This document shows, in pieces, positions 1 through 64,000 of a DNA stretch of 64,000 nt (the stretch's first letter is position 1; each line of letters starts with the position of its first letter). Origin of the DNA: an uncultured Acidimicrobiaceae bacterium. GTDB lineage: Bacteria > Actinomycetota > Acidimicrobiia > Acidimicrobiales > SZUA-35. The notes under the pieces are model-generated. The model made no database searches and was not told the origin of the DNA. It worked only from the letters and a program-made list of their open reading frames with translations. The DNA lies in the NCBI GenBank assembly GCA_947259095.1, contig CAMYLA010000031.1:1-64000 (forward strand), given 5' to 3'. The position numbers and the translations under genes are program-made.

Positions 1-1
1 C

Positions 2-172
2 CCCGACGCAGCGCCCCTCACCGGACAACCACCACTGCCGGGCGCGCCCCTCACCGGACAACCACCCACCCCCGACGGACCGCCCCTCACCGGACAACCA
101 CCACTGCCGGACCAACCGATCACCGGGCAACCACCAACCCCCGACGGACCGCCCCTCACCGGACAACCACCG
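2..172 (+). repeat. In-frame tandem repeat coding for P-L-T-G-Q-P-P units
   Basis: The core cccctcaccggacaaccacc recurs at about 14, 47, 83 and 152, with a diverged copy (cgatcaccgggcaaccacca) near 116. Spacings alternate between 33 and 36 bases, so the reading frame is always preserved. Confidence 0.8.
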
Positions 173-361
173 ATGCCCGATGCTGCACCACGTGGTGATG
201 CGCCGCCCATGCCTCCACCGGATGCCCTGCAGAGCCCGGCGGCCGATCAGGCCCCATCGCCGCCCGACGCCGAGGATCGGGTGCTCCCTGCGATGCCCGA
301 TCAGTTCGCCGAGCCGGCACCGGAGCCCGAGGGCGACCGGCCCACCGACGATCGCCGCTGA
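2..361 (+). CDS. C-terminal end of a Pro-rich tandem-repeat protein (partial)
   Basis: The reading frame is open from the window edge to the TGA at 359-361, so only the last 119 residues are visible and the start lies upstream. The first 57 residues are imperfect tandem repeats built on P-L-T-G-Q-P-P followed by L/T-P-G/D and a spacer. Units alternate between 11 and 12 residues, giving a 23-residue supra-period. After the repeats the tail stays rich in Pro, Ala, Asp and Glu. No catalytic domain is visible. Such tails are common in cell-wall-associated or signalling proteins of Actinobacteria. The next gene on the same strand is a Ser/Thr kinase, so a signalling partner is conceivable, but function cannot be assigned from this fragment. 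Confidence 0.6.
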   Translation, partial: PDAAPLTGQPPLPGAPLTGQPPTPDGPPLTGQPPLPDQPITGQPPTPDGPPLTGQPPMPDAAPRGDAPPMPPPDALQSPAADQAPSPPDAEDRVLPAMPDQFAEPAPEPEGDRPTDDRR

Positions 362-426
362 CCGGAGCCCAGCTCCCACCGCTCGATCGGCAAATCGCCG
401 GCCGGCGCCGATGATCGACCGGGAGC

Positions 427-450
427 GGGCTGGAAGGGGTTGTCCAGCCC
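427..450. repeat. 8-bp inverted repeat upstream of the kinase gene
   Basis: GGGCTGGA (427-434) and TCCAGCCC (443-450) pair perfectly around an 8-nt loop. A TATGAT (-10-like) hexamer follows at 457-462, which would place a transcription start about 70 nt before the GTG at 542. No -35 match is evident, so the promoter call is weak. Confidence 0.35.
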
Positions 451-541
451 CGCCACTATGATCTGGATGGGTTGGTTCGCCCTCCGGGACCGGCCGGCCC
501 AGCTGACAGACCGTGCGGGAACGGAGGCGGAACACCAACTC

Positions 542-2359
542 GTGAGTACGACCTTCGAACTGGAGGGCTTCGAGCCCATCAGCCGCCTCGGTGGAGGCGG
601 ATTCGGCGACGTCTGGCTGGCCCGTCAGACCAATGTCGATCGTCAGGTCGCGATCAAAGTCGGCCATTCGGCCATTCAGGACGAGACGATCCGGCTCCGG
701 TTCGATCGGGAGTGCAAGGCGTTGGGGCGCCTCTCGGGCCATCCCAACATCGTCGATGTGTACACCGCGGGGTCGCTGCGGGACGGGCGTCCCTATCTGG
801 TCCTGGAGTACATCTCGGATGGCACGCTCTGGCAGCGGCTCAAGAAGAGCCCGATCCCCGAAGCCGAGTTGCGGGCCATCGGCAGCCAGATGGCCAGCGC
901 GCTGGCCGAAGCCCACTCCTCCGGCGTGCTCCACCGAGACCTGAAGCCGGAGAACATCCTGATGCGATCAACCGGCGAGGCGGTCCTCGGCGACTTCGGC
1001 ATTGCCCGGTTGCACGACGGGGCGAATACCACGTCGGCCGCGATCACCGCCAGCGTGGCCTACGCCGCGCCCGAGATCCTGAGCGGCAAGCGGGCCACCG
1101 TCGCCAGTGACCTGTACGGGCTCGGGGTCTGCCTGCTGGCCTCGATCTCCCGCTCGGTACCTTTCGTCCACAAGGGCGACGAATCGATTCATCCGATCAT
1201 CAACCGCGTCCTGAGCGACAGGCCGCCGGATGTCAGGCGCAGCGGCATATCGAACGAGTTCGCCTCGATCATCGACTCGCTGCTGGCCAAGGATCCGGCC
1301 GACCGTCCTGCCAGCGCAACCGAACTGCAGGAGCAGTTCCGCAACCTGGCCGTAACCTCGCCCATTGCCTCCGGCCCCGGAAACACCGGAGCGACCCAGA
1401 TCGTGGGACCGGCGGCGATGGCCGCTCCCCCTGCGGCGCCGATTGCGCCGGCCCGGTCGGCACCGCCGGTCGGTGCGGGCGCACCCCAGCCACCGGCCCA
1501 ACCAGGCGCGCCCCGCCAGCACGCTCCCCCACCATCCCAGGACTGGCCATCGGTGCAACCGGCGCCGGCTGCGGCCGGAAACCCCTACGACCCCAGATCG
1601 GCATCGGCCCCGGAGCGCACGCCAGGTCGAAGCGGCGACCTGCGTCTGTTCGTTCTGGCCTATGTCGCCACGCTGATCATCGGCGGCGTCGCTCTGTTCG
1701 CGGTGTCGCGAATCCTGGCCGATGACCCCGATGACGAGACCGGAGCCGCAGCGGCGGCCAACAGCACCCAGCAAACGATCCCAGACAACCAGACGGTTCC
1801 CACGGCCGAGGGTTCCGGCAGCGGATCGGCGGCACTGACCGTTCCGCTGGCGTTGGCCGACACATCGTTCGGCGAGGGAGCCGAGACCAGCGACGATTCG
1901 CCGGGTCCCGGATCGGAGACGCTGTGCGACAACGTGCCGGCGACCGATGGCCTCATCGAGTGGACAGGCCAGGTCATCACCACCGAGCTCGGCCTCCGTA
2001 CCCTGTACCAGGTCGTGAGCCGATTCGAGACGGCGGCGCAGGCGGCCGACTACCTCGATGCCTATGCCGGCACCAACGATTGCGAAGGCTGGCTGGTGGA
2101 GACCGAGGGCTCGGGCACCACCGATGTGTTCTACGCCGCCCTGCAGACGGCGCCGCCGACCTATGGCGATCGGGCCCGCCAGTTCGAGATCACGGGGGAG
2201 CTCGATGAGGTCCCGTCGATCCACACCAGGGTGCTGCTGGTCCAGTCCGGAACAGACGTGCTCGGCCTGAGCCTGACCGCCGTCAACGAGGATCAGATCG
2301 AGGAGCTGGACGACCTGGCCCCACTGGCCGTTGAGCGATTGGGCTACGACGGATCCTGA
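542..2359 (+). CDS. Transmembrane Ser/Thr protein kinase with extracytoplasmic domain
   Basis: A 605-residue PknB-type kinase. The N-terminal kinase domain (about residues 10-275) has an intact Gly-rich loop (LGGGGFGDVW, residues 16-25), the ATP-binding Lys in VAIK (K39), the catalytic loop HRDLKPEN (Asp133), DFG and APE. A Pro/Ala-rich juxtamembrane linker follows, then one membrane helix (FVLAYVATLIIGGVALFAV) and an outer domain of about 190 residues with two Cys that could form a disulfide, resembling PknH-type sensor domains. All catalytic residues are present, so it should be active. I chose GTG 542 because it directly precedes the kinase fold and follows a GGAGG at 523-527; in-frame starts upstream would add an unconserved leader. 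A pseudokinase/FHA pair 9 kb downstream is a possible pathway partner. Confidence 0.9.
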   Translation: MSTTFELEGFEPISRLGGGGFGDVWLARQTNVDRQVAIKVGHSAIQDETIRLRFDRECKALGRLSGHPNIVDVYTAGSLRDGRPYLVLEYISDGTLWQRLKKSPIPEAELRAIGSQMASALAEAHSSGVLHRDLKPENILMRSTGEAVLGDFGIARLHDGANTTSAAITASVAYAAPEILSGKRATVASDLYGLGVCLLASISRSVPFVHKGDESIHPIINRVLSDRPPDVRRSGISNEFASIIDSLLAKDPADRPASATELQEQFRNLAVTSPIASGPGNTGATQIVGPAAMAAPPAAPIAPARSAPPVGAGAPQPPAQPGAPRQHAPPPSQDWPSVQPAPAAAGNPYDPRSASAPERTPGRSGDLRLFVLAYVATLIIGGVALFAVSRILADDPDDETGAAAAANSTQQTIPDNQTVPTAEGSGSGSAALTVPLALADTSFGEGAETSDDSPGPGSETLCDNVPATDGLIEWTGQVITTELGLRTLYQVVSRFETAAQAADYLDAYAGTNDCEGWLVETEGSGTTDVFYAALQTAPPTYGDRARQFEITGELDEVPSIHTRVLLVQSGTDVLGLSLTAVNEDQIEELDDLAPLAVERLGYDGS

Positions 2360-2393
2360 CCGGGTACCGGGCCGGGGCGGTGACCCGTCATGC

Positions 2394-3875
2394 TCAACCC
2401 AACACCCACCGGCCGTCCTGGCGTTCAGCGGCCTCGGCGATCCGGAATGCGGTGGCGGCCCGCGTGGTGGCGGCTCGCAACGCCTGTTCGGCGTGCAGCC
2501 CCTGGCGACGCCCGAGCTCGACCATGGCCAACAGCAACGTACCGAACTGCGCTTCGGTGGTGTCTCCGGCGACGGTGGAGCCGACGAGGCGTTCCAGATC
2601 GCCGAAACGGGCAGCCGCTCCGGCGACATCGGCCTTCTTCAGCACCTTCTCCGCTTTTGCCAGCGCCGGCAGCGAAGCCGGGATGCCGTCGATGGCCGAG
2701 CTCCTCACCTTCTCCTGTTGTTTCAACCGTTCCCAGTTCTCGGGAATCGAACCATCGACCGCGTCGGCGCCACCGTACACGTGAGGGTGGCGGCGGATCA
2801 TCTTGTCACACAGCCCCTCCGCCACCTCGGCGATGGTGAACTGACCGGCCTCGGCGGCCAGCTCGGCATGGAACAGGATCTGGAACCAGAGATCACCGAG
2901 CTCCTCCTCCAGCTCTCCGTACCTGTCGGCAGCGACAGAGCCATCGGCTGCGGACCAATCGGCAACGGGAGCCGCCTCGGCAACGTCGCCGTCCGCCGCC
3001 GACCGGCCCTCGGCCTCCCGACCGGTGGCGTCCTCCCGACCGATGGCGTCGATGGCGTCGATGACCTCGTAGGCCTCCTCGATCAGATAGCGCCGCAGTG
3101 AGGCGTGGGTCTGCTCACGATCCCAGGGGCAGTCGCGCCGTAGCCGCCGCATCAGCTCCACGCTCCTGGCCAGCTGGAGGCCGACCGGGGCGACCAGCTC
3201 CGGCAGGTACAGCGAGGTCAGGTGGTCGGCCTCGACCGCCCGGTCCAGATCCGGCCAGTCCACTTCGAACACCCGCTCCTCGTCGGTCCCCAGCCGCTGC
3301 AGGACGATGACCTTCTGCTCCGGGCCGACGTCGAGAGCCAACTTGATGTCGGACAGCACCCACTGCCCATGGACGTGGGCCACCAGCAGCGGGCCCCGTT
3401 GATCGGCGGCGTCGGTGGCGAACCGCAGGCCGTCGACCAGCCGGACACCATCGTCGACCGGGTCCACCTCGAGCCGGGCCCAGACCTCGTCGAGGAATGA
3501 CACTGCTGGCAACAGCGTTGTGGCCACCTCGTCCTGGGAGCGAAGGCGGCGGACCGAGCGTTCGAGTACCAGCGGTGAGCCGGGCACGGCGTAGACCACA
3601 TGGCCGTTGGCCATCGCTGCTGCAACCAGCTCATCGGCAATGCTGCGATAGACCTCGTCGAAGGAGTCGGCCGCCTCGTAGACGTGATCGAAGGCGATGG
3701 CACCCACAACCGATGCTGCGCCGGGGTGCCTGGCGGTCCGCAGATACACCGGGTCCGGGCCGGCCAGTGTGTCGGCGGTCTGTTGGGTCAGCCGCCCCGG
3801 TCCACCCGGTCCGAGCCCGCAGATCGTGATCCGGGGCTCGCCGATCGGGGTGGACCCGGTGGCGGCGGTGGTCAC
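2394..3875 (-). CDS. mazG: MazG family protein fused to a tetrapyrrole methylase-like domain
   Basis: A 493-residue YabN-type fusion. The N-terminal half resembles tetrapyrrole (corrin/porphyrin) methylases (ITICGLGPGGPG near the start, then VVYAVPGSPLV). The C-terminal half is a MazG nucleotide pyrophosphohydrolase, which hydrolyses (d)NTPs to NMPs in the cytoplasm. The MazG metal motif EEAYE and the later E-L-G-D motif are intact but lie about 54 residues apart; the usual gap is below 30, so a low-complexity Ala/Asp/Gly-rich insertion of 35-40 residues splits the domain. The start is GTG 3875, which shares GTGA with the stop of the upstream PpiC lipoprotein gene, so translation is probably coupled. 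The gene ends convergently with the kinase gene. Confidence 0.85.
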   Translation of the reverse strand: MTTAATGSTPIGEPRITICGLGPGGPGRLTQQTADTLAGPDPVYLRTARHPGAASVVGAIAFDHVYEAADSFDEVYRSIADELVAAAMANGHVVYAVPGSPLVLERSVRRLRSQDEVATTLLPAVSFLDEVWARLEVDPVDDGVRLVDGLRFATDAADQRGPLLVAHVHGQWVLSDIKLALDVGPEQKVIVLQRLGTDEERVFEVDWPDLDRAVEADHLTSLYLPELVAPVGLQLARSVELMRRLRRDCPWDREQTHASLRRYLIEEAYEVIDAIDAIGREDATGREAEGRSAADGDVAEAAPVADWSAADGSVAADRYGELEEELGDLWFQILFHAELAAEAGQFTIAEVAEGLCDKMIRRHPHVYGGADAVDGSIPENWERLKQQEKVRSSAIDGIPASLPALAKAEKVLKKADVAGAAARFGDLERLVGSTVAGDTTEAQFGTLLLAMVELGRRQGLHAEQALRAATTRAATAFRIAEAAERQDGRWVLG

Positions 3876-4915
3876 GCCCCGGCGGGAACGATCACCAGTT
3901 GCTCGCCGTCCCATGTGCCGAGATTCTCATCGACGTCGACCGTTGCCGCCCCCAGTCGCTCCTGGAGTCGCTCGGTGGCGATGGCCCGGCCGTCGATCTC
4001 GTAGCGGTCGACCAGGATGACGTGCCAACCGAACTCGGTCTGGACCGGGCCCACGAACTCGCCCAGCTCGGCGTCGTTGACCGCGGCGGCGAACTCCGGC
4101 ACGTAGCTCGATGCGTCGGCGCAGCCGAGGTCGCCACCGGTCGGGCCACTGGGGCCGGTCGACAACTCGACCGCCAACTCGGCGAAGTCTTCGCCGGCCT
4201 CGAGCCGGGTGATGATGGCGTCGCCATCGGCATCGGTCTCCACCAGGATGTGGCTCACGCACGGCGACCCTTCACCCGGTTCGGCCGCCCCGGACAGCGC
4301 CCCCGTCAGGGCGTCCTGAGCGGCCTGGTAGTCCACCAGGAACGGAAGGTATGGCACTTCGTCGTAGAGGCGCTCGGCCTCGGCGGCAGGATCGGCCTGG
4401 TCTGCGTACAGCGTTGCGACCTGGGCCAGCAGCCGATCCTTGGCATCGGCCACGTCCGCATCCGAAACGGTGGCATCGACCTCGGCCAACTCGAGTTGCA
4501 CCGCCTCGGAAACCAGATTCTCGGTCAGCACGATGACGGTGAACGTCGGTGGCAACTCCCCGCGAAAGATCAGCTCGACGAACTCCTCGTTCTCCTGGCT
4601 GGGGACGACCAACTCGTTCAATGCGCCGTGGGTGATGTCCCACGTTGCGTCGTCGAAATCGGCCTCGAGGGCGAGTTCGTCCGGCGGTCCGGTTGTCGGC
4701 GGCGCCAGTGGCGCAGCGGTGCTGCTGGTCGAGGCGGGGGCATCACCATCGCCATCGTTCTCGGGCTGCTCCGTGGTTTCGCCACCCGCTGCTTGTTGCG
4801 AATCCTCGGCCCCTTCGCCGGCGTCCTCGGCCAACGTGTCCTCGGATGACCGATCAACACCGCAGCCGGCAACGAAGATTGCAAGGACGGCGATGACCGC
4901 GAGAAATCGTTTCAC
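3872..4915 (-). CDS. PpiC-type peptidyl-prolyl isomerase lipoprotein (PrsA/SurA-like foldase)
   Basis: A 347-residue exported lipoprotein. It begins with a short basic n-region, a hydrophobic helix and a lipobox V-A-G-C (lipidated Cys18). An acidic, Ser/Thr-rich linker of about 70 residues follows, then a SurA-like N domain, then a parvulin domain (SHILVETDADGDAI to GWHVILVDR, roughly residues 215-320). Family members fold secreted proteins outside the cytoplasmic membrane. The parvulin signatures S-H-I-L-V and F-A-E-L-A are present. It is the upstream partner of mazG (4-bp overlap); the pairing looks positional rather than functional. Its start is 17 bp downstream of the korB stop, so it may be read from the kor operon. 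Confidence 0.85.
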   Translation of the reverse strand: MKRFLAVIAVLAIFVAGCGVDRSSEDTLAEDAGEGAEDSQQAAGGETTEQPENDGDGDAPASTSSTAAPLAPPTTGPPDELALEADFDDATWDITHGALNELVVPSQENEEFVELIFRGELPPTFTVIVLTENLVSEAVQLELAEVDATVSDADVADAKDRLLAQVATLYADQADPAAEAERLYDEVPYLPFLVDYQAAQDALTGALSGAAEPGEGSPCVSHILVETDADGDAIITRLEAGEDFAELAVELSTGPSGPTGGDLGCADASSYVPEFAAAVNDAELGEFVGPVQTEFGWHVILVDRYEIDGRAIATERLQERLGAATVDVDENLGTWDGEQLVIVPAGA

Positions 4916-4932
4916 CCGAGCAGGGTAACGCC

Positions 4933-5952
4933 TTACTCGACGATCCAGGTGGCACCAGAGCGCAGCAGCGATCCCAGATCACCGGGCCCGGACTCCTCGT
5001 TTGCGTTGAGCAACTGCGCGTTGACCGACTCGCCGTACTCCGGGGCCTCGACGGCGCGGAACACGCCGAACGGGGTCGGCGTGAAGTTGTCGTTTGAGAG
5101 ATTTCCGAGGGCGAACGCCAGCGCCGGGTCCTCGACCGATTCGTCGTGAACCACCAGCTCACTCTCGTCGACATCGGCTGCGTCGACCACCATTGCCTTG
5201 CCGTTGCGGATCACGACGCCACGCTGGCCCTCGTTCCCGAAACGGATCTGCTGGCCATGCTTGATGTCGATCATCATCTCGGCCCGGTTGTCCCGCTTGA
5301 GGATGGAGTCGTAGGCGCCGTCGTTGAAGACATTGCAGTTCTGATAGATCTCCACCAGGGCGGCACCCTGGTGCTCGTGGGCCCGCCGGAAGACCTCGAT
5401 CATGTGCTTGCGGTCCAGGTCGTGGGTCCTCGCCACGAAGGTGGCGTTGGCTCCCAGGGCGACGCTGATCGGGTTGAACGGCCGGTCGACCGAGCCCATC
5501 GGGGTGGACTTGGTGATCTTGCCGACCTCACTGGTCGGCGAGTACTGGCCCTTGGTCAGCCCATAGATCTGGTTGTTGAACAACAGGATCGTCATGTTGA
5601 TGTTGCGTCGCAGGGCGTGGATCAAATGGTTCCCACCGATCGACAGCATGTCGCCGTCGCCGCCGACCACCCAGATGTCGAGGTCGGGGCGGGACACGGC
5701 AAGACCGGTGGCGATGGCGGGCGAACGGCCGTGGATGGTGTGCATGCCGTAGGTGGACATGTAATAGGGGAACCGGGCGGCACAGCCGATGCCGGAGATG
5801 AAAACCGATTCCTCCCGCTTGACCTCGAGCTCGGTGTGGAGAAACTGCATAGCGGCCAGAATGCCGTAGTCGCCACAGCCAGGGCACCAGCGAACATCCT
5901 GGTCGGAGGTCCAGTAACCCCGCTTCGTCGGATCCAGTTGCACGTCGGTCAT
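4933..5952 (-). CDS. korB: 2-oxoacid:ferredoxin oxidoreductase subunit beta (KorB)
   Basis: A 339-residue beta subunit. It carries the thiamine pyrophosphate and Fe-S signatures expected of KorB: WCPGCGDYGIL near residue 22, GIGC, and the TPP-binding GDGDMLSIGGNH followed by NN (LFNNQIYGLTKGQ). With KorA it oxidatively decarboxylates 2-oxoglutarate (or a related 2-oxoacid) to the acyl-CoA, reducing ferredoxin; in mycobacteria KorAB supports CoA-dependent TCA flux. The ATG at 5952 directly abuts the TAG of korA (no spacer), which implies coupled, stoichiometric translation. Confidence 0.93.
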   Translation of the reverse strand: MTDVQLDPTKRGYWTSDQDVRWCPGCGDYGILAAMQFLHTELEVKREESVFISGIGCAARFPYYMSTYGMHTIHGRSPAIATGLAVSRPDLDIWVVGGDGDMLSIGGNHLIHALRRNINMTILLFNNQIYGLTKGQYSPTSEVGKITKSTPMGSVDRPFNPISVALGANATFVARTHDLDRKHMIEVFRRAHEHQGAALVEIYQNCNVFNDGAYDSILKRDNRAEMMIDIKHGQQIRFGNEGQRGVVIRNGKAMVVDAADVDESELVVHDESVEDPALAFALGNLSNDNFTPTPFGVFRAVEAPEYGESVNAQLLNANEESGPGDLGSLLRSGATWIVE

Positions 5953-7821
5953 CTACTTCAACCCTTCTCGAATGGCGTCGACAAGTTCAGCTGCGGTGAA
6001 GGGGGTTCCCTGCACCTTGTTGATCGGCTTGGCGTCGACCAGGAACTCGGCCCGGAGCAGCTTCACCAGCTGCCCCTTGTTGAGCTCCGGCACGAACACC
6101 TGGGTTCGGTTGGAGAGCACCTCGCCCAGATTGGAGGAGAACGGGTGGAGATGGGTGAGGTGGACGGTGTCGATCGCCATCCCGTCGGCCCGCAACCGCT
6201 CGGCCGAAGAGGTGATCGCACCTCGGGTGGACCCCCAGCCGACGAGCAGGACGTCGGCGTCACCGGGCCCGTCGACCTCGACCAGCGGGATGTCCTTGGC
6301 GATGCCTTCGATCTTGGCCTGGCGGAGATCGGTCATCAGGGCATGGTTCGTCGGGTCGTAGTTGACGTTGCCCGTCTCGTTCTCCTTCTCGATCCCGCCG
6401 ACCCGGTGCTCCAGGCCCGGGGTGCCGGGAATGGCCCATGGACGGGCCAGCGTTTCCGGGTCCCGCTTGTAGGGGAGGAACCGGCCCTCGCCGTCGGCAT
6501 CGATGGCGTTCGGTTCTGTGGCGAAGGGCACGCTGATGTCCGGCAGCGAATCGACGTCCGGCAGCAGCCACGGCTCCGAACCATTGGCCAGGTAGCCGTC
6601 GGTGAGCAGGATCACCGGAGTTCGGTACTTGATGGCGAGCCGGGATGCCTCGATGGCGGCAAAGAAGCAGTCGGCCGGCGTTGACGCGGCGACGATCGGC
6701 AACGGGGCTTCACCGTGGCGGCCGTACATCGCCATCATCAGATCGCTGGCCTCGGTCTTGGTCGGCAGGCCGGTGGACGGGCCACCCCGCTGGACATCGA
6801 TGATCACCAGCGGCAACTCGATGCTGATGGCGAGCCCGATCGTCTCCCCCTTGAGGGCGACACCGGGGCCGGAGGTTGTGGTGTAGGCCAGGCTGCCACC
6901 GAAGGCCGCGCCAAGAGCGGCACCGACACCGGCGATCTCGTCTTCGGCCTGGAAGGTCCGCACGCCGAAGTTCTTGCGCAGGCTCAGCTCGTGGAGGATG
7001 TCCGATGCCGGGGTGATCGGATAGCTGCCGAGGAACACCGGCAGGTTGGCCAGCTGGCCGGCGGCAACCATGCCCCAGGCGGTTGCGGTGTTGCCGGTGA
7101 TGTTGGTGTAGAGCCCCGGACGCTGGGGGGCGGCGGCGACCTTGAACGGGGACCCGAACATCTCGGCCGTTTCGCCGAATGCATGACCGGCGTGGAACGC
7201 CGCCTTGTTGGAGGCCACCACCGCTTCCAGCTTGCCGAACTTCTCATCGATCCATTGCAGGGTCGGTTCGGTCGGCCGGGAGTACATCCAGCTGATGAGG
7301 CCGAGGGCGAAGAAGTTCTTGGACCGCTCGGCGTCGCGCTTCTTGACATCGAGGTCGGCGGTGGCGTCCAGCGTGAGCTGGGTCATCGGCACGCGGTGGA
7401 CCACGTACTCATCGAGCGATCCATCGTCTCGAGGGTCCTTGGTGTAGCCGGCCTTCTCGAGGTTCCGCTCGTCGAAGGCGTCTTCGTTGAGGATCAGGGT
7501 GCCGCCGGAGCGAAGCCGGTTCAGATCGCTCCTCAATGCCGCCGGATTCATCGCCACCAACACGTCGGGTGCATCGCCCGGGGTGTGGATGTCGTGGTCG
7601 GAGATGTGAACCTGGAAGGCCGAAACCCCGGCCAGGGTGCCTTGCGGGGCCCTGATCTCGGCCGGGAACTCCGGCAGGGTGGCCAGGTCGTTTCCGGCGA
7701 GAGCACTGGCCGAGGTGAATCGATCTCCGGTGAGCTGCATACCATCGCCGGAGTCACCGGCGAAGCGGATCACGACATGATCCAGCATGCTTTCGTCGAT
7801 GTGATCAACTGTGTCTGTCAC
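5953..7821 (-). CDS. korA: 2-oxoacid:ferredoxin oxidoreductase subunit alpha (fused gamma-alpha, KorA)
   Basis: A 622-residue fusion of the gamma domain (N-terminal about 200 residues, beginning VVIRFAGDSGDGMQLTGDRF) and the alpha domain (from about residue 230, with YPITPASDILHEL and EDEIAGVGAALGA), as in actinobacterial KorA. It forms the catalytic complex with KorB. The start is GTG 7821 with AGGGG six bases upstream. The 342-bp divergent region upstream contains a palindrome at 7901-7924 that could be an operator. The gene is complete and unremarkable in length. Confidence 0.93.
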   Translation of the reverse strand: MTDTVDHIDESMLDHVVIRFAGDSGDGMQLTGDRFTSASALAGNDLATLPEFPAEIRAPQGTLAGVSAFQVHISDHDIHTPGDAPDVLVAMNPAALRSDLNRLRSGGTLILNEDAFDERNLEKAGYTKDPRDDGSLDEYVVHRVPMTQLTLDATADLDVKKRDAERSKNFFALGLISWMYSRPTEPTLQWIDEKFGKLEAVVASNKAAFHAGHAFGETAEMFGSPFKVAAAPQRPGLYTNITGNTATAWGMVAAGQLANLPVFLGSYPITPASDILHELSLRKNFGVRTFQAEDEIAGVGAALGAAFGGSLAYTTTSGPGVALKGETIGLAISIELPLVIIDVQRGGPSTGLPTKTEASDLMMAMYGRHGEAPLPIVAASTPADCFFAAIEASRLAIKYRTPVILLTDGYLANGSEPWLLPDVDSLPDISVPFATEPNAIDADGEGRFLPYKRDPETLARPWAIPGTPGLEHRVGGIEKENETGNVNYDPTNHALMTDLRQAKIEGIAKDIPLVEVDGPGDADVLLVGWGSTRGAITSSAERLRADGMAIDTVHLTHLHPFSSNLGEVLSNRTQVFVPELNKGQLVKLLRAEFLVDAKPINKVQGTPFTAAELVDAIREGLK

Positions 7822-7900
7822 GTGATCCCCTAAGTAGGTGGGGGCGGGAGTTCATCTCTCCGAACCGGTACCGCTCGTTGCTCGTCCGGGTGGCCCCTTT

Positions 7901-7924
7901 TACGGTGTGTACACCAATACCGTA
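7901..7924. promoter_or_regulatory. Nested palindrome upstream of korA (possible operator)
   Basis: TACGGT (7901-7906) and ACCGTA (7919-7924) form an outer inverted repeat. Nested within it, GGTGT (7904-7908) and ACACC (7911-7915) pair around GT. It lies 80-100 bp upstream of the korA start, a usual distance for an operator. No regulator family can be named from it. Confidence 0.4.
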
Positions 7925-8150
7925 GCTCGACGAAACGGCTCCCACGTAGCCGGTCAAGCAGTTTCGAGATCGCCCGCGATCTTTTTGCCATCTGTTTCGA
8001 CAATAAGCTGACAACCGAATTCCCGGCTCGGCAACGGTGGTTCTTGTGGTCATCGGAGCAACGTCGATCTCGATCCGTGCCCTCCACCAAACGGTCGTCC
8101 GGTCGTCGGTTCGGTTGGCGGGCCCGGTAGCCCGACCGGCGACGACCCAC

Positions 8151-8156
8151 TAGCTT
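8151..8156 (+). promoter_or_regulatory. -10 element TAGCTT, predicted leaderless start of the 8164 gene
   Basis: TAGCTT lies 7 nt before ATG 8164, so transcription should begin at or next to the A of the start codon. No Shine-Dalgarno sequence precedes the gene. Confidence 0.5.
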
Positions 8157-8163
8157 GGCCCCC

Positions 8164-9363
8164 ATGGCCCGCGCCCCCTACCTCAACTCGCGGCTTCAGG
8201 GATTCGGCACCACCATCTTCGCCGAGATGTCGGCGCTGGCGGCCAAGACCGGGGCGTTGAACCTCGGCCAGGGGTTCCCGGACACCGACGGCCCGCACGA
8301 GGTCAGCGACGCCGCCATCAAGGCCATCACCGAGGGCCACAACCAGTATCCGCCGGGGCCGGGCATCGAGGACCTTCGCAACGCCATCGCCGAGCACCAG
8401 GATCGGTTCTGGAACATCTCGGTCGACCCCGAACGGGAGGTCCTGGTCACCACCGGGGCCACCGAAGCGCTGGCCGCCACCCTGCTCGGGCTTTGCGAGA
8501 TCGGCGACGAGGTCATCGTGTTCGACCCGACCTACGACAGCTACGGCGCCGGCATCGCCATGGCCGGGGCCACGGTGCGCGGGGTGCTGCTGGGCCCCCC
8601 GCCGTCCGGCCGGGACGGCCCGTTCGCCTTCGATCCCCGGCAACTGATCGACGCCTTCAACCCCAAGACACGGCTGCTGTTGCTCAACAGCCCCCACAAC
8701 CCGACCGGCAAGGTCTTCACCGCCGACGAGCTCGGGCTCATCGCCGAGTTGTGTGTGCAGCACGATGTGGTGGCGGTGACCGACGAGGTGTACGAGCATC
8801 TCGTCTTCGACGGTTCGACCCACCGGCCGCTGTCGACGTTCCCGGGCATGGCCGAACGTACCTTGACCATCTCATCGGGCGGCAAGACCTTCTCCTTCAC
8901 CGGCTGGAAGATCGGCTGGGCCTGCGGACCGGCCGACCTGGTCGCCGCGGTCCGGACCGCCAAGCAGTTCCTCACCTTCGTCAGCGGCGCACCGTTCCAG
9001 CCGGCCATCGCCACCGGCCTGCGGTTGAGCGACGACTACTTCGATGGGTTCAAGGCGTCGATGCAGCACAAGCGGGATCTGCTGTGTCCCCTGCTCAGGG
9101 AGGCCGGATTCGGGGTGCTGGTGCCGGAAGGGACCTACTTCGTGACCGCCGACATCTCACCGCTCGGCTTCGACGACTGCATCGACTTCTGCCTGCAACT
9201 CCCCGAACTGGCCGGGGTGGTTGCAGTCCCGAGCGCAGTGTTCTACCAGGACGGGGCCGACGGGTCCCGGATGATCCGGTTCTGTTTCGCGAAACGGGAC
9301 GAACTCCTGGAGGAGGCCGGCGGCCGACTCATCGACGCCATGGCCCCCTACAGGAAAGGCTGA
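8164..9363 (+). CDS. PLP-dependent class I/II aminotransferase (Rv0858c-like)
   Basis: A 399-residue fold-type I aminotransferase. N-terminal GALNLGQGFPDTDGP, the substrate-side NSPHNPTGK, the Asp/Tyr pair in VTDEVYEHL, and the PLP-Schiff-base Lys in SGGKTFSFTGWKIGW are all present. The FSFTGWKIGWACGP and GAPFQPA motifs are closest to M. tuberculosis Rv0858c, described as N-succinyldiaminopimelate aminotransferase, within the broader kynurenine/methionine aminotransferase family. A second gene of dapC type lies at 60492 inside the lysine cluster, so this copy may have another or overlapping substrate. ATG 8164 is preferred to an in-frame TTG at 8155 because a TAGCTT -10 lies 7 nt upstream. 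Confidence 0.85.
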   Translation: MARAPYLNSRLQGFGTTIFAEMSALAAKTGALNLGQGFPDTDGPHEVSDAAIKAITEGHNQYPPGPGIEDLRNAIAEHQDRFWNISVDPEREVLVTTGATEALAATLLGLCEIGDEVIVFDPTYDSYGAGIAMAGATVRGVLLGPPPSGRDGPFAFDPRQLIDAFNPKTRLLLLNSPHNPTGKVFTADELGLIAELCVQHDVVAVTDEVYEHLVFDGSTHRPLSTFPGMAERTLTISSGGKTFSFTGWKIGWACGPADLVAAVRTAKQFLTFVSGAPFQPAIATGLRLSDDYFDGFKASMQHKRDLLCPLLREAGFGVLVPEGTYFVTADISPLGFDDCIDFCLQLPELAGVVAVPSAVFYQDGADGSRMIRFCFAKRDELLEEAGGRLIDAMAPYRKG

Positions 9364-9402
9364 CCGACACCTGCCCACTGGGCGTGGGAGTGACCGCCGG
9401 CG

Positions 9403-11127
9403 CTACTCCTCGGCGGCGGCCTCGGCCCGCCGCTGCACCGCGGTCAGCTCACCGAGGTTGGCGGCGAACAGCAGAACGGCGGCGGCGGCGATGATCCCGC
9501 CGATGGCGAACCGGCTCACGGTGAGGAAGCCGGAGAAAATGGCGCCCACGAGCACAAACGACCCGCCGATGGCCACATAGATGACCAGCAGCCGCAGCAC
9601 CGCCTGGAAGTGTCTGCGAGCCAACTGCTCCAGGATGGAGAACGCCGCCGCCCCGGCCAGCAGGATGGTCGACACCCCGAGACCATCGAACAGGAACAGG
9701 GCGGCAACCGACAGCAGCAGCAGCGGCACGCTGGCCGCGGCCCAGGTGGCGAGGACCCAGCCCGCATCCTGCGGCGGGGCCAGGGGGACCGCCGGGTTGG
9801 TCAAGTGGCCGCGGATGTCGCGTTCGGGGTGCTCCCCGCTCTCCAGCCGTCGGCGCTGATCCTGCAGCTCGGCCCGTTGCCGCAGCTGTTCGCTGAGCCG
9901 GTCCGATTCCTTGACGAACTCGGCCGGGGTCTCGGCCTGCTGGACCAGTGGCAGCAGCCGCAAGGTCCGGACGATCTCCTGGTCGAGGTAGGACAGCGTC
10001 TTGTCGAGATTGTCGGGCCCGTCCTCCGGTGGCGCCAGCGATGGCGGACTGGAACCGTGCAGTCCGGCGAATCCGACCGGGTCGGCCCAGGACCGGCGGA
10101 TGTCACCGTTGCGGTCGAACTTGGGGCCGGACGGGCCGCGCTCGCCGTTCGTCGGATCGCCGGTGTCGAGACCCCACAGGCCCCGATAGTCGCCGAGGCA
10201 GGGCCGATCGTCATCGAGCAGTTGCAGATCCCAGTTCCCGATCTCCAGCCCGTCGCCGGTGGCGGCGTCGACGAAGGGCACACCGAGAGCCGGGCCGAGA
10301 CCCCGCTCGGCGGCCTGATCCCGGATTCGCAGCGCCCGGCGGGCCCACCGCTGGAGCCGAAGCAACCAGCGGAGACCGGGCACGTCGATCCTGGTGACGT
10401 AGTCGCCGGCCCGGAAGTACAGCGCATGCGAACCGGCGCCGGCGTACAACAGCGGGTGGGCACCGATCCGTCTGGCCTCGGGATCGTTCCAGTGGCGCCG
10501 CAGGTCGGATCCGCCGTGCTCGTGGTTGGAGGCGACGACCCAGATCGGCCTGCGATCGACCGGGTCACACATGATCCACGCCTGTTCCCAGTCACCTTCG
10601 TGGTCGTTGAGCCCCCGGTAACCACTTCGCCAATCGTTCATGGCGTAGAAGTAGGCGTAGTGCAACACCAGCCATCCCGCCACCTCAACCACCCGCCCGT
10701 AGACCACCGGTTTCTGCTGCAAACCCAGCCGTTCGAGCTTCAGCGCCGCCGCCGGAGTCGTCAGCCGCGGCGTTGTCGGACGAACGAAGACGCTCAGCAG
10801 GAACAGGGCATCGAGCACCCGGCCGAACAGGCCGACCCGACCGAGCCTCGATCCCAGCAGTTTGCGGGCCATCCGCCTCGCCTCGGCCGGTACCACCGAC
10901 CGCCGTTCCGTTTCAGACACGAACCGGAGGTAGGCCCCGGCGGTCACCCGATGGTCCAGCCCCTTGGGCTCGAGCTGGCCCGCTGCTGCGACCTCGACCC
11001 CGTCGACGAGCAAGGCGCTGTTCTCGATATAGCCTTCGACCGCGATCGGAAAGAAGAGCTCGCGACTGTCGAATCGGACGACGGGGGCATGGCCGGCCAG
11101 CAGTGCCAATTGGTCAGCGGGATCCAT
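9403..11127 (-). CDS. Vps62-like protein with C-terminal membrane helices
   Basis: A 574-residue protein. The central region (about residues 150-330) resembles the Vps62/DUF946 family: YFYAMNDWRSGYRGLNDHEGDWE, then SNHEHGG and GAGSHALYF. These conserved Asp/Glu/His residues suggest a metal or ligand site; the family has no established enzymatic role. A charged helical stretch (about 385-440) is followed by four hydrophobic segments near the C-terminus, so the soluble domain is probably membrane-tethered. ATG 11127 is chosen because GGAGG at 11134-11138 lies 6 nt upstream; ATG 11130 and TTG 11133 are possible but too close to it. Function unknown. Confidence 0.7.
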   Translation of the reverse strand: MDPADQLALLAGHAPVVRFDSRELFFPIAVEGYIENSALLVDGVEVAAAGQLEPKGLDHRVTAGAYLRFVSETERRSVVPAEARRMARKLLGSRLGRVGLFGRVLDALFLLSVFVRPTTPRLTTPAAALKLERLGLQQKPVVYGRVVEVAGWLVLHYAYFYAMNDWRSGYRGLNDHEGDWEQAWIMCDPVDRRPIWVVASNHEHGGSDLRRHWNDPEARRIGAHPLLYAGAGSHALYFRAGDYVTRIDVPGLRWLLRLQRWARRALRIRDQAAERGLGPALGVPFVDAATGDGLEIGNWDLQLLDDDRPCLGDYRGLWGLDTGDPTNGERGPSGPKFDRNGDIRRSWADPVGFAGLHGSSPPSLAPPEDGPDNLDKTLSYLDQEIVRTLRLLPLVQQAETPAEFVKESDRLSEQLRQRAELQDQRRRLESGEHPERDIRGHLTNPAVPLAPPQDAGWVLATWAAASVPLLLLSVAALFLFDGLGVSTILLAGAAAFSILEQLARRHFQAVLRLLVIYVAIGGSFVLVGAIFSGFLTVSRFAIGGIIAAAAVLLFAANLGELTAVQRRAEAAAEE

Positions 11128-11239
11128 CATCAACCTCCAGCAAATCCGATTGCGGCCCGAAAACGGCGGATGCCGGGCAAGCGAGGCCCGGCAACCGCTT
11201 CGTCTCTCTTTCGGTCGACCCCGCCTGACGGGGCGACGT

Positions 11240-11797
11240 TTATGCCTCGGCCGGGATCCGCAGAACCTGACCGGGGTAGATCAGATCGGGGTCCTTCAGC
11301 ATCGGCCGATTGGCCTCGAAGATCACCGGGTACTTCATGGGATCGCCGTAGTGCTCCTTGGCGATGGCACTGAGGGTGTCACCCCGCTGGACCACGTGCA
11401 TCTCGGACTCGGCCGAATCGTCGACGACCTCGATGTCGTCGGAGACCTGACCGACGTCCTGGACGTTGCCGATGGCGAGAATGATCTTCTCCCTGGTGGC
11501 CTGGTCCTTGACCTTGCCGGACACGGTGGCCCGGCCATCGTCGTAGCGGATGTCGAGGCTCTGGACCTCGAGGCCGAGCCCCTTGACGTAATCCTCGAGC
11601 CCCTGGGACTTCTTGTGGTCGGCGAGGCGGTCCATCCGTTCCGCTTTCGCCGCTTTGGCCTTGCGGTCCTTCACCCGCTTGGACACCTCGGCGGCCCGTT
11701 CTGCGGAAGCGGCCTCGGCCTTCGCTTCCTTGTCCGCCTTGCTCTCACCGATGCCGATCTTGGCGCCGGCTTCCTTGACAAAATCGAATACGCCCAC
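11240..11797 (-). CDS. kbp: BON and LysM domain protein (Kbp/YgaU-like)
   Basis: A 185-residue protein. After a charged, Lys/Glu/Ala-rich helical N-terminus (about 60 residues) comes a BON domain (LEVQSLDIRYDDGRATVSGK onward) and a C-terminal LysM domain (HVVQRGDTLSAIAKEHYG to YPGQVLRIP). E. coli Kbp has the same BON-LysM order and is a cytoplasmic K+ sensor. No signal peptide is visible, consistent with that. It is about 35 residues longer than E. coli Kbp because of the N-terminal helix. The start is GTG 11797. A GC-rich hairpin with a short T run 50 nt after the stop (11171-11193) may terminate the transcript. Confidence 0.85.
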   Translation of the reverse strand: MGVFDFVKEAGAKIGIGESKADKEAKAEAASAERAAEVSKRVKDRKAKAAKAERMDRLADHKKSQGLEDYVKGLGLEVQSLDIRYDDGRATVSGKVKDQATREKIILAIGNVQDVGQVSDDIEVVDDSAESEMHVVQRGDTLSAIAKEHYGDPMKYPVIFEANRPMLKDPDLIYPGQVLRIPAEA

Positions 11798-11940
11798 TTG
11801 CCTACCTTCTCTTCCAACTGGTTCGGGTCTAGAAGCCAGCAGGAGACCGCCCCAACCACCCTTGAGACGGACCGACGGCGCCGTTTCGCAGCCGACGCCG
11901 ACCGCTCCCCCGGCTCCACCAAGTAGGGTTTCACCTCACC

Positions 11941-12762
11941 ATGCAGCAGATCGCCGACTACGAGATCATCCAACAGTTGGGTGAGGGCAGCCAGGGACAG
12001 TTCTGGCTGGCCAGAACACCGGCTCGGCTTGAGATCGGCGAGCCGTTCGTGGCGGTGAAGACCATCGGTCACGCCGCGACCGACGACGACTTCGCCCGCC
12101 TCACCGATCACCTCCGGCTCTACGCCTCGATCGATTCCCCCTACCTGGTTCGGCTCTACGACGTCGGCCAGCAGGGCAATCTGCTCTACATGGCCGGGGA
12201 GTATCTGGAAGGTGGCTCGCTGTCCCGGCCGGCCAGACCACTGTCGCGGGTCGACGTGCTGCGAGCGCTGGCCGAAGCCAGCTTCGGAGCCAATGCCCTG
12301 CACGACGTCGGGATCGCCCACCGCTCGATCCGGCCCGGCAACGTGATGCTCGGCCGATCGTCGGCCAAGCTCGGTGACCTCGGGCTCTCCCAGCTGCTGA
12401 GCCCGGGCCAGACCATCACCGGGGCCAGCAGGGTCAGCGCCATCGAATACCTCTCGCCGGAACTGATCCAGGGCCAGCAGGCGTCGCGGGCCAGCGACAT
12501 CTGGGCCACCGGCGCCACCCTCCACAAGGCGTTGACCGGCCAGCCGATGTATCCCAGGCTGCCGACCGATTCGCTGGTGGCGGCCCTGCGCCACATTCTC
12601 AACGAGAGGCCGACCCTCGGAGATGCACTGCGGAACGGTGAGCGTCGAATCATCGAGGCCATCGTCGCCGCCGACCCGGCCGACCGGCCATTGACCTCCG
12701 AAGCGGTGGCGGAAGAGATTCTGGAAGAGGCCGGGCATCAGTCGAAGATGGCGGAACGATGA
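11941..12762 (+). CDS. Predicted Ser/Thr pseudokinase
   Basis: A 273-residue protein-kinase fold without a membrane segment. The Gly-rich loop is LGEGSQGQFW (residues 13-22) and the ATP-binding Lys is kept (VAVK, K40). The catalytic loop reads HRSIRPGN: the catalytic Asp is Ser129, the following Lys is Arg, and the Glu is Gly. DFG is DLG (D146-L-G), APE is SPE, and no Glu is visible in the expected alpha-C helix. Nucleotide binding may persist but phosphotransfer is unlikely. It overlaps the FHA gene by 4 bp (ATGA), so the two are almost certainly co-translated; the pseudokinase is a good candidate for a scaffold read by the FHA domain. Confidence 0.85.
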   Translation: MQQIADYEIIQQLGEGSQGQFWLARTPARLEIGEPFVAVKTIGHAATDDDFARLTDHLRLYASIDSPYLVRLYDVGQQGNLLYMAGEYLEGGSLSRPARPLSRVDVLRALAEASFGANALHDVGIAHRSIRPGNVMLGRSSAKLGDLGLSQLLSPGQTITGASRVSAIEYLSPELIQGQQASRASDIWATGATLHKALTGQPMYPRLPTDSLVAALRHILNERPTLGDALRNGERRIIEAIVAADPADRPLTSEAVAEEILEEAGHQSKMAER

Positions 12763-14066
12763 CCGATCTCGACCTGCGAGCGGGCCAGATCCATCGGGGG
12801 TTGGGGGTGGTCGCCCGGTGGGCCGACATCGCCCTGGTCATCCCCAGCGATTCGCACCACGATGGGGTGGTCGACAAGATGTTCCAGGATCTCGGCCCGG
12901 CACCGACATCGGCGGCCCTGGTTTCGGCCATCAACGGCCTGCTGGCGGAAGCCAAACTGAAATCGGTGGCCATGCTGGTCGAGGCCACCGGGGGGCCACT
13001 GGCCATGGCGTTCGGGCCGGTGGAGGTCCTGGTCGACGGGCAGCAGGTGCTCGACGGTTCGGGGGGCGGGGTGCGCCAGCAGATGCCGGCCACCGCCCAC
13101 CGGCTGACCATCCGGGCCACCAACCTGTCGAAGGCGGCCGAGCCGGTCGCCCCCTACGATCTCCGCCGAGGGGTCGCCCCCGGCGCCGGACTGACCCTGG
13201 TCACCGTTGCGGTTGCCACGCCCCCCGCCCCGGCCAACTTCAACCCGGCCGCCCCGACGCCGCCCCGGGTGTCGGATCGCCCGGAGATGGCGGCGGCGCC
13301 CGGCCCACAGCCGGAAGAGGCCGCCATGGAACAGGCGGCTCCGCAGCCGATTGCCGACGTGCCGCAAACCCCGCCCGGTGTTCGCTCCGGACGGTTCGAG
13401 GACATTGGCGCCGAGCCTGCGGCGCCGGCGCCACTTCCCCCTGCCGAGCGGGCCAAGCCGGCGATCGATCCGTCGCCGATCATGGTGCCGTTCCGATCGG
13501 TGCTCCTGATCGGGGCCGAAGCCCCCCAGGCGGTGGAGCCGCTGCCGGTGGCCGATGCTCCGAAGACGGGCCAGCTCGGCCGGGGCGAGCTCGACGCCGG
13601 GCGGGTCGAGGTGGAGGGCATCCTCTGCTCCCGGCAGCACTTCAACAACCCGGGGGCCGCCTACTGCATGGTGTGTGGTCTCTCGATGCTCCATCTGACC
13701 AACAACCTGGTCAAGGGCCCCAGGCCGACCCTCGGTTTCGTCGTGTTCGACGACGGCTCGACCTTCGGGCTCGACCGGTCCTACGTGGTCGGCCGGGAAC
13801 CCATGCCGCTTGACGGTTCCGACGCCGAGACGCTGATTCTCCACGAGAACAACGAGACGCTGTCGCGGACCCATGCCGAGCTCCGGCTGGTGGACTGGAC
13901 GGTCCGCTTGGTCGATCTGAATTCGACGAACGGCACCTACATTTGGGACCAGTCGCACGAACGGTGGAACCAGCTGGCCCCCGGCCAGCCGGTGGCCCTG
14001 ACCTCGGGAGACACGATCGCCCTCGGCCGGCGCACGCTGGTCTTCGAGAGCGTCAGCCGAAACTGA
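12759..14066 (+). CDS. FHA domain protein with an N-terminal domain and a Cys4-type knuckle
   Basis: A 435-residue protein. Residues 1-150 form an unrecognised domain that resembles secreted or phosphatase-associated modules in its Ala/Gly content. A Pro/Ala-rich linker follows (about 155-270). A short Cys/His region (ILCSRQHFNNPGAAYCMVCG, about 288-307) looks like a zinc knuckle seen upstream of FHA domains in other actinobacterial proteins. The C-terminal FHA domain has YVVGRE, LSRTHAEL and DLNSTNGTYI, the phosphothreonine-binding residues. It should read Thr phosphorylation made by a Ser/Thr kinase such as the one at 542. It is coupled to the upstream pseudokinase through ATGA. Confidence 0.85.
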   Translation: MTDLDLRAGQIHRGLGVVARWADIALVIPSDSHHDGVVDKMFQDLGPAPTSAALVSAINGLLAEAKLKSVAMLVEATGGPLAMAFGPVEVLVDGQQVLDGSGGGVRQQMPATAHRLTIRATNLSKAAEPVAPYDLRRGVAPGAGLTLVTVAVATPPAPANFNPAAPTPPRVSDRPEMAAAPGPQPEEAAMEQAAPQPIADVPQTPPGVRSGRFEDIGAEPAAPAPLPPAERAKPAIDPSPIMVPFRSVLLIGAEAPQAVEPLPVADAPKTGQLGRGELDAGRVEVEGILCSRQHFNNPGAAYCMVCGLSMLHLTNNLVKGPRPTLGFVVFDDGSTFGLDRSYVVGREPMPLDGSDAETLILHENNETLSRTHAELRLVDWTVRLVDLNSTNGTYIWDQSHERWNQLAPGQPVALTSGDTIALGRRTLVFESVSRN

Positions 14067-14119
14067 ACCGAAGCGGAGCGGGCTGCAGCGAGCGAGCGGC
14101 CCGGACCGTCGATCGGGAT

Positions 14120-14710
14120 TCAGCCCAGCGTGGTCAGCTCGTATCGAACCAGAACCTCGGCTGCCTCCGTCGGCCCTTTCGTCACCTCGGCCCGAAGCCC
14201 AGCCGCCCTCGCCCCGTCGACGTTGATTTGGTTGTCGTCGAGGAAGAGCACCCGATCGGCGGCGACGCCGAGGTCGGTGACCACATGGTCGAAGATTTCC
14301 CGATCCGGCTTCAGCGAGCCGATCTCGTAGGACACATAGGCGCGGTCGAACAGGTTGCGAATGATCTCGCCATCCCGCTGATGCTCCCAGTGCAGCCGGT
14401 TGGTGTTGCTCAGCAGCCCGGTGATCACCCCCGGCGACACCGAGCGAACCATGTCCAGGGCCCCGGGAAACAGGCCTCTGGGAAACGAGGTGAAGCGGTC
14501 GATCACCTCGGCGGCCGAGATCGACAGGTCCAGCTCGTCGACCAGATCCTCGGCGAATCGGGCAACGTCGCAACGGCCGGTCTCCAGGGAACGGACCGCC
14601 GGGCTGGCCAACCAGCGGGGCCAGAAGCCCTCCGGTGCCGTGCCCTCGGTTCCCAGCAGTTGGTCGAGGGGCCCGAGCTCGACCAGCACCCCGCCCATGT
14701 CGAACAGCAC
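14120..14710 (-). CDS. HAD superfamily hydrolase
   Basis: A 196-residue HAD-IA type phosphatase-like protein. The nucleophile motif is FDMGGV (Asp4), followed by a small alpha-helical cap, LLSNTN (motif II), a Lys in GSLKPDREIF (motif III) and FLDDNQINVDGA (motif IV). Substrate cannot be predicted; such proteins act on small phosphorylated metabolites. The GTG at 14710 is a minimal start just before the first strand; the frame continues upstream without an ATG or convincing SD, so the true start may be slightly further out. It runs convergent to the FHA gene. Confidence 0.75.
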   Translation of the reverse strand: MLFDMGGVLVELGPLDQLLGTEGTAPEGFWPRWLASPAVRSLETGRCDVARFAEDLVDELDLSISAAEVIDRFTSFPRGLFPGALDMVRSVSPGVITGLLSNTNRLHWEHQRDGEIIRNLFDRAYVSYEIGSLKPDREIFDHVVTDLGVAADRVLFLDDNQINVDGARAAGLRAEVTKGPTEAAEVLVRYELTTLG

Positions 14711-14893
14711 CGCATCGACGGATCGGGGCCGATCACGGTCGGCGATCGATGGTGAGGTTTCCAGGGTCGGCTCCGGTGGTTGGAGGTCGGTTGGCGATGC
14801 TGCCGTCGGAGGTGAGCGCAGCGTGGAGAAGACTACCCACCCGTTCTACCCGCCAGAACTAGAGGCCATACGCCACAATGGCTTTCAGAGGAG

Positions 14894-14988
14894 CTCAGCA
14901 ACATCGTTGTTGAGTGACCTGGCTCCCACCAAGTGGGATGCCGGCGTGGCCCGGTCTTGGTGGTGATCGGGCCACGCTTCTCTTTTTT
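14894..14988 (+). ncRNA. Candidate small RNA: three hairpins ending in an intrinsic terminator
   Basis: The + strand between two minus-strand genes contains three consecutive hairpins. The first is 14894-14914 (9 bp with one G-U, loop atc). The second is 14924-14938 (TCCCAC, caa, GTGGGA plus the closing pair). The third is a perfect 10-bp stem at 14944-14977 followed by a T run. No plus-strand gene precedes them, only an 11-codon ORF (ATG 14878). The 5' end and promoter are not evident. It could instead be the leftover terminator of a lost gene. Confidence 0.35.
14944..14988 (+). terminator. Rho-independent terminator on the + strand
   Basis: GCGTGGCCCG (14944-14953) pairs perfectly with CGGGCCACGC (14968-14977) over a 14-nt loop. 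The tail is TTCTCTTTTTT (14978-14988). The T run makes it directional for + strand transcription, although both flanking genes are on the minus strand. Confidence 0.85.
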
Positions 14989-15034
14989 GGCTGCCGGCCC
15001 GGTCGGCCGGCTCGGTGGCCGGTCGGCCGTGCGG

Positions 15035-15847
15035 TCAGTCGTAGGAGGCGCCCAACCCGGCCTTGGCGTCGGTCTGGATCCCATAGGGGGGAATGGGGAA
15101 GCGGAGCCCGTTGCGGGACAGCGCCTCCAGCCCGGCAATGGCCTTCGGCAGGAACTCCGGCGGGGTGGCCATCAGGAGCTCGTCGTCCTGGACGCCCCCG
15201 TAGCGACGTTCGGCGAAACAGGGAATCGAGACGCTCGGCTCCTTGAGCGTCAGGGCCCGGCCCCACGAGTCGGCGCATGCCGATTCGCCGACACAGCCCC
15301 ACTCGAAGTTCTTGTAGCCCGACCACTGCAGGCCGTTGATCAGCAGGATCATCTGCGCCGGGGTGGCGTAGATCAAACAGATGTCCGGCGGGTCGAGACG
15401 GCCGGTCACCAGCGGCGAGACGGCCATGGCCTCGTAGGTTCCGAACGGGACGGTGTGCATGGCGTGTTGGTGGTCGGAGGAGTCCTCAACCGTCTCGAAC
15501 CAGACGCCGGCCATATGCTGACCGGACAACCACTTCTCGTCCTGGGGATGGAGTCCGATGACGGCCCCGCACTGGGCGCCGACCAGGTCGTCGTTCGTGA
15601 TGCCAACCGTCCAGTTCAGCCGCGACGCCATCCCGACGATCTGGTCGGTGGTGTGGATGTCGCGGGGGCGGCGGATCTTGGGCACCGCTTCCATCTCGGC
15701 GGTGGTGGTGAACAGCTTCATCCCGATCGGCGTGGTCCGGAGCCGCAGCAGCCGGTTCAGGTCGTTGACCATGGCGACCCAGTCGATCGGCGCACCGTCG
15801 AGATGCACCTTCTGTTCCGCCGGGGTTGACGCTTTGGTTTCAGACAC
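15035..15847 (-). CDS. DUF169 family protein
   Basis: A 270-residue protein matching the DUF169 (COG2043) family by its overall pattern: LNRLLRLRTTPIGMKLF near the start, GAQCGAVIGL, a Cys-rich WGCVGESACADSW and IPCFAERRYGG. The four or five conserved Cys suggest a metal or Fe-S site; the family has no assigned function. GTG 15847 has GGAGG 8 nt upstream. No related gene is adjacent. Complete, normal length. Confidence 0.75.
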   Translation of the reverse strand: MSETKASTPAEQKVHLDGAPIDWVAMVNDLNRLLRLRTTPIGMKLFTTTAEMEAVPKIRRPRDIHTTDQIVGMASRLNWTVGITNDDLVGAQCGAVIGLHPQDEKWLSGQHMAGVWFETVEDSSDHQHAMHTVPFGTYEAMAVSPLVTGRLDPPDICLIYATPAQMILLINGLQWSGYKNFEWGCVGESACADSWGRALTLKEPSVSIPCFAERRYGGVQDDELLMATPPEFLPKAIAGLEALSRNGLRFPIPPYGIQTDAKAGLGASYD

Positions 15848-15930
15848 GATCCGACCTCCATGGTTTCCTGGCTCAACTATGGCCGACCGGCCACCGCCAC
15901 CTCAAACGTGGGGGGTGGGACCTCGACCGG

Positions 15931-16743
15931 CTATCGACCGTTGGCTCTGGCCATGGCATCGGCCGCCCGCCGGACCAGGCCCGATGGGCTGACCTTGAGG
16001 GCGACCCGGAACACCTTGTTGTGGGCGCCCGGCACCACGACTGCTTTGCCTGCGGCCAGGCCTCGGAGCCCGACTTCGGCGACGGTGTCCGCCGACTGCC
16101 ACAGGGTGGCCGGTGCGGCATCGGTCGAGGCGTTGGCCCGCTGCTGGAATTCGGTTCGGGTCAGGCCGGGGCACAGGCAGGTCACCACCACCCCGAGCGG
16201 ACCGAGCTCCATGTGGAGCGCCTCGCTGAAGCTGGTGACGAAGGCCTTGGTGGCGGCATAGGTTGCGGCCTTCGGCGACGGCCCGAAGCCGGCGACCGAG
16301 GAGACGTTGATGATGCCGCCCCGCTGCCTGGCCGACATCGCAGTGCCGGCGGCGTGGGCCAGGCGATGCATGGCCGACACGTTGACGTCGACCACCGACG
16401 TCTCCAGGTCGGGATCGAGATCGATGAAGTCGCCGGAGAAACCGAATCCGGCATTGTTGATCAGCAGATCGATCGGTGAGGTCGTCGACTGCAGCCGGTC
16501 GGCCACGGTGCGAAGTGTCGAGCGGTCTGCCAGATCGGCCACCAGCACCTCGACGGCCACCCCGTGGCCCTGCTCGAGTTCGGCCGCCAGGGTGGCGAGG
16601 CGGGCTTCGTCCCTGGCCACGACCACCAGGTCGGTGCTCTGGGCCGCCAGCAACCTGGCAAAGGCCTCGCCGATACCGGAGGAGGCCCCGGTGACCAGGG
16701 CCCGGTTCCAGCGGTCGATCGCCGCCCCCCTAGCCACGACCAA
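15931..16743 (-). CDS. SDR family NAD(P)-dependent oxidoreductase
   Basis: A 270-residue classical short-chain dehydrogenase. It has the cofactor loop TGASSGIG (near residue 19), an acidic D-L-A motif, NNAG, the catalytic Ser in NVSSVAG and the YAATK pair (Y-x-x-x-K). The C-terminal part resembles DltE/YqjQ-type SDRs of broad substrate range. The gene starts 18-25 bp after the mfd stop and is probably the last gene of the pth-mfd operon. The first in-frame start is TTG 16743, with GTG at 16737 as an alternative; no SD is clear. Substrate unknown. Confidence 0.85.
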   Translation of the reverse strand: MVVARGAAIDRWNRALVTGASSGIGEAFARLLAAQSTDLVVVARDEARLATLAAELEQGHGVAVEVLVADLADRSTLRTVADRLQSTTSPIDLLINNAGFGFSGDFIDLDPDLETSVVDVNVSAMHRLAHAAGTAMSARQRGGIINVSSVAGFGPSPKAATYAATKAFVTSFSEALHMELGPLGVVVTCLCPGLTRTEFQQRANASTDAAPATLWQSADTVAEVGLRGLAAGKAVVVPGAHNKVFRVALKVSPSGLVRRAADAMARANGR

Positions 16744-16761
16744 CGCCCGGAAGGCCGGAGA

Positions 16762-19700
16762 TCACGACGGCGCTCCGGCGGAGACGACCTTGTCCGGGGT
16801 CCCACCGGCCGACCCCGACCCGGACGATGTCGAGGGTACAGGTTCGGGGAACATCGTCTCGAAGAACAGCACCAGGTCCGGCAGCAGGTTGTTCTTCTTC
16901 ATGATCCCGACCTGCAACTGCCCGCCGTTCTCGTACTCAGCGGGCTTCCAGACCCCCTGTGCGAACAGCCGGGCGAAGCGAACCTCTTCACTGACCTTGA
17001 GCTTGACCGGGCCCAACTTGGCGACGAACTCCGGGCCGCCGAAGCCCGGCCCTCCGATGACCACCAGTTCGGTCACCCCCAACCGTGCGCAGTGGGCTCT
17101 GATCCTGGCCACTTCGAGCAGCCGTTCGGCAACATCGGGAATCGGGCCGTAGCGATCCTGCCATTCGGTCCCGATCTGTTCGACGGCCTCGATCGAGGTG
17201 ACCGCAGCCAGCTTACGGTAGGCCTCCAGGCGTTGGGCCTCGCCCTCGACGTAGTCGGTCGGCAGGTTGGCCGCCACCGGCAGGTCGATCTGGACATCGT
17301 TCGGTTCCTCGATCGGGGTGCCGTTCAGCTCGGCCACCGCCTCGACCACCATCTGGCAGTACAGGTCGTAGCCGACGGCGGCGATATGCCCGGACTGGCC
17401 GGTGCCGAGCAGGTTCCCGGCGCCCCGTATCTCGAGATCCCGCATTGCGATCTTGAACCCGGCGCCGAGATCGGTGGCCTCGCCGATGGTCTTCAGCCGC
17501 TCATAGGCGTCTTCGGACAGGGCGGCGTCCGGCCGGGTGAAGAGGTAGGCGTAGGCCCGCTGGCCCGATCGACCGACCCGACCCCGGAGCTGGTGGAGTT
17601 GCCCCAGCCCGAGCAGTTCGGCCCGGTCGACCACCAGGGTGTTGACCGTCGGCATGTCGATCCCGGACTCGATGATCGTGGTGCAGACCAGGACGTCGTA
17701 GTCACCCTCCCAGAAGTCGAGCACGGTCTTCTCCAGCGAGCCCTCGTCCATCTGACCGTGGGCCACCGCAATCCGGGCCTCTGGCACCAGGTTGCGAAGA
17801 TCGGCCGCCACCTTTTCGATGCTCTGGACCCGGTTGTGAACGAAGAAGACCTGGCCTTCCCTGAGCAGCTCACGGCGAATGGCCTCGGCCGCGGCCCGCT
17901 CGTCGTACTCGCCGACGTAGGTCATGATGGGTTGGCGATCGGCGGGCGGGGTGTTGAGCAGCGACAGGTCCCGGATGCCGGTGAGGCTCATCTCCAGCGT
18001 CCGGGGGATCGGGGTGGCGGTCAACGTCAGCACGTCGACGGCGGCCCGGCCCGGGCCCGGGTTCGGGTCCGGGGCCGGGCCGGTTCCGGCCTCACCCGAT
18101 CCTTGTTTGGCCACGAAGCCCTTGAGGGCCTCCTTGTGGGCGACCCCGAACCGCTGCTCCTCGTCGATGATCACCAGGCCCAGGTTCTTGAACCGCACGT
18201 CCTCGGACAGGATCCGGTGGGTGCCGATCAACACGTCGACCTCACCGGCCGTGGTGGCCTCGACGACCTTGCGGGCCTGACCCGGCGTCAGGAAGCGGCT
18301 GAGCACCTCGACCCGGATCGGGTAGGGGGCGAAACGGTCGGCGAAGGTCTGGTAGTGCTGCTGGGCCAGCAGCGTCGTCGGGACCAGGATGGCGGTCTGG
18401 AGCCCGTCCTGGACCGCCTTGAACACCGCTCGGACCGCGATCTCGGTCTTGCCGAACCCGACGTCTCCAACGACCAGTCGGTCCATCGGGATCGGCTGCT
18501 CCATGTCCTCCTTGACCGAGACGATCGCCTCGGCCTGATCCGGGGTCAGCTCGTAGGGGAACGCCGCCTCCACCTCCGACTGCCACGGGGTGTCGTCACC
18601 GAACCGGTGACCTTCGGTGGTGATCCGCTTCTGATAAAGCACCACCAGCTCCTGGGCGATCTCGGCCACCGCCGATCGGACCTTGGATTTTGTCTTGGCG
18701 AAGTCGGAGCCGCCGAGGCGGTGCAGGGTCGGCGTGTCTCCGCCGGTGAACCGTCGGATCAGATCGATCTGGTCGGACGGGAGATAGAGCTTGTCGTCGC
18801 CCCGATACTCCAGCAGCAGGTAGTCCCGCTCGTGGCCACCGATGGCCCGCTTGACCATCCCGGCGAAGCGGCCGACCCCGTGCTGGTGGTGGACGACGTA
18901 GTTGCCGACGTTGAGATCGTCGAAGAACCCTTCGCTCTGCCGTTTCCGGGGCCTGGCCCTGCGGTGGGCCCGCCGCCGACCGGTCAGGTCGGCCTCGGTC
19001 AACACCGCAATCCCGGCCTCGGGCAGCACGAAGCCCCGCTCCAGGGTGGCGACGACCAGATGGGCGCCGCCGGTGAACACGTCTGGCATCGAGTCGCCGT
19101 GGTCTGCCGGGGTCAACCCCCACTCCTCGAGGGCGTGGCGGGTCCTGGCCGCCGATCCGACACCGTCGGCGGTGACGACGACCCGGGCCCCGTCCGCCAC
19201 CAGCTGGTTCAGCCGGGCCGCCAGCTGCTCACCGGGCGGCTCCCAGCCCGACGCCGGAAGCACGGCCACGTCAGGCCCCTCCGGTACGGCCGAGACCGTG
19301 ACGGCCGGAACGGTGGTCTTGGCCAACAAGCGATCGAACGGCAGGTGGAGCCTCGGAAAACCCTCCGAGTTGTCGGCAGCCCCGCCATGGGAAGGAGCGG
19401 ACTCGCCGCCGCCGGTAGTGCCGATCGGAACGGCCCCGCTCCCGCTGTCGCCGTAGACGGCACCCCAGGTTCTGGCCAGACTGGAGGCGAGATCGGCCTC
19501 CTCGGCCAGCAGATCGGCTCCCCGGTCCCGCATTCTTCGCGGTTCGACCAGAACGACCATGGCGTCACCGGACAGCAGGTCGGTCAGCACCCGCTCGTCA
19601 TCGGTCAGCCACGGCAACCACGACTCCATACCCTCGAACAGCTCACCATCGGCCAGCCGCTGCCACTGCTCCCGGCCCCACGGTTCGCTGGACTGCAGCC

Positions 19701-20487
19701 GTTCGGCCCGATCCCGGATCTCCCCGGTCGCCATCAGCTCCCTGCAGGGGAAGATCTCGATCTCGGCCCGATCGACGGTGGACCGTTGATCGTTGATCGT
19801 GAACTCGCACAGCCGGTCGACCTCGTCGCCCCACAGATCGATGCGGTACGGCCCTTCGGCGGTGGAGGGGAACACGTCGACGATCGAACCCCTGACCGCC
19901 ACCTCGCCTCGATGCTCGACCTGGGCTTCCCGGCGGTAGCCGAACTCGACCAATTGCCCCACCAGCTCCTGAATGTCGACCTGGTCTTCGGCGCCGATCA
20001 CGATCGGGTCGACCTCTTCGACGTGGGGCCCGAGCCGCTGGATGAGTGCCCGGACCGAAGCCACGATCACCTTGGGACAGCGCTGGGGGTCCTCCAGGTG
20101 CCACAACACCCGGAGCCGGTTGCCCATCGCCTCGATCGACGGGCTGATGCGCTCGAACGGCAGCGTCTCCCAAGCCGGGAAGACCAGCACCTGATCGGTT
20201 CCGAGGTAGACCGACAGATCGGCGGCCAACCGTTCGGCCTCGGTGGTGGTGGGAACGGCAACGAGGATCGGGCTGCGCTCCGAGGCGCGGGCCAGCCCGG
20301 CCAAAGCCATCGCCCTGGCCGGTTCCGACACCGCCAGCACACTGGAGGCCCGCCCGATGACCCGGGTGAGGACGGGATCGTCGGCCAGTGACCGAACCAG
20401 GTTCCGCAACCCGGCCCCCGGTCGGTCGTCGAGATCGGGATCGGTGCCATGGCCGGCAGGCCGAACAGAGGTGTCCTGGGAGGTCAC
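16762..20487 (-). CDS. mfd: Transcription-repair coupling factor Mfd
   Basis: A 1241-residue Mfd. It includes the UvrB-like N-terminal module, the RNA polymerase interaction domain (YVVHHQHGVGRFAGM), and the RecG-like translocase with Walker A in GDVGFGKTEIAVRA and DEEQRFGV, followed by TATPIPRTL and the C-terminal TRCF domain. It removes stalled RNA polymerase and recruits UvrA. A Gly/Pro-rich insertion of about 20 residues precedes VDVLTLTATPIPRTL and is unusual for the family. Start GTG 20487 lies 15 bp after the pth stop. The pth-mfd neighbourhood is conserved in Actinobacteria and beyond. Confidence 0.97.
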   Translation of the reverse strand: MTSQDTSVRPAGHGTDPDLDDRPGAGLRNLVRSLADDPVLTRVIGRASSVLAVSEPARAMALAGLARASERSPILVAVPTTTEAERLAADLSVYLGTDQVLVFPAWETLPFERISPSIEAMGNRLRVLWHLEDPQRCPKVIVASVRALIQRLGPHVEEVDPIVIGAEDQVDIQELVGQLVEFGYRREAQVEHRGEVAVRGSIVDVFPSTAEGPYRIDLWGDEVDRLCEFTINDQRSTVDRAEIEIFPCRELMATGEIRDRAERLQSSEPWGREQWQRLADGELFEGMESWLPWLTDDERVLTDLLSGDAMVVLVEPRRMRDRGADLLAEEADLASSLARTWGAVYGDSGSGAVPIGTTGGGESAPSHGGAADNSEGFPRLHLPFDRLLAKTTVPAVTVSAVPEGPDVAVLPASGWEPPGEQLAARLNQLVADGARVVVTADGVGSAARTRHALEEWGLTPADHGDSMPDVFTGGAHLVVATLERGFVLPEAGIAVLTEADLTGRRRAHRRARPRKRQSEGFFDDLNVGNYVVHHQHGVGRFAGMVKRAIGGHERDYLLLEYRGDDKLYLPSDQIDLIRRFTGGDTPTLHRLGGSDFAKTKSKVRSAVAEIAQELVVLYQKRITTEGHRFGDDTPWQSEVEAAFPYELTPDQAEAIVSVKEDMEQPIPMDRLVVGDVGFGKTEIAVRAVFKAVQDGLQTAILVPTTLLAQQHYQTFADRFAPYPIRVEVLSRFLTPGQARKVVEATTAGEVDVLIGTHRILSEDVRFKNLGLVIIDEEQRFGVAHKEALKGFVAKQGSGEAGTGPAPDPNPGPGRAAVDVLTLTATPIPRTLEMSLTGIRDLSLLNTPPADRQPIMTYVGEYDERAAAEAIRRELLREGQVFFVHNRVQSIEKVAADLRNLVPEARIAVAHGQMDEGSLEKTVLDFWEGDYDVLVCTTIIESGIDMPTVNTLVVDRAELLGLGQLHQLRGRVGRSGQRAYAYLFTRPDAALSEDAYERLKTIGEATDLGAGFKIAMRDLEIRGAGNLLGTGQSGHIAAVGYDLYCQMVVEAVAELNGTPIEEPNDVQIDLPVAANLPTDYVEGEAQRLEAYRKLAAVTSIEAVEQIGTEWQDRYGPIPDVAERLLEVARIRAHCARLGVTELVVIGGPGFGGPEFVAKLGPVKLKVSEEVRFARLFAQGVWKPAEYENGGQLQVGIMKKNNLLPDLVLFFETMFPEPVPSTSSGSGSAGGTPDKVVSAGAPS

Positions 20488-20502
20488 GGCGCGGCGCTGC
20501 TC

Positions 20503-21138
20503 CTAGTCCGGCTTGGCAACACGACGGTTCACGGTGGCCATCGCCGCCTCGACGCCGACCTCGGTCAGCAGTTCGATGGCATCGGCCGCGGCCTCGACCG
20601 CCGCATCCAACTCGACCCGCTCCGCTTTCCCCGGCTTGCGCAGGATGTACTCCGAGCCGACCTGCGATGCCGGTGGGCGCCCGATACCGATCCGGAGCCG
20701 GATGTACTCGGTGGTGCCGATGTGTTGGGTGATCGACCGCAGACCGTTGTGGCCGGCCAGGCCACCGCCGGCCTTGAGTCTGAGCCGGCCGACCTCCAGA
20801 TCGAGCTCGTCATGGACGATCACGATATGGCTGGCCTCCTGGATGCCGTAGCTCCGCACCAGCAACCTCACGGCCTCGCCCGAGTGATTCATGAAGGTGA
20901 GCGGGAACGCCAGCACCACCCGCTTGTCGTTCATGAGGACCCCGGCGGCCAGGGCCCGGGCCTTGGTCTTGCGGAGCCGGGCATCGGCCCGGCTGGCCAG
21001 GAGCTCGATGACCTCGGCGCCGAGATTGTGACGGGTGCCCTCGAACTGCGCACCGGGGTTGCCGAGGCCGACGATCAGAAGATCGGCCGGCGTTCCTTTG
21101 CGGCCTGGCTCCCCCAACCGGCGAGAGAAGGCTGACAC
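20503..21138 (-). CDS. pth: Peptidyl-tRNA hydrolase
   Basis: A 211-residue Pth. It recycles peptidyl-tRNA by hydrolysing the ester bond in the cytoplasm. The signature LLIVGLGNPGAQFEGTRHN contains the Asn and catalytic His; FMNHSGEAV and HDELDLEVGRLRLKAGGGLAGHNGLRS complete the active site. The N-terminus has about 15 extra residues. It follows rplY by 9 bp and precedes mfd by 15 bp, an arrangement also seen in mycobacteria. Confidence 0.96.
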   Translation of the reverse strand: MSAFSRRLGEPGRKGTPADLLIVGLGNPGAQFEGTRHNLGAEVIELLASRADARLRKTKARALAAGVLMNDKRVVLAFPLTFMNHSGEAVRLLVRSYGIQEASHIVIVHDELDLEVGRLRLKAGGGLAGHNGLRSITQHIGTTEYIRLRIGIGRPPASQVGSEYILRKPGKAERVELDAAVEAAADAIELLTEVGVEAAMATVNRRVAKPD

Positions 21139-21147
21139 CGAGTGGTC

Positions 21148-21825
21148 CTACTCTTCGCCGTCGGCTGCAGAGCTCTCGTCGCCACCGGCGTCGTCGCCCC
21201 CTGCTCCCTCTTCGCCTTCCTCGCCCTCGAGCAATTCGGCGCCCTCTTCGTCTTCGGCGACTTTGGCCGCCCGGGGAATGACCGGGGCCACGACCGAGAT
21301 CTCCTCGGCGACCAGCGGGATGACCGAGTTGGGGAAGTTCAGGTCGGCGACCGAGAGACCCCGTTCCAGGGTCATGATCGAAATGTCGGCTTCGATCTCT
21401 TCAGGAATGGCGTTGGGGGCGACCTCGACCTCGATCTCGAACATCTGCTGTTCGATCATGCCGCCGTTCTCGGTGACGTTGGTGCCCTCACCGACCATGA
21501 TGATCGGGACCTTGACCCTGACCGACTGGTCGGGGTCGATCCTGAGGAAGTCGGCATGGGTGACCACCCGCTTGATCGGATCACGCTGCACGGTGCGGAC
21601 CAGCACGGTTTCGCTCGCACCCTCGACCTCGAGCGTGAAGACGGTGTTCATACCCGTCGGCACGTTGAGTGCGGTGCGCAACTCGAGGTAATCGACGGCG
21701 ACGGTCTGGGGGTCCTTGCCCAACCCGTACACGACGCCGGGCAGCTTGCCCTCGGCCCGCAGGCGGCGGGACGGCCGCGATCCGAGATCACGCCCGAGGG
21801 TTGCTTTGACGACAGTCTGCTCCAT
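21148..21825 (-). CDS. rplY: 50S ribosomal protein L25/general stress protein Ctc
   Basis: A 225-residue long-form bL25 (CTC family). The N-terminal 5S-rRNA-binding domain (SRPSRRLRAEGKLPGVVYG, then HADFLRID) is followed by the C-terminal TL5-type beta domain and a very acidic, Glu/Gly-rich tail of about 45 residues. ATG 21825 is chosen over longer in-frame reading because AAGGA lies 9 nt upstream and residues from MEQTVVKATLGR match the family start. First gene of the rplY-pth-mfd run; the 259-bp region upstream is shared with the opposed metallo-beta-lactamase gene. Confidence 0.93.
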   Translation of the reverse strand: MEQTVVKATLGRDLGSRPSRRLRAEGKLPGVVYGLGKDPQTVAVDYLELRTALNVPTGMNTVFTLEVEGASETVLVRTVQRDPIKRVVTHADFLRIDPDQSVRVKVPIIMVGEGTNVTENGGMIEQQMFEIEVEVAPNAIPEEIEADISIMTLERGLSVADLNFPNSVIPLVAEEISVVAPVIPRAAKVAEDEEGAELLEGEEGEEGAGGDDAGGDESSAADGEE

Positions 21826-22070
21826 GGTAGTACGTTCCTTGCCGAGGTTGGCTCTGTGTGCAGGGCTCGGTGCCGGCAGCTCCGAGTGGTCGACGGCCCT
21901 GCGAATGGTATTGCTGACCGACAGGCGCTTGCTTCGACCTTGGACGGTCCGAACGCCAGCCCTTGATGATAGCTCCTGGCGGTGCCGCAGCCACCCGGGC
22001 CGAGCCACGGCAATCGGCCGGGAACCGTGAGGGAGCGGCCCCGGCGCCGACACCGGGAATGGAACCGGAC

Positions 22071-22076
22071 TAGCGT
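22071..22076 (+). promoter_or_regulatory. -10 element TAGCGT, predicted leaderless start of the 22085 gene
   Basis: TAGCGT ends 8 nt before ATG 22085, which lacks an SD. This fits the TANNNT-plus-start pattern seen at nine other genes in the window. Confidence 0.45.
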
Positions 22077-22084
22077 CTGGTTCC

Positions 22085-23011
22085 ATGTGCGGTGTTCACG
22101 ATGCCAATGGTACGCCGATCGGCCACCACCACGGGCCGATCTTCCGCCCTCGGGCGAAGGCGACGTCCCGGCGGGTCTTCCTCGGGGAGTTCGGCCGCAA
22201 CACCCTCGCCCTGGCCGTCCTCACCCCGTTGGTGGCGGCCTGCGGTGGCGACGGGGACGGGGACGGTGACGCCGGGTCCAACACCGACAGCGGCAGCGGC
22301 GCTGGTAGTGGTGGTGCTGGTGGGGCCACCACCACGACCGATGCCGAACCCGGCGAGACGTCCACCACCGACGGCGGGCAGGACGGCGCAGCCCCCGGCG
22401 CCGCCGAGGAGCTGCAGTGGGGCCGGGCCAACCTCGGGTTCGTCTCGGCCTATGTCCTGGCCAGGGGAAACTCGGCGGCCGTCGTCGACACCGGCTCGGC
22501 CGGCAGTGCCGATGCGATCGGGGAGACGTTGCAGACCATGGGCTTGACCTACGACGACGTGGACCATGTGATCCTCACCCACAAACACGACGACCACATC
22601 GGTGCGTTGACCGAGGTCCTCGCCCGGGCCGGCGCAGCCGCGGTCTACGCCGGTGAGGCCGACCTGCGCGGCATCGGCACCTCGGCCACCGGTGAGGACG
22701 GCATCGTCGGGCTGGTCGGCGGCGAGGACGTCTTCGGCTTCGAGATCGTCGCCACCCCCGGCCATACCGTGGGCCACATGAGCGTCATCGACCACGACGC
22801 AGGTCTGCTGGTGGCCGGCGACGCCATCTTCACCGCCGACGGTGGCGTGGTGGAGGGTCCGGAACAGTTCTTCGACAACGTGCCCCAGTCCCGCCAGACC
22901 ATCAAGGCCCTTGCCGACCTCAGCTTCAACACCCTGCTGGTGGGCCACGGCGATCCGATCGAGCAGGGGGCGGACACCGCAGTGGCCGACCTCGCGGCCT
23001 CACTTCCTTGA
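22085..23011 (+). CDS. Metallo-beta-lactamase-fold lipoprotein, probably Tat-exported
   Basis: A 308-residue protein. It has a twin-Arg-like signal starting near residue 28 (TSRRVFLGEF), a hydrophobic stretch and a lipobox-like V-A-A-C-G, then an Asp/Gly/Thr linker of about 50 residues. The MBL domain carries the zinc motif HKHDDHIG (H-x-H-x-D-H), a GHTVGHMS His and a VAGDAIF Asp, so it should be a zinc hydrolase of the lactonase/glyoxalase-II type acting outside the membrane. It lies on the strand opposite to rplY and prs, interrupting a block conserved elsewhere. Substrate not predictable. Confidence 0.8.
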   Translation: MCGVHDANGTPIGHHHGPIFRPRAKATSRRVFLGEFGRNTLALAVLTPLVAACGGDGDGDGDAGSNTDSGSGAGSGGAGGATTTTDAEPGETSTTDGGQDGAAPGAAEELQWGRANLGFVSAYVLARGNSAAVVDTGSAGSADAIGETLQTMGLTYDDVDHVILTHKHDDHIGALTEVLARAGAAAVYAGEADLRGIGTSATGEDGIVGLVGGEDVFGFEIVATPGHTVGHMSVIDHDAGLLVAGDAIFTADGGVVEGPEQFFDNVPQSRQTIKALADLSFNTLLVGHGDPIEQGADTAVADLAASLP

Positions 23012-23054
23012 TGGTGCTCGATGGTGGTCGGTCGGATGGTGGCCGGGCCGCCCC

Positions 23055-23110
23055 GAGTTTGCAAAGCAAACTCGTGCAACCCGCCGCAACCCGAAGGGTT
23101 GCCGGGTTGC
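23055..23110. repeat. Hairpin and cruciform between two converging genes
   Basis: GAGTTTGC (23055-23062) pairs with GCAAACTC (23066-23073) over aaa. Next, GCAACCC occurs twice (23076-23082 and 23086-23092) and GGGTTGC twice (23096-23102 and 23104-23110), giving nested stems of 7 bp each. There is no T run, so intrinsic termination in either direction is uncertain, but the site lies exactly between the stops of the MBL gene and prs. Confidence 0.6.
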
Positions 23111-23113
23111 CGG

Positions 23114-24094
23114 TTACTGCTGGTTCTGCCCGTCGAAGATCTTGCTGACCGAGGTGTCCTCGAATACCGCTCGGATGGCGTCGGCGATCACCGCCGAGAC
23201 CGAGAGCACTTCGAGCTTGTCGAACCGCTTGTCCGAGGGCATCGGCAGGGTGTCGGTCACGATGACCCGTTCCAACACCGAGTTCTTCAGCCGGTCGATG
23301 GCCGGCCCGCTGAACACCCCATGGGTGGCGGCGGCGGTGACCGAGGCCGCGCCCCGCTCGACCAGCAGTTCGGCGGCCTGGCAGATGGTGCCGGCGGTGT
23401 CGATCATGTCATCGATGACCACACAGGCTCGTCCGGAGACCTCGCCGATGACGTCCTTGGCGGTGGCCACGTTCTTGAGGCCCTTTTCCCGTCGCTTGTG
23501 CACGATGGCCAGGTCGGCGTGCAGCTGCTGGGAGTAGCGCTCGGCCACCTTGACCCGGCCGGCATCCGGCGACACCACCACGAGGTCCTGGCCGTACTCC
23601 CGGAGCCTGCCGACCAGGACCGGCATGGCCGTCAGATGATCCACCGGGCCGTTGAAGAAACCCTGGATCTGACCGCTGTGCAGGTCGACCGAGACCAGCC
23701 GGGATGCTCCGGCCGCCTTGAAGAGATCGGCCACCAGCCGGGCGGTGATCGGCTCCCGCCCCTCGGCCTTACGATCCTGGCGGCCATAGCCGTAGAACGG
23801 TATGACCGCGGTGATCCGCTTGGCCGAGGCCCGGCGGGCGGTATCAACCATGATCAGGTGTTCCATGATCGCGTCGTTGACCGACCGGCCGTCCAGCTCG
23901 CCATGGCTCTGGACGATGAACACGTCCGAGCCGCGGACCGATTCGGCGAACTTGCAGTGGGTCTCGCCGTTCGCGAACTGACCGAGACCGGCCTCGGTCA
24001 CGGGAACGCCAAGGTTCTCCGCAATGAGATCGGTGAGCTCCTGGTTGTGACGGCCGGAGAAGAGATGCAGTCGTTTGGTGGTTACAACTTCCAT
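23114..24094 (-). CDS. prs: Ribose-phosphate pyrophosphokinase
   Basis: A 326-residue class I PRPP synthetase. It makes 5-phosphoribosyl 1-diphosphate from ribose 5-phosphate and ATP. The ATP-binding region F-Y-G-Y-G-R-Q-D-R-K and catalytic flexible loop residues (KRREKG), the PRPP loop VVIDDMIDTAGT and the N-terminal HLFSGRHN are intact. ATG 24094 has GGAGG 7 nt upstream. It is 71 bp downstream of the glmU-like gene on the same strand, the order expected for Actinobacteria. Confidence 0.97.
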   Translation of the reverse strand: MEVVTTKRLHLFSGRHNQELTDLIAENLGVPVTEAGLGQFANGETHCKFAESVRGSDVFIVQSHGELDGRSVNDAIMEHLIMVDTARRASAKRITAVIPFYGYGRQDRKAEGREPITARLVADLFKAAGASRLVSVDLHSGQIQGFFNGPVDHLTAMPVLVGRLREYGQDLVVVSPDAGRVKVAERYSQQLHADLAIVHKRREKGLKNVATAKDVIGEVSGRACVVIDDMIDTAGTICQAAELLVERGAASVTAAATHGVFSGPAIDRLKNSVLERVIVTDTLPMPSDKRFDKLEVLSVSAVIADAIRAVFEDTSVSKIFDGQNQQ

Positions 24095-24165
24095 GCCTGA
24101 CCTCCGGGGCGTGACCTCCTAGCCGGTCACAAGCTGTCCGTTGTCACAGCCCACGGAGCTGCGAG

Positions 24166-25311
24166 CTAGGCGTTGGTACCTGCAGCATAGAACGGTCCAG
24201 TGGCTGTGCCATCGGCAATATCGGATCCCGGCTCCAGCACGGCGAACGGACCAACGTTGCAGTCGTCGCCCACGATGGCCAGGGAGGCCGTTGTCTTCTC
24301 GATCTTGACGTTGTTCCCGACCTGGCAGCGGTCGAGGCGGGTGTCAGGTCCGAGCTCGCAGCCACTGCCGATGGTGGTCGCTCCCTGGAGGATGGTGCCG
24401 GGGAAAATGGTGACATCGGTGCCGAGGCGGACGGTCACGTCGATGTAGGTCCGGTCGGGGTCGACCATGGAGACCCCCATCGACAACCAGTGGCGGTTGG
24501 TCCGGCGCCGCAGCTCGGCCTCGGCCTCGGCCAGCTGGAGGCGGTCGTTGACCGGGATCAGATCGCCGGGATGATCGATCATCGCGGTCTCGCAGGCGTG
24601 CCCGGAGCCGGTCAGCACCTCCACGATGTCCGAGAGGGTGGCCCGGCCTTCCAGGCTCTCGGCCGCCGACCTCCGCATGGCCGGTGCCAGCAGCCCCCGC
24701 CGAACGCAGTAGACACCGAGCGAGACCTCCTCCACCTCCTCGGGATCGACATCGTCGTCGGGCAGGAGCCGGGAATCGTCGGTGTCGATCGAGGCGACCC
24801 GGCCGTGGCGATCCCGGACGATCCGGTCCGAAAGGGTCCAGTTCGGGGCCGGGCGCAACATCGGGTCCTCGGCATCGGCGGTAAGAACGGTGCACGCCGC
24901 ACCGCTGGAACGGTGGGCGTCCAGCAGCTGGCTGAGGGTGGAGGGCCGAAGCAGCGGAAGGTCGGCGGGCACGATCAACAGATCCTCGTCGTCGTCGAAG
25001 TCATCGAAACTGTTGACCCCGGCCAACACTGCATCGCCGACGCCGAGATTTGCCCGCTGCTCGGCGAACCGGACCGGGAAACCCGGAGGATCTTCCAGCA
25101 GTCGCTTGGAGATCCGGCCACCGTCGGAGCCGGTGACCACGACCGCTTGGCGGACGCCGGCCGCTCCCAGGGTTTCGAGCACATAGGAGGCCATGGCGCG
25201 GCCGCACAGCAGGTGGATGGGCTTGGGTCGGATCGACCGCATCGGGGCGCCGGCACTGGTTGCGACGAGAAGTCCGGATGCGGGAGGTCCGGCGGTGGAT
25301 CGATCGCTCAT
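24166..25311 (-). CDS. GlmU-like protein, truncated and with degenerate active sites
   Basis: A 381-residue homologue of bifunctional GlmU (usual length about 450-480). The pyrophosphorylase half keeps FAEQRANLGVGDAV, PADLPLL (the metal Asp), EVSLGVY and PVNDRLQL (the second metal ligand), and a Lys in RPKPIHLL. But the signature nucleotide loop G-x-G-T-R-M is replaced by TSAGAPM. The left-handed beta-helix half starts normally (TYIDVTVRLGTDVTI) but stops after F-A-V-L-E-P-G; the segment that in E. coli carries the catalytic His363 is absent. It occupies the glmU position in the glmU-prs block. It could be a diverged paralogue with a new role or a decayed enzyme; a second, complete GlmU would be needed elsewhere. 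It follows a terminator, so it has its own promoter in 25312-25413. Confidence 0.75.
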   Translation of the reverse strand: MSDRSTAGPPASGLLVATSAGAPMRSIRPKPIHLLCGRAMASYVLETLGAAGVRQAVVVTGSDGGRISKRLLEDPPGFPVRFAEQRANLGVGDAVLAGVNSFDDFDDDEDLLIVPADLPLLRPSTLSQLLDAHRSSGAACTVLTADAEDPMLRPAPNWTLSDRIVRDRHGRVASIDTDDSRLLPDDDVDPEEVEEVSLGVYCVRRGLLAPAMRRSAAESLEGRATLSDIVEVLTGSGHACETAMIDHPGDLIPVNDRLQLAEAEAELRRRTNRHWLSMGVSMVDPDRTYIDVTVRLGTDVTIFPGTILQGATTIGSGCELGPDTRLDRCQVGNNVKIEKTTASLAIVGDDCNVGPFAVLEPGSDIADGTATGPFYAAGTNA

Positions 25312-25413
25312 AGCTACTTTCTAGTTGATATGGACGGGCAAGGGGCCAACCATCACCAAGCAAGCCGGGTCGACGGGCAAGCCTGTCGGTGGTGGTGAGT
25401 GTAGTCGGCGCGT

Positions 25414-25460
25414 AAAAACCGCAGAGGCCGGCGACCGGTGACGGCTGCCGACCTCCGCAG
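25414..25460 (-). terminator. Rho-independent terminator after tRNA-Gln
   Basis: On the minus strand CTGCGGAGGTCGGC (25460-25447) pairs with GCCGGCCTCTGCGG (25432-25419), a 14-bp stem with three G-U pairs, followed by TTTTT (25418-25414). It separates the tRNA transcript from the glmU-like gene. Confidence 0.85.
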
Positions 25461-25558
25461 TATCGGGGGAGATACTTCTCAATCGGCGGTGCTGGCCGAT
25501 CGATGAGCGTCTACCCAAGAATTCTTTTGGAATCCGAAGGTAGGACTGCCGGGAGCTG

Positions 25559-25631
25559 CTCGCGGGGCAGGGCTCGAACCTGCAACCCCCAGATTCAAAG
25601 TCTGGTGTTCTGCCAGTTGAACTACCCGCGA
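25559..25631 (-). tRNA. tRNA-Gln (anticodon TTG)
   Basis: A 73-nt cloverleaf on the minus strand. The acceptor stem TCGCGGG pairs with CCCGCGA, the D arm is GTTC/GAAC with an 8-nt loop, the anticodon arm CCAGA/TCTGG encloses CTTTGAA with anticodon TTG, the variable loop has 5 nt, and the T arm GCAGG/CCTGC encloses TTCGAGC. The discriminator is G. The 3' CCA is not encoded. The position upstream of glmU-prs on the same strand suits the actinobacterial block. Confidence 0.95.
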
Positions 25632-25865
25632 TCGAGAGTTGTTCGAACTTCACGGTAGCGCTGTTTGACCAAGGCCGCAGCCGATTGCCGGGGTTGCGGG
25701 CCGACCGCCCACCCCGATGGCGCAGCCCCGAGCGACGTCGCCTCCTGTGGCTTCACGGGAAGGATGCGGCGTGTTCGAGCCGGCGGTGACGATCAGACGA
25801 AGGTTGCACCGATTCGCTGTTCCGGGGTGGGGCGAGGCCCAACAGCGGCTAGTCTCCGGAACTTC

Positions 25866-25964
25866 ATGGGATCGCTAATCAAGAAGCGCCGTAAGCGCAT
25901 GCGGAAGAAGAAGCACCGCAAGCTGCTCAAGCGCACCCGCGTTCAGCGCAGGAACAAGAAGTAG
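25866..25964 (+). CDS. Small ribosomal subunit protein bS22 (AURKAIP1/COX24 domain)
   Basis: A 32-residue, extremely basic protein (about two thirds Lys and Arg). The segment KKRRKRMRKKKHRKLLKRTR, followed by VQRR, matches the AURKAIP1/COX24-domain protein found in mycobacterial 30S structures and named bS22. ATG 25866 begins M-G-S-L-I-K-K, as expected. A TANNNT hexamer (TAGTCT, 25850-25855) ends 10 nt before the ATG, suggesting a very short leader. The 230 bp upstream, back to the tRNA, contains no other gene. Confidence 0.9.
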   Translation: MGSLIKKRRKRMRKKKHRKLLKRTRVQRRNKK

Positions 25965-26138
25965 TTCCAGGCTCCCCGACGGTTTCACGTCGTCTCGTCC
26001 CGGAGTCCGGGCGGGCGACCGGATGACCGTCGGCCCGGTGGCGGGAGCCACCGTTCGTCGATCTCCGAAACCCGCTCGGCCCCCATCGCCTGCCGGGTCC
26101 GCGGTTTCCCGGCCCGGGTTCGGGAGCGAAGCCTGCTT

Positions 26139-26861
26139 CTAGTGGTCTGTCGCCGGAACGGTTCGAACAACGACCCGGGACGGCCCGGGGTGGGCACCCT
26201 CGACGAACCAGGTCGAGCCGCTGCCGGCCAGCCTGGGGGTCAGTCCTGAGGCGGTTCCCAGCTCATCACGCCAGCGGGCCAGCTCCGGAACAACCGACAA
26301 CGCCGCCGGTTCGAGGTCGTTGCCGGCGGCACCGGTGGGCCCCCGCAACTCGTCCCACCGTTGATAGATGGCGCCGGTCGGGCAGGGAACCGGTGGCGTC
26401 AACAGGGTGAAGGTCTTCGGTTCGAACCGCAGCGGTTCGACGACCTCACCGATCCCGGTCACCCGGGCTCGCCCGCCGACGGTGCAGAACGCAACATCGG
26501 CCCCCAGTGCCGCTGCCGCTTCCAGGTCATCGAAGCCGGCCCACCGCAGGACCGCACCGGCGTCGGACGAGCCACCTCCCAGACCGGCCCGGGACGGGAT
26601 GCGTTTGGTGAGCACCACCGCCGCCGTCCGCCCGGCCAGAGCCAGCGCCCGCTGCACCAGGTTGTCCGGCCCGGTCGGGATGTCGGCCCCGCCGCCGACC
26701 ACCGTCAGTCCGTGGCCACCCTCGACGAGTTCCAGGGTGTCGTAGAGATCGACGGTGACCATCTCGGCATCGATCAGGTGGAGTCCGTCGTTGCGAAGAC
26801 CGGTGAGCCGCAGGGACAGCGTGAGTTTTGCCGGGGCCGGCAACTCGATCGGTGAGCTCAC
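26139..26861 (-). CDS. ispE: 4-diphosphocytidyl-2-C-methyl-D-erythritol kinase
   Basis: A 240-residue GHMP kinase of the MEP isoprenoid pathway, slightly shorter than the usual 280-310. It has P-A-P-A-K-L-T-L at the N-terminus, the ATP loop PSRAGLGGGSSDAGA, and a late LAGSGSTWFV motif. GTG 26861 is the likely start: it shares GTGA with the rsmA stop and begins directly before the conserved S-P-I-E-L-P-A-P-A-K. Reading further upstream in frame would overlap rsmA by 290 bp. ispE, rsmA and tatD together match the mycobacterial order. Confidence 0.92.
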   Translation of the reverse strand: MSSPIELPAPAKLTLSLRLTGLRNDGLHLIDAEMVTVDLYDTLELVEGGHGLTVVGGGADIPTGPDNLVQRALALAGRTAAVVLTKRIPSRAGLGGGSSDAGAVLRWAGFDDLEAAAALGADVAFCTVGGRARVTGIGEVVEPLRFEPKTFTLLTPPVPCPTGAIYQRWDELRGPTGAAGNDLEPAALSVVPELARWRDELGTASGLTPRLAGSGSTWFVEGAHPGPSRVVVRTVPATDH

Positions 26862-27781
26862 GGGGCCACGGTAGCGAGGCGGGCCCAGTCCTCGACGGCC
26901 AGCTCCTCGGGGCGGACCGTCGGTTCGATCGCCGCCGCCTCCAACTGATCGATCGTCACCAAGCTCGCCAGGCTGCGACGCAACATCTTGCGCCGCTGAC
27001 CGAACGAGGTTCGCACCAACTGTGACAGCCGGTCGAAGTCGGCGTCGACCCGGGGCCGGGGTGAACGATCGATGCGGACCAGAACCGATTCGACGTTTGG
27101 CCGGGGCACGAACAGCTCGTTGCCGACCGAACCGACGATGCGGGCCTCGGCCCAATACGACAGCAGCACCGATGGGATGCCGTAGGTCTTGGAGCCCGGG
27201 CCGGCAACCAGCCGCTCACCGGCCTCCCGCTGGACCATCACCAGCCACGAGACCAGCAGGGGCTCGGCCGCCAGGAGATCGAGGATCAGCGGGGTGGCGA
27301 TGTTGTATGGCAGGTTGGCAACCACCTTGGCCGACCGACCGTCGAGCAGTCGGCCCCAGTCGACCTGGCGGACATCGGCGTTGACCAGCTGGACCGACCC
27401 CAACCGCCGTCCGCCTGCTTCGCCACCGGCCGCCACCTCCCGATCGGCCTCGCCCCCGGCCGCTGCGGTGGCGATCGGGTCGTCGGTCGGCGGCGGGTGG
27501 CCGGTGGTCTCCAGGTGGCCGACGACCTCCCGCAGGGCCGGCATGAGGTAGCGGTCGATCTCGATCGCCACCACATCGGCGCCGGCCTGGCACAGCCCCA
27601 GGGTCAGCGACCCCAGGCCGGGCCCGATCTCGACCACCAGATCGCCGGGCTCGACCCCGGCCAACCGGACGATCTTGTCGATCATGGACCGATCGGCGAG
27701 GAAGTTCTGGCCAAGGGCCCGGCTCGGGGTGAGGCCGTGTCGTTCCAGCAGCTGGTTGATGCCGGTGCGGGTCAGCGCCAT
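26858..27781 (-). CDS. rsmA: 16S rRNA dimethyltransferase RsmA (KsgA)
   Basis: A 307-residue methyltransferase that dimethylates two adjacent adenosines near the 3' end of 16S rRNA. LGQNFLAD, the SAM-binding VVEIGPGLGSLT, EIDRYL, and the catalytic NLPYNIATPL are present. After the alpha/beta strand at about residue 90 there is a 35-residue Ala/Gly/Glu-rich insertion absent from most homologues. It starts 18 bp after the tatD stop. Confidence 0.95.
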   Translation of the reverse strand: MALTRTGINQLLERHGLTPSRALGQNFLADRSMIDKIVRLAGVEPGDLVVEIGPGLGSLTLGLCQAGADVVAIEIDRYLMPALREVVGHLETTGHPPPTDDPIATAAAGGEADREVAAGGEAGGRRLGSVQLVNADVRQVDWGRLLDGRSAKVVANLPYNIATPLILDLLAAEPLLVSWLVMVQREAGERLVAGPGSKTYGIPSVLLSYWAEARIVGSVGNELFVPRPNVESVLVRIDRSPRPRVDADFDRLSQLVRTSFGQRRKMLRRSLASLVTIDQLEAAAIEPTVRPEELAVEDWARLATVAP

Positions 27782-27799
27782 CGGAGGGCCCGGCCGCTG

Positions 27800-28546
27800 T
27801 CAGTCCAGGCCGAACAGGGCGGAGGCATTGGCGGTTGTGACCGCAGCGAACGCCTCGACCGGCTGGGCCAGCAGTTCGGCCAGGTACCGGCCGACCACTG
27901 CGACATTGGCCGGCTGGTTCGGCTTACCCCGATGCGGGACCGGGGCCAGGTACGGCGAGTCGGTTTCGACGAGGATGCGATCCAGTGGGGTCACCGCCGC
28001 TGCCGCCCGTAGGTCGTCGGCGGTCTTGAAGGTGACGATGCCGCTGTAGGAGATGTAGGCGCCGCGGGCCAGCGCCGCTGCAGCCTCCTCGGGGCCGCCG
28101 GTGAAGCAGTGGAACACCGTTCTCGGGGGTGTGCCGTGCCGATCGAGGATCTCGAAGGTGTCGTCCCACGCCTCCCGGGTGTGGATGACCAGCGCCAGGT
28201 CGTGGTCGTGGGCCAGGTCGATCTGCCGGGCGAAAACGTCGGCCTGTTTGGCTCGGGGCGAGTGATCGTAGTGGTAATCGAGACCACACTCCCCCACCGC
28301 AACCACCTCCTGGAGAGCCAGGAGGTCGACGAGGCCGTCCAGGCCATCCTTGGCATCGTGGGGGTGCACGCCGGCGGTGGCCCAAACGTTGGGGAATCGA
28401 CCGGCAACGGCAATTGCGGCAGCCGAATCGGCCACGGTGCAACCGACGGTCAACAGCCTGGTGACGCCCGCCGCCCCGGCGGCCTCGACGATCGACGCAG
28501 CGTCCTGATCGAGGGTGGTGAGATGGCAATGATTGTCGAACCACAT
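27800..28546 (-). CDS. tatD: TatD family metal-dependent deoxyribonuclease
   Basis: A 248-residue TIM-barrel hydrolase. The metal ligands are visible in DNHCHL near the N-terminus, GECGLDYHYD, VIHTREA, FHCFTGG and ETDSPYLAP. Family members are 3'-5' exonucleases or related phosphodiesterases. ATG 28546 gives the canonical M-W-F-D-N-H-C-H start. An AGGAGG at 28561-28566 lies 14 nt upstream, longer than usual; GTG 28561 is in frame but overlaps that SD. First gene of the tatD-rsmA-ispE run. Confidence 0.9.
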   Translation of the reverse strand: MWFDNHCHLTTLDQDAASIVEAAGAAGVTRLLTVGCTVADSAAAIAVAGRFPNVWATAGVHPHDAKDGLDGLVDLLALQEVVAVGECGLDYHYDHSPRAKQADVFARQIDLAHDHDLALVIHTREAWDDTFEILDRHGTPPRTVFHCFTGGPEEAAAALARGAYISYSGIVTFKTADDLRAAAAVTPLDRILVETDSPYLAPVPHRGKPNQPANVAVVGRYLAELLAQPVEAFAAVTTANASALFGLD

Positions 28547-28704
28547 GGGACCGCTGCTCACCTCCTGAGCGCCGCTGGGCCCGGAGCCGCCGAGCCACGG
28601 TTCAGGCTAGCTCCGTCCCGCCGGCCTCATGGCCGCCTGCGCCGGGGCGGGCCGGCGCGCCCCGTTCGGGCGCTGCTCGGCGGGGATCGATGTCGGCGAG
28701 CAGC

Positions 28705-29856
28705 TCAGATCACCTGCCGGAGGGTCTGATCCGACCCGAGCCGAGTGTCCGGCAGACCGCCGTCGCGGAAGGCCTCCAGCTTCTCCAGCTGTCGTTCGAA
28801 GCTGCGTTTCCGGGTGCCGGACAGCTCGTCATAGGCACGTTGGGCCGAGTCGAGGCCCCGACCCATCTTCTCCATCGGTTCCTCCCAACGCTGCCACTGG
28901 ACCCGCAGCTCGCCAAGCGCCCCGAGGATGTCGTGGCTGCGTCGCTCGACCATGAAGTTGTCGACCGCATGGCGGATCACCGCCAGGACGGCGAACAATG
29001 TGGTCGGCGAGCACAGCACCACCTTGCGGGCCAGCGCAAAATCGATCAGGTCGGCATCGTGCTCGTGGAGGAAGCCGTAGACGCTCTCGTTCGGCACGAA
29101 CAACAGCAGGTAGTCGACGGTGTGGCCGGGATCGACATAGCACCGTTCGGTCAGCTCCTTGACCCGGTTGCGCACGTCGCGCTGGAACGCCTTGGCCAAC
29201 TGCTTTCGAGCGGCATCGTCATCGGCCTCCAACCAGCGGAGGTAGTTGTCGACCGGGAACTTCACATCCATGTTGACCAGGTGACCGGTGGGCAGCGGGA
29301 AGGTGTAGTCGGGTACGCCGCCTCCGGCGTTCTTGGTCTGCTTCAGATAGCTTGTGCCTTCGAGGAAGCCGGCGGCCCGAAGCACATCCTCGGCCATGCG
29401 CTCCCCCCATTGCCCCCGAGCCTTGGGCGATGCCAGGGCCTCCCGGAGAGACCGTGTGGTATCGGCCAGGGCCGACGTGACCGCCATGGCCTGTTCGAGC
29501 CCGCTGGAGAGCTGGCCGGATTGCTCAGCCCGCTCCTTCTGCAGGCTGGCAACGAGATCTCCGACCCGGCGCAATTCGGACTCGACCGTGGCGACCTGAT
29601 GATTGACCGATTCCCGTTCTCGCTCCAGCACCATCTTCCCCGCCGCCAGCTGATCACCGAGCTTCGACGATGCCACCGACATCACGGTGTCGACCGTGGT
29701 TTGCAGGTTCTGTCCCTGTTCCGCCCGGAGCTGTTCTACCGCTCGGGCCGACACCAGTTCGGCCGTCTCCGAGGTGTGGCGACCGGCCATGAGCCAGCCG
29801 ATGACCACACCGAGGGCGAGGGCAATCAGGACGGCGAGAAGCAGCGCGTAGAGCAT
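28705..29856 (-). CDS. rmuC: DNA recombination protein RmuC
   Basis: A 383-residue protein: an N-terminal membrane anchor (MLYALLLAVLIALALGVVIG), a long coiled coil (about residues 30-135), and a C-terminal nuclease-like RmuC domain (SPKARGQWGERMAEDVLRAAG, then PDYTFPLPTGHLVNMDVKFPVDNY). RmuC suppresses inversions at short repeats; the biochemical activity is not settled. TAGGGT 8 nt before ATG 29856 and no SD suggest a leaderless mRNA. Confidence 0.93.
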   Translation of the reverse strand: MLYALLLAVLIALALGVVIGWLMAGRHTSETAELVSARAVEQLRAEQGQNLQTTVDTVMSVASSKLGDQLAAGKMVLERERESVNHQVATVESELRRVGDLVASLQKERAEQSGQLSSGLEQAMAVTSALADTTRSLREALASPKARGQWGERMAEDVLRAAGFLEGTSYLKQTKNAGGGVPDYTFPLPTGHLVNMDVKFPVDNYLRWLEADDDAARKQLAKAFQRDVRNRVKELTERCYVDPGHTVDYLLLFVPNESVYGFLHEHDADLIDFALARKVVLCSPTTLFAVLAVIRHAVDNFMVERRSHDILGALGELRVQWQRWEEPMEKMGRGLDSAQRAYDELSGTRKRSFERQLEKLEAFRDGGLPDTRLGSDQTLRQVI

Positions 29857-29864
29857 GGGATTCG

Positions 29865-29870
29865 ACCCTA
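29865..29870 (-). promoter_or_regulatory. -10 element TAGGGT, predicted leaderless start of rmuC
   Basis: On the minus strand TAGGGT (29870-29865) is followed by 8 nt and then ATG 29856. Confidence 0.45.
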
Positions 29871-29922
29871 GGCAACCGGTGTGACAGCGAAGCCGGACCG
29901 CTGCCCTGCGGCCGGGGCGGGT

Positions 29923-30729
29923 TCAGCCGGGGGCAACCACCCGGCAGTTGGCCCAGCCGACGAGCCTGTCGGTCGAGGTGTCGACGATCTCGACCTTCAC
30001 CAGGTGGCCGTCGCCATCGGTCCGCAGCAGCTCGGCGCCGGCCCGAGCCGGGCCGCGACCGGTCTGGTCGAGGAACCGGAAATGGAGATCGACGGTCCTG
30101 GAGCCGGGGCCGACCAGAGCCGCCCCCGAGACGTCCGCCAGCAGGGCGATCACCCCTCCCTGGAGGGTCCCGATGCTGTTGTTGACGAAGTCGCCACGAT
30201 CCAGTTCCACGGTGCCGGTCGAGGGGTCGACGAGTCGGAATCCGCAGGCCGGCTCCAACGGGCGTTCGAGCAGCGGACCACTGCCGAGCCGGACCCATTC
30301 GCCCGGCCCGCCGGGGGTCCGGGTGCCGAGCGGGGCGGCGTCGCGACGGATTCGGGAGAACTCGATGGTCGATGACATGACCGGCTTGGCGTCGGCGGTG
30401 ACCTCAACGGCCACCACCGTCGAGCGCTTCCCGGCTCGTAGCAGCCGGGTCGCCAACTCGATCGGACCGGCCTCGATGAGGTCCCGCTCATGGAGCCACA
30501 CGTCGGCGGTGGCCAGCCAATCGCCCTCGGCGGTCCTGGCGGCCCTGGTTCCGGCCACCAGGTCGACGATGGGCACGAGCGCACCGACCCCCGGCGGTTC
30601 CCCCCGGCGGCCGAGCAGATCGACATCGACCAGCGCCCGACCGATCATGGTGCGCTCGTCGGTCCAACAGACCTCGATGCCCATGGCGCTGAGCACCTGA
30701 CGAGGTGGGGGGTAGACCCCGGTCGTCAC
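29923..30729 (-). CDS. Double-hotdog thioesterase-like protein (PaaI family)
   Basis: A 268-residue protein with two hotdog-like halves. The C-terminal half is typical of PaaI-type acyl-CoA thioesterases (FVNNSIGTLQGGVIALLADVSGA), the N-terminal half is more diverged. It probably hydrolyses an acyl-CoA, but the substrate cannot be named. GTG 30729 is chosen: it precedes V-Y-P-P-P-R-Q and has a GGAG 10 nt upstream; an in-frame start at 30804 would add an Arg-rich segment with no conservation. A small ORF with a strong SD lies just upstream (30767-30874). Confidence 0.7.
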   Translation of the reverse strand: MTTGVYPPPRQVLSAMGIEVCWTDERTMIGRALVDVDLLGRRGEPPGVGALVPIVDLVAGTRAARTAEGDWLATADVWLHERDLIEAGPIELATRLLRAGKRSTVVAVEVTADAKPVMSSTIEFSRIRRDAAPLGTRTPGGPGEWVRLGSGPLLERPLEPACGFRLVDPSTGTVELDRGDFVNNSIGTLQGGVIALLADVSGAALVGPGSRTVDLHFRFLDQTGRGPARAGAELLRTDGDGHLVKVEIVDTSTDRLVGWANCRVVAPG

Positions 30730-30766
30730 GCCGGCCCCGCTCCGGGCCGACGATCGACGCCGAGCC

Positions 30767-30874
30767 TCACCGACCGCAGCCTCGCCGGGTCGGGATCGCA
30801 GCACAGCCGAGGTGGTGCGTCCGCCGCCCTGAACAGCGGGGCTGGATCGCAGAGGGCGGACAGGACGGGGACAC
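30767..30874 (-). CDS. Possible 35-codon upstream ORF
   Basis: GTG 30874 has GGAGG (30884-30880) 5 nt upstream and a TAGGCT (-10-like) at 30891-30886. The 35-residue product contains four Cys and many Arg. It would end 37 bp before the thioesterase start. It may be a leader peptide or chance; the spacing between the -10 and the GTG leaves almost no room for a transcript carrying the SD. Confidence 0.2.
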   Translation of the reverse strand: MSPSCPPSAIQPRCSGRRTHHLGCAAIPTRRGCGR

Positions 30875-31005
30875 GCAAGCCTCCGAGCCTACGGAGCCCC
30901 CGGCCGGCAGGGCAAGACGATTCGCCCGACCCACCGACCGAGAGCCCCGGCGCCCCGAGACCGATTACCCGCATGGTGCCCGATCGCACCCCGTATGAGG
31001 CGAGA

Positions 31006-32709
31006 TCAGAGGACGGTGAACTCGATCCGCCGATTCTCGGCCTTGGCCGCCGAACTGTCGTTTGGTACCAGCGGCCGGTCCTCGCCGTAGCCCGCGGTCT
31101 CCAGCCGACCACCATCGATGCCACGGCTCTCCAGATAGGCCTTGACCGAGACGGCCCGGCGGCCGCTGAGATCGAGATTGGCGTCGACCTTGCCGTCGTT
31201 GTCGGTGTGGCCACCGATCTCGACCCGGACGGCACCATTGTCGTCCAGGAACGCCGCCACCTCGTCGAGCACCGCCCGGCCATCGGCGGTGATGCGATCC
31301 GAGCTGATGTCGAAGGTGACCGGGGCCAGATCGAGCAACCCGTTGATGGTGGCCCCGGCCGCCACAGCACCGGTCGAGCCGTCGACTTCATCGCCCTCAC
31401 CGGTCCCGGTGCCCTCCTCGAGCGCACCCTCGACAACGATGGCGTCGTCGATCGACAGCAGACCGGGGACGGCGGTCACCGCGGCCAGGGCCGCGGTCCG
31501 GTCGATCTCGGCGCCGACGGTCCCGCTCAGAGCGGCGATGCGGTCGTCAACCACCCCGGAGACGGCGGAGCCCTCCAGGGCGGCATCGACCAGGACCTGA
31601 AGATCGTCGTCGGTTGGATCCGGGATCGAGCCGGCCTCGGTCGTCGATGGCGACACGGTTGACGTCGCCCGGTCGGCCTGATCGATGCCGTCACCATCGG
31701 TGCCATCGGTGCCATCGTCCACCGGGCCATCCACGGCGCCTTCGGCGGTGTCGACGTCGACCCGGGAGGTGCCGGCACCGGTTTCGGCCGTCCCGTCAGC
31801 ACAGGTCGACAGCAGCCAGCCCAGGAACAGCACCAAGGTGGCCGCCCCCACCGCCCAGCGCAACCAGCTGAACCGGCTGGGCTGTCGACCGTCGGGCGAT
31901 CGGGGGGCCGGCACCCCGCCGGCCACGACCTCTGCGTCGCCGTCGCCGGTCCTGTCGGCGGACCGGTCGCCGGGATCGAGCACCGGCGCTCTCTGGACAC
32001 CCGTCGTCGAAGGTGTGGCCGGGTCCGTCCTGGCCGTGGTTGCCGCCCGGCCGGGAAACGAACCAACCATCGCTGCGTCGGCGCCGCCGACACCACGTCC
32101 CGCACGTGCCGCCGCCCCGACCTCGACTCGGCCCGCTTCCAGCCGCAGGGCGTCGATCGAATCCAGCCGCCCGGCCTCGGCCAGAAGACGGTGCTCCGAG
32201 GCCAGCAGGTCGGCCACACCGTCGGGGTCGAGCCCGTCGTCGGCCCGCCGTTGCCCGAGCGCCAGGATCACCAGCGGCACCAGGGTCGCCACCAGGTCAA
32301 CGGTCATCGAGCGGCCCATCTCCACCGCCGCTGCGATGTCGCTGATCACATCATCACGATCATGGCCGAACACGGACTGCAACAGCTCGTCGCTCCTGCG
32401 GCCCGCATCGACGTCGATGACCGGATCGCCGGCACCAACACTGCCGTCGGGGCGGGCACCGTCGTCCGAACCGGCGTCGGCGGCGGTGATCACGATTGCG
32501 TCATCGCCACCGCCTTCGAGGAGCGCGCCGACGGTGGCCGGCCCGTCATCGAGCCCGGCCCGGGTTGCCAGTCCGGCGATGACGGCCGGAACGACCCGGT
32601 CCGCAGCCGATGTCGCGTGCGCCCGATCGGTACGGACCTGGTCTGCCAGCCTGTCGAGGCCGTCGTTCTCGGCGAGCAGGCCGAGAACCGTTTCGTTGAG
32701 GGAAAGCAT
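31006..32709 (-). CDS. DUF937 and OmpA domain membrane protein
   Basis: A 567-residue protein with an unusual domain order. Residues 1-210 are DUF937-like (YidB family; begins MLSLNETVLGLLAENDGLDRL) with a long Asp/Gly-rich stretch. A single helix near 290-310 (WAVGAATLVLFLGWLLSTC) anchors it in the membrane. The outer part has a Thr/Asp-rich linker, a BON-like segment, and a C-terminal OmpA domain (VEIGGHTDNDG, LSGRRAVSVKAYL, NRRIEFTVL) that should bind peptidoglycan diaminopimelate. ATG 32709 follows AAAGGTGG at good spacing. It probably links membrane and wall; no enzymatic role is suggested. Confidence 0.8.
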   Translation of the reverse strand: MLSLNETVLGLLAENDGLDRLADQVRTDRAHATSAADRVVPAVIAGLATRAGLDDGPATVGALLEGGGDDAIVITAADAGSDDGARPDGSVGAGDPVIDVDAGRRSDELLQSVFGHDRDDVISDIAAAVEMGRSMTVDLVATLVPLVILALGQRRADDGLDPDGVADLLASEHRLLAEAGRLDSIDALRLEAGRVEVGAAARAGRGVGGADAAMVGSFPGRAATTARTDPATPSTTGVQRAPVLDPGDRSADRTGDGDAEVVAGGVPAPRSPDGRQPSRFSWLRWAVGAATLVLFLGWLLSTCADGTAETGAGTSRVDVDTAEGAVDGPVDDGTDGTDGDGIDQADRATSTVSPSTTEAGSIPDPTDDDLQVLVDAALEGSAVSGVVDDRIAALSGTVGAEIDRTAALAAVTAVPGLLSIDDAIVVEGALEEGTGTGEGDEVDGSTGAVAAGATINGLLDLAPVTFDISSDRITADGRAVLDEVAAFLDDNGAVRVEIGGHTDNDGKVDANLDLSGRRAVSVKAYLESRGIDGGRLETAGYGEDRPLVPNDSSAAKAENRRIEFTVL

Positions 32710-32953
32710 GGGTGTGCCCACCTTTCGTGTCTGATTGCCCTGGCGAGGCTCCATCGGGGCGCGCGTCAACAGGGCGGATCCGATCACTTCTGGTCGTTGC
32801 AGACTGCCCGAGTCGGCGTGTTGGAGCCCGCTGCCGATTGCGGTCCACAGCATAGTCCTCGCCGCAGGCCGGCCGCTGCGTTTCGCCACAGGCTGTACGA
32901 CCCGGCCCGCACCTCCGGCGTCCGCCGAGCGTCGATCGCAGCCCGCGGCTGGT

Positions 32954-35092
32954 CTAGGCCCGTCCCCCTCGGGACCCCAGTGGCCGAACGGCGACACGGT
33001 TGTCGTGATAGACGGCGCCCCGGCCCATGTCGGAGTCTCGTTCGGCCACGGTGTTGTTGACCCCCATCCGCCACCACCCCTTGGTGGTGACCGCAAGACC
33101 GGGTCGAGTGTCATGGCCGAGCCGGAGGGTTGCGACGAACGAGCCCCGGTCGTTGAACACCTCGACATCGGCCCCGTCCACCAACCCGTCCCGCTCGCCA
33201 TCATCGGGGTGCACGGTGACGACCGGCTTGCCGGTACGGGACGTGGTGCGGTCGGTTCCGGCGAAGACCGAGTTGATGTGCCAGTCGCTGGCTGCGGCCA
33301 CGAGGTCATAGCCGCCGGAGGCGGGGTCATAGCCGCCGGAGGCGGGGTCGTCGTCGGTCCGGCCCACCTCGACCGGGGCCCGGTAGGTGGGCAACAGCCC
33401 CTGGTGCTCCCGGTCGGCCTTCTCCGAGGCGAACTCGAACCGGCCGGACGGCGTCGGGAATCGTTCGGCGAAGGGCAGGTACGGCGGCGCGGTTTCCGGC
33501 AATCGGGCCCACCCCGTCACCGACAGGGTCTCGACGGTGATCCCGGCCTCGGCAAAAGCCTTGGTGTCGAGCAGCGCCGCCACCAGGTCGAGATCGGATG
33601 CGTACAGCGCCGGTTCGTCGAGGCCCATGGCTCGGGCCAGCCTCCGGAACATCTCGGTGTGGGGCAGGCACTCCCCCGGCGGGGCCACCGCAGGCCGATT
33701 GAGGTGGACGTACAGGTGGGAGAACGAGTCGCTGATCTCGAGTTGCTCGTGCTGCATCGTCGATGGCAACACGATGTCGGCGTAGTCGGTTGTCTCGGTG
33801 TGGAACAGCTCGGCGACGACGGTGAACAGGTCGGGCCGGGACAGACCGGCCCGCACCGCCCCAACATCGGGATTGGAGACCACGGGATTGGCGCCGTAGA
33901 CGAACAACGCCTCGACCGGCGGATCGTCGAGCTCGGCCAGGTTCGACGCCAGCCGGGTCATCGCCAGGTGGCGGGGCCGATGGCCGAGGTCGACACCGGC
34001 CGCCCGGTCGGTGTTGAACCGGTAGGGGCCGGAGGTGGAATAGACCAACCCCCCTCCCCGCCGGTCGAAGGCCCCGGTCAATGCCGGGAGGCAGGACACG
34101 ATTCGAGCGGTCTGGCCTCCGTTGGCGTGCCGCTGCATTCCCTGACCGAGCTTGATGGCCAGCGGGGCCCGGGCCCCGATCACCTCGGCCAGCCGCTCGA
34201 CCTCGGCCACCGCCAACCCACAGGTCCGGGCCGTCAGGGTGGGGGTCCAGCGCTCGACCGATGCGGCGAAGCGGTCGAAGCCGATTGTCCGGTGCTCGAC
34301 GAAGTCGACGTCTCTGGCGCCGGCCCGGATGAGCGATCGACACAGCCCCAGGGCCAGCGCCCCATCGGTCCCCACCCGGGGCGCCACATGGAGGTCGGCC
34401 CGCGCTGCGGTCCTGGTTCGGACCGGATCGATCACCACCACCGGTGCCCCACCGGCCCTGGCCTGCTCAACGAACGGCCACAGGTGCTGATTGGCCACCA
34501 GCGTGTTGGAGCCCCAGATGACCACCGTGCCGGCATGGGCGATGTCCTCGGGGTCGAAGCCGGTGGCGGTGCCCATCGAGTAGCCGAGGCCGACATGGCC
34601 GCTGACCGAACAGATCGTGACCTGGTGGCCGGAGACGCCGAGGTGGTGCCACAGTCTCGACCCGGCAGGCAACGCCGCCCCCTGGACCCAGCCGACGTTG
34701 CCGGTCCCGGCAAAGGGCCAGATTGCCGCCGGGCCGCGCCGCTCGATGATGGTCGAGAATCGCTCGGCGATCTCGGCCAGTGCGTCGTCCCACGAGATCG
34801 ACTCGAACGCCTCGTCGGGGCGGTGACCCGGCCCCTTCGGTCGGATCCTCCGCAGGGGGTGGAGCAGCCGCCCCGGCTCGGCAGCGTAGTCCAGCCAGGG
34901 GTTGACCTTCTTACACAGCCCTCCTCTGGTGAACGGGTGGTCGGGATTACCCCGGAGCTTGGTGGCGACGCCGTCGGACACGGTGACGATCCACGAGCAG
35001 CCGTCCGGGCAGTCGAGCGGGCAGGCCCCGACCACGTCGCCGTCGGTCGGCGGTGCCGACGGTGAGCTGGTCGGCCACGGCGGGTCGTTCAC
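32954..35092 (-). CDS. Molybdopterin-dependent oxidoreductase with N-terminal Fe-S site
   Basis: A 712-residue member of the DMSO-reductase superfamily. The N-terminal 4Fe-4S motif is C-P-L-D-C-P-D-G-C (near residue 24) followed by the fourth Cys in GGLCKKVNPW. MGD-binding stretches (PFAGTGNVGWVQG, VYGANPVVSNPD, VLPSTMQHEQLE) and the C-terminal MopB domain (VTVHPDDGERDGLVDGADVEV) follow. There is no Tat signal, so it acts in the cytoplasm; the electron partner and substrate are unknown. A 21-bp tandem duplication at 33306-33347 repeats the residues D-P-A-S-G-G-Y. GTG 35092 overlaps the S4-domain gene stop (GTGA). Confidence 0.85.
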   Translation of the reverse strand: MNDPPWPTSSPSAPPTDGDVVGACPLDCPDGCSWIVTVSDGVATKLRGNPDHPFTRGGLCKKVNPWLDYAAEPGRLLHPLRRIRPKGPGHRPDEAFESISWDDALAEIAERFSTIIERRGPAAIWPFAGTGNVGWVQGAALPAGSRLWHHLGVSGHQVTICSVSGHVGLGYSMGTATGFDPEDIAHAGTVVIWGSNTLVANQHLWPFVEQARAGGAPVVVIDPVRTRTAARADLHVAPRVGTDGALALGLCRSLIRAGARDVDFVEHRTIGFDRFAASVERWTPTLTARTCGLAVAEVERLAEVIGARAPLAIKLGQGMQRHANGGQTARIVSCLPALTGAFDRRGGGLVYSTSGPYRFNTDRAAGVDLGHRPRHLAMTRLASNLAELDDPPVEALFVYGANPVVSNPDVGAVRAGLSRPDLFTVVAELFHTETTDYADIVLPSTMQHEQLEISDSFSHLYVHLNRPAVAPPGECLPHTEMFRRLARAMGLDEPALYASDLDLVAALLDTKAFAEAGITVETLSVTGWARLPETAPPYLPFAERFPTPSGRFEFASEKADREHQGLLPTYRAPVEVGRTDDDPASGGYDPASGGYDLVAAASDWHINSVFAGTDRTTSRTGKPVVTVHPDDGERDGLVDGADVEVFNDRGSFVATLRLGHDTRPGLAVTTKGWWRMGVNNTVAERDSDMGRGAVYHDNRVAVRPLGSRGGRA
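33306..33347. repeat. 21-bp in-frame tandem duplication
   Basis: The 21-base unit beginning tcatagccgccggaggcggg is repeated exactly twice without a spacer inside the molybdopterin oxidoreductase gene, duplicating seven residues (DPASGGY). Confidence 0.9.
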
Positions 35093-35514
35093 CGTCGACC
35101 CCTGAGCCGGTCGATGTCCCGCCGTTCCTTCTTGGTCGGTCGACCTTCACCTCGGCTGCGGGCCCCACCGGGCGGCGCCAGGACCGGATCGGCTCTCGTC
35201 GGCCTCGGGGGCGACTGATCATCGACGCACTGCTCGACCAGCTTGGCGCCGATCCGCTTCTCGACCAGCGCCGTGGCCCGGTAGACGATGAGCCGGTCTC
35301 CCCGCCGGGCCTCGACGACGTCGCCGACGGCGATCTTGGTCGCCGGCTTTGCCGGCTCGTCGTTGACCTTGACCCGCCCGGAGGTGCAGGCCGAAGTGGC
35401 GGCGGTCCTGGTCTTGAACACACGAACCGCCCACAGCCACTTGTCGACCCTGACCGTTCCGGTTCGCTTCCCTGGGCCGCCTTCTGGCCGGTCAGAGCTT
35501 GGTCGAGAGCTCAT
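35089..35514 (-). CDS. S4 domain RNA-binding protein (Hsp15-like)
   Basis: A 141-residue protein. The S4 RNA-binding domain (VRVDKWLWAVRVFKTRTAAT through VEARRGDRLIVY) occupies residues 20-85. A basic, Pro/Arg-rich tail follows. Homologues (Hsp15/RqcP) bind free or stalled 50S subunits. The start overlaps the end of rsmI by 23 bp and the stop shares GTGA with the molybdopterin gene, so it lies in the middle of a tightly coupled operon. Confidence 0.85.
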   Translation of the reverse strand: MSSRPSSDRPEGGPGKRTGTVRVDKWLWAVRVFKTRTAATSACTSGRVKVNDEPAKPATKIAVGDVVEARRGDRLIVYRATALVEKRIGAKLVEQCVDDQSPPRPTRADPVLAPPGGARSRGEGRPTKKERRDIDRLRGRR

Positions 35515-36385
35515 AGACCCTCCGTTTCGGTTCGCCGGTGTCCTGGGTCACCTCGGCCACCGCATCCCGCTTGCTGAGTCCGGTGTCGATCGACCGTTGC
35601 AAGGCCGCCACCAGCTGCTCGTCGCTGGGGATAACCCGCTCCAGCGGACGACCCTCGATCACGATCACGAACTCGCCCCGCGGGTCGGTCTGGTCGAAGT
35701 GCAGGGCTGCGGCCGACACCGTGCCCCGAATGACGTCCTCATGGAGCTTGGTCATCTCCCGGATCACCGCCACCGGCCGGTCCCCGCCGCACACACCGGC
35801 CAGGTCGGCCAACGTCCTACGCAACCGGTGGGGCGATTCGTAGACAACGATGGTGCGGGTCTCGCGGCCAAGCTCCCGCAGCCGATCGGTCCGCTCCCCA
35901 CCCTTGCGGGGCAGGAAGCCCTCGAACACGAACCGCTCGGCGGCCAACCCACTGAGGGCCAGCGCCGATGACACCGCGGTCGGCCCCGGCACCACTTCGA
36001 GTGGCACACCGTGCTCGATGGCGGCGGCGATGACGTGACGGCCGGGATCGGAGATCGTCGGCATGCCGGCGTCGGTGACCAGCGCCAGGTGCTGGCCCCG
36101 GGCGAACCGGTCGACGATCTCCCGGATCCGTGGCACCTCGGTGTGCTGGTTGGCCACCAGCAGATCCGGTCGACCGGTGCGGTTGCGTGGCCCGCCGGCG
36201 GCACCGACGTGGACCAGGAGCCGACCGGTCCGCCTGCTGTCCTCGCAGACAACGGCATCGACCGAGCCGAGCACCTCGGCGGCCCGGGGGCTGAGGTCGC
36301 CGAGATTGCCGATGGGGGTGCCGACGATGAACAACCGGGGGGCGGACCCGGTTTCCGGGGTCCGGGCGGTGTCGTCATCGGTCAC
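35492..36385 (-). CDS. rsmI: 16S rRNA (cytidine(1402)-2'-O)-methyltransferase RsmI
   Basis: A 297-residue SAM methyltransferase of the tetrapyrrole methylase fold, modifying the 2'-O of C1402. LFIVGTPIGNLGDLSPRAAEVL, VTDAGMPTISDPGR, PGPTAVSSALALSG and VYESPHR are family signatures. GTG 36385 is chosen because it forms GTGA with the upstream DUF192 stop; longer in-frame reading would overlap DUF192. Confidence 0.95.
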   Translation of the reverse strand: MTDDDTARTPETGSAPRLFIVGTPIGNLGDLSPRAAEVLGSVDAVVCEDSRRTGRLLVHVGAAGGPRNRTGRPDLLVANQHTEVPRIREIVDRFARGQHLALVTDAGMPTISDPGRHVIAAAIEHGVPLEVVPGPTAVSSALALSGLAAERFVFEGFLPRKGGERTDRLRELGRETRTIVVYESPHRLRRTLADLAGVCGGDRPVAVIREMTKLHEDVIRGTVSAAALHFDQTDPRGEFVIVIEGRPLERVIPSDEQLVAALQRSIDTGLSKRDAVAEVTQDTGEPKRRVYELSTKL

Positions 36386-36774
36386 CGGTCGTCGGCCCCG
36401 GGGCGGATCTCCAACTCGTCGCCGACCACCAGGTTCCACCGGCCGAAGGCGCCGGCCTCTGCCTCGAGGATGGACCGGGCCTGCCACACCGGCAGCGTCA
36501 TGCGGTTGCGGCGAAGCCGGAGGGTTCGGATCACCTTGAGGTCGGCGTCGAGAAACGCCACATCGAGCTCGAACCCCATCAGGAAGCTGTGAACCGAGCG
36601 ACGACCGTCGATCAGCATCGCCCCCTCGAGGCTCGATCGGCCAAGCAGGCCCCGCCCCTTTGCCATGTGCCCGTCTGCGACCTCCAACGACGCCAGGACC
36701 TCATTGTCGCGGATGAGCCAACCGGTCCGTGGATGATCGGCGATGGCAGGCTCCTCCCGAGGGTCGCCGGTCAT
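36382..36774 (-). CDS. DUF192 family protein
   Basis: A 130-residue small beta protein of the DUF192 family (GLLGRSSLEGAMLI, HSFLMGFELDVAFLD, and a C-terminal VVGDELEI). Function is unassigned. ATG 36774 is preferred over GTG 36783 because GAGG (36786-36783) sits 8 nt before it. The short gap to ychF is almost entirely an 18-bp tandem repeat that also supplies the SD. Gene two of the ychF operon. Confidence 0.82.
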   Translation of the reverse strand: MTGDPREEPAIADHPRTGWLIRDNEVLASLEVADGHMAKGRGLLGRSSLEGAMLIDGRRSVHSFLMGFELDVAFLDADLKVIRTLRLRRNRMTLPVWQARSILEAEAGAFGRWNLVVGDELEIRPGADDR

Positions 36775-36781
36775 CCCCGCC

Positions 36782-36817
36782 ACCTCGCCGACCGGGGCGA
36801 CCTCGCCGACCGGGGCG
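36782..36817. repeat. 18-bp tandem repeat between ychF and the DUF192 gene
   Basis: acctcgccgaccggggcg occurs twice head to tail (36782-36799 and 36800-36817). One unit provides the SD of the DUF192 gene. Confidence 0.9.
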
Positions 36818-36822
36818 ACCGG

Positions 36823-37956
36823 TCAGACGTTGAACCTGATCTCCAGCACATCGCCGTCCTCGACAACGTAGTCCTTGCCCTCGGAACGAACCTTACCCAA
36901 GTCCCGGGCCCCGGCCCAGGAACCGATCTCCAGCAGCTCGTCCCATCGGATCGTCTCGGCCCGGATGAAGCCCCGCTGGAGGTCGCTGTGGATCAAGCCG
37001 GCACACTCCGGTGCGGTGGAGCCGACCCGGTAGGTCCAGGCCCTGCTCTCCTGCTCACCGGTGGTGAGGAAGGTCCGTAACCCCAGCGTGTGATAGGCGG
37101 CCTGGATGAAGCGGACGACGGCGCCCTCGCCGAGGCCGAACCCGTCGAGCATCTCGGCCCGGTCCTCGGGATCGAGCTGGGCCGCCTCGGCCTCCAGCTG
37201 GACACAGGCGCCGAACACCGCCGGTGGGCTCTGGCTCTGGCCGCCGGCAGGAGTTGGCCCGCCGGGCGAACGTCCCCGGGGGAGATCGCCGAGCTCCTCC
37301 TGGATGGGCTTGATGACGGTGTCGATGTCGGCCAATTGCTCCTCGTCGAGGTTGACCACCGCCAGGACCGGCTTGTTGGTCAGCAGGAACCACGGCCGCA
37401 GTTCGGCAGTATGGGCGGCGGAGAGATCGCTGCGGTACAGCGGTGTGCCCTGTTCCAGGATGGCCAGTGCCGCCTCGGCCGCCTCGACCTCCGGTCTGAG
37501 CGCCGGGTCGCCCTTGAGGGCCTTGCGCTTCTTGTCGATCTGGCGTTCGATCGTCTCCAGGTCGGCGTAGGTCAACTCCAGTTCCAGGATCCGGAGGTGC
37601 TCCAGCGGATCCTGGGGGCCCGGCACGTCGTCGTCGCGAAAGGCCCGCAGCACGAAGACGATGGCGTCGACCTCTCGGATCCCGGCCAGGAACTTGTTGC
37701 CGAGCCCTTCGCCCTTGCTGGCCCCCTCGACGAGACCGCCGATGTCGGTGAACTGCACGCTGGCCGGCACCACGTTGCGGGATTTGCTCATCTCGGCCAG
37801 GGCGTCGAGTCTGTGGTCGAACACCTTGGCCACACCGATGTTGGGATCGGTGGTGGCGAAGGCGTAGGGCGCAGCCAGGGCGCTGCCGCCGGTCAGGGCG
37901 TTGTACAGCGACGACTTTCCGGCGTTTGGCAGACCGACGAATCCGAACTTCTCCAT
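36823..37956 (-). CDS. ychF: Redox-regulated ATPase YchF (OLA1 family)
   Basis: A 377-residue Obg-like ATPase. The P-loop GFVGLPNAGKSSL, switch II DIGGLVEGASKGEGLGNKFL, a coiled-coil hairpin (about residues 125-165), LLTNKPVLAVVNLDEEQ in place of classical NKxD, and a C-terminal TGS domain are present. A Gly/Pro/Ser-rich insertion of about 20 residues follows GDLPRG. ATG 37956 is preceded 8 nt upstream by TACCCT and has no SD, so the mRNA is probably leaderless. First gene of the ychF-DUF192-rsmI-S4-molybdopterin operon. Confidence 0.95.
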   Translation of the reverse strand: MEKFGFVGLPNAGKSSLYNALTGGSALAAPYAFATTDPNIGVAKVFDHRLDALAEMSKSRNVVPASVQFTDIGGLVEGASKGEGLGNKFLAGIREVDAIVFVLRAFRDDDVPGPQDPLEHLRILELELTYADLETIERQIDKKRKALKGDPALRPEVEAAEAALAILEQGTPLYRSDLSAAHTAELRPWFLLTNKPVLAVVNLDEEQLADIDTVIKPIQEELGDLPRGRSPGGPTPAGGQSQSPPAVFGACVQLEAEAAQLDPEDRAEMLDGFGLGEGAVVRFIQAAYHTLGLRTFLTTGEQESRAWTYRVGSTAPECAGLIHSDLQRGFIRAETIRWDELLEIGSWAGARDLGKVRSEGKDYVVEDGDVLEIRFNV

Positions 37957-37964
37957 ATGGCACC

Positions 37965-37970
37965 AGGGTA
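37965..37970 (-). promoter_or_regulatory. -10 element TACCCT, predicted leaderless start of ychF
   Basis: On the minus strand TACCCT (37970-37965) is followed by 8 nt and ATG 37956. The same hexamer at the same spacing precedes the EAL gene at 43459. Confidence 0.5.
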
Positions 37971-38049
37971 CTGCCGGGCGAGGGCTGCCGATCCTCGTTC
38001 GCTTCGCCGTCGTCGAGTTGTTCCATCTCGTTGCGACAATCGGCAGCGG

Positions 38050-39066
38050 GTGAACCCGGCCGGCCGATCGGGTCGCAACAGGACCGAACCAATTGGAGCA
38101 CGGCCGGGAAGCCTGGCACCGGTCCAGAAGGTCCGGGCCTTCGCCAAGGGCAAGGCCATCCTCGATCGGCTGGAGCCAGACGACGTGGAGCGCCGGGTCC
38201 GCCAGGGCACGTTGACCAACCTGGAGGGCATAGGCCGCTCGATCGATGCGGTGGTGCAGGGGGCCTACGGCATCGGTCCCGACGAGTATCTGGACACATT
38301 GGAGCGGACCACCGAGGTCCCGCTTGGAGCGGGTGCCGCCCTGCGGACTGCGCTCAAGGGCGACTGCCACTCCCATTCCACCTGGTCAGACGGCGGCTCC
38401 GAACTGCCGGCCATGGCCGCCGCGGCCCGCGCCCTCGGCCATCAGTACCTGGTGGCCACCGACCACTCGGCCAGGCTGACGGTGGCCAAGGGGCTGTCGC
38501 CGGAGCGGCTGCGCAACCAAATGGCCGAGATCGAGGACCTCAACGCGGTGCTGGCCCCGTTCCGGATCCTGACCGGGATGGAGGTCGACATCCTGGAGGA
38601 CGGCAGCCTCGACCTCGACGACGAGCTCCTGGCGATGCTCGATGTTGTGGTGGCCTCGGTTCACCACAAGATCCATCAGCCGGAGAACGAAATGACGAGG
38701 CGGTTGGTCAAGGCGGTCGCAAACCCCCATGTCGACATCCTCGGCCACTGCACAAATCGTAAGGTGTTGAACCGGCCCCGGAAGCCATCGAAGTTCGACC
38801 CGGACTACGTGTTCGCCGCCTGCGCCAAGTTCAACACCGCGGTGGAGATCAACTGCCGACCGGAGCGGCAGGACCCACCGGACGAGCTCCTGACCCTGGC
38901 CCTGCAGTGGGACTGCCGGATCAGCATCGACTCCGACGCTCACGCCCCCGGTCAGCTGGAGTGGGTCAACTACGGCTGCGACCGGGCGGCCGGGCTCGGC
39001 ATCGACGCCGATCGCATCATCAACACCCGCCCCGCCGACCAGCTGATCGAGCTGTGCAACGGCTGA
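38050..39066 (+). CDS. PHP domain phosphoesterase (PolX-like)
   Basis: A protein of up to 338 residues. The N-terminal part (KVRAFAKGKAILDRL to LTNLEGIGRSIDAVV) is a helix-hairpin-helix segment like that of PolX-type proteins. The PHP domain has the metal motifs DCHSHSTWSDGG, ATDHSARL, GMEVDILEDG, SVHHKI, LGHCTN and DSDAHAPG. It is likely a metal-dependent phosphoesterase or nuclease; no polymerase domain is present. The N-terminal helices usually seen before KVRAF seem abbreviated. GTG 38050 is the first plausible start but has no SD. Confidence 0.8.
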   Translation: MNPAGRSGRNRTEPIGARPGSLAPVQKVRAFAKGKAILDRLEPDDVERRVRQGTLTNLEGIGRSIDAVVQGAYGIGPDEYLDTLERTTEVPLGAGAALRTALKGDCHSHSTWSDGGSELPAMAAAARALGHQYLVATDHSARLTVAKGLSPERLRNQMAEIEDLNAVLAPFRILTGMEVDILEDGSLDLDDELLAMLDVVVASVHHKIHQPENEMTRRLVKAVANPHVDILGHCTNRKVLNRPRKPSKFDPDYVFAACAKFNTAVEINCRPERQDPPDELLTLALQWDCRISIDSDAHAPGQLEWVNYGCDRAAGLGIDADRIINTRPADQLIELCNG

Positions 39067-39113
39067 GCCGGGATCCCGGGGCCGCCACGGCCCGAATCGG
39101 GCCGCGTTGGCGA

Positions 39114-39119
39114 TAGCAT
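39114..39119 (+). promoter_or_regulatory. -10 element TAGCAT, predicted leaderless start of the bL37-like gene
   Basis: TAGCAT ends 6 nt before ATG 39126, so the transcript should start at about the A of ATG. A GC-rich hairpin (39089-39103) precedes it. Confidence 0.45.
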
Positions 39120-39125
39120 GCCCTC

Positions 39126-39212
39126 ATGTCGAAGCGCAGGAAGAAGAAGCGGCTGCTGGCTCGCCGCAAAAAGGCCAACCACGGGCGCAAGCCAACGGTC
39201 GGCCGCAACTGA
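39126..39212 (+). CDS. Ribosomal protein bL37-like small basic protein
   Basis: A 28-residue, very basic protein starting M-S-K-R-R-K-K-K-R. The motif K-A-N-H-G-R-K-P matches the K-A-N-H-G-K-R-P signature of bL37, a 50S protein first seen in mycobacterial ribosome structures; in those the N-terminus also begins with a K-R-x-R-K-K run. The order R-K rather than K-R and a C-terminal extension (T-V-G-R-N) differ. No SD is present; TAGCAT lies 6 nt upstream. Assigned from remembered family sequence, so a profile search should confirm. Confidence 0.75.
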   Translation: MSKRRKKKRLLARRKKANHGRKPTVGRN

Positions 39213-39224
39213 GCCCGGCGGCTC

Positions 39225-40958
39225 TCAGCCGACCAGCAGGGTCTCAACCTCCTTTGCCAGCTCACCGAGACGAAGCTCGGCCTTGCGCCGGGCTTCTTTT
39301 GCGTAGCCGGCCGGCCCGCCCGGTTCGATGACTTCCAGGTAGGCCTTGATCTTCGGCTCGGTGCCGCTCGGTCGCACGATCACCCGGGAGCCGTCGGCCA
39401 GATCGAGCACCACGCCGGACGTCGGCGGCAGCCGCTCCCCCTTCGACAGGTCCTCGCGGCCGGCCACCTCGATCCCGGCCACCTCGGCCGGATCCAGGTT
39501 GACGGCGCGCTCCTTGGCCGCGGCCCGACCGGCATCGTCGAGGCCTGCGATCCCCACGGTGACCTGGCTCGTGGCGAAGAGGCCATGGCGTTCGATCAGA
39601 CCGTCCAGCCGACCGAGGACGGTGGTTCCCTCGACCTTGCACTCGGCGGCCAACTCGGCCATGACCAGGGCCGCACTGATGCCGTCCTTGTCCCGGACCC
39701 GATCGCCGATGCAGTACCCGAGGGCCTCTTCGTAGCCCAGGAGATAGGTGTCTTCCGGCCGATCGACGATCGGCCTGGCCACCCATTTGAACCCGGTCAG
39801 GGTCCTGATGCTCTCGGCCCCGGCGGCCTTGGCCAGCCGATCGACGAACCTCGACGAGACGATCGACGATGCCAGCAGCGGCGTGCCCGCGCCGGGGCCC
39901 TGGTCCGGTGACAGCCGGTGCCGCAGCACATGGTCGATCAGCAGCGCCCCGACCTCGTCGCCGCTGAGCCGGCGCCAGGCGCCGTTGCCATCGGCAACCC
40001 CCACCGCCAGCCGATCGGCGTCAGGATCGTTGGCCAGGATGATGTCGATCGAGCGACCTGCCGACCCGAGCCGCTCGACGGTGGCATAGGCCAGATCGAA
40101 CGCCCCCGGCTCCTCGGGGTTGGGGAACGGTGCGGTCGGGAAGTCCGGGTCGGGCTGAAACTGCTCGTCCACCACCGCCGGGCAGGGGAAACCGGCGGCC
40201 TCGAAGCAGGCCAGCAGATGCTCACCACCGACGCCGTGCATGGCGGTGTAGAGCACGGCCACGTCCCGATGGTCGGTGTAGAGCGTGGCGACCGAGACCG
40301 CACGGTGTCGCTCGATGGCCTCGGCCGAGATGTCGACCGGCGGCCGGGCGTCGGCCGGCGGAGCACCCCAGCGATGCGACGGCTCCAGGTCGGGGTCCAT
40401 CAGCCCGGCCACCCGATCGATGGCGGCCGCAATCTCGGCATCGGCCGGGGTGACCAGCTGGATGCCGTCATCGAGATAGAGCTTGTAGCCGTTGTCGGCG
40501 GCCGGGTTGTGGCTGGCGGTGATCATGACCCCGGCGTCGGCCGAGCGGTCGAGCACCGCCAACGCCAGGACCGGCGTCGGGGCCGGTCGATCGATGAGTT
40601 CGGCGGTCCCGCCCCTGGCCACGACCACATCGGCAACGTCGGAGGCGAACCGGCGGGAGTTGTGGCGGGCGTCGTAGCCGATCACCACCTTGGCCCCCAG
40701 GGGCAGCCAATCCATGAGACCGGCGGTCGTCTGCTGGACCACGAGCCGATTCATCCGTCGAGGCCCCGGTCCCATCTCGGCCCGGAGCCCGGCGGTGCCG
40801 AAGGCGATCCGCCCGTCGAACAGCCGATCGAGGGCGTCCCGATCGGTCTCGGCCAGGGCCGACAACTGCTCGCGGTATTCCGGGTCGGCGGCGATCCACC
40901 GGGCAACCGCTTCCGGCAGCGGCCCGAGGTCCGGCCGATCGGCGCCCGGCCCGGTCAT
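39225..40958 (-). CDS. Phosphoglucomutase/phosphomannomutase family phosphohexomutase
   Basis: A 577-residue alpha-D-phosphohexomutase. The N-terminal GTAGLRAEMGPG, the catalytic phosphoserine loop TASHNPAADNGYK, the metal loop DPDADRLAVG, the sugar-binding GYEEALGY and the C-terminal RPSGTEPKIKAY are complete. The long form is typical of PGM/PMM bifunctional or phosphopentomutase-like enzymes; it interconverts hexose 1- and 6-phosphates. It overlaps the upstream enoyl-CoA hydratase by ATGA, a linkage without obvious metabolic sense. Confidence 0.92.
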   Translation of the reverse strand: MTGPGADRPDLGPLPEAVARWIAADPEYREQLSALAETDRDALDRLFDGRIAFGTAGLRAEMGPGPRRMNRLVVQQTTAGLMDWLPLGAKVVIGYDARHNSRRFASDVADVVVARGGTAELIDRPAPTPVLALAVLDRSADAGVMITASHNPAADNGYKLYLDDGIQLVTPADAEIAAAIDRVAGLMDPDLEPSHRWGAPPADARPPVDISAEAIERHRAVSVATLYTDHRDVAVLYTAMHGVGGEHLLACFEAAGFPCPAVVDEQFQPDPDFPTAPFPNPEEPGAFDLAYATVERLGSAGRSIDIILANDPDADRLAVGVADGNGAWRRLSGDEVGALLIDHVLRHRLSPDQGPGAGTPLLASSIVSSRFVDRLAKAAGAESIRTLTGFKWVARPIVDRPEDTYLLGYEEALGYCIGDRVRDKDGISAALVMAELAAECKVEGTTVLGRLDGLIERHGLFATSQVTVGIAGLDDAGRAAAKERAVNLDPAEVAGIEVAGREDLSKGERLPPTSGVVLDLADGSRVIVRPSGTEPKIKAYLEVIEPGGPAGYAKEARRKAELRLGELAKEVETLLVG

Positions 40959-41917
40959 CGCTCGTCGGCCGTGTCGGCGGCCGTGTCAGCGGCAGTGTCA
41001 GCGGCAGTGTCAGCGGCAGTGTCAGCGGCTGCGCCGTCCGGACCGAGTTCGGCGCCCAAGGCGCCGACCCGCAACTCACCGTCGACGGTCTGGCCACCCC
41101 GCTCGAGGAAGTTGGCCATGGCCTGGTGCGAGGAAGGGTGACGAAGGGTCTCCTGGAACAGGAACGCCTCGGTCAGCAGGCCTTCGGTGGGGTCGGGCTG
41201 GGCGGCCAACACCGATGCCTTGGCCCGGCTCACCGCCGCCGGCGGGAATCCGGCGATCCGGTCCGCCAATCGATCGACGAAGGGTCGCAGATCCCCAGGC
41301 GGAAGGGCTCGATTCAGCCAACCCCAGTTCTCGAGGGTCGCAGCGTCGATGTCGTCGCCCCCGAGCACGATCTCCATCGCCCGACCCCGGCCGAGCAGGC
41401 TCGGCAGGCGCTGGGTTCCGGAGCCGCCGGGAAGGATCCCCAACGGGACCTCCATCTGGCACAGTGTGGTCTTGCCGACGGTGCCGAACCGCATGTCACA
41501 GGAGGCCGAGAACTCGCCGCCACCACCACCGACCCGTCCGTCGATCTCACAGATGGTCGGGATGGCCATCGTCCGGTACCGCTCACACATCTTGTGGAAA
41601 CCGGTGAGCTCGGTGCCCCGGACCGGGGCATCGTCGACCGGGAAATCCAGGATCTGGGCCACGTCGTAGTGGGCGATGAAGAAGTGGGGATTGGCGCTGC
41701 GCAGGACCAGGACCCGGGCGTCGGTGTTGTGCTCGAGGTGGTCTGGCAGGGCCCGAAGGTCGGCGAACAGCTCGACGGTCAACAGGTTGACCGGACCATT
41801 GTCGATCTCGGCGACGGCGACCCCGTCCGCCACCGTCAACCGGATGGCGTTGAGGTCCGGCGCCGAACTCGACCGGGGCCGCCGGTCCCTGCTCTCGGCT
41901 GCGGTTGCGTCTGACAC
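40955..41917 (-). CDS. Enoyl-CoA hydratase/isomerase family protein with repeat tail
   Basis: A 320-residue crotonase-fold protein. A disordered start (to about residue 20) is followed by the crotonase core: IRLTVADGVAVAEIDNGPVNLL, an oxyanion loop near IDGRVGGGGGEFSASCDMRF, and VPLGILPGGSGTQRLPSLLG. The Glu/Gly pattern in GGGGGEFSA supports catalytic competence but the substrate is unknown. The C-terminus ends with five A-A-D-T-type repeats encoded by a 12-bp tandem repeat. GTG 41917 has AAGGGAG 7 nt upstream. Confidence 0.83.
   Translation of the reverse strand: MSDATAAESRDRRPRSSSAPDLNAIRLTVADGVAVAEIDNGPVNLLTVELFADLRALPDHLEHNTDARVLVLRSANPHFFIAHYDVAQILDFPVDDAPVRGTELTGFHKMCERYRTMAIPTICEIDGRVGGGGGEFSASCDMRFGTVGKTTLCQMEVPLGILPGGSGTQRLPSLLGRGRAMEIVLGGDDIDAATLENWGWLNRALPPGDLRPFVDRLADRIAGFPPAAVSRAKASVLAAQPDPTEGLLTEAFLFQETLRHPSSHQAMANFLERGGQTVDGELRVGALGAELGPDGAAADTAADTAADTAADTAADTADER
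40972..41034. repeat. 12-bp in-frame tandem repeat
   Basis: gtgtcagcggca and close variants are repeated five times, coding an A-A-D-T run at the C-terminus of the crotonase-fold protein. Such a run is prone to slip, so repeat number may vary among strains. Confidence 0.85.
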
Positions 41918-42088
41918 GGGATGCTCCCTTGGTCGGCTGCGGCCGGTCTCGACCGGGTGGAGCGAGCCTGCGGCTCTCTCCGGCCTCATTATGTCCTACC
42001 ATCTACCGTGAGGCCGGGGCCAGCAGCATCGACCCCGGATACATCGTCACCAACGGAGCAGCGCAGACCATGAGCCAACGTCCGACAC

Positions 42089-42793
42089 ATGCCTGAGCTG
42101 CGCCGGCTGCTGATCGGCGACGAGCCCCGGACCTGGGCCGACGCCGGATTCAGCATCGACGGTGACGAAACCGCCATCGGCACCATTGCGCTGGGGTTCG
42201 TCGGGCCACCCGATCACGAGGAAAGCAGCGCCACCGGCAGGGCAAGGGGAGTGGTCGGCTGGGAGCTGACCGACATCGAAGACGGTTCCATCGACGGCAT
42301 CAGCTCGACCCGCACCACCGCCGATCCGGCCCGACCGACCGTGCACCCCAATGGCGTCACCCGCCTCGATCACGTCGTGATCATGACCCCCGATCTGGAG
42401 CGAACCACCTCGTCGCTGCGGAGGTTCGGGTTCTCGCCTCGCCGGACCAGGGAGGTGCCCGGCTCGGAACCGGCCCGGCGGCAGATGTTCATCTGGGCCG
42501 GCGAGACCATCCTCGAGGTGGTCGGCCCCACCGAAGCCACCGGTTCGGCACCGGCCGCGGTCTGGGGCCTGGCGCTCACCACCACCGACATGAATCAGGC
42601 GGCCGAGGCGCTCGGGTCACACCTCAGCCCCCCGAAACCAGCGGTGCAACCGGGCCGGCAGATCGCCACCGTCGACACCAGGGCGCTTGGCATCTCCATC
42701 GCCCTGGCGCTGATGACCCCCCACGTGCCGAGCGACGACCCGTCGGCCCGGGGAGCCGACGATCCGTCCGGCCAGTGGTCAGGCGGCGGCTAG
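42089..42793 (+). CDS. VOC family (glyoxalase-like) protein
   Basis: A 234-residue protein. The N-terminal 90 residues are not recognised; the rest resembles a VOC/glyoxalase module (TRLDHVVIMTPDLERTTSSLRRFGF, FIWAGETILEVVGP and GLALTTTDMNQA). His and Glu at the usual positions suggest a metal site. Reaction unknown. Its stop shares one base with the GTG of the next gene, so the pair is translationally linked. Confidence 0.75.
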   Translation: MPELRRLLIGDEPRTWADAGFSIDGDETAIGTIALGFVGPPDHEESSATGRARGVVGWELTDIEDGSIDGISSTRTTADPARPTVHPNGVTRLDHVVIMTPDLERTTSSLRRFGFSPRRTREVPGSEPARRQMFIWAGETILEVVGPTEATGSAPAAVWGLALTTTDMNQAAEALGSHLSPPKPAVQPGRQIATVDTRALGISIALALMTPHVPSDDPSARGADDPSGQWSGGG

Positions 42794-43389
42794 TGCTCGA
42801 CCATGTTTTCACCGACGCCATCGGCGCCCTGCGCGATGCCCTCGAATCGGCACTGCTGGAGCGGCAGGCGCTGGAGGAACGCTTCCAGACCGACGTGCTG
42901 CTCGGCGATGTCAGCTGGGAGACCATCTACGGCCTTCCCGGCGAGGGCCTGCCCCCTCGGGTCCAGGTCGACCTGACCCTGGAGTGGCCGACCTGGGCCC
43001 AGACGGCCTACCGGACCTGGTTCCTCGATGAGGAGTTCACCGAGGGGCCGGTCATCGAGATCGAAGTGGTGTTCCGGGTCCAGCGGCTGTCGGAGGCCCC
43101 GGACCCGGCGGTGATCATGGAGGGCCTGCCGCTCCATTCGCCCCAGATCGGGGACGAGGAACTGACCGGGCTTGGACCGACGGTGGAGACGGTCTACGAC
43201 AGCGACCTCGAGATCGTCTCCCACGCGGTGGAGATCACCTACTCCGGATCGTACGAGCTCGACGAGAAGACGCTGGAGGACGGTTCGGCCCTCGACCAGC
43301 ACTTCGGCTCGATCGGCGGTTGGATCACCGCAACACTGGTCCGCCTCGGCGACTTGCCGTTGTCGTTCGAACCGGCCCAGGAGCTGTAG
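42793..43389 (+). CDS. Conserved-looking hypothetical protein
   Basis: A 198-residue acidic soluble protein. GTG 42793 overlaps the TAG of the VOC gene by one base and is the best start. The sequence has a regular beta-strand pattern (VQVDLTLEWPTWAQTAYRTW, GPVIEIEVVFRVQRL) and a helical N-terminus. No signal peptide, membrane helix or known motif is visible. Codon use and composition match neighbours. I do not recognise the family. Confidence 0.7.
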   Translation: MLDHVFTDAIGALRDALESALLERQALEERFQTDVLLGDVSWETIYGLPGEGLPPRVQVDLTLEWPTWAQTAYRTWFLDEEFTEGPVIEIEVVFRVQRLSEAPDPAVIMEGLPLHSPQIGDEELTGLGPTVETVYDSDLEIVSHAVEITYSGSYELDEKTLEDGSALDQHFGSIGGWITATLVRLGDLPLSFEPAQEL

Positions 43390-43444
43390 CCGGTCCCCGG
43401 ATCGTCACAAACGCCGGAGACGGGCGGCCAGAGCCGCTCAGGGC

Positions 43445-43450
43445 TACCCT
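43445..43450 (+). promoter_or_regulatory. -10 element TACCCT, predicted leaderless start of the EAL gene
   Basis: TACCCT ends 8 nt before GTG 43459. This decides the GTG start and mirrors the ychF promoter exactly. Confidence 0.5.
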
Positions 43451-43458
43451 GGGAAGCG

Positions 43459-44517
43459 GTGAGAGCGCAGGAACGGACCTTCCAGCTTCCAGGAGCAGAG
43501 CCCATGTTGGTCCTGCTCGGCTCGGCCGACCCCGGTGTCATCACCCACCTCGACGAATCGCTGATCGCCGAAGCCGAGACGGTCGACATCCGATCCGGCG
43601 TCGTCTGGTTGGAGGTGGCGGATTGTCGGGCCTTCCTCCATCGGCTTGTCGGTCAGATGTCTGGCAACGGGAACGGCTCGTCGGCCAGCGGCGGTGACGG
43701 AGCTGAGGTCAAGGTTGCCGTGGCCCAGGTCGACTCGTCACCCCAGGAGTTGGTGCAGAAGGCGCTGATGGCGGCCACGCTGACCGAGGTGGCGGACCTG
43801 CTGGAGCAGGAGGAGTTGGCAAGCGCCGATCTGGACTACGAGGTTCGCTACCAGCCGATCGTCCGGCTCAACAACCGCTCGGTGGTCGGTTTCGAGGCGC
43901 TGATCCGGGCCAGGGTGTCCGGTGAGATCCTGACCGCCAACACCCTGATCGCCAGGGCCACCAAGGGCGGCTGGCTGGCCGACCTCGACCAGATGAGTCG
44001 CCAGCTCGCGGTCCGAGGCGTCGGACCGTGGCTGGGCGCCGGCCTGCTGTTCCTCAACATCATGGCCCCCGGCGGCATGTTCGACCTGGCCGCAGCCCGG
44101 CGGACCATCCGCCAAGCCGAGGACATCGGCCTCGAGCCGGACCAGGTGGTGTTCGAAACCGCGGAGCGGAACCGGTACACCGACATCGACCTGGCCGCGG
44201 CCCAGCTGACCAAGCTCCGCAACGCCGGGGTACGGATCGCCATCGACGATGTCGGCGACGGCTACTCCAGCCTCCGGGTCGCCACCAGCTTCAAGCCGGA
44301 CGTGCTGAAGCTGGCCGGCGATCTGATCGCCGCATTGCCCAGTACCGAAGCAACCGCCATCATCCGGGCCGTGGTCGACCTGGCCCACCGAACCGGGGCA
44401 TGGGTGGTGGCCGAGGGTGTCGAAACCGAGGCCCAGGCCAAGGCCCTGCGGCATCTCGAGGTGGACTGGGGCCAGGGCGTCCTGTTCGGCCCTCCCGAGG
44501 TCCGACCCGCCGGCTGA
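43459..44517 (+). CDS. EAL domain cyclic-di-GMP phosphodiesterase-like protein
   Basis: A 352-residue cytoplasmic protein. The N-terminal 120 residues include a short beta domain and a helical linker. The EAL domain (about residues 125-350) has GFEALIR, LNIMAPG (Asn), VFETAE (Glu), IDDVGDGYSS (Asp-Asp), the Lys in DVLKLAGD, VAEGVE (Glu) and GQGVLFG (Gln), so the catalytic set is complete and activity against c-di-GMP is plausible. No GGDEF domain is nearby. Confidence 0.85.
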   Translation: MRAQERTFQLPGAEPMLVLLGSADPGVITHLDESLIAEAETVDIRSGVVWLEVADCRAFLHRLVGQMSGNGNGSSASGGDGAEVKVAVAQVDSSPQELVQKALMAATLTEVADLLEQEELASADLDYEVRYQPIVRLNNRSVVGFEALIRARVSGEILTANTLIARATKGGWLADLDQMSRQLAVRGVGPWLGAGLLFLNIMAPGGMFDLAAARRTIRQAEDIGLEPDQVVFETAERNRYTDIDLAAAQLTKLRNAGVRIAIDDVGDGYSSLRVATSFKPDVLKLAGDLIAALPSTEATAIIRAVVDLAHRTGAWVVAEGVETEAQAKALRHLEVDWGQGVLFGPPEVRPAG

Positions 44518-44584
44518 CTAGTGGTCGAGGAAGGGTTTGTCGAGGCCCTCAGGGTCGTTGCCGGAGCGTTTTCGCCGCAGGCCT

Positions 44585-45568
44585 TCAGCGCTGCAGGAGC
44601 GGCAGCAGCTCGGCCAGCGGCCGTTCCGGCCGAGGCCCGAGGTGGGAAATGACCTCCGCCGCGGCCAGTGATCCGAGCCGGCCGACATCGGCCAGCGCCA
44701 TCCCCTTGCTCAGCCCGTACAGGACACCGGCCGCGTACTGGTCGCCGGCGCCGGTGGTATCGACCACGTGCTCGACCGGTTCGGGGGCGATCTCGATGAT
44801 CTCGCCACCCTGGACCAACCACGAGCCATCCTCGCTCAAGGTGACACAGGCCAACTCGACCTGATCGGCCACCTTCGACACCGCCGTTTCCAAATCGCAC
44901 TGATAGAGCGTGGTCAGTTCGGCCCGGTTGGCGAACAGGATGTCGACCGGACCGGCCACCAGTTCGAGGAACTCCTGGTGGTGGCGCTCGATGCAAAAGG
45001 TGTCGGACAGGGTCAACGAGACCCTGGCACCGCCGCCCATGGCGAGGTCCATGGCCTTGCGGATGGCCTGCTTGGCCGATTCGACATCCCACAGGTATCC
45101 CTCGCAGAACAGCAGCGGGGCCCGCTGCACCGTTTCGAGGCGGACATCTTCGGGTTCCAGTAGTGCCGAGACGCCGAGGTAGGTGCTCATCGTTCGCTGG
45201 GCGTCGGGGGTGACCAGGATCAGACACATCGCGGTCGGCGGACCGCTGGTGGCGGCCGGCTGGTCGAACGACACGCCGATCGACCGCATCTCCTCGGCGA
45301 ACACCGCTCCGAGCTCGTCATCGCGTACCTTGCCGATGTAGGCCGCTCGGCCACCGAGGGAGGCGAAGCCGGCCACGGTGTTGGCCGCGGAGCCTCCGGA
45401 GGCCTTCACCGAGTGCCCGAGCAGCCCGTAGAGCTCCTGAGCCCGTTCGGTGTCGATCAGCGACATCGAACCCTTCTCCAACCCCTGGGCGGCCACGAAC
45501 TCATCGCTGGTGGTCGCCAAAACGTCAACGATGGCGTTGCCGACCCCTACGACATCAACTGGCTGCAT
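44585..45568 (-). CDS. PfkB family sugar/adenosine kinase
   Basis: A 327-residue ribokinase-fold kinase (PfkB family), resembling adenosine kinase-like proteins. Signature 1 is GGSAANTVAGFASLGGRAAYIGKV and signature 2 is DTTGAGDQYAAGVLYG with the catalytic Asp. It phosphorylates a nucleoside or sugar; adenosine is the most likely substrate by overall pattern. ATG 45568 has AAGGAG 7 nt upstream. The 215-bp region upstream is shared with the DUF1996 gene and holds a palindrome at 45691-45706. Confidence 0.87.
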   Translation of the reverse strand: MQPVDVVGVGNAIVDVLATTSDEFVAAQGLEKGSMSLIDTERAQELYGLLGHSVKASGGSAANTVAGFASLGGRAAYIGKVRDDELGAVFAEEMRSIGVSFDQPAATSGPPTAMCLILVTPDAQRTMSTYLGVSALLEPEDVRLETVQRAPLLFCEGYLWDVESAKQAIRKAMDLAMGGGARVSLTLSDTFCIERHHQEFLELVAGPVDILFANRAELTTLYQCDLETAVSKVADQVELACVTLSEDGSWLVQGGEIIEIAPEPVEHVVDTTGAGDQYAAGVLYGLSKGMALADVGRLGSLAAAEVISHLGPRPERPLAELLPLLQR

Positions 45569-45690
45569 CGGTGGCTCCTTTTGCTTCACAGGCACCGTAT
45601 CCGACTCGGCGCCGACCGACCCTGGGCGATCCAGCCGGTCATCGCCAGGTGGGATTGCGGACCGTCCGCCACCCTCTTCATCGGCCGTGT

Positions 45691-45706
45691 CTAATATTGC
45701 GATTAG
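45691..45706. promoter_or_regulatory. CTAAT-N6-ATTAG palindrome in an AT-rich promoter region
   Basis: CTAAT (45691-45695) and ATTAG (45702-45706) form a perfect inverted repeat in one of the most AT-rich stretches of the window. It overlaps a TAATAT hexamer that could be the -10 of the DUF1996 gene (start 45784). Could be an operator between the two divergent genes. Confidence 0.4.
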
Positions 45707-45783
45707 GTTGCAAGCAGCACCTGCACCGGTTACAAACAAAGAGCGTTTCAGCGGGTACGAATCGCAGGGAGAGCCACCGAACG

Positions 45784-47361
45784 ATGTCACCAGTTTCTGG
45801 ACTAGCCGCATTGTGTGTGGCGTTCACCGCAGGTCTGACGCTGACGTTGGTCGTTGTCGACTCCTCGGCCCAGGACGGCGATCAAGCCCAGCGGATCGAG
45901 ACCGCAGCCCCACCGGCCGCGACCGAATCGTCATCTTCCACCCCGGCCAACCCGCCCACCGAGGCCGCTTCCCGGCCCGAGTTGCTGGTGGTGGCCGGCG
46001 CCGACCAAGCACCACTCGAATCGCTTTCGTCGACCGACGCCGACCCCCTGGTCCAAGGCGATCCGACCCCATCGACGGCCGAGGGCACCAGCCAGGATGC
46101 CGAGGCGGCCCCGGCCGATACTGCGGGCACCGACGCCGGGGAAGCAACGAGCACAGCCACCGCCGATGCCGGCGCGACCACCACGGCCGCATCACCGTCG
46201 TCCACCCCGCCGGATGCCGACGCCAAGACTCCGAACGCTCCGGCGCCAGCCGGCCCCTCGACGGCAAAGGCGTCCGGGCCCACCACCGCCAAGCCGGCCC
46301 CGACCACCAAGGCCCCCACAACGGCCGCCCCGACCACCCAGGCCCCCACAACGGCAGCATCGGCACCGCCGAAACCGTCCAACGGCGGCAGCGGCGCCCA
46401 GTTCGAGCCGATCCGAAACCGGAATCCGCTGTTCAACCGCTACGAGAACCTCCCGGCCAGCCAGATCAGCGTCGACATGCTCACCGAGCCCGCCCCGGTG
46501 CCGGACAACGGCTCGAACGGTGATGGCAACTTCCGCATGGCCTGCGCCTACTCGCACTTCTCCTACGACGATCCGATCGTCTTCCCCGGCCAGCCCGGCA
46601 AGTCCCACCTCCACATGTTCTTCGGGAACACCAAGGTCGACGCCCACACCAACACCAACAGCCTGGTGAACTCCGGTGGCAGCAGCTGCAACGGCTTCGA
46701 GCTGAATCGGTCCGGCTACTGGACCCCGGCCCTGCTCGACGGCAAGGGCAACGCAGTGGTCCCGGATCAGATCATCCTCTACTACAAAACCAAGGATCCC
46801 AGCACCGTCAAGGGTATGCCGCAGGGTCTCAAGATGATCGCCGGCAATCCCACCAAGGAGTCGTTCACCGCCGACTACAAGCTCGGCTGGTCCTGTGGGC
46901 CCAGCGGCACGTCCTACAACCGCTCGAATCGCATCCCCAACAACTGCGGCAGCGATCCGGTCAACGCCTACATCCAGTTCCCCTTCTGCTGGGACGGAAG
47001 GAACCTCGACTCGGCCGACCACAGCTCCCACATGGCCTACGTGAACGACAACCAGTCGTGCCCCGGCAGCCACCCGGTCCGCCTCCCCCAGATCTCGATC
47101 CTGATGTACTTCCCGCCGGGCAACACCAACGGCTGGTACCTGTCATCTGACAAGTCGAACGGGTTCAACACCGGCCCCGGGGCAACCCTTCACGCCGACT
47201 GGTTCGGCGGCTGGCACGACGACGCAATGAACCTGTGGATCAACGGCTGCATGACCAGGGCCAGGAACTGCTCCTACGGGCAGACCGGCACCAACCGCAT
47301 GTTCGCCAAGTTGAACGGGCATCAGAACTACCCCGGCAACAACTTCCTCCCCCTGCCGTAG
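45784..47361 (+). CDS. Secreted DUF1996 domain protein with Thr/Pro/Ala linker
   Basis: A 525-residue exported protein. The first 30 residues form a signal peptide (LAALCVAFTAGLTLTLVVV). A 180-residue linker rich in Ala, Thr, Pro and Ser, with TTxAPTTxAP-like repeats, precedes a C-terminal DUF1996 domain (about 230-525; RMACAYSHFSYDDPIVFPGQ, GKSHLHMFFGN, NRSGYWTPALLDG, DHSSHMAYV, CPGSHPVRLPQIS). Conserved His, Asp and several Cys suggest disulfides and perhaps a metal. DUF1996 proteins are mostly fungal or actinobacterial with no proven function. Confidence 0.83.
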   Translation: MSPVSGLAALCVAFTAGLTLTLVVVDSSAQDGDQAQRIETAAPPAATESSSSTPANPPTEAASRPELLVVAGADQAPLESLSSTDADPLVQGDPTPSTAEGTSQDAEAAPADTAGTDAGEATSTATADAGATTTAASPSSTPPDADAKTPNAPAPAGPSTAKASGPTTAKPAPTTKAPTTAAPTTQAPTTAASAPPKPSNGGSGAQFEPIRNRNPLFNRYENLPASQISVDMLTEPAPVPDNGSNGDGNFRMACAYSHFSYDDPIVFPGQPGKSHLHMFFGNTKVDAHTNTNSLVNSGGSSCNGFELNRSGYWTPALLDGKGNAVVPDQIILYYKTKDPSTVKGMPQGLKMIAGNPTKESFTADYKLGWSCGPSGTSYNRSNRIPNNCGSDPVNAYIQFPFCWDGRNLDSADHSSHMAYVNDNQSCPGSHPVRLPQISILMYFPPGNTNGWYLSSDKSNGFNTGPGATLHADWFGGWHDDAMNLWINGCMTRARNCSYGQTGTNRMFAKLNGHQNYPGNNFLPLP

Positions 47362-47482
47362 CTGCGAGACCGGTCCCCCGGGCGGGCCTCGACGCCGGGC
47401 TCTCGATGTGGTTTCCGTGGTTTCCTCGGTGCCCCGGGCCGCAGCGCCGGGTTCGGAGCCGGGCGGGCCCGATCGCCTCTCA

Positions 47483-47519
47483 CAAAACGAAAGACCGACC
47501 CGGTCGAGCCGAGTCGGTC
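47483..47519 (-). terminator. Intrinsic terminator downstream of nrdJ
   Basis: On the minus strand GACCGAC (47519-47513) pairs with GTCGGTC (47499-47493), then TTTCGTTTTGTG follows. It lies about 140 nt after the nrdJ stop. The U run is interrupted, so strength is uncertain. Confidence 0.55.
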
Positions 47520-47567
47520 GGATGGCTTCAGCCCGAAGCCGTGGCTGAGACCGCAACCAGGTAACCC

Positions 47568-47630
47568 GGCGGTATCCAGCAGTCGCAGTGTGGTCGGCTA
47601 CGACCCCAACACGACCGGCTGGATACCGCC
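47568..47630. repeat. 12-bp inverted repeat with an internal hairpin
   Basis: GGCGGTATCCAG (47568-47579) and CTGGATACCGCC (47619-47630) pair perfectly; inside the 39-nt loop GGTCG (47592-47596) pairs with CGACC (47601-47605). It lies between the converging DUF1996 and nrdJ genes. On the + strand TTTCCT follows, so it may terminate the DUF1996 transcript. Confidence 0.6.
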
Positions 47631-47655
47631 TTTCCTACCCGCGCGCCCTCGTGGA

Positions 47656-50475
<2,820 letters not shown>

Positions 50476-51019
50476 TGCTGGTTTCTCTTTCTGTACTGTG
50501 CCCGATCGCCGATCTTGGTTCGACGGTGGGCGGTTGGCGGATGACGACCGACAGTTGCCCCGATCGCCCGTTTCGTGGTCGGTCCGGTGCCCATTCGGGC
50601 GCCCGGTCCGTGATTGTTGATTGTTGACTGATTGACTTGCGGTTGTCTGATGTGACGTGAAGCGGAATGCGTCCCCGAGGTTCGGTCTGAACCTCGGTTC
50701 TGCTATCGGTACTGCTGGATATTTCGTGGGTTACGAAGCGGCAGAATCGGTGAGTGCTCGATTTTCGAGCAGCCGGTTCCGCTGATTCCCAACTCTTGTT
50801 CGCAACGTGACCTCGAGCGTCGTCCGAATATTCAGGCCGTGCACTCGATCGAGTGGCCGCTCCGAGCCGGCGTCTCACGTACGTCGGTCCCCCATCCCTG
50901 CGGGGTTCCGGCCTCGAATCGACGGTCGACCCGACTATCAAGGCTAGACACCAGCGTTCAAACGAACACTAGATCTTGTGCTTACCGCCAGCCCCTTCGG
51001 AGCGACGCACAAGATGTGG
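50476..51019 (-). promoter_or_regulatory. Long hairpin-rich 5' leader of nrdJ
   Basis: From the predicted transcription start near 51019 to the nrdJ ATG there are about 544 nt with no convincing gene. Strong hairpins include 50675-50697 (CCGAGGTTC, ggtct, GAACCTCGG), 50755-50771 (7-bp stem, loop ttt) and the 14-bp palindrome CACTCGATCGAGTG at 50842-50855. A cobalamin riboswitch would be natural here, but I could not find its conserved core; only a GCCACT within the minus strand near 50850 resembles it. Function unresolved. Confidence 0.4.
50966..50981. promoter_or_regulatory. NrdR box (distal from promoter) upstream of nrdJ
   Basis: ACACTAGATCTTGTGC fits the NrdR palindrome (ACAC..., ...GTGT with AT-rich centre) with one change at the end. 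It lies about 45 nt downstream of the predicted start, where repressor binding could block elongation or cooperate with the proximal box. Confidence 0.6.
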
Positions 51020-51022
51020 CTA
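51007..51022. promoter_or_regulatory. Second, degenerate NrdR box at the nrdJ transcription start
   Basis: GCACAAGATGTGGCTA matches the reverse complement of the first box at 11 of 16 positions, including all of GCACAAGAT. Its centre is 41 bp from that of the first box, four helical turns, the sort of spacing used by paired NrdR sites. It overlaps the predicted start site. Confidence 0.5.
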
Positions 51023-51025
51023 TTC

Positions 51026-51055
51026 ATTACATCACTGTAATTACGATCATGTCAA
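51026..51055 (-). promoter_or_regulatory. Strong vegetative-type promoter for nrdJ
   Basis: On the minus strand TTGACA (51055-51050) is followed by an 18-nt spacer and TGTAAT (51031-51026). This is the best consensus promoter in the window. The -10 overlaps a perfect inverted repeat ATTACA-tcac-TGTAAT (51026-51041). Confidence 0.65.
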
Positions 51056-51878
51056 TGGAGAGGTGAAGAAATCGCATGATCTTCCTGATCAACCCCTGGC
51101 CGGGCGGGCTTTTCGAGCCGGATCCTGTTGTTGGGCTACGTGCTGTGCGGCGGGATCGGTCCGGTCGGGACCGGGTACCGGTGCGGGCGGCGGGTTTCAT
51201 CTCGTTCGGTGACCTTCGCTGGTTCGGTTGACCTTCGCTGGATCGATCGTTGCGTGGCCGTGACCTCACGGTTGCAAACGAGTGACACGTCGGTGGAGCA
51301 GCGGTCATGACGGAAGCCGAGTGGCCGGGAACTCAGGTCAAGGCTCGGCCACAACGATGGCAGCAAACGAGACTTGCCAACCGCGCGCCGCTCCGAACCC
51401 AAGAGCTCGACCGCCACGAGCTCAACAATACTGATGCCCTACACCCGACCTCCGTCACAAGCTGTTGCCCCACGCGGGCACCGACCAAGAACACTACGCA
51501 CTCTGCGCTGTGGATCGAAAGAGGATGAGGCTGTGGATTTCGTGGGGATTGTGACAAACGACGGTGGATAGTGACGGCGAAACTGTTGACGATCACAAGC
51601 GGCGCGTCGATGGTCACCCCCTGCGGTTCGTGGCACGACCTGGGGATCCGGTCGCGGCCCAGAGCCCACACAGGGTGGGCTGCTGATCGACAATCAGGCC
51701 GACCGAGCACCGCTCGACGACAACCCGGTCGCCGGTCGCCGGCAGACCACGGCCTCGATCGGGCCGACGTTCGCTCGACATCGGCATGCCGTCGCTTCGC
51801 CGCCGGTCGAGGTGGTTGTCCCTAGACTCGGCCATGGCGAAGCGGCAGTCTCGGCCCGGACAGGAGTGAGAAACCCAC
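51056..51878. other. 823-bp region without a supported gene
   Basis: Several short reading frames exist but none has protein-like composition plus a good start. Features visible are a direct repeat (gaccttcgctgg near 51210 and 51229), a 51-codon frame from ATG 51077 that is preceded by GGAGAGG at poor spacing, and three DnaA-box-like TGTGGAT/GGTGGAT sequences at 51510-51572. The region looks like degenerated or purely regulatory DNA between nrdJ and the RibD-like gene. Confidence 0.6.
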
Positions 51879-52658
51879 ATGATCAGACTCTTCCCACAAC
51901 CAACAACGACGGCGCAGGGGCCGACCGATCTCGATCCCCGAGCAGAGGTGGCGGCGGAGACCAGGGAGTCGAACGGGGAGCGGCCGTGGGTCTATACCAA
52001 CATGATCGCCTCGGCAGACGGCGGTACCGCGGTGGACGGTCAGTCGGGGCAGCTCGGCGGTCCCGGTGACAAGGCGCTCTTCACCGCCCTGCGAGCCGTC
52101 GCAGACGTGATCATCGTCGGGGCCTCCACGGTTCGGGAGGAGCGCTACCGCCCCCCGTCCCCGTCACCGGAGGTCGTGAAGGAGCGGATCGGGAGAGGCC
52201 AGGCCGCCCGACCCCGCATCGTGGTGGTGACCCGCAGCCTCAGCCTTGACCTCGACCTGCCACTGTTCGGCGACCCCGGCAACCGGCCGTACGTGCTGAC
52301 CGTCGGTTCCGCACCGCCCGATGCGTTGGAACGGCTCAAAGACGTGGCCGACATCATCATCGCCGGAGACGACGACGTCGATATGGAGCTCGGGTTGGAA
52401 CAGCTCAGCCGCCAGGCGGGGGCAGCGACCGCGCTGAGCGAGGGTGGGCCGTCGATCAACGGGCAGCTGATCGCCGCAGACCTCATCGACGAATGGAACC
52501 TGTCGCTCTCCCCAACGCTGCTCGGCGCCGATTCCCATCGGGCGGCGATCGGACCGGTCGACGGTGGACCGCCCCGCGGCATGCGACTCGATCGGGTCTG
52601 GGCCGATGACGACTATCTGTTCTGCCGCTGGGTCCGAGCCGCCGAAGACGGGACCTGA
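51879..52658 (+). CDS. Pyrimidine reductase-like protein (RibD C-terminal domain)
   Basis: A 259-residue protein of the RibD_C/dihydrofolate reductase fold. PWVYTNMIASADGGTAVDG is the NADPH/substrate start, followed by VADVIIVGASTVREERYRPP, PRIVVVTRSLSLDLDLPLF and SEGGPSINGQLIAADLIDEW. Family members reduce a pyrimidine intermediate in riboflavin synthesis or act as DHFR-like reductases; the deaminase half of RibD is absent. ATG 51879 has a GGAGTGAG at 11 nt. It faces nrdR convergently. Confidence 0.8.
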   Translation: MIRLFPQPTTTAQGPTDLDPRAEVAAETRESNGERPWVYTNMIASADGGTAVDGQSGQLGGPGDKALFTALRAVADVIIVGASTVREERYRPPSPSPEVVKERIGRGQAARPRIVVVTRSLSLDLDLPLFGDPGNRPYVLTVGSAPPDALERLKDVADIIIAGDDDVDMELGLEQLSRQAGAATALSEGGPSINGQLIAADLIDEWNLSLSPTLLGADSHRAAIGPVDGGPPRGMRLDRVWADDDYLFCRWVRAAEDGT

Positions 52659-52716
52659 TCCGAGACCGGTCCACCGGGGCACGCGGCCTTGGTGACAGCC
52701 TGGTGCCCGGCGGGCC

Positions 52717-53184
52717 TCAGGGCGCCTGAAGGCCCGCTTCGAGCTTGATGAGGCGTGCTTCCCGCTCGAAGTCGGCGATGTCGTTGAACGACTTGTAGAC
52801 GCTGGCGAACCGGAGGTACGACACCTCGTCGATATGGCGGAGGCGATCCAGGACGGCCAGGCCGACCCACTCCGAGGTGACGTCGGCCCCGTTTGATCTG
52901 GCCTCCTCCTCAACCCCACAGATGAGCCTCTCGAAGTCGGCCAATTCGACCGGGCGACCCTTTGATGCGGCGATCAGGCCCCTGCTGATCTTCTCCCCGT
53001 CGAAGGGTTCGCGGAGGCCGGACCGCTTGACAACGACGAGCGATGCTTCCTCCACTCGTTCGAACGTGTTGAATCGACGCTCGCAGGACGTGCACTCCCG
53101 GCGCCGCCGGATGGTCTCACCGCCATCGGCCGAACGAGAATCGATCACCCTCGTATCGGTTGCTCGACAGATCGGACACTGCAC
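52717..53184 (-). CDS. nrdR: Transcriptional repressor NrdR
   Basis: A 155-residue regulator of ribonucleotide reductase genes. The N-terminal zinc ribbon (C-P-I-C near the start and C-T-S-C-E-R-R-F) binds DNA; the ATP-cone domain (residues about 45-140, KRSGLREPFDGEKISRGL) senses ATP/dATP. GTG 53184 gives V-Q-C-P-I-C, matching the family start M-x-C-P-x-C; nine extra in-frame residues upstream are unlikely. TAGCTT lies 7 nt before this GTG and there is no SD, so it is probably leaderless, with its own promoter inside the gap after the SOS-controlled LysM gene. Confidence 0.96.
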   Translation of the reverse strand: MQCPICRATDTRVIDSRSADGGETIRRRRECTSCERRFNTFERVEEASLVVVKRSGLREPFDGEKISRGLIAASKGRPVELADFERLICGVEEEARSNGADVTSEWVGLAVLDRLRHIDEVSYLRFASVYKSFNDIADFEREARLIKLEAGLQAP

Positions 53185-53191
53185 TCCACTA

Positions 53192-53197
53192 AAGCTA
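53192..53197 (-). promoter_or_regulatory. -10 element TAGCTT, predicted leaderless start of nrdR
   Basis: On the minus strand TAGCTT (53197-53192) is followed by 7 nt and GTG 53184. The same hexamer and spacing precede the 8164 aminotransferase gene. Confidence 0.5.
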
Positions 53198-53207
53198 GCG
53201 GGCAACA

Positions 53208-53825
53208 TCAATCTAGAAGCTGCACCGGGATAACGATTTGCTGACCAACCCGGACCGTTTCACCTCCGTTCGCATCGGCGAGGGCGGCGACGAGCGGCCG
53301 AGGATCGGCGTTCGGTGCCAGCTGTCGCGCGATCGACCACAGCGAATCGCCGGGTTCGGCGACGACCACCTGCCCGCCCGGCGACAGGGCCGATGCCGCA
53401 GCATTGGTGCGGTCGGTGCCGGCCAAGCCGCCCGAGGGATGCTCCGAGGTTGGCAGGACGGCGGCGGCCGCAATGCCGTTGGATGCCGTCGCACCGAGAT
53501 CCTCCCAGGTGGAGGCCGGGGCTGACCCCTGGGACAGGCGGACCACCATCAAGCCGCCGAGGATCACCAACGTGACGGCGGCGAGGGCCAGCACCGTGCC
53601 CGCATCGTCGAGCATCGTCCGAACCAACGGCCGGATGCCGGCGACGGCTCCGGCATGCCCGTGGCCGATGGGGCCGCTCTCGACGGCGGAGGAGCCGATG
53701 GGTCGGCGGCCGACGGGCCCGGTGTTGTCGACCACCAACCGCAGCCGGGCGGGGCCACCGGGAGGGGCGGGCGCGGTGGCGGCTTTGAACGGGGAACCGG
53801 TGTGGGGGCGAAGTAGGGCAACCAT
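53208..53825 (-). CDS. LysM domain membrane protein in the lexA-nrdR position (Rv2719c/ChiZ-like)
   Basis: A 205-residue protein: a cytoplasmic N-terminus of about 70 residues, one membrane helix (TVLALAAVTLVILGGLMVV), a Ser/Ala-rich linker and a C-terminal LysM domain (QVVVAEPGDSLWSIARQLAP to VRVGQQIVIPV) for peptidoglycan binding. The position between lexA and nrdR equals M. tuberculosis Rv2719c and corynebacterial DivS-like genes, SOS-induced proteins affecting cell division. Three LexA boxes upstream support the same regulation. ATG 53825 follows GAGGAG at about 10 nt. Confidence 0.85.
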   Translation of the reverse strand: MVALLRPHTGSPFKAATAPAPPGGPARLRLVVDNTGPVGRRPIGSSAVESGPIGHGHAGAVAGIRPLVRTMLDDAGTVLALAAVTLVILGGLMVVRLSQGSAPASTWEDLGATASNGIAAAAVLPTSEHPSGGLAGTDRTNAAASALSPGGQVVVAEPGDSLWSIARQLAPNADPRPLVAALADANGGETVRVGQQIVIPVQLLD

Positions 53826-53906
53826 GACGCTGAGTCTCCTCGGGGGGTGTGACATTTTGGGTGGTGGAGCACCCGGTGGCCGATCGGGCCCGCTCGGTTC
53901 TCGCCA

Positions 53907-53922
53907 TCGAACAGCAGTTCGA
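53907..53922. promoter_or_regulatory. LexA box A (TCGAACAGCAGTTCGA)
   Basis: A perfect GAAC-N4-GTTC site with matching TC/GA flanks. It overlaps the predicted transcription start of the LysM gene. Confidence 0.9.
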
Positions 53923-53951
53923 ATGTAACTCGAACGGCAGTTCGAACACAA
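53922..53951 (-). promoter_or_regulatory. Promoter of the SOS-regulated LysM gene
   Basis: On the minus strand TTGTGT (53951-53946), an 18-nt spacer and TACATT (53927-53922). LexA box B fills the spacer and box A the start site, so LexA should exclude RNA polymerase. Confidence 0.55.
53930..53945. promoter_or_regulatory. LexA box B (TCGAACGGCAGTTCGA)
   Basis: A perfect GAAC-N4-GTTC site with TC/GA flanks, 23 bp centre to centre from box A, lying between the -35 and -10 hexamers of the LysM gene promoter. Confidence 0.9.
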
Positions 53952-53958
53952 CGCAGAA

Positions 53959-53974
53959 GCGAACAAACGTTCCA
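53959..53974. promoter_or_regulatory. LexA box C (GCGAACAAACGTTCCA)
   Basis: A perfect GAAC-AAAC-GTTC core (53961-53972) with unmatched outer flanks; 29 bp from box B, upstream of the LysM -35. Confidence 0.8.
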
Positions 53975-53995
53975 TCGGGGGTTTTTTGTCGATTG

Positions 53996-54011
53996 TCGAA
54001 CAAACGTACGG
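53996..54011. promoter_or_regulatory. LexA box D (imperfect, TCGAACAAACGTACGG)
   Basis: GAAC-AAAC-GTAC: one mismatch in the right half-site. It shares the AAAC spacer with box C and overlaps a TTGTCG that could be the -35 of lexA. Confidence 0.5.
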
Positions 54012-54038
54012 CCGCTGTGGCATAGTGGCTCCAGTCGT

Positions 54039-54054
54039 TCAAACAGACGTTCGA
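54039..54054. promoter_or_regulatory. LexA box E (TCAAACAGACGTTCGA)
   Basis: One mismatch (A for G) in the left half-site of TCGAAC-N4-GTTCGA. It is nearest to lexA, 134 nt before the start codon, probably near the lexA transcription start, consistent with autorepression. Confidence 0.7.
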
Positions 54055-54187
54055 CGGCACCGAGGTTCTGGGAGCCCGATCCCCGGGTTCGAGGAAGGCG
54101 GCTGCGGTCCGTGATTGTTCAAAGCTGTGCAGCTGCACATGAGCTGGGTCGGTGGCTCAGCTCCACAACCGCCAGGGAGAAAACACG

Positions 54188-54823
54188 ATGGGCGAGCATC
54201 AACTGACGAAACGTCAACGTGCCATACTCGAATACATAGAGAAGGAAATGCGGGGCCGGGGCTATCCCCCCTCGGTCAGGGAAATCGGGGCCGAAGTCGG
54301 CCTCACCTCCCCCTCTTCGGTGCACTCGCACCTGGCGACGCTGCAACGTCACGGCTATCTCATGCGCGATCCGTCGAAACCGCGAGCGCTGAAGGTCATG
54401 TGGGATCCGGTGAGCGGCGCGGTCGATGTTGAACGGCGTCCTGTTCGCCATGTGCCGCTCGTCGGTCAGGTGGCGGCCGGTACCGACGTGCTGGCCCAGG
54501 AACACATCGAGGAGATGCTTCCCGTCCCAACCGATCTCACCGGCGACGGGGAGCTGTTCATGCTCACCGTTCGAGGTGATTCGATGATCGAGGCCGGGAT
54601 TCTCGACGGCGACTATGTGGTGGCCAGGGTGCAGGCCACCGCAGACCAGGGTGACATCGTCGTGGCCGGGATCCCCGGCGACGAGGCCACGGTGAAGACC
54701 TACACGAAGAAGCGGGGCAAGATCGTGCTCCTCCCGGCCAACTCGTCGCTCGAACCGATGGAGTTCGATTCGGACGAGGTGCAGGTGTTCGGTCGAGTGG
54801 TCACCGTCATGCGGCGGCTCTGA
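54188..54823 (+). CDS. lexA: SOS-response repressor LexA
   Basis: A 211-residue LexA. The N-terminal winged-helix DNA-binding domain has PPSVREIGAEVGLTSPSSVHSHLATLQ. The self-cleavage site A-G is in GQVAAGTDV, the catalytic Ser in RGDSMIEAG and the Lys in ATVKTY. RecA-stimulated autoproteolysis releases the SOS regulon. ATG 54188 follows AGGGAG by 9 nt. Its 5' region shares the LexA-box array with the LysM gene, so both should be co-induced by DNA damage. Confidence 0.97.
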   Translation: MGEHQLTKRQRAILEYIEKEMRGRGYPPSVREIGAEVGLTSPSSVHSHLATLQRHGYLMRDPSKPRALKVMWDPVSGAVDVERRPVRHVPLVGQVAAGTDVLAQEHIEEMLPVPTDLTGDGELFMLTVRGDSMIEAGILDGDYVVARVQATADQGDIVVAGIPGDEATVKTYTKKRGKIVLLPANSSLEPMEFDSDEVQVFGRVVTVMRRL

Positions 54824-54836
54824 CCCCAGGCTCGCC

Positions 54837-54871
54837 GGTATGGGGTCGAGCGCGGCGCTCGGCCCCATACC
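54837..54871. repeat. 16-bp perfect-stem hairpin after lexA
   Basis: The arms at 54837-54852 and 54856-54871 pair over their whole length (one G-U) around a 3-nt loop cgg. No T run follows on the + strand. It may still stop or stabilise the lexA transcript. Confidence 0.75.
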
Positions 54872-54873
54872 CG

Positions 54874-54918
54874 AAAAACAAGTGAGGTGGCTCGAACGAT
54901 GTCGAACCACCTCACTTG
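54874..54918 (-). terminator. Rho-independent terminator of the ferritin-like gene
   Basis: On the minus strand CAAGTGAGGTGG (54918-54907) pairs perfectly with CCACCTCACTTG (54890-54879), followed immediately by TTTTT (54878-54874). Confidence 0.9.
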
Positions 54919-54952
54919 GGCCCGTGATACGGACCCCTGTATCCCCCTCGAA

Positions 54953-55771
54953 CTACTGGCTGGCTGCCAACTCCGTCGACAACTCATTGCTGAGCCGTGC
55001 CGCCTCTGTCTCAGCGCGAGACTTCGCTGCCATCTCGGCGATGTCGTCCACTTCCCCATCGGTGAATCCGGCCATCTTGCGGAACTCGCGAGCCAACCGG
55101 ATGGGTGAGTCGTCATCCTCGCCCCGCTGTCCACGGAAGTTGAACAGGCCGTCCACGATCCGCTGGAACTCCAGCGCCTCCTTCCGACGCTCCTTGTCGT
55201 TTGCGGTGACTTCCCGCAGCCAACGGGAGCCCATCTTCACGTGGGTCACCTCGTCGGCGAGCATGTAGTCCTCGCAGTACTCGAGTACCGGATCGCCCAT
55301 GGCCTCGCCGAACTCCCGCATCTGGGTGAACACGTCGATGGCCAGACCCTCCAGGGCCCGGTTGACACCGGCCAACCGGAAGACCGCATCATTGTGGCAG
55401 GCCGCCTCGAACAGCGTGGTGAACTCGGCGTACTCGCCAAGCTCGCCACCCATGTGCTCGGCCAGCTTCACGGAGATCTCACAGTGACGGGCCTCGTCCC
55501 AGCACTGACGGGCCATGTCGAGCTTCAACTCGTACGGAACCTCATCGGTGCTGAAATCGTAGGCGGTGCGCCCGGCGCCTTCGAGGGCCTGGATCTCACC
55601 GACGAAAATGCCGTGCATCCTGCGCCTCGCCCGATCTGCGACATCCTCGGCCTCAGCGTCGACGTGGCCAACCACCATCGTGTTGCGCAGGTCACTCAAC
55701 CGCTGTTCGGTGTCGACCCGGTTGAACCTGTTGTCCCTTGCCAGAGCAGAAGGAGGGATGTTCTTTCTCAT
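54953..55771 (-). CDS. Ferritin-like domain protein (DUF455-type)
   Basis: A 272-residue all-helical protein. Paired Glu/His motifs of a di-iron site are visible: E-I-Q-A-L-E-G-A-G, DEARHCEISVKLAEHMG, FEAACHNDAVF, and DEVTHVKMGSRW (D-E-x-x-H). It is probably a diiron oxidase or binding protein of the DUF455 group, cytoplasmic; substrate unknown. ATG 55771 has GGAG 6-7 nt upstream. It ends in a strong terminator convergent with lexA. Confidence 0.82.
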   Translation of the reverse strand: MRKNIPPSALARDNRFNRVDTEQRLSDLRNTMVVGHVDAEAEDVADRARRRMHGIFVGEIQALEGAGRTAYDFSTDEVPYELKLDMARQCWDEARHCEISVKLAEHMGGELGEYAEFTTLFEAACHNDAVFRLAGVNRALEGLAIDVFTQMREFGEAMGDPVLEYCEDYMLADEVTHVKMGSRWLREVTANDKERRKEALEFQRIVDGLFNFRGQRGEDDDSPIRLAREFRKMAGFTDGEVDDIAEMAAKSRAETEAARLSNELSTELAASQ

Positions 55772-56008
55772 TGGAAACTCCCACTCCTCCACCTTCCAAC
55801 GACATGGCCGAGGTTGACACCAATCACGTGGCCAACGGGCCCCGGCGAGCTGAACAGCGGACGGAGAACGACGATTTGTTCGGTTCGTCGAGTGTACAAC
55901 GTCACACCGAAGCAATGCCATCTTGTACCACATGGTTGTCATCGACCGAGCCGGCGGCTCGAGGAGGCGGCCATTGCGCGCAAGGGTGGAGCATCACCCC
56001 GAGCGGAG

Positions 56009-57433
56009 CTAGGAAGCCGTGACCGTGACCTTGATGTAGCGGGTGACATCGCGATCGGCGACGAGGCGAGCATCGGGGTCGTCATCATCGGCGCCGACAT
56101 CCGGACCGGACTGACGGGGAGCCTGATCGGCACCGAATCCCGGGACCTGATCGATCTCGGTTCCCACATCGACCACCAGCAGCTGGTCGGTGATGTCGCC
56201 GTCCAGCCCCTGGCGGTCCAGTCCTTCGGGCGGGGTGGCGAAGATCCAATCGTTGGATTGCACGAACATCGTGGCCAACGAAAGCCGCCCGCCGCCGGCC
56301 GGCACCTGGAACGAATAAGAGTCACCCGGCAGCACCGGTCCCGGTTCGTTGGCGTCGAGCGGCGTGTTGAACACACCGCCGTTGGCAACCCCGTCGGCCG
56401 ACTCGATGGCCGCCCCCAGTTCGGCTGCGTTGCCGTCTTCGGCCAGCGCCTCCAAACCGAGGCCGGGCTCCGGGGCGCCGAGCTCGAACAGCGACACGTC
56501 CGGATCGTGCACCGCATACACTCCGGGGGCGATCGGGGTGGTCGTCCCCGTCGACATCGACACGAACGAGGCGAGTGGGGCGGCGTCGCCATCCTCGGCC
56601 AGCGCCTCGAGGCCGTTGCCCGAGTCGGCTCGACCGACCTCGAACAGCGACACGTCGGGATCGTGCACCGCATACACCCCGGGGGCGATCGGGCTGGGGA
56701 CCGTGGCCATGGCCGAGACGTTCTCGACCCGGACATCGAAGCGTCCATCGTCGCCGGGGGTGATCAGCACACCCACGTAGTCCGAGGCATCCCGGTCGAC
56801 GGGACGGACCGTGTCGTCTGGATCGCCGGCCCCGACATCGGCGCCGCTCTGACGGGGGGCCTGGTCTGTACCCTCGCCGACGGTCTGGTCGATCTCGGTG
56901 CCGGCGTCGAAGGTGAGGATCTGGTCGGTGACGTCTCCGGAGATCGGCGCACCGTCGGCATCGAACAGCTCGATGCCACCAGGATCGGGAGCGAAGAACC
57001 AGTCGTTGGTCTGGACGAACATCGTGGCCAACGACAGCCGCTGGCCCGGTCGGGCATGGATCGTGAATTCGTAGGCTTCGCCGGGCAGGGCGGGCCCCGC
57101 GTCGTCGGAACCGCCCTGCCGGGCGGGCCCGGTTGCGACATCGAAGACGCCGCTGTCGGAGATGGGGAACTGGGCGATGTTCTCGATCGTCACCGTGACC
57201 GACCCGCCGTCCTCCATTGCGGCGTCTTCGGCGTCGTCCTCCATTGCCTCGTCGCCTTCCATGGCGTCGTCTTCAACGCCCTCCCCGGTGGACTCGGCTT
57301 CGGTGCCCTGGGTGGCGGCCGCCGCTTCGGTGGCGCTGTCGCCATCGCTGCCGCAGGCCGCTGCGACCAGCCCCAGCGCCATGAAAAACGCCGGCAGCCG
57401 CCATCGTTTGTCAACTACGGATCTCTCGGTCAT
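56009..57433 (-). CDS. Lipoprotein with two spondin-type domains
   Basis: A 474-residue secreted lipoprotein. The signal peptide ends in A-A-A-C-G (lipidated Cys near residue 27) followed by an acidic, Met/Glu-rich linker of about 50 residues. Two Spondin_N-like domains follow, each with L-S-L-A-T-M-F-V-Q-(T/S)-N-D-W and T-D-Q-A-P-R-Q-S-G-(A/P)-D-V-G-A. A short unit around P-I-A-P-G-V-Y-A-V-H-D-P-D-V-S-L-F-E is also present twice between them. The sequence is consistent with an internal duplication. Adhesive or calcium-binding roles are typical for the fold; no enzymatic motif. ATG 57433 has GAGGAG 7 nt upstream. Confidence 0.8.
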   Translation of the reverse strand: MTERSVVDKRWRLPAFFMALGLVAAACGSDGDSATEAAAATQGTEAESTGEGVEDDAMEGDEAMEDDAEDAAMEDGGSVTVTIENIAQFPISDSGVFDVATGPARQGGSDDAGPALPGEAYEFTIHARPGQRLSLATMFVQTNDWFFAPDPGGIELFDADGAPISGDVTDQILTFDAGTEIDQTVGEGTDQAPRQSGADVGAGDPDDTVRPVDRDASDYVGVLITPGDDGRFDVRVENVSAMATVPSPIAPGVYAVHDPDVSLFEVGRADSGNGLEALAEDGDAAPLASFVSMSTGTTTPIAPGVYAVHDPDVSLFELGAPEPGLGLEALAEDGNAAELGAAIESADGVANGGVFNTPLDANEPGPVLPGDSYSFQVPAGGGRLSLATMFVQSNDWIFATPPEGLDRQGLDGDITDQLLVVDVGTEIDQVPGFGADQAPRQSGPDVGADDDDPDARLVADRDVTRYIKVTVTAS

Positions 57434-57609
57434 CGGTACTCCTCGTGTGTGTCCGGCCCGAACGCAGATCCGCAACGCCCTGACGGCGACGGATCATTCG
57501 AGCTGATTGGTACACCGAGGCAACCGGCCAAGCGCCGGACCGTTGCCGGGATCGACCGTGATTCAGGACCTGTTCAGATGGGCGAACGGCCCATGAACAC
57601 CGCGGCGGG

Positions 57610-58668
57610 CTACGAGGTCAGCAGCCGATGCACTGCGGTGTGGACCGCCTCGAGGGAGGCTCGGTCCAAGAACTCACCGGCCGAATGGGCGACCGTGGGA
57701 TCGCCGGGGCCGAAGTTGGTGGCCGGAATGCCCATCTCGTGGAAACGGGCCACGTCGGTCCAACCCAGCTTGGCCCGCACCTCGAGGCTGTTGTCCTGGA
57801 CCAGCCGGGCCAACAGCGGATGAGCCAGCGACGGCGCACAGGGCGGGGACTGGTCCACCACCTCCAGCAGATCCTCGTCGTCGAGATCCGGCGCAAGCAG
57901 ATCCCTGACCCAGTCCTCGGCTTGGGCCGGGTTGCGGTCAGGGGCGTATCGATGATGGATGCGAAGCACGGCCGCATCCGGGACCACATTGCCGGCGATG
58001 CCGCCGTCGACCGAAACCGCCTGGACCGCCTCCCGATAGGTGCAACCGTCGATGGTCGGGGTTCGCGACCGGTAGTCGGCGAGCTTGGTCAGGATCGGCG
58101 CCAGGCGGTGTATGGCGTTGCGCCCCATCCACGGGCGAGCGGTGTGGGCCCGGGCGCCGGCCAGGGTCAACTGGAACCGGACCGCACCCTGGCATCCGGC
58201 CTCCACCGCCGCCGACGTCGGCTCACCGAGAATGGCGCAGTCGGCCACCAGCAGATCGGGGCGTTCGGCCCGCAACTCGTTGAGGCCGTTGTGTTCCTGG
58301 GCCACCTCCTCGCGGGCGTAGAACACGTAGCTCACGTCGACCGCCGGCTCGGCGACGGTCCGGGCCAACTCCAGCCAGACCGCTAGGCCACCCTTCATGT
58401 CCGCCGAACCCAGCCCCCACAACACGTTGCCGTCGATCCGGGGGTCGGCGTTGCCGTTCACCTCCACGGTGTCGGTGTGCCCGGCCAGGATCAGCCGCCG
58501 TTCCCGGCCCAGATCGGTTCTGGCCACCAGATTGTCACCGACCCTGGTGACCTCGAGGTGATCGAGGGCCTTCAGCTCCCGCTCGAGCCAATCAACGAAC
58601 GCGGCCTCTTGGAACGAGACCGATGGCATGGCCACGAGTTCCGCAGTCAGGGCGAGCAGATCAGTCAT
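57610..58668 (-). CDS. dapE: Succinyl-diaminopimelate desuccinylase
   Basis: A 352-residue M20 metallohydrolase that removes succinate from N-succinyl-LL-diaminopimelate in lysine and peptidoglycan synthesis. Metal and catalytic motifs are L-A-G-H-T-D-T-V (His, Asp), G-S-A-D-M-K-G-G (bridging Asp), the E-E pair in YAREEV, GEPTS and the C-terminal FGPGDPTVAHSAGEF (His). ATG 58668 follows TACGGT by 6 nt with no SD, so a leaderless mRNA is likely, sharing a bidirectional promoter with the gene at 58700. Confidence 0.93.
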   Translation of the reverse strand: MTDLLALTAELVAMPSVSFQEAAFVDWLERELKALDHLEVTRVGDNLVARTDLGRERRLILAGHTDTVEVNGNADPRIDGNVLWGLGSADMKGGLAVWLELARTVAEPAVDVSYVFYAREEVAQEHNGLNELRAERPDLLVADCAILGEPTSAAVEAGCQGAVRFQLTLAGARAHTARPWMGRNAIHRLAPILTKLADYRSRTPTIDGCTYREAVQAVSVDGGIAGNVVPDAAVLRIHHRYAPDRNPAQAEDWVRDLLAPDLDDEDLLEVVDQSPPCAPSLAHPLLARLVQDNSLEVRAKLGWTDVARFHEMGIPATNFGPGDPTVAHSAGEFLDRASLEAVHTAVHRLLTS

Positions 58669-58674
58669 CGTTCA

Positions 58675-58691
58675 ACCGTACCCGGTACGCT
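58675..58691. promoter_or_regulatory. Back-to-back -10 elements for dapE and the 58700 gene
   Basis: On the minus strand TACGGT (58680-58675) lies 6 nt before the dapE ATG; on the plus strand TACGCT (58686-58691) lies 8 nt before ATG 58700. The two hexamers are 5 bp apart. Both genes lack an SD, so both mRNAs should be leaderless from one shared bidirectional promoter. Confidence 0.5.
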
Positions 58692-58699
58692 GAGAACCG

Positions 58700-59023
58700 A
58701 TGGCAGTGACTGAAACGTCGACAGCACCCGGTGGACAGGCCGAGCAGGGCTTCAGCCGCTCGATCATGATCTCCGGCATCCGATGCACCCTCACCTACGT
58801 GGTGCTCCCGTTCATCGCCCCCTGGATCGGGCTGGCTCCCGGCGTCGGCCCGGTCATCGGTCTGGTCATCGGCGTGGTGGCCAGCGCCGCCAACCTGTTC
58901 AGCATCCGCCGTTTCTGGCGGGCCGACCACCGATGGAAGATCCAGGCCACCTGCCTCCACGTCGGTGTGCTGATCCTGCTGGCCATACTGATGGTTCTCG
59001 ACATACAACAACTGGCCGGCTGA
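58700..59023 (+). CDS. Small membrane protein of unknown function
   Basis: A 107-residue protein with three predicted hydrophobic helices (TYVVLPFIAPWIGLAPGVGP, IGLVIGVVASAANLF, LHVGVLILLAILMVLDI). N-terminal 20 residues are polar. No motif recognised. Its stop TGATG overlaps the start of the DUF454 gene by one base, so the two are co-translated. Probably expressed from the promoter shared with dapE. Confidence 0.75.
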   Translation: MAVTETSTAPGGQAEQGFSRSIMISGIRCTLTYVVLPFIAPWIGLAPGVGPVIGLVIGVVASAANLFSIRRFWRADHRWKIQATCLHVGVLILLAILMVLDIQQLAG

Positions 59024-59418
59024 TGCGGGTGGTCTACCTCTGCTCCGGCCTCGGCTGTGTGGCCATCGGGGGTGTGGGGGTGGTGGTTCCCGGTCTTCCG
59101 ACCACGGTGTTTTTCATCATGGCGGCCTGGTTCTTCTCCCGATCGAGCAAGCGGCTCGAACGGTGGGTGCTCAACCTGCCCGGTGTCGGCATCATGGTTT
59201 CGGACTACCGAGCCGGTCTCGGCATGCCGAAGCGGGCCAAGACCGTCGCCATCTCCTGCATTGTTATCGCGGTGACCTTCAGTGCCGGGTTTGCCATCGG
59301 CAACCCGTTGGTTCGGCTGTTGGTGGCCGCACTGGGGGTCATCGGCGTGTGGTACGTCGCCACCCGGGTGCCGACCAGGGAGAACGTGCTGGCCGAACGG
59401 TCGGCAACCGAGGTCTGA
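59023..59418 (+). CDS. YbaN family (DUF454) membrane protein
   Basis: A 131-residue protein with the DUF454 pattern GVVVPGLPTTVFFIMAAWFFSRSSKRLERWVLN and three or four hydrophobic helices. Function unknown. It shares TGATG with the upstream membrane protein gene. Confidence 0.85.
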   Translation: MRVVYLCSGLGCVAIGGVGVVVPGLPTTVFFIMAAWFFSRSSKRLERWVLNLPGVGIMVSDYRAGLGMPKRAKTVAISCIVIAVTFSAGFAIGNPLVRLLVAALGVIGVWYVATRVPTRENVLAERSATEV

Positions 59419-59468
59419 GGTTCCCATGGCGGCCCGACCGGCCTGACCGGCCCGAACCAGGGCCCGGG

Positions 59469-60368
59469 CTACTGCCCGGAGTGGAGGGCCTCGTTGATGC
59501 CGCCCCAGCGTGACGGGTCGGCCTCACGGACCTCGACGGCGCCCGAGACCGAGTTGCGGATGAACAGCAGGCCCGAAGAGCCGGACAGGTTCTTGGCTTT
59601 CGCCAGCTCGCCACCGGGCAGGGTGACGACCGTCCCGCCGGTGACGTAGAGCCCGGCCTCGACCGTGCACCCGTCGCCCAATGAGATGCCGATCCCGGCA
59701 TTGGCCCCGAGCAGGCAATTCTCCCCCACCGAGATGGTCTCGGTGCCACCGCCGGACAGGGTGCCCATGATGGATGCACCACCGCCGACGTCGCTGTTGG
59801 CCCCCACCACGACCCCGGCGCTGATCCGGCCTTCGACCATCGACGGGCCGAGGGTGCCGGCGTTGAAGTTCACGAACCCCTCGTGCATCACCGTCGTTCC
59901 CTCGGCCAGGTGCGCTCCGAGGCGGACCCGGTCGGCGTCGGCGATGCGGACGCCGGTCGGGATGACGTAGTCGGTCATGCGGGGGAACTTGTCGACCGAG
60001 GTCACCGAGAGGTGGTGGCCCTTCTTGGCCGCCAGCGAACGCAACCGGTCCACCTGATCGGGGGCCACCGGCCCGGCAGAGGTCCAGGCCACGTTGTTCA
60101 ACTGTCCGAAGATCCCGTCCATGCTGATGCTGTGCGGCGTGGCATCACGTCTCGACAGCAGATGGAGCCGAAGGTAGCCGTCGGCGGCATCGACCGGTGG
60201 TTTTGCCAGGTCTTCGATGGTGGTGGTGACGACCTCGCCACGGGTCAACCCCAGCTCCTCGGCCAGGCAGGTCCTGGCCGGGTCGACCTCGCCCGACGGG
60301 TACCAGACATCGAGTCTGGCGCCGGAGGCGACATCGACATAGCTGTGTCCGGTGGCGGTGATCGTCAT
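59469..60368 (-). CDS. dapD: Tetrahydrodipicolinate N-succinyltransferase (actinobacterial DapD)
   Basis: A 299-residue enzyme. It succinylates tetrahydrodipicolinate, using succinyl-CoA. The N-terminal domain ([21 protein letters not shown]) is that of the actinobacterial DapD type. The left-handed beta-helix includes [20 protein letters not shown], a characteristic [22 protein letters not shown], and [33 protein letters not shown] 60368 is chosen because TAGCAT lies 7 nt upstream with no SD; an in-frame ATG at 60377 is possible but lies inside that hexamer. Confidence 0.93.
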
Positions 60369-60375
60369 GTGCAAC

Positions 60376-60381
60376 ATGCTA
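60376..60381 (-). promoter_or_regulatory. -10 element TAGCAT, predicted leaderless start of dapD
   Basis: On the minus strand TAGCAT (60381-60376) is followed by 7 nt and ATG 60368. Confidence 0.45.
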
Positions 60382-60491
60382 CCCAAGGGCCCGGCCGCCA
60401 CGCAGCCGGTTTCCCGCCGTCACCGCCCCGCCGACCGGGTGCGAGGGGTCGACCACAGACGGCGGCGGGTCTGCGAACACCCCGGGCGGGC

Positions 60492-61637
60492 TCAGACCGA
60501 CAGACCCATCCTGGCCGCGGCCAGGGCCAGACGATCGTCGGGTTGGACCATGGCGATGCGGACGTGGGCCGCGCCCTGCTTGCCGTAGAACTCACCGGGG
60601 CTGACCAGCACCCCGGCCTCGGTTGCCAGCCGGCGGGCGAAGGCCCAGGCATCACCGTCGGGGGCGGGAGCCCACAGGTAGAAGCCGCCACCGGGCATCT
60701 CGGCCTCCGAATCGAGCATGGCGGTGATCCGCCGCATCAATTCGAGCCTGCGCCGGTAGATGTCGCGCTGGACCTCGACGTGGCTCTCATCGGCGAAGGC
60801 CGCAACCGCGGCAGCCTGCACCGGCCCCGGTTGCATGAAGCCGGCGTGCTTGCGGAGCTCGCCCAGGTAGTGCACCAGGTCCCGGTCACCGACGTAGAAC
60901 CCGGATCTGGCGCCGGCCAGGTTCGACCGTTTCGACAACGAGTGGACCGCCAGGGCACCCTCCAGCCCGTGGCTGACGATCGACTGGGGCCGCCCCCGCC
61001 AGGTGAAGGCGGCGTAGCACTCGTCAGACGCCACGAGCACGTTGCGATCACGACCCCATCGGTAGGCGGCGCCGAGATCATCGAGGCCGCCTGCGGGGTT
61101 GCCGGGGGTGTTGACCCACAGGCAGAGGGCCCGGGCCGCATCGGTCTCGTCGATCGCCGAGAGATCGAGTTCCCAGCGTTCGTTGACCGGAACCGGAACC
61201 GCCCGGCAACCGGCCAGGGTGGCCCCCATCTCGTAGCTGGGATAGCTGATGGCCGGGTACAGCACGGTGTCCCGATCGGGGCTGCGGAGTTTGAGCCAGT
61301 GGGGTAGGCCGGCCACGAACTCCTTCGAGCCGATCGTGGCCCGGACGTCGTCCGGGCCGACCGGTCCGTCTTCCCCGGAGCCGTCGGCGGCGATCAGCCG
61401 ATTCAGCCAGGCTGCGGCCGCAGCGCGGAATTCGGGGCTGCCGATACTCGGCGGATAGCTCCGCTCGGTGCCGGAGGCCGCCATCGCCTGGAGGACCGAC
61501 GGCGGTGGCGGGTCGAACGGGGTGCCGATCGACAGGTCGACCAGACCGCCGTCGTGGGCGTCGGCGATCGCCTTCAGCTCATCGAGGCGATCGTAGGGAT
61601 AGGGCGGCGGGACGAAACCCGGCTGGTCGGTACTCAA
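60492..61637 (-). CDS. dapC: Succinyldiaminopimelate transaminase
   Basis: A 381-residue fold-type I aminotransferase. The Schiff-base Lys is in SLSKRSNLAGARSG; other markers are VDLSIGTPFDPPP, YPAISYPSYEMGA, WVNTPGNPAGG and SDECYAAF. The pattern is that of the actinobacterial succinyldiaminopimelate transaminase used in lysine synthesis, and the location beside dapD, dapE and dapF supports it. The first in-frame start after the preceding hflX stop is TTG 61637; no ATG or GTG is available upstream in that frame. Confidence 0.9.
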   Translation of the reverse strand: MSTDQPGFVPPPYPYDRLDELKAIADAHDGGLVDLSIGTPFDPPPPSVLQAMAASGTERSYPPSIGSPEFRAAAAAWLNRLIAADGSGEDGPVGPDDVRATIGSKEFVAGLPHWLKLRSPDRDTVLYPAISYPSYEMGATLAGCRAVPVPVNERWELDLSAIDETDAARALCLWVNTPGNPAGGLDDLGAAYRWGRDRNVLVASDECYAAFTWRGRPQSIVSHGLEGALAVHSLSKRSNLAGARSGFYVGDRDLVHYLGELRKHAGFMQPGPVQAAAVAAFADESHVEVQRDIYRRRLELMRRITAMLDSEAEMPGGGFYLWAPAPDGDAWAFARRLATEAGVLVSPGEFYGKQGAAHVRIAMVQPDDRLALAAARMGLSV

Positions 61638-61689
61638 CGGTTCGCTCTCGATCTCGAGGGTTTGCTCGACGGCATGGATCGCACTTGGC

Positions 61690-63177
61690 CTAGTCCTCGA
61701 TCTTTCGGACGATGAACTCGCCGAGCCGGTTGGCCGATGCCGGCTCGAATCGTGCCAGGAGCCGCATCCCTTCGTCCTCGGTGGTTTCGGTCAGGACCTC
61801 GCCTTCGCGGTGGGTGGCGGCCAGAATATCGCCTCGGGCCCACGGCACGAACAGTTCGTAGGCATCGGTCACCGCCCGGAGCCGATCGCCGATGGCCTCC
61901 AGCAGGTCGTCGATCCCCTCGCCGGTAACGGCGGAGACGGCAACCGAACCGGGGTGATGGTCGACCAGGAGCCCGACCTCCGGCGACAGGTCCGACTTGT
62001 TGAACACGATGAGTTGGGGCACCGCCTCGGCGTCGATCTCCGACAGGACCTCTCGAACGGCGTCCATATGGGCCACCGGATCGGGCCCCGAACCGTCGAC
62101 CACGTGGATCAGCAGGTCGGCCCCGGCCGAGACCTCGAGCGTGGACTTGAACGCCTCGACCAGCTGATGGGGCAGTTTCTTGACGAAGCCGACGGTGTCG
62201 GTGACCAGGATCTGCTCACCGCCGGGCAACTGCAGCTTGCGGGTGGTCGGGTCGAGCGTGGCGAACAGCCGATCCTCGATCTTGACGTCGGCCCCGGTCA
62301 ATCGCCGCAGCAGCGACGACTTGCCGGCGTTGGTGTACCCGACGATCGACACCGTGCGATACGGCGAGCGGCGGCGGGCCTTGCGCTGGTTGGTTCGCCG
62401 GGCCGAGATACCGGCCAGGTCCCGCTCGAGCTTGTGCATCCGTCGCACCAGCCGCCGCCGGTCGACCTCGAGCTGAGTCTCGCCGGGACCCCGGGTGCCG
62501 ATGCCGCCGCCCTGCTGGCTGAAATCCTTTTTGTTGCGGAGCCGGGGCAGCCGGTACCGCAACTGGGCCAGCTCGACCTGGGCCTTGCCTTCGGCCGAGG
62601 TTGCGTGCTGGGCGAAGATGTCGAGAATGACCGCGGTGCGGTCGAGGGCGGTCCGCTTGAGCATGCGTTCCAGGTTGAACTGCTGGCCGGGGCTCAGCTC
62701 GTCGTCGAAGACGACCGTGTCGGCGTCGATGGCCAGCGACGAATCGAGGATCTCCTGGACCTTCCCCCGACCGACGAAGGTGCCGGGATCGGGCCGCTCA
62801 CGGCGCTGGACGATGCGATCGAGGGCGTCGGCCCCCGCAGTGTCGACCAGCAGTTCCAGCTCATCGAGGGAGGCCGCGGTGTCGCCCGCAGTCTGGCCGG
62901 CCACGGTGACGCCGACCAGCACGATCCGCTCCCGGAAGCTCTGATCGATGAAACCACTGTCGACCGTTGCGCCGTAGTCGCCGAAAGCGCCACGGTGATC
63001 GCCGATCGACTCATTGCCACTTGCCTCGTCCCCGGCATCGACACCGTCATCGTCATCGACACCGTCGAAGCGATCCAGGAAGGCGTCGTCGTCGGCCGAG
63101 CGCTGCTCGTCGCCGCCCGATGGCCGGCCGTACAGCGGGCGGAACCCGTCGTTGCGGTTTTGGTCTGAATCAGCCAT
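61690..63177 (-). CDS. hflX: Ribosome-associated GTPase HflX
   Basis: A 495-residue GTPase. An acidic, Asp-rich N-terminus of about 70 residues is followed by the HflX N-terminal domain (VQRRERPDPGTFVGRGKVQEI, FDDELSPGQQFNLERML), a coiled-coil linker (GGGIGTRGPGETQLEVDRRR) and the G domain with P-loop GYTNAGKSSLL, DTVGFVKKLP and NKSD. HflX splits stalled ribosomes after stress. The start overlaps dapF by 8 bp. In mycobacteria dapF and hflX have the same order. Confidence 0.96.
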   Translation of the reverse strand: MADSDQNRNDGFRPLYGRPSGGDEQRSADDDAFLDRFDGVDDDDGVDAGDEASGNESIGDHRGAFGDYGATVDSGFIDQSFRERIVLVGVTVAGQTAGDTAASLDELELLVDTAGADALDRIVQRRERPDPGTFVGRGKVQEILDSSLAIDADTVVFDDELSPGQQFNLERMLKRTALDRTAVILDIFAQHATSAEGKAQVELAQLRYRLPRLRNKKDFSQQGGGIGTRGPGETQLEVDRRRLVRRMHKLERDLAGISARRTNQRKARRRSPYRTVSIVGYTNAGKSSLLRRLTGADVKIEDRLFATLDPTTRKLQLPGGEQILVTDTVGFVKKLPHQLVEAFKSTLEVSAGADLLIHVVDGSGPDPVAHMDAVREVLSEIDAEAVPQLIVFNKSDLSPEVGLLVDHHPGSVAVSAVTGEGIDDLLEAIGDRLRAVTDAYELFVPWARGDILAATHREGEVLTETTEDEGMRLLARFEPASANRLGEFIVRKIED

Positions 63178-64000
63178 CGATGATCACCTCCCCCACCCGG
63201 ACCGTCGGGCCGATCAGGAACACCTCGTCGCCGTCGATGTCGACCTTGGCCGAACCGCCGGGCATGACAACGGTGACCGGCGAGTCCACCAGCCCGGCGT
63301 TGTTGGCGGCCCATGCCGCGGCACAGGCCCCGGAACCGCAGGCCTGGGTCGCCCCGACGCCCCGCTCCCAGACCAGCAGCTCGATCCGGCTGCGGTCGGC
63401 GACGACCATCAGGTGCACGTTGAGCCCTGCGGGGTGGCCGGCCTCGATCATCGGCCCGATGGCCGCCATGTCCAGCCCGGCGAGCGAATCGACAACGGCC
63501 ACCAGATGCGGGTTGCCGATGTCGACACCCCACTGGGCCGACACCGTGACCCCGGCATCGAGCCAGCGGTCGCTCGGTTCCGGCCCGGACAGGGCCTTGC
63601 CCATGGCGGCCCGGACCGTGGCCTCGGCCGGCGAACGGCGCCCGGCGGTGCCGCCGCTCGAGCCGAACTCGGCAGGCTCGATGATCAGCTCTCGGGCGCC
63701 GGCATCGGTGTCGATGGTCAGGCGCTGTTCGATCGACGGGTCGAGCCCGTGGTGCCAGGCCAGGGCCTGAGCCAGGCAGCGGATGCCGTTGCCGCTGATC
63801 TCGGCCCGGCCACCGTCGGCATTCCACAGCACCATCCGCCACCTTCGCACGTCCTCACCCGATGCCGGGGTGGCAACGACCAGGCCGTCGGCCCCGATCC
63901 CGGTCCGCCGATCGCACCAGGCAACGGCCTCGGCCCCGGCCACAGGGCGCGCCGGGTCGATGGCGATGAGAAAGTCATTGCCGAGGCCGTGATGTTTCGT
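63170..64000 (-). CDS. dapF: Diaminopimelate epimerase (5' end beyond the window)
   Basis: The frame is open to the window edge and encodes T-K-H-H-G-L-G-N-D-F-L, the conserved N-terminus of DapF except for its first few residues; at least 276 residues are visible. It interconverts LL- and meso-diaminopimelate. The two catalytic Cys are in SGNGIRC and ACGSGAC, with NPHLV between them. It heads the visible dapF-hflX-dapC-dapD run, which supplies lysine and peptidoglycan precursors. Confidence 0.95.
   Translation of the reverse strand, partial: TKHHGLGNDFLIAIDPARPVAGAEAVAWCDRRTGIGADGLVVATPASGEDVRRWRMVLWNADGGRAEISGNGIRCLAQALAWHHGLDPSIEQRLTIDTDAGARELIIEPAEFGSSGGTAGRRSPAEATVRAAMGKALSGPEPSDRWLDAGVTVSAQWGVDIGNPHLVAVVDSLAGLDMAAIGPMIEAGHPAGLNVHLMVVADRSRIELLVWERGVGATQACGSGACAAAWAANNAGLVDSPVTVVMPGGSAKVDIDGDEVFLIGPTVRVGEVIIDG

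Follow-up and report, generated by a model that had tools for sequence, protein, structure and literature searches.

Five predicted LexA boxes probably form two back-to-back promoter modules between lexA and a divergent LysM gene in an uncultured Acidimicrobiaceae bacterium

Introduction

Multiple boxes at the lexA gene of Mycobacterium tuberculosis were reportedly described by Dullaghan et al. in 2002. The sections of PMC8151990 that deal with this region give four SOS boxes: one belongs to lexA, and the Rv2719c operon has the other three and a PafBC motif. This operon is printed as Rv2019c-Rv2017c in the discussion of that paper and as rv2719c in its figure legend. In the same sections, the PafBC motif of M. 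tuberculosis is given as TGTCGG, TGTCAG or TGTCAC, followed by N10 and TA-N3-T (PMC8151990). Control of the Rv2719c-nrdR-Rv2717c operon by LexA in M. tuberculosis is stated in the relevant part of PMC4181829, and Rv2719c, DivS and YneA are presented in the passages of PMC3989709 that treat them as proteins that restrain division.

Here, we describe the lexA region of an uncultured Acidimicrobiaceae bacterium (GTDB order Acidimicrobiales, SZUA-35) and its counterparts in related genomes. The window is the whole stretch of DNA that was analysed, 64,000 nucleotides of contig CAMYLA010000031.1 of the assembly GCA_947259095.1. A literature search on LexA and SOS boxes in this group found no paper.

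Results

The lexA gene of the window lies at 54188..54823 on the plus strand and encodes a protein of 211 aa, which matches TIGR00498 with 223 bits (cut-off 110.95) and carries the DNA-binding domain (PF01726) and the S24 peptidase (PF00717) of a LexA repressor. The own genome holds a single match to this LexA at E <= 0.001, and among the matches listed its identity is 75 and 77% to Acidimicrobiales MAGs and 72% to Candidatus Microthrix, these being the best named relatives. Judged by its LexA, the window comes from a relative of the Acidimicrobiales. On the minus strand, divergent from lexA, lies a LysM gene of 205 aa (53208..53825), followed by nrdR (52717..53211, minus; TIGR00244, 170 bits, cut-off 124.65). 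As the LysM gene overlaps nrdR at its end, the two probably form one operon, a feature absent from the earlier note. The LysM protein is YneA/ChiZ-like. It has a single hydrophobic segment near residues 77-95, predicted from hydropathy to lie in the membrane, and one C-terminal LysM domain at residues 158-200 (PF01476), and its gene is divergent from lexA, as in proteins of the YneA/ChiZ/DivS type. The gene takes the place of Rv2719c. Its best NCBIfam model is YneA (NF010723) with 23.9 bits, below the curated cut-off of 60. The product of the neighbouring gene had been proposed to be a LysM protein that probably blocks cell division during SOS; its identity as a LysM protein of this build stands, and it probably stops cell division.

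The LysM ATG (53823-53825, minus) and the lexA ATG (54188, plus) are 362 bp apart, and all five boxes lie inside this interval: A (TCGAACAGCAGTTCGA, 53907-53922), B (TCGAACGGCAGTTCGA, 53930-53945), C (CGAACAAACGTTCC, 53960-53973), D (CGAACAAACGTACG, 53997-54010) and E (CAAACAGACGTTCG, 54040-54053), given here without strand. The core GAAC-N4-GTTC is perfect in A, B and C and has one mismatch each in D and E, which confirms the earlier note, where five boxes had been claimed in these places. Compared with the Gram-positive SOS box, the 14-mer CGAAC-N4-GTTCG, A and B are exact and C, D and E have one mismatch. The same note had called A and B fully symmetrical 16-mers, which holds for the outer six plus six bases and fails for the central four. 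Allowing no more than a single mismatch, GAACN4GTTC sites number 45 in the whole window, compared with 24.3 on average (sd 5.2) after shuffling; by arithmetic, the shuffles lead one to expect about 0.06 sites per 148 bp, and five are observed. The density in the own genome, a MAG of 6.39 Mb with 7.1% contamination, was measured by pattern searches. Two exact copies of GAACN4GTTC separated by a gap of 1-31 occur there only as A-B and B-C (reversed control 0). The exact 14-mer CGAACN4GTTCG occurs 33 times in this genome; allowing up to one mismatch gives 788 sites, compared with 193 when the pattern is reversed.

Besides the array, other boxes were seen in the own genome. An exact CGAACN4GTTCG stands upstream of recA. 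When ten ORFs next to further exact 14-mers were searched with Pfam, the products identified were RecA, a 2OG-Fe(II) oxygenase and an HNH protein; seven ORFs had no match. At three loci (L073, L079 and L086), exact LexA-like 14-mers overlap the starts of frames reading IEHMFD or IEHLFD; those tested gave no Pfam match, and we take these frames to be perhaps DUF222/HNH-type genes. On a contig of 18.5 kb (C84, locus L081), CGAACACTTGTTCG occurs three times, at 286, 4053 and 15424, and is possibly part of a mobile element or a repeated gene family. Finally, a lone perfect GAACCTCGGTTC lies at 50689-50700 of the window, approximately 214 bp upstream of a class II ribonucleotide reductase gene, and is absent from the exact 14-mers of the own genome.

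Both genes have promoter-like elements among the boxes. On the LysM strand (minus), the -35-like TTGTGT (53946..53951) and the -10-like TACATT (53922..53927) are separated by a spacer of 18 bp and make up the promoter P1; an alternative -10, TTACAT (53923-53928), overlaps TACATT and gives a spacer of 17 bp. As had been predicted, B is enclosed by this spacer and A, which has a counterpart in relatives, covers the expected start site. C lies upstream of the -35, 29 bp from B. Among 99 genomes that have three or more boxes, a box inside the spacer of TTGNNN-N16..19-TANNNT was found on the LysM strand in 45 (mean of 0.68 when the flanks were shuffled) and on the lexA strand in 9. The survey of spacers and spacings covered 177 genomes, six of which (G245, G249, G268, G277, G285 and G351) had entered through the triple pattern only.

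On the lexA strand (plus), an extended -10-like element, TGTGGCATAGT, is located at 54016..54026. D lies 10 bp upstream of the lexA -10, and E is located downstream of this -10 near the expected start. In 24 of the 34 family genomes, a box stands equally far, 9-11 bp, ahead of CATA[CG]T, and by this rule D was not found in the remaining 10. The right half of D reads GTACG in 16 of the 24; E is present in 20 of the 24, with the left half CAAAC in 15 of these 20. Since the deviations of D and E recur in most relatives, the mismatches themselves are conserved. It might be argued from the one mismatch in each that D and E are chance matches to the box. Considering that boxes recur at these positions in the relatives and that most of them share the deviations, a chance origin is extremely improbable, and it was rejected. 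The proposal that the five boxes are LexA operators is supported by their conservation beside lexA and by their placement on promoter-like elements; the binding of LexA and the strength of each operator are inferred.

The earlier note had staked its reading on the conservation of A-C in close relatives. By our assignment, the full set A-E is present in 11 of the 34 family genomes with a LexA match, and most of the others have it partial or rearranged. One family genome (G015) has no box at all. In the 11 five-box genomes, the A-B spacing is 23-26 bp in five, 33-38 bp in five and 52 bp in one. With A 33-52 bp from B in six of the 11, its position relative to the promoter cannot be identical throughout. 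The B-C spacing is 27-30 bp in nine genomes and 41 bp in two, and D-E ranges from 34 to 47 bp. C and D are 37 to 560 bp apart, the upper value being reached in L039, where the modules are separated by 560 bp. Four further genomes (G012, G022, G030 and G034) retain D and E and lack both the A-C set and a LysM match by tblastn. The array is two back-to-back promoters, with A, B and C for the LysM-nrdR operon and D and E flanking the extended -10 of lexA. It had been read as one array for one gene; with C-D at 37-560 bp against 23-52 bp for the other spacings, there are two separable modules instead.

These spacings also bear on a reading in which five LexA dimers would bridge or loop the region as one cooperative array and repress the LysM gene in a graded manner. 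On the one hand, five sites of differing match quality within 148 bp would suit such a mechanism, and the conserved deviations of D and E are compatible with graded affinity. On the other hand, the spacings of adjacent boxes in the 177 genomes peak at 15, 24, 28-31, 34 and 41 bp, which fits no single helical phase, the two halves can lie as far apart as in L039, and in the four genomes named above D and E stand alone. Looping and helical phasing were rejected on this basis, so that the looped repression suggested in the earlier note finds no support, and such a cooperative array appears very improbable. Additionally, we know of no bridge formation by LexA dimers.

The arrangement in two modules could have arisen from a four-box array in which C was an ancestral operator shared by both promoters, D being a duplicate of this lineage that allowed the modules to separate. 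In other families of the order, box C often ends in GTTTG and overlaps a lexA -35, with a spacer of 17 bp to a hexamer beginning with TAC in six of seven loci (for example, TTGCCA-17-TACTTT in L049 and L054), so both promoters may originally have shared C. Similar spacings of A, B and C were seen in loci of the phylum and in three Bacillota loci, and in L029 a single box stands in place of the C and D of other genomes. However, the seven loci were chosen by eye, L069 did not fit, and a loss of D elsewhere is equally possible. We put the chances of this shared origin at about even. It would be an origin for the two-module arrangement, which we prefer, and not its alternative.

Beyond the family, exact triplets were found in 26 of 296 Actinomycetota genomes (reversed control 0), and all 26 of these loci lie beside lexA. 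The array is LexA's own and is conserved. The reading covered 57 lexA loci, which come from 55 of the 61 genomes and include the own one; a weak second match in G020 was omitted. The phylum sample comprised 149 genomes, of which 144 had a LexA match and 118 were examined; the 26 omitted, one of which (G137) belongs to the order of the window, had the weakest LexA matches. Among the 118, G139 and G064 had almost no upstream sequence. When boxes differing from the 14-mer at no more than one position were counted within 450 bp, at least three were present in 52 of the 118 genomes, at least four in 25 and none in 12, against a mean of 0.017 boxes per upstream region in shuffles, which here, as in the surveys of the P2 motif and of the spacings, keep base counts and not dinucleotides. 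Because tblastn for LysM missed many relatives, LysM genes were sought with a profile made from 49 seed domains. By this profile, a LysM gene divergent from lexA is present in 45 of the 52 genomes that have three or more boxes, in 6 of the 10 that have two and in 7 of the 56 that have one or none. These counts are not independent because the genomes are related to one another. The seven many-box genomes with no LysM match include three (G159, G154 and G084) that hold only 374-575 bp upstream. Among the 80 loci listed of 539 in a GTDB scan, at least three boxes were present in 55, with a LysM match in 50 of these 55. Array size follows the divergent LysM gene.

As a separate observation, denser arrays with 15-bp steps occur in several relatives (G004, G006, G008, G010, G016 and G026), and boxes 14-15 bp apart were seen at L023, L027, L028, L030, L037, L038, L046 and L047. 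In L037 and L038, the spacings repeat in a pattern of 15, 24 and 29-30.

The LysM gene has a second promoter-like element, P2, with the sequence TGTCAC-N10-GAGACT (53833..53854, minus), which ends 7 nt before the ATG and lies downstream of all five LexA boxes; the earlier note does not mention it. P2 resembles the PafBC/RecA-NDp promoters of mycobacteria. Compared with their strict motif (TA-N3-T), its -10 has GA for TA, that is, G for the first T, and is one base off. In all 12 genus genomes, the LysM ATG follows TGTCAC-N10-NANNNT by 6-7 nt. The leader TGTCA[CG]A[CG] was found in 42 of the 63 order genomes, namely 12 of 12 in the genus, 17 of 22 in the rest of the family and 13 of 29 in the rest of the order, where G351 of the spacing survey is counted again. 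Of 43 matches, 41 keep A2 and T6 of the -10, ten bases past TGTCA[CG], and 39 of these 41 have the ATG 6-7 nt past the -10; the whole P2 pattern is present in 41 of the 63 genomes against about 0.6 in shuffles. The fixed distance of 6-7 nt from the -10 to the ATG suggests leaderless transcripts, and those from P2 are perhaps of this kind. GAGGAG at P2 can double as a Shine-Dalgarno sequence, such a four-mer being present in 34 of the 41 matches, and it can also be merely a ribosome site.

Exact forms of this promoter exist elsewhere in the own genome. The recA gene has, in addition to its LexA box, TGTCAC-N10-TAGGTT, and rmuC of the window (PF02646; 28705-29886, minus) has TGTCAC-N10-TAGGGT 8 nt before its ATG; both fit the mycobacterial form TGTCAC-N10-TA-N3-T exactly. 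The rmuC gene of another genus genome (L327) carries the same kind of TGTCAC motif. Across the 12 genus genomes, 65 copies of the form fused to the ATG were counted and none of the reversed pattern; all 12 genomes carry this form at the LysM gene. The own genome also contains pafA, followed by a WYL/WCX frame with no HTH detected at the place expected for pafB, and then pafC. Several genus genomes carry an ATG-fused TGTCACAC promoter before a conserved small protein of approximately 62-88 aa (MASAQLQLI...WKLD...EVGRAGIA.ARAAL; loci L231, L314, L322, L323, L326, L328, L329 and L337), and the one tested, at L322, gave no Pfam match.

The constancy of P2 in the genus and of its distance to the ATG, together with the presence of PafA and PafC, would also suit a reading in which P2 mainly drives the induction of the LysM gene and A-C only trim a background activity of P1. 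In the rest of the phylum, however, the P2-like motif is rare (15 of 111 genomes in the loose form, 1.6 in shuffles; 16 of 111 in the exact TA form, 0.72 in shuffles), and the many-box arrays are wider spread (52 of 118). We consider a leading role of P2 to be unlikely, and induction of the LysM gene through both LexA and a PafBC-like activator to be probable.

Discussion

Our preferred explanation, which we regard as very likely as a whole, is a divergent LexA-controlled region of two modules, to which a PafBC-type P2 is added at the LysM ATG. In this mechanism, LexA dimers on A, at the start site, and on B, in the promoter spacer, would block RNA polymerase at P1 of the LysM-nrdR operon, and C, just upstream, would help this repression. 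The lexA gene itself would be repressed by LexA bound at D, which precedes the -10, and at E, which covers the start site. When DNA is damaged, RecA would trigger the self-cleavage of LexA, and both promoters would open. The membrane-bound LysM protein would then delay septation, NrdR would be co-expressed with it and LexA would be replenished. P2, probably leaderless and placed right at the ATG, would allow the LysM gene to be induced independently of RecA and LexA.

In a broader version, the SOS division checkpoint of the Acidimicrobiales would be a two-input gate, with the LexA-governed P1 and its three operators as one input and the leaderless, PafBC-type P2 as the other, and the genes with an ATG-fused TGTCACAC (rmuC, HNH nucleases and the conserved small protein) would constitute a PafBC regulon with a promoter form of its own. 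In this case, since P2 starts at the LysM ATG below all LexA boxes, damage that is sensed without RecA may still stop division. This broader version seems to us a matter of equal chances. To our knowledge, no PafBC regulon with its own promoter form has been described in the class of the Acidimicrobiales.

Our results suggest that the operator layout of lexA and the LysM gene, which is known from M. tuberculosis, is old and widespread, and that how many boxes there are depends less on the needs of lexA itself than on whether the division gene is present. In a large and little-studied environmental class, the region also allows one to test clearly whether a single division inhibitor receives input from two damage pathways.

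Other lexA loci show the same kind of neighbourhood. Based on the relevant passages of PMC3989709, the region resembles divS/lexA of Corynebacterium glutamicum, where an SOS-induced division suppressor lies beside lexA, and yneA/lexA of Bacillus, where a LexA-controlled division inhibitor adjoins lexA; the latter also applies to sosA/lexA of staphylococci, as far as the part of PMC6851548 on this locus describes it. The Bacillota loci that we read (L292, L296 and L304) have three boxes, with up to two mismatches, spaced similarly to those of the window, and no D- or E-like box was found in them.

The closest likeness is to lexA/Rv2719c(chiZ)-nrdR-Rv2717c of M. tuberculosis, where, by the sections cited above, lexA also lies beside a LysM-nrdR operon, multiple SOS boxes are present and the LysM operon has a PafBC motif. 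The premise of the earlier note that one to three boxes are usually described for a lexA region needs correction, because those sections of PMC8151990 already describe four. With this precedent, the array of the window is a variant of the mycobacterial one. As far as these sections go, lexA of M. tuberculosis answers to one box, whereas lexA of the window has two, D and E, and an extended -10 of its own; compared with the four boxes of M. tuberculosis, the window has five, and its P2 abuts the ATG. In summary, the variation here lies in the fifth box, the second operator of lexA and the separable modules; the kind of region itself is known from M. tuberculosis.
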